In this document: positions 1 through 35,542 of the stretch, in pieces
How the letters are laid out: the number at the start of each line of letters is the position of its first letter
Position numbering within the stretch: position 1 is the stretch's first letter
From: Myxococcaceae bacterium
Lineage (GTDB): Bacteria; Myxococcota; Myxococcia; Myxococcales; Myxococcaceae
Assembly (NCBI GenBank): GCA_019694575.1
Contig: JAIBBR010000047.1
Span: 1-35,542 of the forward strand
Direction: 5' to 3'
Length of the DNA: 35,542 nt
Notes under the pieces: generated by a model
The model's input: the letters and a program-made list of their open reading frames with translations, nothing else
Database searches by the model: none
Told to the model about the DNA's origin: nothing
Made by a program: the position numbers and the translations under genes

Positions 1-101
1 GACGCGAGCACCGTCGCGGTCCAAAACCACATGAGATCAACACCAAGGTTGAACTTGGCAGAGATTCCCGGCGCCAATCTCTTGAGCAAGTGCGAGCTCA
101 T
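1..101 (-). CDS. N-terminus of a membrane protein, possibly a polysaccharide flippase (partial)
   Basis: An ATG at 99-101 on the minus strand opens a frame that stays open to the window edge, giving about 33 codons and no stop. The visible protein begins MSSHLLKRLAPGISAKFNLG and continues with a hydrophobic, Trp-rich stretch containing WFWTATVLA, which looks like a cytoplasmic leader followed by a first membrane segment. An AGAGG sequence lies 7 nt upstream of the ATG and supports the start. The gene follows the CelD/FemAB-like gene after only 23 nt in the same direction, so the two probably share a transcript. The polysaccharide setting suggests a Wzx-type flippase or similar integral membrane protein, but the visible part is too short to assign a family. 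Confidence 0.55.
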   Translation of the reverse strand, partial: MSSHLLKRLAPGISAKFNLGVDLMWFWTATVLA

Positions 102-124
102 GTAAGTGCCTCTAAATAGACCAG

Positions 125-1306
125 CTAGTGACTACGGCCAAACCGCCCGACGAGCTTGCCCAAGGTTGACTTTTGCCATTCTGGACTCTGTCGCATCGCA
201 TACAGCTTGTCCCATGCATTCTGCACCACGCGGCTTTTGAGCCGAGGCGCAACTTCGACCGCTTCTCGAAAAGTGTGCTCAGTAGGCCCCCAGCGCGTTT
301 TCGACACATCATTGCCGGCCGACAGGTTGACGGTCTTAAGCCCCTTTTCGATGGCGTACTTTATCGCTTCAGCCACCGTGGTTGTCATCACGCTGTATTG
401 GCCCCAAGCCGGGTCGTACCCAGAAAAATACAGGTACAGCGAATCGCCCATCAAGAAGCCGACCCGCGTGGCCACCACCTGCTCCTTCAAAATCAGTTGA
501 AAAACCTTGGCGCCGCCCGCACCGGCTTTGGCATTCACGTAGTCGCGCAAGAACGCCTTGCAGTGTTCTTGTGAGAAGACGTTGCCGTGCACCACGGTAT
601 CAGTCAGACTCGAGCGCGCGTTGTGCAAATCGAAAAAACGCTCTAAAGCCGCGGGCAGCGCTTCGGCACTTTCTACCGCCCGAAAGCTGTGCACCAAGTT
701 GTCGCGCTTGAGCGAGTTGTAACACTTGCGCAGTGACTCCTTGATATTGCGCGAAAGGCCGCCTTTGAATTCGTCCCAGGTGGGCTTCATCGACAAGGTG
801 AAGTCGGGCACCTCGCGAGCCCACTTGATGTTTGGGCTCGCCGACAGGGTGCGGTAACCGGGGCCTCCTTGCGGTACGCCGGCCCATTGCACCCAGTCCC
901 ACCCTTCGCGGCGCAGCGCTAAATCAGCGTGAATCGCCCGGTACACTTCGGCCTCGAGCCCGGCCTTGCACACCACGCCGCGAATTTCGGTGACGTACGG
1001 GTCGACGCCGAAAAACTGGAGCACTTTCAACCGCAACGGCCCTTCTGCCGGGCGCGACGACATTAACATGGGCGCCACCGCCACCAATTCGCCCTTCTCG
1101 TCACGAACGCTGCGCAAGCACAGCGTGTCTTTCATCGACATGCGCGACTGGGCAAAGTGCTTCCACCACAGCAGGTTCCAGGTAGGCGTGTGAAAAGGCA
1201 ACCGCAGCGCGGTCTGGGTGGCCAAGGTGTCCCATTCGGGGGCCAGGCTTTCCAGCGCGCTCAAGGAGGTGAACGTCTCGACATGCAAGTGAGTCACGGA
1301 GGCCAA
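125..1306 (-). CDS. CelD/FemAB-like GNAT-fold acyltransferase
   Basis: This 393-residue protein resembles the CelD/BcsL (Acetyltransf_6, BioF2-like) branch of the GNAT superfamily, often found in exopolysaccharide loci. Supporting features are the N-terminal pattern around LAPEWDTLATQT and FHTPTWNLLWWKHF (about residues 22-53), where family members place an aromatic substrate-binding block. A C-terminal GNAT half includes QLILKEQVVATRVGFLMGDS and the aromatic stretch YLYFSGYDPAWGQYSVM. The GYDPAW..YS..T motif is characteristic of this group. It probably acylates a sugar or lipid-linked intermediate in the cytoplasm; the substrate cannot be read from the sequence. The longest frame begins with TTG at 1306; GTG three codons later is an alternative and neither has a good ribosome site. 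It diverges from the WecG-like operon. Confidence 0.75.
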   Translation of the reverse strand: MASVTHLHVETFTSLSALESLAPEWDTLATQTALRLPFHTPTWNLLWWKHFAQSRMSMKDTLCLRSVRDEKGELVAVAPMLMSSRPAEGPLRLKVLQFFGVDPYVTEIRGVVCKAGLEAEVYRAIHADLALRREGWDWVQWAGVPQGGPGYRTLSASPNIKWAREVPDFTLSMKPTWDEFKGGLSRNIKESLRKCYNSLKRDNLVHSFRAVESAEALPAALERFFDLHNARSSLTDTVVHGNVFSQEHCKAFLRDYVNAKAGAGGAKVFQLILKEQVVATRVGFLMGDSLYLYFSGYDPAWGQYSVMTTTVAEAIKYAIEKGLKTVNLSAGNDVSKTRWGPTEHTFREAVEVAPRLKSRVVQNAWDKLYAMRQSPEWQKSTLGKLVGRFGRSH

Positions 1307-1385
1307 GAAGCGTAGCCGAACGTGACAAGGTCGTGGCGCGAAAGCAGCGCAACGGGTAGAGACAGCCCTTTACAAAAAAAAGTCC

Positions 1386-2174
1386 ATGGGTGAACGGCTG
1401 CGCATAGGCGAGGTACCGGTCGACGTGCTGACCTTCGGGCAGGCCCTCGATGACATCGAGGCCTTGGTCGAAGCCGGCCAGGGGGGGTACGTGGTGACCC
1501 CCAACATTGACCACGTGGTGCTGGCTGAAGAGCATTCGGGGTTTCGTGCGGCATATGAAGCGGCCAGCCTTTCATTGGTCGACGGCATGCCGCTGGTGTG
1601 GGCCAGCCGGGCGGTCGGCCGCCCATTGCCTGAACGCATTTCTGGCTCCGACGTGATTCCTCCGCTGATGGCGCGCGCCGCGAAGAAAAAATGGCGGGTC
1701 TATTTTCTCGGCGGGGCCAATGGGGTGGCCCAAGCCACCGCCGAAAAATTGCAGGCCGAGCTGGGGCTTGAAGTCGCGGGCTACGACGCCCCGATGATTC
1801 CCCCTGACCCTGACCCAGAACAGCAGCGCGAAGTGTTGGCGAAAATCAAAGCGGCCAAGCCCGACATCATTCTGGTGGCCCTGGGCGCTCCGAAACAAGA
1901 ATTGTGGATGTACCGCTGCGCCAAAGACTACGCACCCGCGGTGGCCCTGGGCATCGGCGCCGGGCTCGACTTCATTACCGGCCGCATTCGCCGCGCCCCC
2001 GTGTGGATGCAGAAGTCAGGGCTCGAATGGGCACACCGTTTGGCGAGCGAGCCGAAGCGGTTGTGGCGCCGCTACCTGGTGAACGACCCCAAATTTTTGT
2101 TGATTCTGGCGCGCACGTTGAGCCGCCCGACGCATGAGCGCGTCTACCCACACACGCGCCAGGGCCTGAAATGA
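1386..2174 (+). CDS. WecG/TagA/CpsF family glycosyltransferase (GT26)
   Basis: The 262-residue protein has the hallmark blocks of WecG/TagA/CpsF glycosyltransferases, which transfer a sugar (such as N-acetylmannosamine or ManNAcA) onto an undecaprenyl-diphosphate-linked acceptor at the inner membrane face. TPNIDH is at 38-43, DGMP at 66-69 (this Asp is the probable catalytic base in the family), and LGAPKQELW at 166-174. The C-terminus carries the basic stretch [10 protein letters not shown] and a Trp/Arg-rich helix fitting membrane association. Length matches the family. The ATG at 1386 follows an A-rich run without a clear ribosome site, so translation could be leaderless. The stop overlaps the next start by 4 nt (ATGA), coupling it to the deacylase gene. 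The donor sugar is unknown. Confidence 0.93.
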
Positions 2175-2626
2175 GAGCCGTGCTGCAGCGCGTTTCGAGC
2201 GCTTCGGTCACCATCGACGCTCAAGTCAACGGCGCCATCGGCGCTGGGTTGTTGGTGCTGCTCGGAGTGGGCCAAGGCGACACCGAGCGCGAAGTCGAGT
2301 GGATGGTCGACAAGATTTCGGGGCTGCGCATTTTCGAAGATGACGCCGGCAAAATGAACCGCTCGCTGCTCGACACGTCGAAAGCGATGCTCGCGGTCAG
2401 CCAATTTACGCTCTACGCCGACACCCGCAAAGGCCGTCGCCCCAGCTTCGTCGACGCCTGTGAACCGACAGAAGCAAAGCGGCTGTACGCGCTGTTTTGC
2501 GAGCGGGCACGCGCCAAAGGCCTTACCGTCGCCGAAGGCATTTTCGCAGCCGACATGAAAGTGGCCCTGGTGAACGACGGCCCGGTGACCATTTGCCTCG
2601 ACAGCAACGAGGTGCCGAGCCCGTGA
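2171..2626 (+). CDS. dtd: D-aminoacyl-tRNA deacylase (DTD)
   Basis: DTD hydrolyses D-amino acids (and glycine misattached to tRNA-Ala) from tRNAs, protecting translation from chiral errors. The 151-residue protein is full length for the family. It carries the start pattern [16 protein letters not shown], the active-site motif SQFTLYAD at 77-84, and NDGPVT at 135-140, which contains the Gly-Pro dipeptide that the family inserts across the dimer interface as a chirality filter. The ATG overlaps the preceding stop by 4 nt and its TGA overlaps the next GTG by 4 nt. The gene is therefore embedded as the middle member of an otherwise envelope-related operon. Function is confident; the operon placement probably reflects expression economy. 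Confidence 0.97.
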
Positions 2627-4923
2627 GGGGGGCACGCACCCGCCATTGGCTTCGCCCTGCCTTGCTGTTGTTTTTGCTGACCTTGGTGGTCTTCGCGCGA
2701 GCCGCCTTCAGCACCGAGGCCTTCAGCGCTCGCGACGTGCAGCGCTCATATTACCCACTGAAAATGTATTGGGCCGAACGTGTCAGCCACCTCGAGCTAC
2801 CGCAGTGGTTTCCCTACGATGGCATGGGGCAGCCGTATATTTCGGCGCTCGTTTCTGCCGCGCTGCACCCGCTCAACCTTTTGTACCTGGTGTTGCCACT
2901 CGAGAGCGCGCTCAAGTGGGGCTTGCTGCTGTCTTATTTCGCGGCGGCGTTGGGTGTGTTCGGCTTGGCGCGAAGGTTGGGCCTTATGCAGGCTGGAGCA
3001 TTCACCGCCGCGAGCCTTTATGCCTTCAGCGGCTATTTGATTTCGCTTTCCAATAACCCCCATTACGTGCACGCCGCGGCGGCGCTGCCGTTCGTTTTTT
3101 GGGCCACCCATGCGTATCTCTTCGATGGGCGCGCGGCGGCGCTGCTCGGCGCGGCGGTCAGCCTGGCTTGGGTGGCCTTGGCGGGCGACCCACAAAATTT
3201 TTTCGTCGCGCAGGCGCTGGTGGCGGCGATGTGCTTCATCGCTCCCCCACCCCAACGCGGGGCCACGTTGGTTCGCGCGGGGGTGCTGCTCGCCAGCGGA
3301 GCCGCTCTGGCCGCCGCGCAAATCGTACCCGCGCTCGCGGTGCGCGAGCACATTGCCGCGCAGAACTATTCGTTGGACACGGCGTTGTCGTGGTCGGCGC
3401 ACCCACTGCGGGTGGTGGAGTTTTTCACCGGGCCGCTGTGGCTCGACGCCTCGGCCCAACGCATGCTGCCGGGCATCGCCACTGCTTTTGATGCCGCGCA
3501 TGAAGCCGCCTGGGTCGACTCGCAGCACCTCACTCCCTTGGCGCTGATTTTGGCGCTCACCGCCATGAGCGTGGCGTCGTTTCGCGCGCGCACCGGGGGG
3601 TGGCTTGCAGGCTGGCTGTTTCTCTTCGTGCTGTGGCTGGGGCGGTTCACGCCCATAGCAGGTTTGTTTCACGCCCTGCCGTTGTGGGGCTCGTTTCGCT
3701 ACCCCGAAAAACTCACGCCGTGGCTCTTGCTCGGCCTCTCGTTGGCCGCGGGCGCGGGTCTGCACCACTTGGCGCTCGAAGCCCATGCCCGCCGCCGCGC
3801 GCTGCAATGGAGCGTGCTTGTCACCGCCAGTCTGCTTTTCGGCGCGCTGCTCGAAACGGCGCTGCATTGGCCCAGCACCGCGCTCGCGCAATGGGCTTCG
3901 TTGGGCTCGCTGGCGTCTGAACAGCTCCATGCCAACATAGTGCAGCACTTAGGTACCAGCGCGGCGGTGAGTGGCCTGCTCGCGGCCCTGCTTTATTTGG
4001 CGCGCACCCGGCCGCAAGCGCTAAGTGGCATTGCCGCATTGGTGGCGGTGCATTTGGTGGCGCAAGGCGCGGGGTTGTACTGGCTGACTGGGCTCGAGAC
4101 GCTCGAGACGAAGCCTGAATTGCTCTCTCACCTCACCGCGCCCCCCAAAGTACACCCTCGCGTGCTGTCGCGGGTTGGAACCGCGGCGGTGCCCGACGCG
4201 CTGGGCGCAGTCTCACTCCCCACGTTCATGGCGTACACCACGGCTGAGAGCTTGCGCCCGCTCACGCCGACGCGCTGGGGCGTTGAAAGCATGTCGTCGT
4301 ATTTGCCAGCAGCACACCGCGCGTTGGACAAGAGCGAAGAAGCGCTCCAGGCTTTCGCCCCCCTGTGGGGCACTGAATATGTGCTCACCCGCGAGGGGCA
4401 AACCGTCGACTCGGCACAAGTGGTGGCTCGGTCAGCAGAGCTCAAGCTCTCATTGTGGAAGTTTGAGCATGCGCGCCCGCGGGCGTATTTGAGCCTGGCC
4501 GCGGCGTTGCGGCCGCCACTGTCGGCGGCATCGGCGCAGGCGCTGATGCTGGGCTCACCGCCACTGAGCCAAATCGACGCGGCGCCAGCCCCTGCAAACA
4601 CAGACATTACGGCTCCTGTGTCACTCGGTACGGTTGTCTTTGAACAGTACGCGCCTGAACACGTGGTGCTCTGGGTTGAAGCCGCGGTCGACAGTTATTT
4701 GGTGCTCAACGACGCCGCTCACCCGGGTTGGGAGGCGACTGTCGACAACCAAAAAGCGCCGCTGCTGCTCGCCAACGAAGTCGCACGCGCAGTGGCAGTG
4801 CCCGCCGGCAAACACCGGGTAGCGATGCACTACGCGACGCCGGGCCTTCAATTCGGCGCGTTGGTTTCGCTCGTCACCCTGCTGGCGTTGGTGGCTTTTG
4901 CCGTTTGGAATCGAACTGCATAG
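2623..4923 (+). CDS. YfhO-like integral membrane protein
   Basis: A GTG at 2623, overlapping the dtd stop as GTGA, gives a 766-residue protein. An in-frame ATG at 2497 lies deep inside dtd and is an unlikely start. The N-terminus is a short basic leader and a membrane segment around [16 protein letters not shown], followed by [10 protein letters not shown] and [12 protein letters not shown], the periplasmic loop typical of YfhO/GT-C-like proteins. About ten further membrane segments span to roughly residue 520. A periplasmic region follows with a late block containing [18 protein letters not shown], a hallmark of YfhO C-termini, and a final membrane segment ending VAFAVWN. YfhO relatives decorate cell-wall polymers or lipids with sugars from polyprenyl carriers. 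Here the substrate is unknown; the upstream glycosyltransferase suggests surface glycan work. Confidence 0.85.
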
Positions 4924-4928
4924 TCGTT

Positions 4929-5088
4929 AGGGCCCGCCACAAAATAAACGCTCCATATCAACGCCGATCCATCCCGGCTGTCCGCGTTGCGCTCCCTGCG
5001 ACTTACCACTGGTAAATCTTAGGTCGCGCGCCTCGCCATCCGGGCGCCTCGGCGCAGATCTCGGACCGTTTATTTTGTGGCGGGCCCT
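4929..5088. mobile_element. 160-bp palindromic MITE-like element with 22-bp perfect terminal inverted repeats
   Basis: The left end 4929-4950 (AGGGCCCGCCACAAAATAAA plus CG) is exactly repeated in inverted orientation at 5067-5088. The interior is also imperfectly self-complementary: blocks reading TCC, CGCCGA, CCCGG and TTACCA align when the right half is reverse-complemented, so the whole unit can fold into one long hairpin. TTA lies on both outer sides (4927-4929 and 5088-5090), compatible with a 3-bp target duplication, though the A/T pair also belongs to the repeat. It has no coding capacity. It sits between two convergent genes and could also terminate transcription from both. No second copy was noticed here, so the mobile nature is inferred from the structure. 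Confidence 0.6.
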
Positions 5089-5465
5089 TACGGGGGGCAC
5101 TCTGTCACGCATTCGCCCAGCTGACAGTGTTTGCCGACTTCACACGCGTGGCCGCAACCACCGCAGTGATAAGAATCGCTATTCAAATTCGCGCAGGCGC
5201 CCGCGCAGACAAACTCGTCCTCTGCGCAGCGGGGAGAAAACACCCACCCGCTGGACAGCAATGGAGGTTGCACCTGTTGCGCCGCGACGCCGGGCGACAC
5301 AGTATCGCTGAGTTCTTCCATTTCGCCCTCGAAGCCAACGGGCGCGCCGCCACATGCGGAGGAGCACAGTGCCAGTATCACCATCATCGCGAGACCGAGA
5401 ACAACCTGAAGCAACGCCTGCTGAGAGTGTTTGACTGACTTTTTTTCAATCATACACATACCCAT
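5088..5465 (-). CDS. Cys-rich secreted lipoprotein, possibly truncated at its C-terminus
   Basis: The protein (about 125 residues from the ATG at 5465; later in-frame ATGs are possible) starts with a basic leader, a hydrophobic stretch LQVVLGLAMMVILALC, and SSACGG, which may be a relaxed lipobox. After a low-complexity linker comes a Cys-rich module with FVCAGACANLNSDSYHCGGC and then GHACEVGKHCQLGECV. This CxNLxxDxxHCGGCGxxC pattern recurs in tandem in many secreted myxobacterial proteins. Here only one unit is present, and the reading frame stops two residues after a CPP that usually leads into another repeat. The stop codon TAA at 5088-5090 is formed at the edge of the palindromic element. 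I infer that the element cut off a longer repeat protein, but a naturally short protein is possible. Confidence 0.65.
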   Translation of the reverse strand: MGMCMIEKKSVKHSQQALLQVVLGLAMMVILALCSSACGGAPVGFEGEMEELSDTVSPGVAAQQVQPPLLSSGWVFSPRCAEDEFVCAGACANLNSDSYHCGGCGHACEVGKHCQLGECVTECPP

Positions 5466-5549
5466 TCGCAAAGCCCGTGCCTGATTAAGTCTGCGATATC
5501 GCTATGTCTAACCTGTAGCACATTGCCTCAACGAGGCGTTGTGGGTGGG

Positions 5550-6545
5550 TTAGAAATTCTGGCGCAGGTCCATGTCGCGGTACATCGACGCCACCTGTTC
5601 ACCATAGCCGTTGAACATTGACGTCTTTCGCCGCATCAAGTCGCCAATGCGACGCTCGGTGGCTTGGCTCCAGCGGGGGTGCGCCACCTCGGGGTTCACG
5701 TTCGCATAGAACCCGTACTCGCGCGGCGCGGCGGCCGACCAGGTGGTGCGCGGCTCACGGGTGGTCAGGGTGATGCGCACAATCGATTTCACGCCTTTAA
5801 AACCGTACTTCCACGGCACCACCAAACGCAGCGGCGCGCCATTTTGCCCGGGCAATTCTTTACCGTACAGGCCCACGGCTATCAGCGTGAGCGGGTGCAT
5901 CGCTTCATCGAGCCGCAAACCTTCGACGTATGGCCAGTCGAGCACCCGCGCGCGTTGCCCAGGTAGCTGGTCAGCATCGAGCAGCGTGGTGAATTGCACG
6001 TACTTCGCGGTGCCGAGCGGCTCGACACGTGAAAGCAGCGCCGCGAGGGGAAAACCCAACCAGGGAATCACCATTGACCAGGCCTCGACGCAACGCATGC
6101 GGTACACGCGCTCTTCCAAGGGAAAAAGCCCTGTCAACTCATCGATACCCACCGTTTTCGGCCGCTGCACCTCGCCGTCAATCTGCACGGTCCACGGGCG
6201 GGGCTTCAACGTGCCGGCGTTGGCCGACGGGTCTGCCTTGTCGAGGCCCAGCTCGTAAAAATTGTTGTACGTGGTTACCGCGTCGAATGGCGTCAGCGCT
6301 TCATCGACGGTGAACTCGCCGCGCTTCGCCACGGTGAGCGCCGCGGTCTGGGCCGTTGGCACCGAAGAGACAGGCGCCGGCCGGCCGCGCCCTTCACGGC
6401 TGGTGAGCCCCCATAGCCCGGCGCCCACCACCGCGGTCGTACCGGCGAACAAACCCGCTTGCGTCAAAAACTCACGCCGCTTGGCATAGACCTGCGGAGG
6501 CGTGATTTCTGCAGCCTTCGGCTCTTTGGGCAGCTTGTCACTCAT
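5550..6545 (-). CDS. msrP: Protein-methionine-sulfoxide reductase catalytic subunit MsrP (YedY)
   Basis: MsrP is a periplasmic molybdopterin enzyme of the sulfite oxidase fold that reduces methionine sulfoxide in envelope proteins. The 331-residue protein has a Tat signal with twin arginines at 23-24 ([12 protein letters not shown]), the family block YNNFYELG at 93-100, and the molybdenum-ligating Cys152 within [14 protein letters not shown]. The conserved C-terminal blocks [20 protein letters not shown] and [12 protein letters not shown] are present. Length matches MsrP. Its ATG overlaps the stop of the upstream methyltransferase by 4 nt (ATGA), so the two form an operon. The usual haem-binding membrane partner MsrQ is not adjacent on either side within this window. 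Confidence 0.95.
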
Positions 6546-7207
6546 GGCGGCTGGGCGTCTTTCGCGCGCACTGCTGATTTAAGAGCCGCCACGCCGATTT
6601 GCACAGAATCGCCTTCGTCCCACGGCTCGCCTTCAAAATCGCGGTAGCGCTCACACGCTTCAAAGCCAGAAAACGCCAACGATTGCTCGAGCAACGCCGC
6701 GGTCAGAAAAGGCCTGCGCAGCCGCAGCAAGCTTGCATTGTCTTTTGCGCCGCCTTGGGCCCGTTCGAGAAAATGCGCGGCAAACGCACGCGGAGGAACC
6801 TGCGCCGAACGTTCGGTCACCAGCCCGCACACCTCGAAGGCCAGCGCCCCGCCTGGTGCGAGGTGCTTGGCAACGCGATCGAGCAGCAACGACAACGCGC
6901 CCTGCCCGTTGGCAAAGGCGAAACAATTGTTCGGCGCAATCACCAGGGGGAACTTCTGTTTCAAGTTGAAGGTGAGAAAGTCTGCCCGTTCGACCGCCAC
7001 TTGGGGGTGAACTTTGAGACGCTCTTTCGCCGCCGACGCCCAGCGCAATGAAGGTTCAATGCCCACCACGGCGTGGCCACGTTCACCCAGCCCATCAATG
7101 ACTTGGCCCAGCGCGCTGCCCAACACGAGCACCGGGCCGCCGTATTCGGCCACCAGGCGGTGGTAGAAAGTGCTTTCGGCATCGAATCGAACCAGCGACA
7201 AGGGCAT
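6542..7207 (-). CDS. SAM-dependent methyltransferase-like protein
   Basis: The protein has a class I methyltransferase core: a glycine-containing motif I equivalent in [15 protein letters not shown], an acidic motif [10 protein letters not shown], and a post-I block VERADFLTF followed by [11 protein letters not shown]. The later [18 protein letters not shown] matches the family's strand 5 region. I place the start at the ATG at 7207 ([12 protein letters not shown]), giving about 221 residues, because an upstream in-frame start would run into the divergent regulator gene. It diverges from that regulator with only 38 nt between them and overlaps msrP by 4 nt downstream. The substrate is not evident. 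Motif I lacks the usual GxGxG density, so binding of SAM is probable but not certain. Confidence 0.72.
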
Positions 7208-7245
7208 GACGGCGAATAGACTAACCCCTACAATCGCCGCTCTCC

Positions 7246-8607
7246 ATGGCCAACGGACCTTCAATACCTGCCCACACCGTTTTAGGCACCCGGCCCAAGG
7301 TCGACCGCATTGCTTCGCAGGAATACCACCTGGTTCTGGTCAACACCGACGCGGCCGGCAAATCGTTCGACTTGGGTACTTCTTTGCGCATCGGCAAGGC
7401 ACCCGACAACGAAGTGGTGTTAGACCACCCGACCGTCAGCCGCAACCATCTCATCGTTCGCCGCCAAGGCGACCAATTTTTGGTGCAAGACTTGGGTTCG
7501 ACCAACGGCACCTTCATTGACGGAGCCCAAGTGCGCGAAGCTTTTCTGCGTGCGGGCGCGCTGCTCGAGGTAGGCGATGTGCAGCTGCGTTTTCAGCCTC
7601 AGGTGAAAGCGCTCGACCTTTCACCCGCCGCCGAAAACCGTTTGGGCGACTTGGTGGGCAAGAGCACCGCGATGCGGCAAATTTTCGCGCTGATGCAGCG
7701 CATTGCACCTACCGACTCGACCCTGCTTCTCGTCGGCGAAACCGGCTGCGGCAAAGGCGCGGCGGCGAAAACGATTCACAAACTCTCGCCCCGTGCGCAA
7801 GGCCCGTTCATCGTCTTCGATTGCGCGTCAGTCTCTGACTCTCTGATTGAGAGCGAGCTCTTCGGCCACGAAAAAGGCGCCTTCACCGGCGCGGTGAACC
7901 AACGCACCGGCTGTTTGGAGCGGGCCGACGGCGGCACACTTTTTTTAGACGAAATCGACGACCTCTCGCTCGACTTGCAGCCCAAGCTGTTGCGCGCGCT
8001 GGAAGACCGCGAGTTCCGCCGGCTCGGGGCTTCGACTTCTCCCATCAAGTTCGACACCCGGGTCATCGCCGCGTCGAAGAAAGACTTGTGGGCAGAAACA
8101 CAGGCGGGGCGGTTTCGCGAAGACTTGTACTTTCGTCTCTCGGTCTTCATCGTCGGCCTGCCGTCATTGCGCGACCGCAAAGAAGACATTCCCCTGTTGG
8201 TCAACGCGTGCGCTGGCAATTTGCTGTGGGAGCGGTTGCCCCAAGCACGCCGCGAGCAATTTTCGAATCACACCTGGCCGGGCAACGTGCGTGAGTTGAG
8301 AAATGCCGTCGAACGGCTCAAGCACATGGCCGATATTCCCGAGTTGGCCACCGAGTCATTCTTGCGCGAGTACAACGGGCCGGCCGCGCCTCAGGGCGAG
8401 AGCTTGCCAGTCAATTACGCGGGGCCGTTCAAAGAGTGCAAAGACGAGCTGGTGCGAGCGTACGAGAAAGAGTACCTGACCCGGTTGCTCTCGAAGTCAA
8501 AGGGTAACATCGCCAAGGCGGCGCGCGATGCAGGGTTAGACCGCAAGCATCTGTACTCGCTGCTTCACAAGTATGAGCTGGTGCAGAGCCCCGGCGAGCC
8601 CGAGTGA
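7246..8607 (+). CDS. FHA-domain sigma54-dependent transcriptional regulator
   Basis: This 453-residue protein has three parts. An FHA domain at about 45-115 carries the phosphothreonine-recognition motifs LRIG, SRNH (65-68) and STNGTF (85-90). A sigma54-activating AAA+ domain at about 133-370 has Walker A GETGCGKG (164-171), the sigma54-contacting loop GAFTGA (211-216) and Walker B TLFLDEID (231-238). A Fis-type helix-turn-helix near the end contains NIAKAARDAGLDRKHLYSLL. It should bind an upstream enhancer and drive sigma54 promoters when its FHA domain reads a phosphorylated partner, probably a Ser/Thr kinase target. Such FHA-type activators are characteristic of myxobacteria. Key motifs are intact, so it is probably active. 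Its targets are unknown; the divergent methyltransferase-msrP operon is a positional candidate only. Confidence 0.95.
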   Translation: MANGPSIPAHTVLGTRPKVDRIASQEYHLVLVNTDAAGKSFDLGTSLRIGKAPDNEVVLDHPTVSRNHLIVRRQGDQFLVQDLGSTNGTFIDGAQVREAFLRAGALLEVGDVQLRFQPQVKALDLSPAAENRLGDLVGKSTAMRQIFALMQRIAPTDSTLLLVGETGCGKGAAAKTIHKLSPRAQGPFIVFDCASVSDSLIESELFGHEKGAFTGAVNQRTGCLERADGGTLFLDEIDDLSLDLQPKLLRALEDREFRRLGASTSPIKFDTRVIAASKKDLWAETQAGRFREDLYFRLSVFIVGLPSLRDRKEDIPLLVNACAGNLLWERLPQARREQFSNHTWPGNVRELRNAVERLKHMADIPELATESFLREYNGPAAPQGESLPVNYAGPFKECKDELVRAYEKEYLTRLLSKSKGNIAKAARDAGLDRKHLYSLLHKYELVQSPGEPE

Positions 8608-9654
8608 CTAAACAATTCGCGCAGTGAGCGCGAAGTATTCGTCACTCATCGCGAAGCGCACCAATTCTTCGAGCTCGGTCTTAAGGGCCTTCTTCGCTTT
8701 GAGCGCATGCAGAGCGGGGCCCAACCCTCCGCACACAACCAAACCTGCACGGTTCACCGAATGACGTGAACCTTCGAGCAGCGCATCGAGCTTCAATTTT
8801 CGCCCCAAGCTGACCAGCAACTCATTGAGTCGACCGCGCGCTTCGGCCGGCAACCCATCGCGAATCGCTCGCCCATCAACCGCGGGAGCCCGCTCGTTCT
8901 TCAACGCTTTGGCGATAGAAGAGAGGCCTTCATCGAGCTCGGCTTTGCGCAAGAGCCGCAACGGCAACAAGTCAGCGCTGAAAGTGAATAACGCGCGCCC
9001 GGCATAAAAGCGCAGCTCGCTGTCAGCCAATTCACGCCGCACTGCAAGCTTGCCGACGAGCAGTCGCGGCCCGTCGTAATAGGCCACGCTGAAGGGCGGC
9101 CCCTCTTCTTGAGAAAGAAAAACGGCCGGCGCTTTCATGCCCAAAATGCGCACCGCGGCGAGCAGCGCCTCACCGGCTTTGCTGGCGCCGGGGCTGGCGT
9201 CGGCGTCGAATTCAGTGCCCGAACCCGCGGCGGTACCCGTGGTGGGGTACAGGCGGCACAGCGTCGCGCCGGCGAGCACAATCGCTTCGCTGGCAGGCGT
9301 CACCACCAGGGCATGCTTGAGCGCTTTACGGTGCTGGGCCGACAGAATGAGCCGTGGCGCACGCGGCGAAGGCAAAGGCTTGCCTGAGACCGCCCTGGCG
9401 ATTTCGCGCATCGACTCGGCGCGCGCTTCGTCTTCGGCCCGGGCGTACCAGTGCGCCAAATCGTCGAAGCCGGTGGAGTCTAAGGGGTGCTCGTACGCAT
9501 AACGGGTGAGCTCAACGCGCTCGGGTGAAGGCTCGAGCGCGGCCGGCACGTCGACTTCGGTCGCCAAAGCCATCTCCACCGTCTTGAAGGCCGCGTCATC
9601 GCCCTGCGGGGCGGGAACGTCTCTGACTGTGTCTCGTCGCTTCGGGCGGCTCAT
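8608..9654 (-). CDS. Hypothetical protein, myxobacterial type
   Basis: I do not recognise a named family. The 348-residue protein lacks a signal peptide and membrane segments. The first 40 residues are polar and probably disordered. A helical segment follows (RYAYEHPLDSTGFDDLAHWY), resembling a TPR-like unit. The C-terminal two thirds, with FLSQEEGPPFSVAYYDGPRL, RFYAGRALFTFSADLLPLRL and a final helix-rich block VCGGLGPALHALKAKKAL, resembles C-terminal regions I associate with large myxobacterial TPR proteins. The region looks like a metalloprotease-type helical fold without metal ligands; that reading is inference. Its stop codon is immediately adjacent to the stop of the convergent regulator gene. 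ATG start at 9654. Confidence 0.7.
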   Translation of the reverse strand: MSRPKRRDTVRDVPAPQGDDAAFKTVEMALATEVDVPAALEPSPERVELTRYAYEHPLDSTGFDDLAHWYARAEDEARAESMREIARAVSGKPLPSPRAPRLILSAQHRKALKHALVVTPASEAIVLAGATLCRLYPTTGTAAGSGTEFDADASPGASKAGEALLAAVRILGMKAPAVFLSQEEGPPFSVAYYDGPRLLVGKLAVRRELADSELRFYAGRALFTFSADLLPLRLLRKAELDEGLSSIAKALKNERAPAVDGRAIRDGLPAEARGRLNELLVSLGRKLKLDALLEGSRHSVNRAGLVVCGGLGPALHALKAKKALKTELEELVRFAMSDEYFALTARIV

Positions 9655-9801
9655 GGCGTTAAGAATGCGTCTTTACAACAAGAGGTCACGTGGCACCCGT
9701 TACCCGTGCTTTCGGGTGCGCTAAATCATCAGCGCCACCCCGCAAAGCAGAGCGTCAGTTGTTGCCGGCCGACGGGGTGTTCTGCTTGGTTGGCAACGCC
9801 A

Positions 9802-10818
9802 ATGCGCCCCGCCGTCTCTGTTTTGCTTCCCGCGCGCAATGCCGGCTCGACCGTTGAACGGGCGGTGCGGAGCATTCTCGACGGCTCGTGGTCAGACTTG
9901 GAGCTGATTGCGGTGGACGATGGCTCTACCGACGACACGCTGACGCGGCTGCGGCACTTGGCGGTCGGCGAGCCACGCTTGAAAGTGCTCACCACTTCAG
10001 GCGAGGGGTTGGTGCCGGCGTTGAATCTCGCGCTGCGACACGCACAAGCCGAAGACTTCATCGCCCGAATGGACGCTGACGACGAAAGTCTGCCGATGCG
10101 TTTAGAGAAGAGCATCGCCACGCTCTTGCGCCTGCCCGCGCTCGCCGGAGTGGGCACGCAGGTAGCGCTTTTTCGAGAAGACCAGCCCGTCAGCCCTAAC
10201 TTGCAGCGCTTCGCGACGTGGTTGAACTCGCTGACCTCTGCACAGGTGCTGCGCGATGAACGCTTCATCGAGAGCCCTTTGTGTCACCCGTCGGTTACCC
10301 TGCGGCGCTACGCGCTAGAAGCCGTCGGAGGTTGGGAAGACGGCGATTTTCCCGAAGACTGGCAGCTGTGGCTGAAGTTGTTGGACAAGGGCTTTGCCCT
10401 CGCGTGCGTGGGTGAAGTGCTGCACCGCTGGAGAGACCACGAGCACCGCGCCACCCGCGTCGACCCGCGTTACCGGCACGCAGCGCACCACGCGTTGAAG
10501 GCCCAATTTCTCGCGCCGTTGCTCATGCCGAATTCAAACACCCGCACCTTCGTGTGGGGCGCAGGAGAAGTCGGGCTGCAGATGCTGCGACAGCTGCGCT
10601 CACGCGGCGTACAAGTCTGCGCACTGGTCGACGTCGACCCAAGAAAAATTGGGCAGCGCATCGATGAAGTGACTGTGGTGGAGCACCACCAGCTCCCTGC
10701 TCCACTGGGGTTCAAGCTCGTCGCGGCGGTGGGAGCAAAAGGCGCGCGAGAAGAAATTCGCGCGTTTTTGCAAACACGGGGCTGGAGAGAAGGCGTCGAT
10801 TTTTGGTGCGTGGCGTAG
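9802..10818 (+). CDS. GT2 family glycosyltransferase fused to a C-terminal Rossmann-like domain
   Basis: An ATG at 9802 gives 338 residues starting MRPAVSVLLPARNAG, the usual GT-A start. The donor-binding motifs DDGS (39-42) and DADD (91-94, the DXD equivalent) are present, and FPEDWQLWLKLLDKG matches the ED acceptor/base motif of GT2 enzymes. From about residue 247 a second domain begins with TRTFVWGAGEVGLQMLRQL, including GAGEVG at 253-258 and VDVDPRKIG at 276-284. This resembles the nucleotide-binding N-terminal half of PglD-type or similar Rossmann domains. The enzyme probably transfers a sugar to a surface glycan or protein in the cytoplasm; the role of the tail domain is unclear. No neighbouring polysaccharide genes accompany it. 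The longer in-frame start at 9706 adds a Cys-rich, non-homologous leader and is less likely. Confidence 0.88.
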   Translation: MRPAVSVLLPARNAGSTVERAVRSILDGSWSDLELIAVDDGSTDDTLTRLRHLAVGEPRLKVLTTSGEGLVPALNLALRHAQAEDFIARMDADDESLPMRLEKSIATLLRLPALAGVGTQVALFREDQPVSPNLQRFATWLNSLTSAQVLRDERFIESPLCHPSVTLRRYALEAVGGWEDGDFPEDWQLWLKLLDKGFALACVGEVLHRWRDHEHRATRVDPRYRHAAHHALKAQFLAPLLMPNSNTRTFVWGAGEVGLQMLRQLRSRGVQVCALVDVDPRKIGQRIDEVTVVEHHQLPAPLGFKLVAAVGAKGAREEIRAFLQTRGWREGVDFWCVA

Positions 10819-10884
10819 GCGCTTTTGTGCGGGAAATCCGCAAGCACGGTTCCGTAAAGAGTCTCAACCGGTTTATTGGCGGCG

Positions 10885-11355
10885 CTACCGAGTGACGAGC
10901 GAGCGCCGCACCGAGGCCCGCAAGAGCAACCAAGCCGCGCACCCGACACCGAGCAGCGCTTGCGTGGCCGCCTGGGTGATGAAGTGCGAGTTGACCGCAA
11001 AAGACCAGTTCGACACCGCGGCGTGCGTGAGCTCTTCGGTCATCGACGCATATTCGTAGTCCAGGCCGTGGACAAGCCACGCCACGAGCGCCGCGATGAA
11101 GGGGCATATGACCGCCCAGGTGAGGAGCACCCGCACCGCGCTCCATCGATTATCGGCGTGGCGCCGCGCAAGCGATGACAGCGTCACGAGGAAAGCCAGG
11201 TTGCACACCACACCCGCGACCACCACCGAGAGCAGGACCGGCAGGTGAAACACCCGATACTGAAAGGTCCACGCTGCGGCGAGCAGCATGCCGGTGACGG
11301 TGCCACTCACGAGTGAAACTTTCCGCACGAAAGTTGTGTGAGTGCTCGTGGTCAT
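10885..11355 (-). CDS. Small four-helix integral membrane protein of unknown function
   Basis: The 156-residue protein has four predicted membrane segments at about residues 13-30, 38-61, 73-97 and 124-146, with short basic loops such as ARRHADNRW between the second and third. I recognise no family. The ATG at 11355 is preceded by GGAG four bases upstream of the start codon, which supports this start. It lies downstream of an apparently empty stretch and is convergent with the glycosyltransferase gene. Topology suggests an inner-membrane protein; no catalytic motif is visible. Confidence 0.68.
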   Translation of the reverse strand: MTTSTHTTFVRKVSLVSGTVTGMLLAAAWTFQYRVFHLPVLLSVVVAGVVCNLAFLVTLSSLARRHADNRWSAVRVLLTWAVICPFIAALVAWLVHGLDYEYASMTEELTHAAVSNWSFAVNSHFITQAATQALLGVGCAAWLLLRASVRRSLVTR

Positions 11356-11664
11356 CAGGCTCCTCTACTACCGAGCGATTAACCCCTCGAGAAGCGTTCG
11401 AGTGAAAACGATTTGGCCGGAACTTGGAAACGACGCCATGCTCCAACGCACTCGTTTGCCGAGAGCCGGCGTTGCCTTCGCTTATTCCTCCTGGCTCGGC
11501 CACCACGGCCTGCACAGGCGCAACTCTCAGAAGCAACAAAACCAACATGGTCGCTTCGACACCAGCCACCTAGCGAACGGGCCTCAAAATCGCCTGAGCC
11601 AACAACGAAAAGGCACTCACGCCGCGCATCTCAAAACCGCTCTCTCATAAGGGCCACCGCGCCA
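11356..11664. other. About 310-bp stretch with no supported gene
   Basis: Frames are open here on both strands, but none has a homologue I recognise, and each runs into or overlaps the real neighbouring genes out of frame. Leftward transcription from the RluA-type gene could continue through this stretch into the small membrane protein. A short inverted repeat, CTCGA at 11386-11390 and TCGAG at 11398-11402, lies just upstream of the membrane protein start and could be a weak regulatory site. No convincing promoter, terminator or RNA gene was seen. Confidence 0.4.
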
Positions 11665-12567
11665 CTACCAATCGCCCTGCGGAGCTGCGACCTGCGCGCG
11701 CTCGAACCACGCGCGCATGTCTGCCGGCAAGGGCGCGTCGATTTGCGTACCCAGCACGCGCAAACTTTGCGCATGGAGCAAGCAACGCGAAGCAGCAGGC
11801 AACCCCCGCATCGACGCGTCGGTCGGGCCCTCGTAGAACGCGTCGCCCCAAATTGGGGCGTCGAGCGCTCGCAAGTGCGCGCGCAGTTGATGGGTGCGGC
11901 CGGTGAGTGGGTAGAGCGCCACCAACGAAAAATCAGCAGCAGCATGGAGTCGCTCAAAGCGCGTCTTGGCCTCCATGCCGTTCGCTTTCGCGCTCGCCCG
12001 CCAGCGACCTAACCGCGAAGGGTCTTTCGAAAGCTTCAGAGAAATGTCTCCGTGCTCCGGTAACGGCCCCGACGCCACCGCCACGTAACGTTTGCGCGCG
12101 GTGCCTTCTCGAAATGCTTCTGCCAATTCGCGCGTGCCCTCGCGCGTCTTGCCAAACACCATGACGCCGCTCGTCTCTTTATCGAGCCGGTGCACCAGCC
12201 CTGCGGGTTTCTTCAAATAATCGCTCACCGCGTCGAGCAACGAATCGCCCCGCTTGCCCTGAGTCGGCTGCGACACCCAACCCGCCGGCTTGTTCACCGC
12301 CAGCCAATCAGCGTGCTCCTCTAAAATGTCGAGCGAGAAAGCGTTTACCTTCGCCAACTCCGGCGTTTGCCCTGCCTCAGAGAGCACCACGCTCACCGTC
12401 GTGCCTTGGGCGAGCAAGGCGCCTTGTTCCACCGCGCGTTTGCCCTGCACATAAACAGAGCCTCGCTCAATCAGCGCAGCCGCTTGACTCGCTGCAACAT
12501 CGAGCTCGGCGGCGAGCGCATCACGCAGACGTGCCTTGGTGGCGATGACGAAGGTTCGACGTTTCAC
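11665..12567 (-). CDS. RluA-family pseudouridine synthase
   Basis: Enzymes of this family isomerise specific uridines to pseudouridine in 23S rRNA or tRNA. The 300-residue protein has an N-terminal S4-like RNA-binding segment (about 10-60, with ASQAAALIERGSVYVQGKRA) and a catalytic domain from about 80. The signature HRLDKETSG is at 126-134 with catalytic Asp129. The later motifs RKRYVAVASG, ALYPLTGRTHQLRAHL and PIWGDAFYEG match the family. The substrate site (RluC, RluD or another type) cannot be chosen by eye. Length is typical. The ATG at 12567 faces the divergent peptidase-like gene across about 50 bp. Confidence 0.93.
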   Translation of the reverse strand: MKRRTFVIATKARLRDALAAELDVAASQAAALIERGSVYVQGKRAVEQGALLAQGTTVSVVLSEAGQTPELAKVNAFSLDILEEHADWLAVNKPAGWVSQPTQGKRGDSLLDAVSDYLKKPAGLVHRLDKETSGVMVFGKTREGTRELAEAFREGTARKRYVAVASGPLPEHGDISLKLSKDPSRLGRWRASAKANGMEAKTRFERLHAAADFSLVALYPLTGRTHQLRAHLRALDAPIWGDAFYEGPTDASMRGLPAASRCLLHAQSLRVLGTQIDAPLPADMRAWFERAQVAAPQGDW

Positions 12568-12620
12568 GGGTGGTTTTTAAGCACTTGAGTCGTACGGCGT
12601 GAACGCGCGATCATGCCGGT

Positions 12621-14120
12621 GTGGCGTTCTCTGTTAACAGCCTGCTCGAAAGGCTTGAAGCATTTCTCTACGCGCGAGGTGCCGCTGCGTACCGTGCCGC
12701 CGCCGGTCTGCCGGGTACGGTGACGTACGAAAGGCGCTATCGTGATTTTCCCGAGCTGACCGTTCACGACACTTTTCGCGAGCTGCGAGAGCACGTCGAC
12801 AACCCACGCTACGACCCTGAACGCAAACACCGGCTGCGTCTGGTGTTGGCCACCTTCGCCGACGCTCTCGAAGAATCGGCCGCCATTGCCCCACTTGACG
12901 CGCAAGCAGCAGTGCTCTTGGCCGAAGTTCCCGGTTTCGCCGGGCGCTCACTGCGCACGCTCATGGGCCAGTGGGAGCGTGAAGGCGACCGCGCCCAACG
13001 CCATGCAATGACGCAAGCCGCCTTCGCTGAGCTCTCTACCCAACCAACCGCCTGGCGCCGCCGTGTCGACGCGCAAATGCAGCTCGCCGAAACACTCAAG
13101 CTGCCCAACTGGAAAACCTTTCGCTCCACTTCGGGCCCTTACCCGCTCGAAGGTTTCGAGCAGCTCACCCACCACGTGCTCAAAGCCAGCGACGACGCGT
13201 ACCGTGACTTGCTCGGCTACGTGCTCAAGCACGCCCACGTCGACACGCCGATTGAAAGCCCGCTGCTCCACGACGTGCAGTACGCGTCGAATGCACCCTG
13301 GGTGCGCGATTCTTTTCGCCCCGAAGACGCGCTTACCGCCGTCACCCGTTGCCTAGAAGACATCGGGTTGCCTCCCCACGCGCAGGGCCGCTTGGCGGTC
13401 GACTCCGAGCCGCGCGAAGGTAAAGAACCCGGCGTTCATTTGGCGGTGCTCAAAGCTCCCGAAGAAGTGCGACTGGTGATTTCTCCGCGCGGGCATTTGG
13501 GAGGCCTGGCTGAATTGCTCGGCGGTTTCGGAGCGGCGCTCTACCACGCACACGTTTCACCCCGGCTGCATTTGCCCGAGCGCGCGCTCGCAGACCCCAC
13601 CTTGCCGGCCGTTTTTTCGGCCCTCTTCTCGCGCTTGCTCACTGACGAAGGTTGGTACCGGCGCTATTTGCGCTTGGGAGCCCCCGCGGCACGAGAAGCG
13701 GCCCGCCTCGCCGCGTTTCGCCAGCTCTTCGAATTGCGGTGGCTCACCGTGCGCGCGCTGCACAGCTTTGAAATGTACGAGCGAGGCCCGGTACCTCCGT
13801 TGGCGTCGAGCTACGAAGAGCGCGGGCGTGAAGCGTTGCACGTGGGCGGCATGCGCGAACGGTACTTGTACGACGTTCAGCAGGGGCTCGATGTCTTCAC
13901 CGCGCTGCGCGCCATGGCGCTCGAAGCGGGGCTGCACCGGTATGTACAAGAGAAATTCAACGAAGACTTTTACCGCAACCCTGCCACTGGCCGCTGGCTC
14001 TCGGCATTCGCCGCCTCGGGGCAAGCCGACACCACCGAGAAAATGATGGCGCCTCTGGGGGCTTCGCTCACCGCCTTTGACGCGGCCAGCCAGCGGCTGG
14101 TCCGCGTGATGGCAGCCTAA
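12621..14120 (+). CDS. M3-peptidase-like protein with a degenerate zinc motif (probable pseudopeptidase)
   Basis: The 499-residue protein has the overall helical layout of PepF/oligoendopeptidase F-type M3 metallopeptidases. The block PREGKEPGVHLAVL (264-277) matches the conserved RxGKxxGAF segment that precedes the active site. It is followed at about the expected distance by GLAELLGGFGAALYHAHV, aligning with the HEFGHALH zinc helix, here GGFGAALY at 301-308. Both His ligands and the catalytic Glu are replaced, so peptidase activity by the known mechanism is not expected. A C-terminal helical part containing LFELRWLTVRALHSFEMYER and YVQEKFNEDFYRNPATGRWL fits M3/M32-like folds. It may be a binding or scaffolding protein. 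The start is GTG at 12621. It converges on a small unknown gene 8 bp downstream. Confidence 0.75.
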   Translation: MAFSVNSLLERLEAFLYARGAAAYRAAAGLPGTVTYERRYRDFPELTVHDTFRELREHVDNPRYDPERKHRLRLVLATFADALEESAAIAPLDAQAAVLLAEVPGFAGRSLRTLMGQWEREGDRAQRHAMTQAAFAELSTQPTAWRRRVDAQMQLAETLKLPNWKTFRSTSGPYPLEGFEQLTHHVLKASDDAYRDLLGYVLKHAHVDTPIESPLLHDVQYASNAPWVRDSFRPEDALTAVTRCLEDIGLPPHAQGRLAVDSEPREGKEPGVHLAVLKAPEEVRLVISPRGHLGGLAELLGGFGAALYHAHVSPRLHLPERALADPTLPAVFSALFSRLLTDEGWYRRYLRLGAPAAREAARLAAFRQLFELRWLTVRALHSFEMYERGPVPPLASSYEERGREALHVGGMRERYLYDVQQGLDVFTALRAMALEAGLHRYVQEKFNEDFYRNPATGRWLSAFAASGQADTTEKMMAPLGASLTAFDAASQRLVRVMAA

Positions 14121-14128
14121 CCCTTACG

Positions 14129-14443
14129 TCACGACGGCTTGCGCTTACGCAACGCGCGAACGATTTTGTCTTTCGCGGGGTTCTTCGGTGCCATTGCCGC
14201 TTGCGCTTTCTGCATGCGGGCACGCATCGCCCTGAAGAGCTGCATCTCAATGACCATCAGCTCATCAGCGAGGGCTTCGTTCTTGCCATAAGCCCGTTCG
14301 AGCGGCGCTGCCGTAGACACCTTCGCCCCGTACCGCATGCGCAGAGTCTTCTCTTCTTCCGACGTGACTGTCGTCGTCCGAGACAGCGCTGTCGTCACTT
14401 CTTCTTCACTGACGACCGCGGTGATTCCACCCTTCCGCTCCAT
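14129..14443 (-). CDS. Small hypothetical protein with helical C-terminus
   Basis: The 104-residue protein begins MERKGGITAVVSEEEVTTAL and contains EEEKTLRMRYGAKVSTAAPL, then a likely long helix (LADELMVIEMQLFRAMRARM) and a Lys/Arg-rich tail. It has no signal peptide or membrane segment. I recognise no domain. Codon usage is like that of its neighbours and the ATG at 14443 is the natural start. It is convergent with the M3-like gene. The basic tail and helix suggest nucleic-acid or protein binding, but this is only a guess from composition. Confidence 0.65.
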   Translation of the reverse strand: MERKGGITAVVSEEEVTTALSRTTTVTSEEEKTLRMRYGAKVSTAAPLERAYGKNEALADELMVIEMQLFRAMRARMQKAQAAMAPKNPAKDKIVRALRKRKPS

Positions 14444-14742
14444 TTTGCTACCCTTTCTTCAGTACTGAACAACCGGCCATGTCGGACGCGGCGAATCCGC
14501 GACCATTGAGGATTGTAGGGGTGAGAAGCCACTCGGCAAATTTTTGGCCGATGCGCCTTTTGGCTTACCCAAAGCGCCACACCGACCTGACAGCCATGTC
14601 AGATCGTCACAGCCCCTTAAGCGGCTGGTGCACTCAGTTCAGACACCCTAACTCTCTGCATAAACTGCTGATTTTGGGCCCGGTGGATCTACCGCGCCCC
14701 ATGGGTGGGTTTTCGGTAGATCTACCCGGGGGTTGCTGAGGC
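14444..14742. other. About 300-bp intergenic region carrying twin palindromes
   Basis: This gap lies between the starts of the leftward small hypothetical gene and the terminator of the leftward lipoprotein gene. Candidate frames on both strands lack homology and ribosome sites. The only structure I see is the pair of near-identical palindromes listed separately. The promoter of the small hypothetical gene should lie here, but no clear -35/-10 pair could be chosen. Confidence 0.4.
14682..14726. promoter_or_regulatory. Twin palindromic sites GGTGGATCTACC and GGTAGATCTACC
   Basis: GGTAGATCTACC at 14715-14726 is a perfect 12-bp palindrome. GGTGGATCTACC at 14682-14693 differs from it at one base. 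Their centres are 33 bp apart, about three helical turns, as expected for two operators bound on the same DNA face. The pair also forms one longer stem with flanking CCCGG and CCGGGG, so an RNA hairpin is an alternative. No gene starts immediately downstream on the plus strand; the leftward gene starting at 14443 is the nearest candidate target. Confidence 0.4.
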
Positions 14743-14768
14743 AAAAAAGACGCCGCGGCCACCGGCGT
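14743..14768 (-). terminator. Rho-independent terminator of the leftward lipoprotein gene
   Basis: Read on the minus strand, ACGCCG (14763-14768) and CGGCGT (14750-14755) form a 6-bp GC-rich stem with a 7-nt loop. This is followed after one C by six T residues (plus-strand A run at 14743-14748). It lies just downstream of the stop codon of the leftward gene at 14782. Its form is that of an intrinsic terminator. Confidence 0.8.
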
Positions 14769-14781
14769 GGCGCAGCGCAAT

Positions 14782-15819
14782 TTAGGGCTTTTTCAAAGGC
14801 GCCTCGTCGTCGTCATCGTCGTCGGCGTCGGGTGCACGGGCGTGGCCGCCGTCGGCACCATCGCGAACGATACCGAAGCGCTCGAGCGCCGCGGCGATGC
14901 CTTCGGGCTTGTCTTGGTCAGGCAAAAAATCAGCCGGCAACTTGAGCTGCGGGTCCTTGCCAATGTCGGTCATCGATGAGTCGAGCACCAAGCGCAATTC
15001 AGCGTCGCCTCCGTCGGCATTGACGCCGATACGGCCATCGAGGTGTGTCTTCACCACCACCGACGTCTGCGCGTCGACCCACACTTCGCCTTGCAGCGTG
15101 CGGGGGTTGCGCAATTCTTGAAACCGCAGTCGGCGCTGGGTGGTTTCATCGACACCGTTCTTCGGGGTCAGCGGAGGAGGCAATGCCTTACCCCCGGCGT
15201 CGGGCACCACGGGGCCGAGTGAGACTTGGTATTTCCAAGCGGTGCGGCCTTCATGGCTCACCGTGCCCTGCGCGGCGAGCTTGATGCGGCCTTTGAAAAA
15301 ATAGTCGAAGTCAGAGATGGCACCGTAAAGCTCTTCGCGCATGTGCTCGGCGATGCCGCGGTCGCGCAAGCGTTGGCGAAATTTGCCATAACGGCTCTTG
15401 GCGAAGACTTGGCCGTGCACGCGCATGACTTCTAAGCCTTGGTCGCGCGAGTTTTCTTCGACACCCGAGAAGTCTCCGCTCAAGCCACCGGGCCCAGCGA
15501 GCAAGGTGCGGTTTTCGACCAGCTTCAAGTTGGGGCGGCCGACGGCGCTCCACTCGTAGGTGACGGTGGCGGTGAATTTGTGAGCGCCGATGCGCTCGGT
15601 GGCTTCGGCAGCGCCCATGCCCAACACGCGGCGCGAGACAGCGACGTTTTCAGCCACTTCTTCGGGTGGCAGCTTCTGTTTCGCCGCGGCGAGGGCCTGC
15701 GGAGGGTCTTCAGGCGAGAAAATGCGCTGCTTGGCGGCCTTGTCGACCGGTTCAGTGCAGGCGGCGACCGCCAAAGAAATGAGAAGAGCGAAGCGTTTCA
15801 CGTGTCGAAGTGGGTGCAC
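14782..15819 (-). CDS. Lipoprotein with poly-aspartate tail
   Basis: The 345-residue protein has a basic start, a hydrophobic core FALLISLAVAAC and a lipobox with Cys21, so it should be lipid-anchored in the envelope. The body includes RVLGMGAAEATERIGAHKFT, NRTLLAGPGGLSGDFSGVEE and HGQVFAKSRYGKFRQRLRDR, then a late block LQGEVWVDAQTSVVVKTHLD that resembles the beta-rich LolA/LolB-like outer-membrane lipoprotein carriers. That fold suggestion is inference. The tail is strongly acidic (DADDDDDDEA) before a basic end, which might bind cations. GTG at 15819 is used; a second GTG six codons later (VKRFALLISL) is equally plausible. It has its own terminator and diverges from the DUF2058 gene. Confidence 0.75.
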   Translation of the reverse strand: MHPLRHVKRFALLISLAVAACTEPVDKAAKQRIFSPEDPPQALAAAKQKLPPEEVAENVAVSRRVLGMGAAEATERIGAHKFTATVTYEWSAVGRPNLKLVENRTLLAGPGGLSGDFSGVEENSRDQGLEVMRVHGQVFAKSRYGKFRQRLRDRGIAEHMREELYGAISDFDYFFKGRIKLAAQGTVSHEGRTAWKYQVSLGPVVPDAGGKALPPPLTPKNGVDETTQRRLRFQELRNPRTLQGEVWVDAQTSVVVKTHLDGRIGVNADGGDAELRLVLDSSMTDIGKDPQLKLPADFLPDQDKPEGIAAALERFGIVRDGADGGHARAPDADDDDDDEAPLKKP

Positions 15820-15853
15820 CCTAGCAGGTCTTTGCTAGAAGCCTTCTACAGCG

Positions 15854-16510
15854 ATGCTGAGCCTGAAAGACAAGCTTTTGAAAGCGGGACTGGTCTCGGA
15901 AGAAGCGGCGAAGAAAGCCGAGGCCGAGAAAGAAGCGACCCAAAAGGCCGCCCAACAACGTGCACGTGGCCCGGTGGCCGCGTCGGCCAAGGCGCCCATG
16001 CCGCGCCGCGAGAGCCCAGCGGCGAGGCTCGAAGAGAACCGGCACGTACCCAAATTCGCGCCGTTGCCCGGCAGCAAAGCGTGGAACCAAGAAGAAGCGC
16101 GCAAACAGCAGGCGTTGGACAAGCAGCTGCGTGAGCTGGTGCTCGCCGCGCAGGTGACGCTAGAGCCCGGCGACCGGGTGTTTCACTTTCAGACGCGCAA
16201 AGGCAAGTTACGACGCTTAGAGCTTTCAGCCGCGCAAGGTGCGTTGCTTGAAGAAGGCAAGCTGGCGGTGGTCGAACGCCCAGACCCCGCGCAGATTGAG
16301 CATGCCTTGGTGCCGGTAGAAGTGGCCGAGAAAATGTTGGCGCTGTCTGAGCGCGCGGTGCGGTTTTTGAACAAGGCCGGCAACAATGTCGGTTTCTTGT
16401 CGGAAGAAGAAATTCACCAGCGCGCGGTTGAGACAGCGGTGAAGCCGGCGGCTGCCAGCACCGAGGCCGAAGCGCCAGCTGAAGTGTGGGTGACGATTAA
16501 GCGCGGGTAA
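15854..16510 (+). CDS. DUF2058 family protein (YaiL-like)
   Basis: The 218-residue protein matches the DUF2058 family typified by E. coli YaiL, annotated as nucleoprotein/polynucleotide-associated although the function is unproven. It opens with the family block LSLKDKLLKAGLVSEEAAKK and continues with a Lys/Ala/Glu-rich coiled segment. The core includes LDKQLRELVLAAQVTLEPGD, VFHFQTRKGKLRRLELSAAQ and the C-terminal LVPVEVAEKMLALSERAVRF. Length and order fit the family. The ATG at 15854 lies 34 nt from the start of the divergent lipoprotein gene, so both promoters share a very short region. Confidence 0.9.
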   Translation: MLSLKDKLLKAGLVSEEAAKKAEAEKEATQKAAQQRARGPVAASAKAPMPRRESPAARLEENRHVPKFAPLPGSKAWNQEEARKQQALDKQLRELVLAAQVTLEPGDRVFHFQTRKGKLRRLELSAAQGALLEEGKLAVVERPDPAQIEHALVPVEVAEKMLALSERAVRFLNKAGNNVGFLSEEEIHQRAVETAVKPAAASTEAEAPAEVWVTIKRG

Positions 16511-16624
16511 TGAAGCGGCTCGAGTGGGGCGAGCTAAGTCAAATTGCGCAGCGCCGTGCCCCTTAAGTCACTTTGCTTTGGGCGACTGTGAGGCCCGTTC
16601 ACGTTCAGCGAGGGCGTGAAGACT

Positions 16625-16644
16625 TATCGCTCCATATAGCGATA
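16625..16644. terminator. Hairpin downstream of the sigma-factor operon
   Basis: TATCGCT at 16625-16631 and AGCGATA at 16638-16644 form a perfect 7-bp stem with a 6-nt loop. It lies 18 bp past the stop of the last gene of the leftward sigma operon. There is no T-run on either strand, so intrinsic termination would be weak; RNA 3-prime-end protection or a protein site are alternatives. Confidence 0.4.
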
Positions 16645-16662
16645 GGTCCACACGCGCTCGCT

Positions 16663-17469
16663 TCAGCGCGCGTTTGACTCACCCACGCACGAAGCTTTCA
16701 CCCGCAACGCCACCGGAGCCGACGGCGACAGCTCAATCAACCTGCGTGCGATAGTCTTCGCATCGTCAACGCGCTCGAGCTCGCACAAGGCGATGACATT
16801 CAGCACCATCGCTTCTTCGCGCAGCACCCCGTTGGGAAACTGGGCCGCGTAGTCTTCAAGCACGCGCAGCGATTTTTCCGCTTCGTGCTCTGTCGCCGCG
16901 CGTTGCGCTTCGTTGAGCAGCTTAAGCTCACCCTCGAGTGACGGACCACGCGCCGTCACTGCCACATGCTGGCGCGAGGAAGGAGAAATGGACGGCGTCT
17001 CTTCAACCTTCGACGGCGCGAGGTAGGGCGACGCTTCTTTCTTCGGCACGTTTGCGCGCGCCGCTTTGGCAATAGGCGCGATGACAGGAGCTTCAACCGG
17101 CAGAGGCGGCATCATCGAGGGTGCTGGCCGGGGTTTCACGTCGACAGCTGAAGCAACCGGTTCTGCCCGCGGGCCCTTGGGCACAGCCATGCGTTGCCGC
17201 TCTGCGCGCGCTTCTTCATTTCGCGCCTGCTCGACTTTCTCATACACAAAAAGGGTGCCTCCAAACCCCACCGATACCGCCAGCGCCGCCACCGCGACTT
17301 TGGAAAACAACCCCATCGCCGTCGCCGTGCCCGACACCGCCAAACTGGCTGGCAATGCCAACTTCGACCACAAGCCCGTGCGAATGCGCGTGCGGTGCTC
17401 TACCGTCAATGGAGCCACTTGGCGCGCCTTGGCCACCAACGACTTCGCGCGAGGACTCAAAGCCGTCAT
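16663..17469 (-). CDS. Single-pass membrane protein with TPR-like C-terminus, candidate anti-sigma partner
   Basis: The 268-residue protein overlaps the upstream ECF sigma gene by 4 nt. A cytoplasmic N-terminal region (about 1-50) precedes a likely membrane segment near 55-76 (KVAVAALAVSVGFGGTLFVY). A long Pro/Ala-rich linker follows, then a helical C-terminal region with ELKLLNEAQRAATEHEAEKS, LRVLEDYAAQFPNGVLREEA and DDAKTIARRLIELSPSAPVA, which reads as TPR-like repeats. This architecture recurs next to ECF sigma factors in myxobacteria, where such proteins are thought to act as membrane-anchored anti-sigma or signal-relay proteins. The zinc-binding HxxxCxxC anti-sigma motif is absent, so the anti-sigma role is inferred from position only. 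Confidence 0.75.
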   Translation of the reverse strand: MTALSPRAKSLVAKARQVAPLTVEHRTRIRTGLWSKLALPASLAVSGTATAMGLFSKVAVAALAVSVGFGGTLFVYEKVEQARNEEARAERQRMAVPKGPRAEPVASAVDVKPRPAPSMMPPLPVEAPVIAPIAKAARANVPKKEASPYLAPSKVEETPSISPSSRQHVAVTARGPSLEGELKLLNEAQRAATEHEAEKSLRVLEDYAAQFPNGVLREEAMVLNVIALCELERVDDAKTIARRLIELSPSAPVALRVKASCVGESNAR

Positions 17470-18077
17470 CGCTCGCCCTCTGCGACCAAACGCTCGACGG
17501 CGGCGTTGAACAGCTCACGCGCAACGCGCAACCGCGAGTACACGGTGTTGAGCCGCACGCCAAGCGCTTCACTTATTTCGGGCGCGGTCATTTCTTCGAG
17601 CTCGGCGAGCACGAACACTTCGCGCTTCTCGGCGTCTAACGTGTCGAGCACACGGTCGATGAGCTCTTTGCCTTCTGACAACGCGGCTGATTCAACAGGC
17701 GTACGCTGGGTATCGGCCAAATCTTCAGAGAGCTCTTCGAGTTGGCCCTTGCGCTGCAGGCCGCGGCGGTAGTCATGGGCTACGCGCACCGCAATCGCGG
17801 CGAGCCACGCCTTGAGCGACGACCCAGGGCAAAACGCAGAAAGGCGCCGGTGCACCACCAAGAAGACGTCTTGGGTCGCGTCGTCGACGTTGGCCGTGGG
17901 CACACCCAAACGCGAAAGGTTGCGCCACACGAAGTCGACTTGGTTCTCGTAAATTTGCGCAAAGTCTAACCGCAGGGCCTCGGCGCGTTTCGGCTCCGAC
18001 ACGAATTCAGCGGAGTGCTCGATATGGAGGGCCAGGGCCATCGACTTCACATGGCCGGGCAGCGTCGAATCCGTCAT
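17466..18077 (-). CDS. ECF-type RNA polymerase sigma factor
   Basis: The 203-residue protein has a region 2 at about 39-105 with QIYENQVDFVWRNLSRLGVP, the core-binding DDATQDVFLVVHRRL block and a Trp-containing promoter-melting helix (KAWLAAIAVRVAHDYRR). Region 4 (about 140-190) contains LDAEKREVFVLAELEEMTAP and the helix-turn-helix SEALGVRLNTVYSRLRVARE. It should direct RNA polymerase to a small regulon, commonly including its own operon. It overlaps both neighbouring genes by 4 nt (ATGA). A 35-residue N-terminal extension precedes region 2; later starts at Met13 are possible. Regulation is probably by the downstream membrane protein. Confidence 0.94.
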   Translation of the reverse strand: MTDSTLPGHVKSMALALHIEHSAEFVSEPKRAEALRLDFAQIYENQVDFVWRNLSRLGVPTANVDDATQDVFLVVHRRLSAFCPGSSLKAWLAAIAVRVAHDYRRGLQRKGQLEELSEDLADTQRTPVESAALSEGKELIDRVLDTLDAEKREVFVLAELEEMTAPEISEALGVRLNTVYSRLRVARELFNAAVERLVAEGER

Positions 18078-19003
18078 TGCCAGACGAGTTCTAGGCCCAG
18101 CTCGGGGCGAAAAGTCAAAGCGCGGCTGCGGGCGACCTCTCCGAAACCGTCAAAGAATATCGACGTTTGCAAAGGTGAATAGGCACCCATCGCGCCCACG
18201 TGAAAATGGAACGGCCCCCAGAGCAAAAACCGCGCAGTAACGCCCGCTTCTAACGCCCACCACAGACTGTTGCCGCTGCGAGGTTGACTAACCCCATTGC
18301 CTGTCGCGGTGACCCAACCCACTTCGGCGCCACCACACAGCCCCAGTTGCGCATTGCCGGTGAGAGGTAAAAAGCAGGCCTTCGCGCCTGCGAAGAGCGG
18401 CATGGCAACGTCGACCGAGGAGTCTTGGCGGGGGCCATCTGAAAAACGCCGCTGTCCAAAGCTGCCGGCACCGAGCTCGATGCGCAGCGGCCCCCAGTCG
18501 AGCGCGCCGTGGAGTGAGCCTCCCCAGAGAATCAACGGCCAGGTGGCGATGTCAGCGGTAACGCTGCCGCGAAGGCTCCAGTGCCGCGACCACGACGCAA
18601 CGGTGGAGGCCGTAGAGGGTTTCACGTCAACCACAGGTGTTGGTGCCACTTCTACCGGTTTGAACTGTGGCGGGTTCAACGTAATCGCCACCACCAAAAC
18701 CGCGGCATCGGCGAGCGCTTCGCAGCTATCGGCATGCAGCGTACGATGCCCGGTGCCGCGCGCGTCTTTGACGTCCATGTCGAGGCGCCACTGGCCCGAA
18801 GCTTCGGTGGCCCGGGCGGTGACTTCGAGCGTGGTTTCAGTTTGCAACGAGGGCCTGAGGCGCGTGGTGATTCGCGCGCGCACTTGCTCAGCCGTGGGGC
18901 AACCGTCAGGCGCTTGCCAGTCAAGACGCACCGGCATCGCGGCGTGCGCGACTCCTAGCGACAGCACACCCAACCAAAGCAACCTATCGAAAGCGCGCCT
19001 CAC
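18074..19003 (-). CDS. Secreted envelope protein of the ECF sigma operon, beta-barrel-like
   Basis: The 309-residue protein has an N-terminal signal peptide (LLWLGVLSLGVAHA, cleavage near residue 22). An N-terminal module with LDWQAPDGCPTAEQVRARIT and HADSCEALADAAVLVVAITL follows. This WxAPxGCP ... CxxLADAxALxVA pattern is one I associate with myxobacterial proteins encoded beside ECF sigma factors. A Pro/Val linker leads to a C-terminal half rich in alternating aromatic/glycine strands (WPLILWGGSLHGALDWGPLR, CFLPLTGNAQLGLCGGAEVG) ending LELVWQ, as in outer-membrane barrels with a terminal aromatic region. It may sense envelope state or be a structural target. It overlaps the genes on either side by 4 nt. 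Confidence 0.75.
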   Translation of the reverse strand: MRRAFDRLLWLGVLSLGVAHAAMPVRLDWQAPDGCPTAEQVRARITTRLRPSLQTETTLEVTARATEASGQWRLDMDVKDARGTGHRTLHADSCEALADAAVLVVAITLNPPQFKPVEVAPTPVVDVKPSTASTVASWSRHWSLRGSVTADIATWPLILWGGSLHGALDWGPLRIELGAGSFGQRRFSDGPRQDSSVDVAMPLFAGAKACFLPLTGNAQLGLCGGAEVGWVTATGNGVSQPRSGNSLWWALEAGVTARFLLWGPFHFHVGAMGAYSPLQTSIFFDGFGEVARSRALTFRPELGLELVWQ

Positions 19004-19215
19004 GCCATGACAGTTGCTACTCGAACGTCACACCGTGAGACCAGGCTACTTCGCCCGTTGGTGGGCAAGCGTATTGGGGTCTCTCCGCCGCCATCGATCA
19101 TCGGGGTTCCCTCTTGCCCCTCTGTGACATCGTTTATCTGCCCACCCACGTCGAGGGGAAGAAGGCACGACGGCAACACCAAGAGAGTTACCAGCAGTAG
19201 GTGACGAAAATGCAT
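19000..19215 (-). CDS. Small putative lipoprotein heading the sigma operon
   Basis: From the ATG at 19215 a 71-residue protein begins MHFRHLLLVTLLVLPSCLLP, a short basic leader, hydrophobic core and a Ser-Cys at a lipobox-like position (LPSC). The remainder is short and polar (GQINDVTEGQEGTPMIDGGG) with no recognised domain. The stop overlaps the next start as ATGA, matching the spacing throughout this operon and supporting a real gene. Codon choice is less biased than in neighbours, so confidence is moderate. A TTG four codons upstream is an alternative start. Confidence 0.55.
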   Translation of the reverse strand: MHFRHLLLVTLLVLPSCLLPLDVGGQINDVTEGQEGTPMIDGGGETPIRLPTNGRSSLVSRCDVRVATVMA

Positions 19216-19306
19216 ATGCCCTGCCAATGGCCGGGCCCCTGTTTTTCCGTCACCACAGAATGCGTTTTTGTTGGGAGCCGCGAGTCAGTTACAGGGTTCT
19301 TTTCTG

Positions 19307-19723
19307 TCAGCGGGCCAGATGCACTTCAAAAGCCTTGCGCACATCTTCCGGCAAATCGGTGGCCGAGAAAGTATCCATCGCGATAGCCACGGTGACGACC
19401 TTCAGCGTCGCGCACAACGTGTCATCGGCATCGCGAAACAAGCGGTAGCGGCAGGTCATCGCGCGCTGCGAGATTTTCTCGACGTCCATCACTACGCGCA
19501 CTTCGTCACCAAACCGCAGCGGCTGTTTAAAGTCGGCCTCGCAATGCACAGTGGGGTAACCGACTTTTCGCTTCTGGAGCATCTCGGGGTACGAAACCCC
19601 CAGCTCGAGCGAGAAAAAATCTTCGAACGCCTGGTGCGTGTACTCGAAAAAGCGCGGGTAATAGACAACACGCGCGTAATCGATTTCGTGAAAACGCACG
19701 GGGAATTTACGGGTGAAAGCCAT
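19307..19723 (-). CDS. Hot-dog-fold acyl-CoA thioesterase (4HBT/YbgC type)
   Basis: The 138-residue protein contains the YbgC/4-hydroxybenzoyl-CoA thioesterase signature: VRFHEIDYARVVYYPRFFEY at 9-28, with Asp15 in the catalytic position. Conserved strands FKQPLRFGDEVRVVMDVEKI and CRYRLFRDADDTLCATLKVV follow. It should hydrolyse an acyl-CoA to free acid and CoA in the cytoplasm. It starts 17 nt after the glutaryl-CoA dehydrogenase stop in the same direction, suggesting co-transcription and possibly release of an intermediate or overflow CoA. Substrate chain length cannot be read. Confidence 0.9.
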   Translation of the reverse strand: MAFTRKFPVRFHEIDYARVVYYPRFFEYTHQAFEDFFSLELGVSYPEMLQKRKVGYPTVHCEADFKQPLRFGDEVRVVMDVEKISQRAMTCRYRLFRDADDTLCATLKVVTVAIAMDTFSATDLPEDVRKAFEVHLAR

Positions 19724-19740
19724 CGCTGCTCCGTGAAGCT

Positions 19741-20922
19741 TTAGGAAAACGCGTCCAACCCTGTAATCGCCTTGCCCAGAATCAGCGTGTGCACTTCATG
19801 GGTACCTTCATAAGTGAAGACCGACTCCAAATTGAGCGCGTGGCGAATGGGCGGGTACTCGTCGGTAATGCCGTTGGCACCATAAATGCTGCGCGCCGAG
19901 CGGGCGATGTCGAGCGCCGCCTTCACGTTGTTGCGTTTGCACAACGACACCTGTTCAGGAGCCACTTTGCCGTGCTCGTCTTTCAACCGCGCGAGCCGCA
20001 GCGCGAGCAGCTGACCTTTCACAATTTCTTGCAGCATGTCGGCGAGCTTCTCTTGCGTGAGCTGGAACGCGGCAATCGGCTTGTTGAACTGCACGCGTGA
20101 CAGCGCGTACTCGCGGGCACCTTCGAAGCACGCCACCGCCGCGCCCATCGCCGCAAAGGCAATGCCCATGCGCGCGTGGTTCAAGCACGAGAGTGGCCCG
20201 CGCAGCCCCTGCACGCCGGGCAGCATATTCTTCGCCGGCACGCGCACGTCTGAGAACGAAAGCTCCGACGTATAAGAAGCACGCAGCGAAAATTTCCCCT
20301 GAATCTCGGGAGCCTTGAAGCCGGGCATGCCCTTTTCAACGAGAAAGCCGCGCACTGACTCAGCGCCGCCGTCATCGACTTTGGCCCACACAACGGCCAC
20401 GTCGGCAATACTGCCGTTGGTTATCCACATCTTCGAGCCGTTCAAGATGTAGTGGTCGCCGTCTTTCTTGGCGCGGGTGCGCATGCCGCCGGGGTCAGAG
20501 CCGAAATCAGGCTCGGTGAGACCGAAGCAGCCGATGATTTTGCCTTGCGCCATACCGGGCAAGAACCGCTCTTTCTGCTCGTCAGAGCCGTACGTGTAAA
20601 TCGGGTACATGCATAGCGAGCTCTGCACCGACGCGAAGGAACGCAGGCCCGAGTCACCACGCTCCAACTCCTGCAGAATCAGCCCGTAGCTGACGTTGTT
20701 CATGCCCGCGCAGCCATAGCCTTGCAGCGTGGCGCCAAAGACGCCCAGCTCGGCCAGTTTGGGCACCACCTGCATGGGGAAAGTGCCGGCGCGGAAATGT
20801 TTTCCAATGATGGGCAGATATTCTCTGTCGACGAATTGAGCGACGACATCGCGCGCGGCCCGCTCTTGCGGCGAAAGCAGCGCGTCGATTTTGTAGAGGT
20901 CGGTAATCGCAGCGTGGGACAT
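19741..20922 (-). CDS. gcdH: Glutaryl-CoA dehydrogenase
   Basis: This acyl-CoA dehydrogenase converts glutaryl-CoA to crotonyl-CoA and CO2 in lysine and tryptophan breakdown, using FAD. From the ATG at 20922 the protein has 393 residues, typical of the family. Diagnostic blocks are GLRSFASVQSSLCMYPIYTY (93-112), CFGLTEPDFGSDPGGM, the substrate region GLRGPLSCLNHARMGIAFAA and the catalytic Glu372 in TYEGTHEVHTLILG. These match glutaryl-CoA dehydrogenase more than short- or medium-chain enzymes, including the Arg-Ser pair at 94-95 implicated in binding the glutaryl carboxylate. A longer start at a TTG (20943) is less likely. It is followed by a thioesterase gene. Confidence 0.93.
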   Translation of the reverse strand: MSHAAITDLYKIDALLSPQERAARDVVAQFVDREYLPIIGKHFRAGTFPMQVVPKLAELGVFGATLQGYGCAGMNNVSYGLILQELERGDSGLRSFASVQSSLCMYPIYTYGSDEQKERFLPGMAQGKIIGCFGLTEPDFGSDPGGMRTRAKKDGDHYILNGSKMWITNGSIADVAVVWAKVDDGGAESVRGFLVEKGMPGFKAPEIQGKFSLRASYTSELSFSDVRVPAKNMLPGVQGLRGPLSCLNHARMGIAFAAMGAAVACFEGAREYALSRVQFNKPIAAFQLTQEKLADMLQEIVKGQLLALRLARLKDEHGKVAPEQVSLCKRNNVKAALDIARSARSIYGANGITDEYPPIRHALNLESVFTYEGTHEVHTLILGKAITGLDAFS

Positions 20923-20998
20923 GGTGGGCAGCGCTCGTAACAAGGCGCGTGTTTACAGGCAATCGCGCAAGTCTCTTGCCGAGAGCGCGGCCGCAACG

Positions 20999-21805
20999 TC
21001 ACCACATGTACGAGTAGCCCACTGTCACCAAAGGCAACGACAACGCGGCGCCGCTGGCCGTCGGGCTAAAGTTGACGCAACCCCACACCTCAATGGAATG
21101 GCTGAGGGTGCGCCCAAACCGGTAGTTGAAAACCGAGAGGCTGGGGCCGACGCTGTAAGCGGCGCCAGCGCCGAACGTCACCGCCTGAAACACGCCAATG
21201 CCGAAGCTCAGAGCGCGCGAGACATAAAGCCTGATTTGAATGTCGCCCCCGAAGAGCCCAGCCATTTCGGGGTTGTCAAAGCTGTTGCCTGCGTCGACGC
21301 GTACCACCCCCAGCAGCGGCATCACGCGAAGTCCCGCGCGGTTGAAGCCCCATTCCAAGGGCATTCGGGCCCCCAACATCGCCCACGAGATCAAGCCACT
21401 GCGAAAGCGCCCCGCCGGCACCGCCATGCCGCCTGCTGCACCTCCAAGACCGAAATGAAAGCCACGGCGCCGCTCGAGCCAGGGCTCATCATCAGGTGGA
21501 GTCTCGCTCGCCTGTCTCGCGTATGACGGCACAGCGACCGCTGGCCTGGTGGCGTTCGACACAGGGGCATTTTCTTTCTCGCCGGCTCCCATGCTGTCGA
21601 TGTCGCCGAAAGGAATGACCAGCGTCTCGGTCGCAGTGCGAAAGAGATAGCCCACGCCCGTCTCAGACAAAATCTGCCCCACGCGCTGCTTGCCATCGCG
21701 CGTCTTGAGCGTGATTTCACCCTGCGGCCAACTGCCCGCCCGCGCTGAGGGAGCCAACAACAGACAAAAAAGACAAAGCAGTGAACCGACCGAACGAAGT
21801 GTCAT
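20999..21805 (-). CDS. Secreted outer-membrane-like protein
   Basis: The start is set by GGAGG at 21813-21817, seven bases before the ATG at 21805; upstream in-frame starts lack such a site. The 268-residue product has a signal peptide LCLFCLLLAPSARA. The N-terminal region EITLKTRDGKQRVGQILSET continues to ETLVIPFGDIDSMG, resembling short beta-domains that sense or bind at the envelope. A linker and a Gly/aromatic-rich C-terminal half follow, with FHFGLGGAAGGMAVPAGRFR, RLYVSRALSFGIGVFQAVTF and a final VTVGYSYMW, fitting an outer-membrane beta-barrel ending in an aromatic residue. No named family is recognised. Confidence 0.75.
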   Translation of the reverse strand: MTLRSVGSLLCLFCLLLAPSARAGSWPQGEITLKTRDGKQRVGQILSETGVGYLFRTATETLVIPFGDIDSMGAGEKENAPVSNATRPAVAVPSYARQASETPPDDEPWLERRRGFHFGLGGAAGGMAVPAGRFRSGLISWAMLGARMPLEWGFNRAGLRVMPLLGVVRVDAGNSFDNPEMAGLFGGDIQIRLYVSRALSFGIGVFQAVTFGAGAAYSVGPSLSVFNYRFGRTLSHSIEVWGCVNFSPTASGAALSLPLVTVGYSYMW

Positions 21806-21812
21806 GTGCATT

Positions 21813-21817
21813 CCTCC
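21813..21817 (-). promoter_or_regulatory. Ribosome binding site GGAGG that fixes the outer-membrane-like gene start
   Basis: GGAGG on the minus strand lies 7 nt from ATG 21805. A second ATG two codons upstream would leave only one base of spacing, so 21805 is the better start. Confidence 0.75.
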
Positions 21818-21918
21818 GTAGGGCATTGGGACGCGCCGAACATTTCCGTCACGCTGCATTCTCGCGGACAGAGCCACAGCGAACGCCAACGCAAACACAA
21901 CCACTCGCGCCGCAGAGG

Positions 21919-21958
21919 TAAAAAAAGAGCTCGCCGGCCAACACGCGGGCGAGCTCTT
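21919..21958 (-). terminator. Strong intrinsic terminator downstream of the SWIB-domain gene
   Basis: On the minus strand AAGAGCTCGCC (21948-21958) pairs with GGCGAGCTCTT (21925-21935) in a perfect 11-bp stem with a 12-nt loop. It runs into seven T residues formed by the plus-strand A run at 21920-21926. The arrangement terminates leftward transcription from the SWIB-domain gene before the next leftward gene. Confidence 0.92.
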
Positions 21959-21979
21959 AAAATTTCAAAGGGGTTCGGT

Positions 21980-22264
21980 TCAGCTCAAGTGCTTGCTGAC
22001 GAGCTTGGTCATCTCGAACATATCGACAGACTTCTTGCCGCCAAAGACCGCCTGCAGCTTGTTATCGGCGTTGATCTTCTTCTTGTCCTTGTTGTCTTGC
22101 AGGCCGTGCTTCTTGATGTACGCCCACACCTTGCTGGTGACTTCGGTACGGGGCAGCGGCTTGCTGCCGACGATCTCAGCCAGAGTCGACGACGGGGTCA
22201 TCGGCTTCATGAAAGCAGCGTTGGGCTTACGGGTGGTCTTCTTCGCGGGTTTCTTAGTGGCCAT
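21980..22264 (-). CDS. SWIB/MDM2-domain protein
   Basis: The 94-residue protein has a Lys-rich N-terminal tail (TKKPAKKTTRKP) and a complete SWIB domain at about 19-94, with LAEIVGSKPLPRTEVTSKVW, AYIKKHGLQDNKDKKKINAD and AVFGGKKSVDMFEMTKLVSK. SWIB domains are eukaryotic chromatin-remodeller modules that also occur in bacteria, either stand-alone or fused to topoisomerase I. The basic tail resembles nucleoid-associated proteins, so DNA or nucleoid binding is a reasonable inference. Length and motif order match stand-alone bacterial SWIB proteins. It is monocistronic with a strong terminator and shares a 134-bp divergent region with the epimerase gene. Confidence 0.93.
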   Translation of the reverse strand: MATKKPAKKTTRKPNAAFMKPMTPSSTLAEIVGSKPLPRTEVTSKVWAYIKKHGLQDNKDKKKINADNKLQAVFGGKKSVDMFEMTKLVSKHLS

Positions 22265-22398
22265 TTCGTTGTCTGTCCTCTCCCCTTGTGGGGACGTTAG
22301 CGGTCTCGTCCTGAGAACCGGGACGATTTGCTAGCACTGGGTCCCAGGGAAAAACACCCCCTTTTTTGGTTTTTTCGAGGGAAAGTCGCGCTCACCCC

Positions 22399-23376
22399 AT
22401 GCATTTTTTGATTACCGGTGCCAATGGTTTTTTGGGAAGCGCGCTTTCGCATCACCTGTTTCGCGCTGGGCACACCGTGCGGTGCTTGGTGCGCCACGGC
22501 AGCGACGTCGAGTCATTGAAAGGCCTCGAAACCCATTTCTTCGAGGGAGACGTCACCAAACCAGACACACTTAAGCGCGCCGTCGAAGGTATGAACTGTG
22601 TCTTCCATTTGGCCGGTGTGCGGCGAGGTGCGACGCGCGACGACTTCATGGCGGTGAACGCGGTGGGCACGCAAAACGTTTGCGATGCGCTGGTGAGTGT
22701 TAACTCGCGTGCACGCTTCGTTCTTTGTGGTTCGCTCGCCGCGACCGGCCCGTCATTCGAAAACCGCCCGCGCGTCGAAGACGATTCACCCGCGCCACAA
22801 GAGTGGTACGGCGAAAGCAAAGCCGAGGCAGAACGAATCGCCTTCTCGTACGCCTCGCGCATGCCGGTCACCTGCGCCCGGCCCGCGCGCATTCTCGGCC
22901 CAGGAGACAAAGAGAACCTCACCTTCTTCAAGCTGGTGAAGAAGGGCGTGGTGCTGAAGCTGCTTGGGCCGCCACGGCCGCTATCGCTCATTGACGTCGA
23001 CGACACGGTGCAGTTGATGACGCTGCTCGCCACCCACCCCGCCGCGCTGGGCGAAGCGTTTTTCGCCGCCGCCGACGGAACGCTCGATGTGCAGCACCTG
23101 ATGCAGCTCGCCGCCGACACATTGCACTGGCCGACGCGCACTGTGCCGGTGCCTGCGCCATTGCTGAAAAGCGTGGGCTTCGTGGCCGACCTGGTGACGC
23201 GCGCCACGGGTAAAAAGCTGCCGGTGAATCGCAAGCTGGTGCGGCAACTGCTCGCCCCGGGGTGGACCTGCTCGAACGAAAAAGCGAAGCGGCTGCTCGG
23301 GTTCAAACCAGCGTGGTCTTTAGAAGACTCCATTGCTCGCAGCGCGAAGTGGTACGTGGAGCAAGGCTGGCTTTAG
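22399..23376 (+). CDS. NAD-dependent epimerase/dehydratase (extended SDR, 3-beta-HSD-like)
   Basis: The ATG at 22399 gives 325 residues beginning with the dinucleotide-binding strand MHFLITGANGFLGSALSHHL, with the extended-SDR TGANGFLG at 6-13. Ser112 region CGSLAATG and the catalytic pair Tyr137 and Lys141 (YGESK) are present. Later blocks LIDVDDTVQLMTLLATHP and KRLLGFKPAWSLEDSIARSA match extended SDRs that oxidise or reduce sugars, sterols or beta-hydroxy acids. The substrate is not evident. It lies 28 bp upstream of a HAD hydrolase gene in the same direction and probably begins the rightward operon. A longer in-frame start exists at 22366, but the Rossmann motif favours 22399. Confidence 0.9.
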   Translation: MHFLITGANGFLGSALSHHLFRAGHTVRCLVRHGSDVESLKGLETHFFEGDVTKPDTLKRAVEGMNCVFHLAGVRRGATRDDFMAVNAVGTQNVCDALVSVNSRARFVLCGSLAATGPSFENRPRVEDDSPAPQEWYGESKAEAERIAFSYASRMPVTCARPARILGPGDKENLTFFKLVKKGVVLKLLGPPRPLSLIDVDDTVQLMTLLATHPAALGEAFFAAADGTLDVQHLMQLAADTLHWPTRTVPVPAPLLKSVGFVADLVTRATGKKLPVNRKLVRQLLAPGWTCSNEKAKRLLGFKPAWSLEDSIARSAKWYVEQGWL

Positions 23377-23404
23377 AGCAGGTCTCTTTGCTAAGCGAAG
23401 CCGC

Positions 23405-24106
23405 GTGCACGCGCACTCTGACCAACAGGCCGCGCCCGTAAAGCCTGGCAAAGCCGCTTTCTACGACGTCGACGGTACGCTGATTCGCACTAACGTGGTG
23501 CACGCGTACGGTTACTACGCAATGAACCAAGGCACGTTTCGCGGCGTGCTCGGGCGCTCGCTCGGCACGCTGGCGAGCATTCCCGCGTTTGCCGGTTTGA
23601 ACATCGTCGACCGTAAAGTTTTCAACGAATTTTTCTACCGCTACTACGCAGGCCTTTCAGAAGACCGGCTGCTCACGCTGGCTGAAGATTTGTTCGATGA
23701 CGTGATTAAGCCCGCCATTTACCCCAAGGCGAAAGACTTGATTGACGAAGCGCGGCGCGCCCACTGCCGCATCGTGCTCGTCACCGGAGCGCTCGATTTC
23801 ACCATGCGCCCACTCGCCCGTTACTTCGGAGCCGACGACATCATCGCCAACAAGATGCAATTCGTGGGCGGAGTGGCGACCGGCAAAGTGATTCCTCCCA
23901 TCATCGAAGGCGCGAACAAGGCGAACGTGATTCGCGATTACTGCGAGAAGAACGCGCTCGCGTTGAACCAGAGCTTTGCATATTCCGATTCTGCCTCTGA
24001 CTACGCGATGCTGTCGGTGGTGGGCCGGCCGACGGCGGTGAACCCCGACTTGCGGCTGCGTTCTCTCGCCCGCGCGTACAACTGGCCGATTCTAAATGTG
24101 CGGTAA
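23405..24106 (+). CDS. HAD-IB family hydrolase (phosphoserine-phosphatase-like)
   Basis: A GTG at 23405 gives about 233 residues; an upstream in-frame ATG lies inside the preceding gene. HAD motif I is FYDVDGTLI with Asp21 and Asp23. Motif II is LVTGAL around Thr127, motif III is the Lys in GANKANVI near 172, and motif IV is YSDSASDYAML near 193-203. The cap region is helical (FYRYYAGLSEDRLLTLAEDL), as in the IB subfamily. Such proteins dephosphorylate small phosphorylated metabolites, and some act with acyltransferases on lysophospholipids. The pairing here with an epimerase and a LarA-like protein suggests a small-molecule pathway, but the substrate is unassigned. Confidence 0.88.
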   Translation: MHAHSDQQAAPVKPGKAAFYDVDGTLIRTNVVHAYGYYAMNQGTFRGVLGRSLGTLASIPAFAGLNIVDRKVFNEFFYRYYAGLSEDRLLTLAEDLFDDVIKPAIYPKAKDLIDEARRAHCRIVLVTGALDFTMRPLARYFGADDIIANKMQFVGGVATGKVIPPIIEGANKANVIRDYCEKNALALNQSFAYSDSASDYAMLSVVGRPTAVNPDLRLRSLARAYNWPILNVR

Positions 24107-24133
24107 CGACTCTGTGTTAGGGACCCGACGCTG

Positions 24134-25747
24134 ATGCGCCCCTTAAAGACGTTGAAAAAACTCTACGACGAAGAGTCGCACATCGTCATCACCGAGAAGG
24201 GCTCACCTCCGCGGGTGCTCTTCTACGGCGAAGACTTTCTGCTTGAAGACTTACCTGTCGGCACCCGGGTGGTTTTTCCCCGGCCTCCGCTCGAAGGCGT
24301 GCCCAACCTGAAGGCGGCGATTCGCTACGCCATCAACCACCCTGAAGGTATGGACCCGCTCCACGCCCTGCTCAAGCCGGGCATGAAGCTCACCATCGCA
24401 GTCGACGACATTTCGCTGCCCCTGCCCCCCATGCGCACGCCCGACGTGCGGCAGACGATTCTCGAAATCGTGCTCGAGCTCGCGGCTGATTCAGGCGTCG
24501 ACGACATTCACATCATCATCGCCAACGCACTGCACCGCCGCATGACCGAAGGCGAGATGAAGCGCATGGTGGGCGAAAAGGTGTTCGACGCCTTTTACCC
24601 CGACCGTTATTACAACCATGACGCTGAAGACCCCGATGGCATGCTTGAAATCGGCAAGTCGTCAGCCAATGAGCCGGTGGTGATTAACCGCCGCGCTGCC
24701 GAGAGCGACCTGCTCATCTACGTCAACATCAACCTGGTGCCGATGGACGGTGGGCACAAGTCGGTGGGCACAGGGTTGACGAATTACCGCGGCCTCAACG
24801 CACACCACAACGCACAGACGATTCGCGATTCAAAGAGCTACATGGAGCCGAAGCACTCGGCCCTGCACGCGTCGACCACGCGCATCGGCCATGTCATCGA
24901 CGAGAAGATGAAGGTCTTTCACATCGAGACGGCGCTCAACAACCGCATGTTCGATGGGCCGACCGACTTCTTGATGAAGAAAGAAGAAGACTTCACCGAA
25001 GTCGACCGGCTGAAATTTCACGCGATGAAATATTCGCTGACGAAGCTGCCGCGCCCGATGAAGCGCAAGCTCTTCTTTTCGATTCCCGCGGCATACGACG
25101 TGATTGGCGTGCACGCCGGCGCCACCGAGCCGTGCCACGAAAAAATTTTAGACCTCTGCTGGAAGCAGTACTCGGTGCCGGTCGAAGGTCAGAGCGACAT
25201 CGTCATTTTCGGCATGCCGTACGTGTCGCCGTACAACGTGAATTCGATTCTGAACCCACTGCTCGTGCAGGTGATGGCGCTCGGGTACCTCTACAACCTG
25301 AACCGCGGCGTACCCATCGTCAAAAAAGGCGGAGTGATTATCGTCACCCACCCGCTCTACGACGAGTTCGACCCCGAGCATCACCCCAGCTACATCGAGT
25401 TCTTCAACCGGCTGCTGCCTGAAACGCGCGACGCGCACAAGTTGCAGCACAAGTACGAGCGCGAGTTCGCCACCAACCCCAGCTATGTGCACCTGTACCG
25501 CAAAGGCAACGCGTACCATGGGGCGCACCCTTTCTTCATGTGGTACTGGGGCGAGAATGGCCGACAGCACGTGGGCAAAGTCATTTGCGCGGGCGCTGAG
25601 AACAACCATGTCCCCGCGCTCCTCGGGTGGGACCGCACCGACACCTTGTCAGAGGCGATTGAAGAAGCGCGCGGCTTCATGGGCCGCTCGGCGAGCATCT
25701 CGATGGTGCACATGCCGCCCATCATGCAAACCGACGTGCGGTTGTAA
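24134..25747 (+). CDS. LarA/DUF2088 domain protein, divergent from lactate racemase
   Basis: The 537-residue protein has the LarA (lactate racemase, DUF2088) fold, about 110 residues longer than LarA. Family blocks are [14 protein letters not shown] (87-100, replacing the usual DDxTRP), [15 protein letters not shown] (131-145) with His134, and [27 protein letters not shown] (206-220) with Lys209 is at the position of the Lys that carries the nickel-pincer nucleotide in LarA; LNAHHN follows. The second catalytic His of LarA, normally in the P-H of EPH before the Lys motif, appears replaced (NLVPMDGG). So the protein may bind the nickel cofactor but not racemise lactate by the standard mechanism. 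No LarB, LarC or LarE gene is present in this window. Confidence 0.85.
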
Positions 25748-25753
25748 GCAACC

Positions 25754-26854
25754 TTGAGCCCATTTCACTGGCGCTCTGAGAGTGAAGAAGCTGCGCCCAC
25801 GCATTGGCTCGACGTCGACGATGGGCTGCGCGCTGACGTGGCGGTGCGACGGGCACGCGCGGGCGAGTACCTTCGCTACACCGGTGATTTTCACAACGCC
25901 AAGCAGCTGTTGCAGGCGATGGGGCGAAGGCTGCCTCAACAGCGCAACCCGAAATCAGCTTTAGAAGCGTTTCGCGCCGAACGCCAAGCGCGGCTCGTCG
26001 AGCACCAGACACTCTCTCGCGTGGTGGTGACGCTCGACGGCGAGTACCGGCTCGCGCTGTCGCGTGCTCCCGACATGGCAATGGCCTGTCGGCAGGCATG
26101 GGGAGACCCGGGCGGGCAAGACACGTTGGTGGCGCTCAAGACGTTGCTCGGTGTGATGAGCGCCGCCGAGTGGCGAAGAAAAGGCCTCACGGTACCCGGC
26201 CTCCAGGGCCCATTGGAGCCGCACTACGGCGTTTTTCTGCCCACCCGCCACGAATACGTCGAGTTGTTGCGCGGAGTGGCCGACGTCACCGGCAAGCGCG
26301 TCTTCGACATTGGCACGGGCACAGGCGTGCTCTCGTTTTGGCTGTTGCAGCACGGAGCGGCGAGCGCCGTCGCCACCGACATCGACCCGCGCGCGGTGGC
26401 TTGCGCGAAGGCCAATGCCGAGCGGTTGAAACTGGGCGCGCGCTTCTCGGTGGCGCTTGGTGAGGGTTTTCCCGAAGGGAAAGCCGACGTCATCATCTGC
26501 AACCCTCCGTGGGTTCCCGAGCCTGCGAAGAACCGCGTCGACCGGGCCGTCTTCGATGAAGACAACCGCTTCTTGCGCAGCTTTCTTTCGGGGCTTGCCG
26601 CGCACCTCAACGAAGGTGGCCAAGGCCTGTTGCTGATTTCTGACTTGGCGGTACTGCTCGGCCTGCGCTCGCCGCAATGGTTAGAGGAGCAATTCGCCGC
26701 CACCCATTTGCAAGTGAAGTGGAAAAAATCGGTGGCCGCACGTCACCCCAAGGCGAACACCAAGAGCGACCCGCTGTACGCCGTGCGCAGGCGCGAAATC
26801 ACCACGCTCTACAGCTTGGTGCCTGACACGCGCGGTGGCCCTTGCTCAACCTGA
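25754..26854 (+). CDS. PrmC-like class I methyltransferase
   Basis: The frame opens with TTG at 25754, 6 nt after the preceding stop, and gives 366 residues. A helical N-terminal region (about 30-150) contains YLRYTGDFHNAKQLLQAMGR. The SAM-binding motif DIGTGTGVLSFWLLQHGA is at 185-202, followed by ATDIDPRAVACAKANAERL. Catalytic NPPW is at 250-253 in DVIICNPPWVPEPA. NPPY/NPPW enzymes methylate amide or amino nitrogens, for example release-factor glutamine (PrmC) or nucleotide bases. The N-terminal domain differs from PrmC, so the target may be a small molecule. Its 3-prime end overlaps the convergent DedA gene by 46 bp. The TTG start is tentative because it has no strong ribosome site. Confidence 0.85.
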   Translation: MSPFHWRSESEEAAPTHWLDVDDGLRADVAVRRARAGEYLRYTGDFHNAKQLLQAMGRRLPQQRNPKSALEAFRAERQARLVEHQTLSRVVVTLDGEYRLALSRAPDMAMACRQAWGDPGGQDTLVALKTLLGVMSAAEWRRKGLTVPGLQGPLEPHYGVFLPTRHEYVELLRGVADVTGKRVFDIGTGTGVLSFWLLQHGAASAVATDIDPRAVACAKANAERLKLGARFSVALGEGFPEGKADVIICNPPWVPEPAKNRVDRAVFDEDNRFLRSFLSGLAAHLNEGGQGLLLISDLAVLLGLRSPQWLEEQFAATHLQVKWKKSVAARHPKANTKSDPLYAVRRREITTLYSLVPDTRGGPCST

Positions 26855-27408
26855 TTCTTTTTCGCGTTGACGCGGCGTTTCCACACCCACAACAGCCACG
26901 CGACAACGAGAACGGCCACCGCCACCAGTGTCCATTGACTGGGCACACGCTCATACGCATTCATCGCCCCTTCACCGATGGCGATGGCAAAGAACGCCCA
27001 GGCAGAAGCACCGACGACGTTGGCGAGCCAGAATTTCAACGCCGGCATGCCACCGGTTCCCGCGATGAGCGGAACGAAGGCCCGCGTCGGCGCCAAGAAG
27101 CGGCCGAGAATGACCGCGAACGCACCCCAACGTTGAACGAAACGTTCGGCGCTCGCCATGGCCGACGCGTGCCGTGCAAACCAGGGCTGTAAAAAGCTCA
27201 CGCGGTGCAGCCGCCCTCCTAAGAGATAGCTCAGGCCGTCACCGACAAAGGCGCCCGCAGCGGCGGCCACCAGCACGCCCCAGTAGCTCAACTTGCCCGT
27301 TTGAGCGGCCGCACCTGCCGCGGCCACCGCCGTGGTGCCGGGCACGAGCAAGCCAATAATGGCCACCGCTTCGAGAAATGAGACCGCAAAGACACCGAAG
27401 TACGGCAT
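26809..27408 (-). CDS. DedA/SNARE-associated family membrane protein
   Basis: GGAGG at 27417-27421 lies 8 nt before the ATG at 27408 and sets the start; a longer in-frame extension is Arg-rich and out of character. The 199-residue protein has the DedA pattern: an early GLLVPGTTAVAAAGAAA re-entrant segment (19-35), GRFLAPTRAFVPLIAG (102-117), MPALKFWLANVVGASAWAFF, and a final membrane segment VAVAVLVVAWLLWVW. DedA proteins flip lipids such as undecaprenyl phosphate or phosphatidylethanolamine across the inner membrane and support envelope homeostasis. The conserved GRFxPxxR motif is intact. The tail overlaps the convergent methyltransferase gene by 46 bp. Confidence 0.93.
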   Translation of the reverse strand: MPYFGVFAVSFLEAVAIIGLLVPGTTAVAAAGAAAQTGKLSYWGVLVAAAAGAFVGDGLSYLLGGRLHRVSFLQPWFARHASAMASAERFVQRWGAFAVILGRFLAPTRAFVPLIAGTGGMPALKFWLANVVGASAWAFFAIAIGEGAMNAYERVPSQWTLVAVAVLVVAWLLWVWKRRVNAKKNQVEQGPPRVSGTKL

Positions 27409-27416
27409 CACGAATC

Positions 27417-27421
27417 CCTCC
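27417..27421 (-). promoter_or_regulatory. Ribosome binding site GGAGG of the DedA gene
   Basis: GGAGG on the minus strand, 8 nt upstream of ATG 27408 and 5 nt upstream of the adjacent in-frame GTG. Either could be used, but both exclude the long upstream extension. Confidence 0.75.
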
Positions 27422-27481
27422 GGGCCTGCGAGCGCTCCCACTTCGCACCTTCTTGAACGGAGGTGGCGAGGGCACTGCCGT

Positions 27482-27892
27482 TTACTGCGAAGGGAAAATG
27501 GTCGGCGCGCCGAGCAGCCGGTCTTCGATGCGCTCTTCAGACTCTGGCGAGAAGCCACTGACGAGGTTCAAGTCACGCAGCGCTTCGCGGCCCGTCACCA
27601 CCCACCCCTGTAAATGAATGGCTTGCTCCACTTCAAGCATCAGCCGCTGGGCTTCCGTTCGCGCCGCTTCGATTTTCGGGTTGGGGCCCTTGTCGAATAG
27701 CTCGGTGTTGGCCTTGTGAATGGCCCGCCTCGCCGCCGCCAAATCGCGCGGGCCTACGTACCCATCGGTCATGTCCTTAAATTGTTTTTCATTTATCAAC
27801 TTGGCGTCGCGTACCGGGGCGGCGTGTGTTTCCACTCCACGGCGGTTGTAGTTGTTGAGCGCTAAGTTGGGCTTCTTGTTGCGAATGTCCAT
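27482..27892 (-). CDS. Small hypothetical protein
   Basis: From the ATG at 27892, with GGAG six bases upstream, the product has 136 residues: MDIRNKKPNLALNNYNRRGV, a polar linker, then helices in DLAAARRAIHKANTELFDKG and IEAARTEAQRLMLEVEQAIH, ending with ESEERIEDRLLGAPTIFPSQ. There is no signal peptide and no recognised domain. The composition suggests a soluble helical protein. It precedes the DedA gene in the same direction by 73 nt and may share its transcript. Confidence 0.7.
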   Translation of the reverse strand: MDIRNKKPNLALNNYNRRGVETHAAPVRDAKLINEKQFKDMTDGYVGPRDLAAARRAIHKANTELFDKGPNPKIEAARTEAQRLMLEVEQAIHLQGWVVTGREALRDLNLVSGFSPESEERIEDRLLGAPTIFPSQ

Positions 27893-27976
27893 TGACGACT
27901 CCAAGGTGTTGAAGGGTTATCGCACAGAGCCCACTATCAGTTGTGATCGACCGACGAACCTATAAGCGATTGTTTT

Positions 27977-28417
27977 TTAAGTGTTTTTATGGTGACGTCG
28001 ATGGCCATGCCTGCGCGCATGGAGCTCACGCTCGATGTGCTCGACATGGGCCAATTCGAGCCCAAATTCTTGCTGCAACCGCTCAAATTCGTCTTGCAGC
28101 TCGCGCAGCTTTTCATCGGGCAGCGCTTCTAAGTTGACCAGGCCTGTGCGGGCTCCGCCGACCGCGCGCAACAGCTCGTCGAGCTTCAAGTGCACCGCCA
28201 TCGCGTCGCGGTTCTGGCTGTTCTGAATCAAGAACACCATCAAGAAGGTGACGATGGTGGTACCGGTGTTGATGACCAGCTGCCAGGTGTCTGAAAAATG
28301 AAACATCGGGCCGCTTAAGCCCCACACCGCCACCACGCCAAGCGCAGACATGAAGCTCGCGGGCAACCCCACCATGTGGGCAGTGGCGTGGGCGAGCTTG
28401 CGAAAGACTTCATTCAT
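27977..28417 (-). CDS. Low-affinity iron permease-like membrane protein
   Basis: The 146-residue protein matches the bacterial low-affinity iron permease-like family (PF04120). It starts MNEVFRKLAHATAHMVGLPA and has membrane segments around AVWGLSGPMFHFSDTWQLVI and INTGTTIVTFLMVFLIQNSQ. The conserved QNSQNRDAMAVHLKLDELLR motif follows the second membrane segment. A helical, charged C-terminal part with a His-rich end (ARRHGHRRHHKNT) follows. The metal-transport role comes from fungal Fet4 homology and is not established for short bacterial members. The His-rich tail is a plausible metal-binding element. It diverges from the downstream lipoprotein gene. Confidence 0.9.
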   Translation of the reverse strand: MNEVFRKLAHATAHMVGLPASFMSALGVVAVWGLSGPMFHFSDTWQLVINTGTTIVTFLMVFLIQNSQNRDAMAVHLKLDELLRAVGGARTGLVNLEALPDEKLRELQDEFERLQQEFGLELAHVEHIERELHARRHGHRRHHKNT

Positions 28418-28525
28418 GAACGGGCACCCTGGCCTCCTCGGAGCACGCGGTCAACTCCTATGCGTGCAACAGGCACGGAACACCCACGTCTTCTCGCTAA
28501 ATCACCCTTCCCTTCGGAGTTACCA

Positions 28526-28915
28526 ATGCGTTCTTTCTTCTTCGCCGCTGCCTGCGTCACTCTCGCCGCCTGCACGACTGTTTCTTTCAACGTCACCCGC
28601 CAGGCGCTGTACCCGGCCCGCAAAGCCGGCTGCGATATTGAATGGGTGAACGTGCCCGCCTCGCTGCTGGGTCCCCAAAACAGTGAGTGGGAGCTCATTG
28701 GCAATATCTCGTACGGGCAAGTGGGCGAAGGCGGCCTCGATGAAGCGTTGAAGAAACGGGTCGAAGCCGAAATCTGCAAAATGGGCGGCGACGCGGTGTC
28801 GCTCGGGTTGTCGTCGCAGAACCAGACCTTCAACGGCACGGGAACTGCCACGATTCTGATGGTGCTCCGCTCGAAGGTGCAGACGGCTCCAAAGCCCAAA
28901 GCCGAACAGCTCTAG
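28526..28915 (+). CDS. Small lipoprotein of unknown function
   Basis: The ATG at 28526 is preceded by GGAG six bases upstream and encodes 129 residues. The N-terminus MRSFFFAAACVTLAACTTVS contains a lipobox (LAAC) with probable lipidated Cys16. The body includes YPARKAGCDIEWVNVPASLL and ISYGQVGEGGLDEALKKRVE, then a Cys-containing helix and AEICKMGGDAVSLGLSSQNQ, reminiscent of the YbjQ/lipoprotein-like beta-alpha folds that contain MGADAV-type helices. The function is unknown. It lies 136 bp upstream of the carrier-protein gene of the following cluster, which is too far to assume co-transcription. Confidence 0.8.
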   Translation: MRSFFFAAACVTLAACTTVSFNVTRQALYPARKAGCDIEWVNVPASLLGPQNSEWELIGNISYGQVGEGGLDEALKKRVEAEICKMGGDAVSLGLSSQNQTFNGTGTATILMVLRSKVQTAPKPKAEQL

Positions 28916-29051
28916 CGCTGGCGGTCATGTCGACGCGCCGTTGATACCCGTCAACATCTCCTACCTTCACGCACTCGCTTTTCGCGCGCACCCACCGGAG
29001 CCTCGATTTTGGGGACCTTTTGGCCCCGGCTGCTCTAAGGTTCGCGCTCCC

Positions 29052-29291
29052 ATGACCGAAGACATTCGAAACATCGTCAAAGAGCACGGCCGGCTTTCGG
29101 TCGACGTCGCCAGCCTCACCGATGACGCCGACTTGTACGCCGCGGGCCTCACGTCACACGCCAGCGTCAACTTGATGCTCGCACTCGAAGCGAAATTCGA
29201 CATCGAGTTTCCCGAGCGCATGTTGCGCCGCAAGTCATTCGAAAGCATCGCCGCGATGAAGGCGGCCATTTCTGAATTGGTGCCCCAATGA
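29052..29291 (+). CDS. Acyl/aminoacyl carrier protein
   Basis: The 79-residue protein has the four-helix carrier-protein pattern: ADLYAAGLTSHASVNLMLAL at 26-45, with Ser35 at the phosphopantetheine attachment position. The usual DSL triad reads TSH here, as in carrier proteins of amino-acid-charging systems rather than fatty-acid ACP. FDIEFPERMLRRKSFESIAA and AAISELVPQ complete helices III and IV. It should carry an aminoacyl group as a thioester. It is the first gene of a six-gene cluster and overlaps the next gene by 4 nt (ATGA). No strong ribosome site is visible before ATG 29052. The stand-alone form and position next to the amino acid:carrier ligase make it the ligase's probable substrate. 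Confidence 0.9.
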   Translation: MTEDIRNIVKEHGRLSVDVASLTDDADLYAAGLTSHASVNLMLALEAKFDIEFPERMLRRKSFESIAAMKAAISELVPQ

Positions 29292-30445
29292 GTGCTCTGC
29301 GAGAAAACCTTGTCGCCCAAGCCAAAAAAATTGGCGAAAAAGTCGTCGCTGCCCACGCCGCTGACGTCGACGCCACGGCCCGCTTTCCCACTGAGTCATT
29401 CGCCGCGCTGAAAGAAGCCAAGCTGCTCTCGGCGATGGTGCCCAAAGCACTCGGAGGCCCAGGCGCCACTGTCTCTGACATCGCCGCGGTCTGCACCACG
29501 CTCGGCCATTATTGCGCGTCGACCGCGATGGTGTACGCCATGCACCAGAGCCAGGTGGCCTGCATCACTCGCCATTGCGGCAGCTCTGCCTGGCAGAAAA
29601 ACTTCATCGCCGAGATGTGCAAGCAAGAGCTGTTGATTGCATCGGCCACGTCAGAAGCTGGCATCGGCGGCGACGTGCGCACTTCGAGCTGCGCGGTCGA
29701 AACCACCGGCGACCGCTTTACCCTCGCCAAAAACGCCACCGTCATCAGCTATGGCGCTCACGCTGACGCGGTTTGTCTGACGGCGCGGCGCACGCCTGAC
29801 TCACCTCCCAGCGACCAAGTGCTGGTGGTTTGCCCCAAGGGTACTTACACCTTGGAACAGACCAGCGGCTGGGACACCCTGGGCATGCGCGGCACGTGCA
29901 GCAACGGGTACTGGCTGCGGGCCAAGGGCTCTACCGAGCAGGTGTTGCCCACGCCCTACGCCGACATTTCAGCGCAGACCATGTTGCCCTCGGCGCACGT
30001 GTTTTGGGCGTCGCTGTGGCTGGGCATTGCCTCAGATGCCCTAAATCGCTCGCGCCTTTTCATTCGAGGAGAAGCGCGCAAGAAGCCAGGCTCCGTTCCT
30101 CCTGGCGCGGTGCGGCTCGCCGAGGCCAGCAACCAATTGCAATTGATGCGCGCCAACGTCACCGACTGCGCTGCAGCCTACGAAGCGGCGATGGCCACAC
30201 CCGAAGCCACCACCGCGCTCGGCTTCGCCATTCGCATGAACCACCTGAAGACCGGCACTTCACAAATGGCCATCGACGTGGTGAACCGCGCCATGTTGAT
30301 TAACGGCATTCACGGCTACCGAAACGACAGCCCCTTCAGCGTGGCCCGCCACCTGCGTGACGTGCACAGCGCGCAAGTCATGGTTTCCAACGACCGTATT
30401 TTCGGCACCACCGCTTCGCTCCTGCTCGTTCACAAGGAAGACTAG
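29288..30445 (+). CDS. Acyl-CoA dehydrogenase-like flavoprotein acting with the carrier protein
   Basis: The 385-residue protein has the ACAD layout: an N-terminal helical domain with [20 protein letters not shown] and [16 protein letters not shown], a central FAD-contacting block [18 protein letters not shown] (about 114-131), and a C-terminal helical domain including [20 protein letters not shown]. At the place where medium-chain enzymes have the catalytic Glu of YEGTxEI, this protein reads MVSNDRI, so it either uses another base or a different chemistry. Since it is coupled to a carrier-protein gene and an amino acid:carrier ligase, its substrate is probably an aminoacyl or modified acyl thioester on the carrier protein, not a fatty acyl-CoA. 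This is inference by position. It starts within the stop of the ACP gene. Confidence 0.88.
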
Positions 30446-30450
30446 ACCCC

Positions 30451-31380
30451 ATGGCATCGACCCAAGAGCTGAGCCAAGCGCAGCGCGCGTACTTAGACGA
30501 GCTGCTCAAACACGGGCTGTTGATTGAAACCGGCGTCGACGGGCTGTACGGCCGCAGCGGCGTTTTCGAAGACGTGGTTGACCGCTTCAACGTGCTGATT
30601 TCGCGCTACGGCGGTGGCGACGGCGCCGAAGTGATGCGCTTTCCTCCCGCGATTAGCCGCAAGCACTTAGAAGAGAGCGAGTACTTGAAGTCTTTTCCCC
30701 AGCTGGCCGGCACGCTGCACAGCTTCATGGGCAACGACGCTGACCACCTGGCGCTGCTCAAGGCGATTGAAGAAGGCCGCGACTGGACATTGGGCCAAAA
30801 AGCCACTGATGCGGTGATGACACCGGCGGCCTGCTACCCCATTTACCCCACCCTGGCGAAGCGCGGCCCGCTCAAGCCTGACGGCGCGATGGTCGACGTT
30901 TACTCCTATTGCTTTCGCCACGAGCCGTCGGTCGACCCGGCGCGCATGCAGCTGTTTCGCATGCGTGAGTACGTGCGCATCGGCAGCCCGCAGCAGGTCA
31001 TGTCGTTTCGCGAAATGTGGCTCGAGCGCGGGCAGAAGCTCATGGGCTCGCTGGGCGTGCCGGTGAAAATCGACGTCGCCAATGACCCCTTCTTCGGCCG
31101 CGCGGGCCGCATGCTGGCCGTCAACCAACGCGACCAAGGCCTCAAATTCGAGCTGTTGATTCCCATCACCAGTGAAGAGAAGCCGACCGCGTGCCTCTCG
31201 TTCAACTACCACCAAGACCACTTTGGCCTGCTGTGGAAAATTGCCACCCACGATGCGCAAGTGGCGCACACCGCCTGCGTCGGCTTCGGCATGGAGCGCG
31301 TCACTTTGGCGCTCTTCAAGTACCACGGCTTCGACGTCGAGAAGTGGCCCGCCGCGGTGAAGAAGCAGCTCTGGCCTTAA
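30451..31380 (+). CDS. Amino acid:[carrier protein] ligase (class II aaRS homologue)
   Basis: This 309-residue protein belongs to the amino acid:[carrier protein] ligase family typified by Bradyrhizobium Bll0957. These proteins resemble the catalytic domain of atypical archaeal seryl-tRNA synthetase but lack the tRNA-binding domain and load glycine or alanine onto a carrier protein's phosphopantetheine using ATP. The three zinc ligands recur as Cys128 (PAACYPIYP), Glu173 (MREYVRIG) and Cys276 ([12 protein letters not shown]), spaced as Cys131, Glu176 and Cys279 reported for Bll0957. Class II motif 2 is seen in [11 protein letters not shown] and motif 3 in [12 protein letters not shown]. It starts 5 nt after the ACAD gene, and the carrier gene is adjacent, so the charging partner is evident. 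The amino acid specificity cannot be read here. Confidence 0.93.
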
Positions 31381-31392
31381 AGCGCGATACAC

Positions 31393-32379
31393 ATGCAGAA
31401 AAGCGCCCGCATTCTACCGCTCGAGCCGAAAGGCTACACCCCGCACGCGCTGCACCACCCCGAGCGCGCCTGGCCCGAGACGAACTGCTACGTCGATTTG
31501 TGGATAGAGGTGTTGAACGCGTTTGGTTATGAGCCGCGCGCCGCGCTCGCGTTTTGCCTCGAGATGGACTTCGAAGGCGACCAGTGGACATTCTTCAAGT
31601 TTCCCCTGCAAGACTTGAGCGCGCTCTACGGCATCGAAGTGCAAGAGATGGCGGTGTGGCGGCCATTGCAAGAGCACGTGCTCGAGCATGTGGGGCAAGG
31701 CCGCTTGCTGATTGTCGAGATGGACTCACACTACATGCCCGACACCACCGGTACCGCGTACCGCAACGAGCACGTGAAAACGTCTATCGGCATTCAGCAC
31801 ATTGACGCCGGTGCTGAACGGCTCGGCTATTTTCACAACGCTGGGTACTACGGGCTCGAAGGTGAAGATTACCGCGGCGTCTTTCGGCATTTAGAGGCCC
31901 TGAAAGACCCGAACATTTTGCCCCCTTACGTCGAGATGGTGAAGTTCAACCCCGAGCGCGCGCTAAAGGGCACCGCGCTTTACGCCGAAGCGCTGAAGCG
32001 GGTTCGCCAGCGGTTGCACCGCGCTCCGAAGCAAAACCCGTTTCGGCCGTTTCGCGCGCGCTTCAAAGAAGACGTGGCGTGGCTGCACACCCAACCCATT
32101 GCCACTTACCATTTGTACGCGTTCAACACCTTGCGCCAAGTAGGGGCGGCTTTCGAGCTGGCGTCGTCGCAGCTCGACTGGTTGCACACCCAGGTGCAAG
32201 GCGAGTGGAAAGTGGCGCAACAAGCGTTCGCCGACATCGCCGCGTTGAGCAAGTCGCTGATGTTTCAACTGGCGCGCTCGGTGAATCGCAAGAAACCGCT
32301 CGACGCTGAAGCTTCGTTCGACGCCTTCGAGCAGCATTGGGAGCGGGGCATGGCCTGCCTCACCGCACAGTTCCGCTAG
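31393..32379 (+). CDS. DUF1839 family protein, candidate BtrH-like cysteine acyltransferase
   Basis: The 328-residue protein belongs to DUF1839, a family I associate with amino acid:carrier ligase genes. Its first half resembles the BtrH N-terminal/C39-like papain fold: Cys32 in ETNCYVDLWIEVLNAFGYEP followed by a hydrophobic helix, then RLLIVEMDSHYMPDTTGTAY (104-123), His127 in RNEHVKTSIGI, and a late YFHNAGYYGLEG with Asn149 that could complete a Cys-His-Asn/Asp triad. BtrH transfers an aminoacyl group from a carrier protein to an aminoglycoside, so an analogous acyl transfer here is attractive. The second half is helical (KQNPFRPFRARFKEDVAWLH, STYHL-like region, QQAFADIAALSKSLMFQLAR). The BtrH comparison is pattern-based inference. 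It starts 12 nt after the ligase. Confidence 0.82.
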   Translation: MQKSARILPLEPKGYTPHALHHPERAWPETNCYVDLWIEVLNAFGYEPRAALAFCLEMDFEGDQWTFFKFPLQDLSALYGIEVQEMAVWRPLQEHVLEHVGQGRLLIVEMDSHYMPDTTGTAYRNEHVKTSIGIQHIDAGAERLGYFHNAGYYGLEGEDYRGVFRHLEALKDPNILPPYVEMVKFNPERALKGTALYAEALKRVRQRLHRAPKQNPFRPFRARFKEDVAWLHTQPIATYHLYAFNTLRQVGAAFELASSQLDWLHTQVQGEWKVAQQAFADIAALSKSLMFQLARSVNRKKPLDAEASFDAFEQHWERGMACLTAQFR

Positions 32380-32397
32380 AGAAACCAGAGGGGTTCG

Positions 32398-34956
32398 ATG
32401 GCCCGAATTCGTGACGTCAGCGGCATGCGTAAAGTGCGCCTCATCGACGGGTGGGGCTTGTGCGCCACCCAACCCAACGCCGCCTTTGGCCCCGACGCCA
32501 TCGAGGCGATGAACCCGCGGTGGACCCGCGCCCAAGTACCAGGCACCGTGGCGCAAGCGCTGGCCGCGTCGACCGCCTGGAGCCTGGACGACCCGGCGTC
32601 ACTGCACCACCGCGACTACTGGTACAAATGCACTTTCGCTTCAGGCACCGTGCCGGCAGGTGAAGCGCGCACGCTGCATTTCGAGGGGCTGGCGACGTTG
32701 GCCGAGGTGTGGCTCAACGGGCAGCGCATTCTCGAAAGCCACAACATGTTTCACGCCCACGACGTCGAAGTGGCGAAGCTGCTGCAGGGCGAGAACCACC
32801 TCTATATTTTGTTTCGCGCGTTGAACCCGGTGTTGGCGGCGAAGAAGCCCAAGCCCCGGTGGAAACCGCGCATGTTTGAAACCAGCAACCTGCGCTTTTG
32901 CCGCACCACTTTGCTGGGCCACATGCCGGGGTGGTGCCCTTCAGTGCATGCGATTGGCCCGTGGCGCGACATTTGGCTCGAAGAACATTTGGGCCACATG
33001 CGGGTGCTGACCGCCGACGTACGCCCCACTTTCGACAACGGCACCGGCAGGGTGCGGGCGCGCATCAAAGTCGAAAACCTGCCGTCGGGCGGCATTGGCT
33101 GGCTGCAGGTGGGCGACGTCAAAGGCACGTTGGAGCAAGTGGGCGGCGGCTACCTCGAAGGCCAAGTCGACCTGCTCCAGGCCACGGCGTGGTGGCCGCA
33201 CACCCACGGCGAGCCGGCGCTGTACCCCGTTGAAGCGCGCATCGCCGATGCCACGGTGAACCTGGGCCGAACCGGCTTTCGCACGGTGACGTTGGAGCAA
33301 GAAAACGGCACCTTCGGCCTGAAGGTGAACGGCGTGCCAGTCTTCGCGCGCGGCGCCTGTTGGACCACGCCCGACATTGTCTCGCTTGGCTCATCGCGAA
33401 TCGACTGCGACGCACTGCTGCGGCTGGCGCGTGACGCGGGCATGAATATGCTGCGCGTCGGCGGCACCTTCGTTTACGAATCAGACGATTTTTTCGATTT
33501 GTGCGACGAGCTCGGGCTGATGGTGTGGCACGACTTCATGTTCGCCAATTTAGACTACCCAGCCGCCGACACCGAATGGTTGCGCAGCGTGGTGACCGAA
33601 GCCGAGCAGTTCGCTGACCGCTCGCAACTGGCTCCTTCGCTGGCCATGTTCTGCGGTGGCAGCGAAGTCGAGCAGCAAGCCGCGATGATGGGCCTGCCCC
33701 GTGAAGCGTGGAGCAGCCCTCTTTTTCGCGAGGTGCTGCCGGGCGTGACGCAGAAAATTCGCCCCGACGTGCCTTATTGGCCGAACAGCCCTTCAGGAGG
33801 CCCGCTGCCATTTCAAGCCAACCGCGGCGCGACGCATTATTACGGCGTGGGCGCGTATTTGCGGCCGCTCGATGACGCCCGCCGTGCCGACGTACAATTC
33901 GCTTCTGAATGTTTGGCTTTCGCCAACATTCCCGAGCAGAGCACGCTGAGCGAATTGCTGCTCAAGAGCGAAATGCCCTTTCACCACCCGCGCTGGAAAG
34001 AGCGGGTGCCGCGCGACTTGGGCGCCACGTGGGACTTCGACGACGTGCGCGACCACTATTTAAAGACGCTCTTCAAGGTCGACCCCGCCGAGCTGCGTTA
34101 CACCGACATGGCGCGTTACATGGCCTGCAGCCGGGTGGTGACGGGCGAAGTGATGAGCCATGTGTTTTCTGAATGGCGCTCGAGCGGCACGCACACCAAT
34201 GGCGGGTTGGTGTGGTTCTACCGAGACCTGTGGCCGGGCGCGGGTTGGGGCGTGGTCGACGCCAAGGGTGTACCCAAGGCGGCCTGGCACTATTTGAAGC
34301 GGGCCTTCGCGCCGGTGACAGTGCTGGCCACCGACGAGGGGCTCAACGGTTTGCGCATTCACGTCATCAACGAGGGCAGCGAGTCGCTCTCGGCCGACGT
34401 GCGCCTGGTGCATTACCGCCATGGCGAGACACCCATTCACTCGGCGAAGTGCCGGTTGAAAATCGCTGGCCGGGGCCGGGTTGAATTGTGGGGCGCTGAG
34501 CTGTCAGAGCACTTTTACGACGCGACTTATGCGTACCGTTTCGGCCCTCCGGCGCACGACGTGACGGTGGTGTCGCTCTACAATGTGGGTGGTTCGGCAC
34601 CCATCAAGCTCGCCGAGGCGTACCATTTTCCCCACGGGTACAACCTGCTGCCGCGGGGCAACTTGGGGTTGGAAGCACGCGTGGTGTCGACGCGCGGCAC
34701 GTACCAACTGAGCCTGAAGACGAAACGTTTCGCGCAGTCGGTGCACATTGACGACGACAACTTTCGCCCCGCTGATGACTATTTTCACCTCGCGCCGGGC
34801 TCGAGCCGGTTGATTGCCCTCACTCCACTCAAGCCGGGCGTAGAGCCTGACGGCGAACTGCACGCGTTGAACTTGCACACGCCAGTGCGCTTTCGAAGCA
34901 CCGGCGAATTGAGCTCTGCCGAGCAAAAGGCGCTCAACGTAAGGCCCCCGAAATGA
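32398..34956 (+). CDS. GH2/beta-mannosidase-like glycoside hydrolase
   Basis: The 852-residue protein has the GH2 layout: an N-terminal jelly-roll (HHRDYWYKCTF, HFEGLATLAEVWLNGQRILE, 70-115), an immunoglobulin-like domain, and a TIM barrel from about 310 (VNGVPVFARGACWTTPD, RLARDAGMNMLRVGGTFVYE). The acid/base Glu423 is in FCGGSEVEQQ, where typical beta-mannosidases have GNNE. The nucleophile Glu504 is in FASECLAFANIPE. The C-terminal part is a beta-rich extension. No signal peptide is visible, so it should be cytoplasmic, unusual for a polysaccharide-degrading enzyme and better suited to a small glycoside. GAGGGG four bases before ATG 32398 supports the start. Its stop overlaps the following GNAT gene by 4 nt. 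Confidence 0.88.
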   Translation: MARIRDVSGMRKVRLIDGWGLCATQPNAAFGPDAIEAMNPRWTRAQVPGTVAQALAASTAWSLDDPASLHHRDYWYKCTFASGTVPAGEARTLHFEGLATLAEVWLNGQRILESHNMFHAHDVEVAKLLQGENHLYILFRALNPVLAAKKPKPRWKPRMFETSNLRFCRTTLLGHMPGWCPSVHAIGPWRDIWLEEHLGHMRVLTADVRPTFDNGTGRVRARIKVENLPSGGIGWLQVGDVKGTLEQVGGGYLEGQVDLLQATAWWPHTHGEPALYPVEARIADATVNLGRTGFRTVTLEQENGTFGLKVNGVPVFARGACWTTPDIVSLGSSRIDCDALLRLARDAGMNMLRVGGTFVYESDDFFDLCDELGLMVWHDFMFANLDYPAADTEWLRSVVTEAEQFADRSQLAPSLAMFCGGSEVEQQAAMMGLPREAWSSPLFREVLPGVTQKIRPDVPYWPNSPSGGPLPFQANRGATHYYGVGAYLRPLDDARRADVQFASECLAFANIPEQSTLSELLLKSEMPFHHPRWKERVPRDLGATWDFDDVRDHYLKTLFKVDPAELRYTDMARYMACSRVVTGEVMSHVFSEWRSSGTHTNGGLVWFYRDLWPGAGWGVVDAKGVPKAAWHYLKRAFAPVTVLATDEGLNGLRIHVINEGSESLSADVRLVHYRHGETPIHSAKCRLKIAGRGRVELWGAELSEHFYDATYAYRFGPPAHDVTVVSLYNVGGSAPIKLAEAYHFPHGYNLLPRGNLGLEARVVSTRGTYQLSLKTKRFAQSVHIDDDNFRPADDYFHLAPGSSRLIALTPLKPGVEPDGELHALNLHTPVRFRSTGELSSAEQKALNVRPPK

Positions 34957-35540
34957 CGCCGGTGGTGATGGAAAACACCTGGGTGCGCTTGGAGCCGCTC
35001 CACGCTTCGCACCAGGGTTTTCTGCGCATCGCCGCTGATGATGAGAGCGTGTGGACGTACTCGCCCCAAGGCGTGGGCTTGAGGCCGTTAGAGAATTTTG
35101 AGCGCTGGTGGGCAAAGTCGCTCACGTGGGAAACGACGCGGGCCGATTTTCCCTTCGCGGTGTTTCGCCGTGACAGCGGGCAATGGGTGGGCAGCACCCG
35201 GTATTTGAATTTCGCGCCGCATGACTTGCGGGTAGAAATTGGCAACACCTGGTACCAAGCCAACGCGCGCGGCAGCGTGGTGAACCCAGCGTGCAAGCTG
35301 TTGATGCTGGGGCACGCCTTCGAGGTGCTGAAGCTGCAACGGGTAGAGCTGAAGTGCGACGCGCGCAATGTGCAGTCGCGCAACGCAATTGTGAAAATGG
35401 GAGCGCGTGAAGAAGGCACCCTGCGCAAGCACATGGTGCTGGGCGATGGCTACACGCGCGACACGGTGTACTTCAGTGTGCTGGCTGAAGAATGGCCCGG
35501 CGTGCGGCAACGGCTCGAAGCGCGTTGCCGCGACAGTTGA
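34953..35540 (+). CDS. GNAT N-acetyltransferase, RimJ/RimL type
   Basis: The 195-residue protein has the RimJ/RimL-type GNAT pattern: VRLEPLHASHQGFLRIAADD at the start, FPFAVFRRDSGQWVGSTRYL in the central strands, and the acetyl-CoA-binding region around WYQANARGSVVNPACKLLML, where the usual R/QxxGxG/A is relaxed. LKCDARNVQSRNAIVKMGAR follows, then the conserved end EEGTLRKHMVLGDGYTRDTV. It acetylates an amine, on a protein N-terminus or a small molecule. The ATGA overlap with the GH2-like gene puts it in the carrier-protein cluster, where it might finish or protect the aminoacylated product. The stop at 35538-35540 is two bases from the window edge; further cluster genes may lie beyond. Confidence 0.9.
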   Translation: MTPVVMENTWVRLEPLHASHQGFLRIAADDESVWTYSPQGVGLRPLENFERWWAKSLTWETTRADFPFAVFRRDSGQWVGSTRYLNFAPHDLRVEIGNTWYQANARGSVVNPACKLLMLGHAFEVLKLQRVELKCDARNVQSRNAIVKMGAREEGTLRKHMVLGDGYTRDTVYFSVLAEEWPGVRQRLEARCRDS

Positions 35541-35542
35541 CG

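Follow-up and report, generated by a model that had tools for sequence, protein, structure and literature searches.

Amino acid:[carrier protein] ligases have been known since 2010. One of them, Bll0957 of Bradyrhizobium (PDB 3mey), has reportedly been studied biochemically (work ascribed to Mocibob, 2010), and glycine is said to be its best substrate. A 2022 review called the biological role of amino-acid loading on these carriers unknown (PMC9437257).

A note added in proof in 2010 described a gene neighbourhood in Agrobacterium, that of Atu2574, consisting of a carrier protein (CP), a redox enzyme, a SerRS-like ligase, a conserved open reading frame and a glycosidase, and predicted the aminoacylation of a surface amino sugar (PMC2922099). 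We infer that Atu2574 is a DUF1839 protein. A search of the literature for the locus tags Atu2571-2576 returned only this note and one transcriptome study, and no experimental characterisation of the pathway was found in the literature searched. The preliminary description of the locus discussed here had presented it as a probable uncharacterised pathway. As an unnoticed pathway it does not stand, since both the neighbourhood and nearly the same prediction had already been published.

DUF1839 is named in only one paper of the literature searched. The DUF1839 passages of that paper assign the family a papain fold and a C(T/S)H triad, suggest glycan processing at the cell wall from gene context, and contain no mention of CcbD (PMC10318531). 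CcbD joins a CP-tethered proline to an amino sugar in a ping-pong reaction that proceeds through a Cys thioester (PMC12945683).

Layout and conservation of the cassette

The 35,542 nucleotides analysed here, called the window, fill one entire contig, G000:C90; the assembly has 220 contigs and totals 5.28 Mb. Six genes lie at its end:

29052..29291, plus strand: CP, 79 aa, phosphopantetheine attachment at Ser35 (NF005480/PRK07081, 111 bits, cut-off 72; PF00550, 32.7 bits)
29288..30445, plus strand: ACAD-fold flavoprotein, 385 aa, without the catalytic Glu (PF02771/PF08028)
30451..31380, plus strand: amino acid:[carrier protein] ligase, SerRS-like class II core (NF005479/PRK07080, 510 bits, cut-off 357)
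31393..32379, plus strand: DUF1839 papain-fold protein, putative nucleophile Cys32 (PF08893, 399 bits, cut-off 22.5)
32398..34956, plus strand: GH2 beta-mannosidase-like enzyme, 852 aa, E423/E504 pair (PF22666, 81 bits)
34953..35540, plus strand: RimJ/RimL-like GNAT, adjacent but outside the conserved operon (PF13302, 59 bits)

Place and strand of the six reading frames are as first described, and so is their packing with ATGA overlaps or gaps below 20 nt. The CP and ACAD genes overlap by 4 nt (ATGA), gaps of 5, 12 and 18 nt follow in front of the ligase, DUF1839 and GH2 genes, respectively, and GH2 and GNAT overlap by 4 nt. All six family names hold by Pfam and NCBIfam profile matches. The contig ends 2 bases past the GNAT stop. 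Upstream on the minus strand (26809-28417), one gene encodes a membrane protein with a VTT domain and another a protein resembling low-affinity iron permeases; neither was linked to the operon in the relatives examined.

A DUF1839 alignment was searched against 84,980 species genomes (one genome per species), at least 532 stretches of which encode a relative. The best 80 of these, with up to 10 kb of flank, and the copies from the window's class make up 89 distinct DUF1839 loci. As those 80 are by choice the sequences closest to the query, class and phylum samples chosen without regard to similarity were added. Among the loci with enough flank, a CP gene is found in 78 of 80, ACAD in 77 of 80, the ligase in 75 of 80 and GH2 in 73 of 75. 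The usual order, CP-ACAD-ligase-DUF1839-GH2 on a single strand, recurs in at least eight phyla. A few loci depart from it, such as L081, L107, L120 and L121, with CP and GH2 upstream on the opposite strand. Chloroflexota and Actinomycetota carry the cassette too, and the same five genes are found on annotated plasmids of Rhizobium, Azospirillum, Caballeronia and Mycetohabitans.

The added samples give a similar picture. DUF1839 occurs in 11 of 147 genomes of the window's class, the window's own included, and the ligase adjoins it in all 11 (ten above the cut-off, one cut by a contig end). The second sample consists of 398 evenly drawn genomes of Pseudomonadota, the phylum of the Reinekea isolate G150, which is itself ligase-less. 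DUF1839 was found in 16 of them and the ligase in 27, and 15 of the 16 have the ligase directly adjacent (hypergeometric P ~5e-19 for co-occurrence, calculated over genomes that are not phylogenetically independent).

It is clear that five of the six genes are conserved together far beyond chance. Ligases of this branch do have conserved DUF1839, GH2 and ACAD neighbours, so the idea of a functional cluster survives for this branch. The sixth gene is a different case. Only two related loci have a match to the window's GNAT near DUF1839, in both cases a weak one (L082, 38%; L114, 26%), whereas 76 of the 145 class genomes carry a homologue. In operon-bearing genomes such as G055, G094, G104 and G109 the homologue is on a different contig or more than 1 Mb away. 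GNAT was therefore ruled out as a pathway member, being widespread in the class and unlinked to the operon, and the acetylation step proposed in the preliminary description falls with it; what was read as a six-gene cluster is a cluster of five.

A few loci are unusual. L162 (G479:C2) has two divergent DUF1839 copies about 4 kb apart (7449-8363, plus strand; 12265-13185, minus strand), one inside a complete operon and the other reversed beyond GH2. The ligase of L147 (G348:C23:92354-93265) has an internal TAA, and there is a stop within the ACAD stretch of L058 (489-1631); decay, a sequencing error or a match edge could account for either.

Inheritance and neighbouring genes

Among the matches listed, the nearest relative of the window's operon belongs to a Myxococcaceae MAG, from the window's own family (L042, the same contig as G091), and we accordingly take the host to be a myxobacterium. 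Separate trees of the ligase, DUF1839 and GH2 place the window's operon, together with L032, among alphaproteobacterial copies plus one Steroidobacter MAG, and the ACAD tree is compatible with an alphaproteobacterial placement. A grouping with the remaining copies from myxobacteria fails the AU test (p 1.4e-4 for the ligase, 8e-4 for DUF1839 and 2e-14 for GH2; 0.012 for ACAD). The window's ligase is 64-72% identical to alphaproteobacterial copies, as against 52-57% to the other myxobacterial ones. These identities raised the suspicion of a mosaic operon with a swapped ligase, which is ruled out because DUF1839 and GH2 fall in the same place as the ligase and ACAD does not conflict with that. 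Agreement among the gene trees suggests that the cassette travels as a unit, and the sequence comparisons fit a horizontal transfer of the whole cassette. It is a real, conserved, horizontally moving cassette of five genes.

The gene that usually accompanies the five encodes a tandem alpha/beta hydrolase. In most of 46 loci it comes just after GH2; its product, about 600 aa long, has two alpha/beta-hydrolase domains, which match exosortase-A-associated hydrolases 2 and 1 (TIGR03101, TIGR03100) below both cut-offs. In most Rhizobium loci it is fused behind a Polysacc_synt_3 flippase domain, giving a protein of 1103 aa (for example L124:18883-22194, behind the operon, with equivalents in other Rhizobium loci). 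This fusion gives the cassette a glycan link. Of the 64 loci whose downstream flank reaches 9 kb or more, 57 have the free or the flippase-fused form. In the window's own genome the nearest homologue (44% identical to the L032 copy) is on contig C81, among unrelated genes.

A conserved gene for making the acceptor was also considered. Beyond the tandem hydrolase, no conserved glycosyltransferase or other such partner was found among 175 families in 122 flanking proteins, where the commonest families occur in only 3, and the candidate was dropped. Flanking glycan genes are present in Rhizobium loci and in a minority of the others; just upstream in the window no liposaccharide genes were recognised, and downstream the contig ends. 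Linkage to liposaccharide biosynthesis genes is a trait of the 2010 operon type, but the tie to lipopolysaccharide in particular is weakened, because Chloroflexota and Actinomycetota carry the cassette as well and only a minority of loci are flanked by glycan genes.

Two sets of neighbours deserve mention in their own right. Directly upstream of the operon of Rhizobium sp. NLR16a (L124:8567-11393) are efp, epmA and a lysine-2,3-aminomutase-like gene, epmA encoding another aaRS-like, amino-acid-transferring enzyme. Upstream of the Reinekea operon are a GNAT and formyl-transferase fusion (L095:5615-7219) and an Acetyltransf_6 GNAT (7327-8358).

Predicted loading, oxidation and transfer

Ser35 of the CP is kept in 86 of 86 homologues from DUF1839 loci. 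The window's ligase matches PDB 3mey and 4h2w (E ~1e-92), and its 309 aa comprise the catalytic core only, without a tRNA-binding domain. A motif match to 3mey identifies C128, E173 and C276 as its putative zinc ligands; of 83 ligases, 83, 81 and 83 retain them, respectively, and we take them to be the equivalents of the Bll0957 zinc ligands C131/E176/C279.

The preliminary description called this ligase a Bll0957-type enzyme, which is correct for the family but not for the branch. Bll0957 (3mey) matches the ligase of L150 with 643 bits over the whole query, and the ligase tree splits its branch from that of the DUF1839 operons with full support. In ten Bll0957-type loci (L150-L159) ACAD is beside the ligase in all ten and a CP gene is nearby on the other strand in eight, with neither DUF1839 nor GH2; the genes downstream vary (abhydrolase, aminotransferase, a 291-aa protein). 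Because branches and gene contexts are both separate, knowledge of Bll0957 holds for the window's ligase by family and not by pathway. These loci can represent a second, separate use of an aminoacyl-CP. Two more distant ligases below the cut-off (L160 and L161, ~28% identity) have no CP or ACAD match adjacent and were set aside as belonging to another context.

What if the ligase is lost? In L053, L059, L064 and L095 it is missing from between ACAD and DUF1839 and the other genes are kept. Monophyly of the four loci is rejected (AU p 3e-60 and 2e-71), which suggests repeated loss. No ligase was found elsewhere in these genomes, a result that is reliable for L095 (Reinekea isolate G150), the rest being MAGs, and no replacement adenylating enzyme is evident among the neighbours of the four operons. 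Perhaps the CP can be loaded otherwise, or its cargo is not always an amino acid.

The next enzyme was expected to oxidise the bound group. One part of this stands, in that an ACAD-fold enzyme is conserved, but its chemistry is unlikely to be the ordinary one. The AF2 model (pLDDT 92) matches dehydrogenases and DszC/KijD3-type monooxygenases equally, so that the fold search did not separate the two. The catalytic Glu of acyl-CoA dehydrogenases was sought at both known positions and is absent from the operon ACADs: residue 366 is I/V in 85 of 85 and residue 236 is S/A/T in 86 of 86. From alignments and motif knowledge we take these residues to correspond to E376 of MCAD and E254 of IVD. With the catalytic Glu missing, plain acyl-CoA-dehydrogenase desaturation seems unlikely. 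Glycine, moreover, has no beta carbon to desaturate. Both points together suggest a monooxygenase or a Calpha-N oxidase acting on the carrier.

The transfer step rests on DUF1839. A PDB sequence search with it gave no match, and its relatives came only from fold comparison. Its AlphaFold2 model (mean pLDDT 94.4) has 18 Foldseek matches at E <= 0.001, all of them AziU3/AziU2, CtaG or CcbD. In VIA-align, CcbD aligns over 286 of 328 residues (Z 19.8, rmsd 3.3, ~12% identity), followed by AziU3 (Z 18.6) and CtaG (Z 17.0); the next unrelated row has Z 8.4. No BtrH structure is among the fold matches, which is not evidence against a kinship with BtrH. C32, H127, H148 and H240 are invariant in 90 of 90 sequences, and residue 131 is T or S in all 90. 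C32 is at the start of helix 32-43 in the model, like a nucleophilic Cys at the first core helix. Sequence spacing, like PMC10318531, suggests a C-T/S-H triad, and CcbD has Cys-His-Glu; the His/acid order may differ between the two. The shared fold supports amide transfer by DUF1839, short of proof at about 12% identity. DUF1839 is thus predicted to be a CP-dependent aminoacyl transferase, and its proposed place as the transferase of a CP-based amino-acid pathway is backed by the whole-length match to CcbD, AziU3 and CtaG.

The last enzyme matches beta-mannosidase structures (E 1e-62). E423 is Glu in 77 of 81 copies (Asp in four) and E504 is kept in all 81, both aligning with the acid/base and nucleophile pair of the Bacteroides beta-mannosidase. 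Operon copies are about 41-52% identical, and other plasmid GH2s are mostly below 30%. By these sequence criteria the operon GH2 is a dedicated subfamily, and the enzyme looks cytoplasmic.

Possible products and comparison with known systems

We narrowly favour the view that the cassette is self-contained and links a small amino acid through an amide bond to an amine, which is probably that of an amino sugar. Gene content and order, co-inheritance, fold and catalytic residues are observed; the amino acid, the order of the steps, the acceptor and the product are inferred. By the biochemistry of its family, the ligase would adenylate the small amino acid and load it onto the pantetheine thiol of the CP. 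The ACAD would then oxidise the CP-bound aminoacyl group, mono-oxygenation or Calpha-N oxidation being likelier than desaturation. Fold and conserved residues suggest that the aminoacyl group would next pass to Cys32 of DUF1839 and on to the acceptor amine in a CcbD-like ping-pong. GH2 might cleave or remodel a beta-linked, mannoside-like bond of a glycan acceptor or product. A fifth step, usual but not linked in the window, could be performed by the tandem alpha/beta hydrolase as an editing thioesterase or an esterase. Several findings count against this reading: no gene for making the acceptor is conserved among the flanking proteins, DUF1839 has low identity to CcbD and perhaps another triad order, some operons have no ligase, and the Bll0957 branch keeps CP and ACAD in the absence of DUF1839 and GH2.

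The acceptor might not be a sugar. DUF1839 would then join the (oxidised) amino acid to another amine and release a small metallophore, signal or antimicrobial, with GH2 only activating or recycling a glycosylated form. CtaG and AziU3 are nearly as close in fold as CcbD and, to our knowledge, do not act on amino sugars, and most loci have no glycosyltransferases adjoining the operon. However, GH2 is strictly conserved, with both catalytic residues and as a subfamily of its own, and in Rhizobium the hydrolase is fused to a flippase. On balance such an acceptor is unlikely. It is more doubtful still that the pathway ends with oxidation of the aminoacyl group on the CP and release of a free oxidised amino acid or imine, with DUF1839 and GH2 as a side step. 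CP, ACAD and ligase alone are indeed the core of the Bll0957 branch, but in the window's branch DUF1839 and GH2 are no less constant than these two enzymes, ACAD and ligase, and the trees agree. Finally, it is about equally doubtful that DUF1839 is a hydrolytic, papain-like amidase or thioesterase in a cassette that degrades or edits an aminoacylated glycan: the papain fold, the usual company of a glycosidase and a two-domain hydrolase and the suggestion of cell-wall glycan processing in the DUF1839 passages of PMC10318531 would suit it, but a cell that spends ATP to load an amino acid onto a CP is investing in biosynthesis, the closest folds are CP-based biosynthetic enzymes, papain-type peptidases reach only Z 6-8 against the DUF1839 model, and no signal-peptide-like segment was seen by eye in the sequences of DUF1839 or GH2.

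Amide formation with an amino sugar can be taken one step further, to a specific proposal that we regard as tentative and lean somewhat against as a whole. The product would be a small conjugate not described before, an amino sugar carrying an oxidised glycyl or alanyl group in amide linkage. It would be widespread among soil and aquatic bacteria of eight phyla or more, the cassette would spread horizontally as one unit, and DUF1839 would be a new family of CP:amino-sugar aminoacyl transferases. With at least 532 DUF1839-encoding stretches at one genome per species, the product is probably common. A constant cassette, a CcbD-like DUF1839 and the missing ACAD base together pose a concrete in-vitro question, with a named transferase and an acceptor class.

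How does the locus compare with what has been described? The five kinds of gene of the 2010 operon type (PMC2922099) are all present in the window and in its related loci, which share one gene order; the 2010 example is from Agrobacterium, and no fold was given for the open reading frame. The window's copy differs in that no surface-glycan genes were recognised adjacent to it and an unrelated GNAT lies behind. The present analysis agrees with the 2010 prediction and puts the transfer step on much firmer ground. New are the CcbD-like fold of DUF1839, the missing ACAD base, the co-occurrence numbers, the hydrolase partner, the split of the ligase into two branches and the exclusion of GNAT.

The single enzymes have more distant counterparts. 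Exosortase-A-associated hydrolases 1 and 2 are united in one chain in the cassette's usual partner, at scores below the family cut-offs. The GH2 beta-mannosidases (Bacteroides 2je8; 5n6u) have the same domain order and both catalytic Glu residues, although the operon GH2 forms a separate subfamily. Close relatives of Bll0957 are about 49% identical to the window's ligase, the putative zinc ligands align, and CP and ACAD genes are adjacent in both; however, the Bll0957-type locus lacks DUF1839 and GH2 and has its CP gene on the opposite strand.

The pathways of CtaG (closthioamide) and AziU3 (azinomycin) are carrier-protein-based, and we know of no SerRS-type ligase in either. Both proteins share the fold of DUF1839 (Z 16-19), but their substrates and products are different. 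The lincosamide synthetase CcbD/LmbD (PDB 7yn1, 7yn2, 9dkr) has the whole-length fold and the nucleophilic Cys in common with DUF1839, and its substrates are a CP-bound amino acid and an amino sugar. It differs in its Cys-His-Glu triad, as against the predicted Cys-Thr/Ser-His of DUF1839, with 12% identity between the two and a pathway that is otherwise unlike.

Follow-up and report, generated by a model that had tools for sequence, protein, structure and literature searches.

A DUF1839 protein as a probable papain-fold aminoacyltransferase acting from a carrier protein

We propose that the DUF1839 protein encoded in a 35,542-nucleotide stretch of DNA (hereafter the window) is probably a papain-fold, carrier-protein-dependent aminoacyltransferase of the BtrH, CcbD and CtaG kind, in which the transferred group would pass through Cys32. 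This assignment draws on a structural model, on profile comparisons and on analogy with enzymes of known mechanism. The family is conserved far above chance, and the operon in which it is found recurs in at least five phyla. That the acceptor of the transfer is a glycan strikes us as an evenly balanced proposition. The amino acid:carrier protein ligases (Bll0957 and its relatives), known since 2010, are relatives of tRNA synthetases that charge a carrier protein rather than tRNA, and the later fate of their amino acid was not established in the literature that we searched. With DUF1839 as a concrete candidate whose residues can be named, CcbD as a mechanistic model of solved structure and GH2 as a predicted partner on the sugar side, that fate becomes directly testable.

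Results

The DUF1839 gene and its operon

The first-pass annotation of the window had placed a DUF1839 reading frame beside a charging ligase, and both statements hold. The gene starts with ATG and encodes 328 amino acids; the product is a member of PF08893 (DUF1839), which it matches at 1.5e-119 (399.3 bits against a gathering cut-off of 22.5) over positions 2-312 of the 313 in the model. It is the fourth gene in a tight set on one strand, which is followed by a GNAT gene at the contig end:

29052..29291, + strand: carrier protein (PRK07081) of 79 amino acids, with Ser35 as the probable phosphopantetheine site
29288..30445, + strand: ACAD-fold flavoenzyme, with Val at the base position held by Glu376 in ACADs (MCAD)
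30451..31380, + strand: amino acid--[carrier protein] ligase (PRK07080), a homologue of Bll0957
31393..32379, + strand: DUF1839 gene, proposed aminoacyl-carrier-protein acyltransferase
32398..34956, + strand: GH2 beta-mannosidase-like protein, with Glu423 and Glu504 conserved

The host genome holds one DUF1839 gene and one PRK07080-type ligase, whose closest solved relative is Bll0957 (2.2e-94). In the ACAD-fold enzyme the Val stands where the YEGT motif of 3pfd-type ACADs has its catalytic Glu, and the PDB matches of this enzyme include the nitrososynthase DnmZ, KijD3-like FAD oxidoreductases and DszC; its role may be that of an oxygenase, or of a non-standard oxidase, with the carrier-bound amino acid as substrate. 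The two Glu residues of the GH2 protein are kept in a 64-member alignment, at the places expected for the catalytic pair of a beta-mannosidase. For the DUF1839 protein itself, PF08893 was the sole Pfam family reported, with no match to BtrH_N (PF14399) at E <= 1; PDB sequence searches, both with the protein alone and with the family profile, returned nothing meaningful, and a literature search found no activity and no experiment for any DUF1839 protein.

Predicted fold and structural relatives

An AlphaFold2 model built on 42 sequences (pLDDT 92.9, pTM 0.92) divides the protein into a papain-like N-terminal domain (about residues 1-189) and a helical C-terminal domain (about 193-327). Its secondary structure (DSSP) comprises a helix at 32-43 that starts at Cys32, as had been anticipated from the sequence, and strands at 105-111, 129-138, 143-148, 151-156 and 180-185; the loop at 112-128 is modelled with less confidence (pLDDT block means of 81 and 66). 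The arrangement is that of papain-like proteins, with a helix beginning at the Cys and then an antiparallel sheet that carries the His and Asn/Asp positions. The earlier expectation of a papain- or BtrH-like fold is thus borne out by the prediction, which might instead have yielded an unrelated one.

In a Foldseek comparison with the PDB, the 18 leading matches were all to CtaG, AziU3/U2 or CcbD, with E values from 2.7e-6 to 1.4e-3 (16 of them at E <= 0.001), and the next row, at E 0.07, was unrelated. VIA-align superimposed the model on CcbD with Z 19.2 (rmsd 3.4 A over 286 aligned residues), on AziU3 with Z 17.9 over 284 residues and on CtaG with Z up to 16.9, the full-length matches to the three ranging from 15.7 to 19.2. 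These alignments run end to end through both domains, taking in DUF1839 residues 15-328. Generic papain-like chains (Lpg2622, cruzain, C39 and phytochelatin synthase) reached at most Z 7.6, over 144-161 residues of the N-terminal domain. The model therefore supports a fold closest to CcbD and CtaG, whose substrates are acyl or aminoacyl thioesters on a carrier, and to AziU3, although this likeness alone does not prove the reaction, because the chemistry of CtaG and AziU3 differs from that of CcbD. We also considered a generic C39 protease as the nearest kind and set it aside: the C39 chains gave Z of 6.3 or less, and such matches can reflect a mere common arrangement.

A papain-like fold in the vicinity of glycan genes might also recall enzymes of the wall-hydrolase type. 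We judge this reading of the DUF1839 protein very improbable, given that its nearest folds are carrier-dependent enzymes and not wall hydrolases, that it constantly co-occurs with the ligase, and that inspection of the sequence by eye reveals no export signal.

Conserved residues and a probably permuted catalytic centre

Conservation was counted in an alignment of 70 DUF1839 members, with Cys32 scored only in those rows that have a residue there. The motifs picked out in the first-pass annotation (ETNC with Cys32, VEMDSHYMPD at 108-117, RNEH with His127, and Asp138 and Asn149) are all in place. The principal features are:

31486..31488, + strand: Cys32, proposed nucleophile at the N-terminus of helix 32-43; Cys in 68/68 rows with a residue
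31723..31725, + strand: Asp111; 69/70, set by hhalign opposite the Asp of the BtrH motif TD..LPY
31771..31773, + strand: His127, two residues before strand 129-138; 70/70
31780..31782, + strand: Thr130, at the canonical place of the papain His by hairpin register and PMC10318531; Thr in 66 and Ser in 4 of 70
31834..31836, + strand: His148, at the canonical Asn/Asp place (PMC10318531), proposed catalytic base; 70/70
32134..32157, + strand: R248-x-x-G251-A-x-F254-E255 motif of the helical domain; R248 and G251 in 70/70, aligned by hhalign with the glycine-rich EKRGTGGGxFR of BtrH
32251..32295, + strand: basic patch of K287 (69/70), R295 (70/70) and positions 299-301 (basic in 85-91%)

Lys129 is likewise found in 70/70 members, and Tyr146 is invariant wherever a residue is present; Asp138 is kept in 67/70 and Asn149 in 63/70, with Ser, Gly or Ala in the remainder. 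Divergent homologues, at about 35-39% identity, retain Cys32, His127, Lys129, Thr130, Asp138, His148 and Asn149. Of the three residues that had been put forward as a conserved set, Cys32 and His127 are indeed invariant, but Asn149 is not, and the invariant His148 had been overlooked.

In the model, strands 129-138 and 143-148 form a hairpin in which residue 138 pairs with 143, and residue 148 therefore lies opposite 133. In papain, the residue paired with the Asn lies three positions after the His (His159/Asn175). The same register, applied to the DUF1839 hairpin, puts Thr130 at the His place and His148 at the Asn/Asp place, with a spacing of 18 residues to be compared with the 16-18 that separate His and Asp in BtrH proteins. 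This agrees with the structural model of a 2023 study, in which the DUF1839 centre is C-(T/S)-H and the His and the Thr/Ser have changed places (PMC10318531). Going by the strand register of the model, the triad would probably have to be rewritten as Cys32-Thr130-His148. The Cys-His-Asp/Asn order that had been likened to papain survives in outline, whereas its third member, Asn149 or Asp138, is unsupported, and His127 sits two residues ahead of the strand that usually bears the His. Asp138 was discarded as a triad member, for it ends its strand eight residues past Thr130, beside the hairpin turn.

The same fold and role could also be served by an ordinary Cys-His dyad or triad, with His127 as the base, as the first-pass annotation had it, and Asn149 or His148 as the third member. 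His127 is after all invariant; hhalign sets it opposite the BtrH His, with a three-residue gap behind it; and, as the loop at 112-128 is modelled less surely, this residue could bend back. Nevertheless, we think such a centre unlikely: His127 lies outside strand 129-138, Asn149 varies, and the BtrH-like distance from Thr130 to His148, the papain-like placing of residue 148 opposite a position three past Thr130 and the published C-(T/S)-H model all speak for the permuted arrangement. With Cys32-Thr130-His148 as the preferred centre, we consider that His127 may be another possible base or may help to bind the substrate. Asp111, for its part, is a possible counterpart of Asp114 of CcbD, which contacts the sugar (PMC12945683).

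Distant relationship to BtrH

The DUF1839 alignment was compared by hhalign with 11 BtrH_N proteins from related genomes. The two align over their full length, Cys upon Cys, and their TD..LPY and G-x-F motifs fall together as well. The scores, 30.8 in local and 29.0 in global mode, exceed the maxima of 60 column-shuffled controls (22.7 and 11.7, respectively); the reversed BtrH alignment scored 8.7 in global mode, and E values were 0.09-0.7 for it and for four unrelated families. A homology with the BtrH proteins is thus detectable at the profile level, distant yet above control. The label "BtrH-like" may accordingly be kept in the sense of this profile similarity over shuffled controls, but not in that of membership in BtrH_N (PF14399). 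Searching the PDB sequences with a homologue of BtrH gave chance matches only.

Gene neighbourhoods and co-occurrence

We surveyed the context of 69 DUF1839 loci, which by their record titles come from Alpha- and Betaproteobacteria, Gemmatimonadota, Myxococcota, Chloroflexota and Actinomycetota. The ligase lies directly upstream of DUF1839 in 61/69, and GH2 is present in all 63 loci with a long enough flank; a phosphopantetheinyl transferase gene often precedes that of the carrier protein. A carrier protein and an enzyme that charges it are accordingly found in the same pathway as DUF1839. In the host phylum DUF1839 occurs in 11/195 genomes, and the same 11/11 hold a strong ligase match (in one case divided between two contigs). 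Among 346 sampled genomes of a second phylum, 3/3 with DUF1839 have the ligase, while a strong ligase occurs without DUF1839 in 2. Across both phyla a strong ligase accompanies DUF1839 in 14/14 genomes, counts that are not independent because the genomes are related.

Two further observations concern the ligases. Five genomes of the host family (G061, G062, G064, G101 and G139) carry only a weaker ligase paralogue, of a second type (E 1e-44 to 1e-49), without DUF1839. In one actinobacterial genome (G341, locus L124), some 8 kb separate two ligase-carrier pairs (3144-4620 and 11857-17773), only one of which is accompanied by ACAD, DUF1839 and GH2.

In Propionibacteriaceae, DUF1839-GH2 stands alone in five loci with adequate flank. 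A DUF1839 without any ligase is ruled out there: the ligase is located elsewhere in the same genomes, and in the three genomes examined it sits with the phosphopantetheinyl transferase, the ACAD and a hydrolase gene that we call gene 6. That DUF1839 keeps GH2 while parted from the ligase suggests that it belongs with the sugar-side enzyme.

Gene 6, which follows GH2 in many loci, encodes a tandem alpha/beta-hydrolase that has the exosortase-associated hydrolases 1 and 2 as relatives. Its second domain keeps a nucleophile-like G-x-C-S-G and a DH motif, and in Rhizobium it is fused behind a flippase, with glycosyltransferases alongside. The host copy (L121:9548-11320, contig C81 of G000), 44% identical to that of G109, is on another contig than the operon, with no obvious glycan genes beside it.

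These properties allow a different division of labour, in which the gene 6 hydrolase is the transferase and DUF1839 either offloads wrong acyl groups, as a proofreading thioesterase, or performs a CtaG-like step on the carrier. The recurrent position of gene 6 after GH2, the flippase fusion and the conserved motifs of its second domain are in keeping with this, as is its staying with the carrier, ACAD and ligase where DUF1839-GH2 moves away in Propionibacteriaceae. We regard it as an unlikely arrangement all the same: the relatives of gene 6 are hydrolases named for exosortase systems, DUF1839 remains paired with the sugar-side enzyme GH2, and its structural matches are to enzymes that make amides out of carrier thioesters.

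Two myxobacterial loci (L040:3216-5030 and L050:3804-5180) have a KamA-family radical SAM gene (lysine 2,3-aminomutase-like) immediately upstream of the operon, and one is seen in Rhizobium loci (L007:4296-5348) near the EpmA and EF-P genes. It may be a chance neighbour or a hint at a beta-amino acid.

Discussion

Proposed function

We return to the DUF1839 protein as the proposed aminoacyltransferase. The proposal that it is BtrH-like and acts on aminoacyl-carrier thioesters is supported by the fold near CcbD, CtaG and AziU3, by the BtrH relationship and by the adjacent ligase and carrier; the triad, as first written, is not supported. The transfer, its acceptor, the catalytic residues and the carrier docking that we infer would fit together as follows. 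The ligase would load the carrier protein, at its phosphopantetheine, with a small amino acid, which may be oxidised in this bound state by the ACAD-like flavoenzyme. DUF1839 would then dock the carrier through the basic patch on its C-terminal helices, and Cys32, activated by a His148 that Thr130 orients in the permuted Cys-Thr-His centre, would take over the aminoacyl group in thioester linkage. This thioester would be attacked by the sugar acceptor, through an amine or a hydroxyl; the neighbouring GH2 enzyme probably handles that acceptor too. The product would be an aminoacylated glycan building block that is exported to the cell surface.

For the docking step, CcbD offers a precedent, gripping its carrier by Arg312, Arg316, Arg323 and Arg324 (PMC12945683). 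When the C-termini are aligned (DUF1839 328 with CcbD 353), an offset of about 25 brings K287 near CcbD R312, and by this analogy the patch of K287, R295 and 299-301 is possibly a carrier-docking surface.

More broadly, and with somewhat more doubt than assurance, we entertain the possibility that DUF1839 forms a branch of its own among the carrier-dependent acyltransferases, marked by a permuted Cys-Thr/Ser-His centre, and that in its pathway an amino acid would be activated by a descendant of the aminoacyl-tRNA synthetases, oxidised on the carrier by a flavoenzyme and joined to a glycan precursor. If this is true, bacteria of several phyla attach a modified amino acid to their surface polysaccharide.

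Comparison with known systems

The idea of a transferase is not new: its role was predicted in 2010 (PMC2922099) and its fold in 2023, when DUF1839 was classed in the papain-like superfamily (PMC10318531), and the present finding joins the two. New are the match to CcbD and CtaG, the conserved basic patch, the co-occurrence with the ligase in 14/14 genomes and the lineages in which DUF1839-GH2 is parted from the ligase. The neighbourhoods described for the amino acid:[carrier protein] ligases (Mocibob et al. 2010; PMC2922099) represent the same operon, with carrier, flavoenzyme, ligase, an uncharacterised ORF, glycosidase and surface-sugar genes. There, a redox enzyme was predicted to oxidise the aminoacyl group, and a note in proof predicted that the ligase-linked ORF Atu2574, which by gene order we take to be a DUF1839 protein, forms an amide between the amino acid and a cell-surface sugar; to that note, the present work adds a predicted fold and proposed catalytic residues, which were not given in it.

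With BtrH (PF14399), the acyl-ACP:aminoglycoside acyltransferase of butirosin biosynthesis, DUF1839 shares the distant full-length profile similarity described above, whereas its catalytic His/Asp positions appear permuted and the aminoglycoside context is absent. AziU3 of the AziU2-U3 complex (7wuw, 8gs1) has the fold in common with it. This protein belongs to the azinomycin pathway, with AziU2 as its partner and a different chemistry.

CtaG acts on carrier-bound substrates. It serves in closthioamide biosynthesis and gave the top Foldseek match (9quz and related entries) at 14% identity; its structures include mutants of Cys11, His128 and Asp144, and its product is, in distinction to that proposed here, of the peptide type.

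The most instructive parallel is with CcbD/LmbD, the lincosamide condensation enzyme (7yn1, 7yn2, 9dkr, 9dks), which shares with DUF1839 the whole-length fold, the Cys that is catalytic in CcbD and proposed to be so in DUF1839, and the helical C-terminal domain. Others have shown the ligase activity of Bll0957 and, for CcbD, a Cys ping-pong with a sugar amine, in which the Cys takes up carrier-bound proline and hands it on to a thiooctose amino sugar, at its amine (PMC12945683). Chemistry of this sort is what the first-pass annotation had envisaged, and no other protein of solved structure matches DUF1839 as well as CcbD does. The two proteins are only 11-12% identical; CcbD has a Cys-His-Glu centre where that of DUF1839 is apparently Cys-Thr/Ser-His, and its donor comes from an adenylation domain, whereas that of DUF1839 would come from an aminoacyl-tRNA synthetase-like ligase. 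By analogy with CcbD, a carrier-bound aminoacyl donor is to be expected for DUF1839 and a sugar acceptor is likely, with basic residues available for carrier docking.
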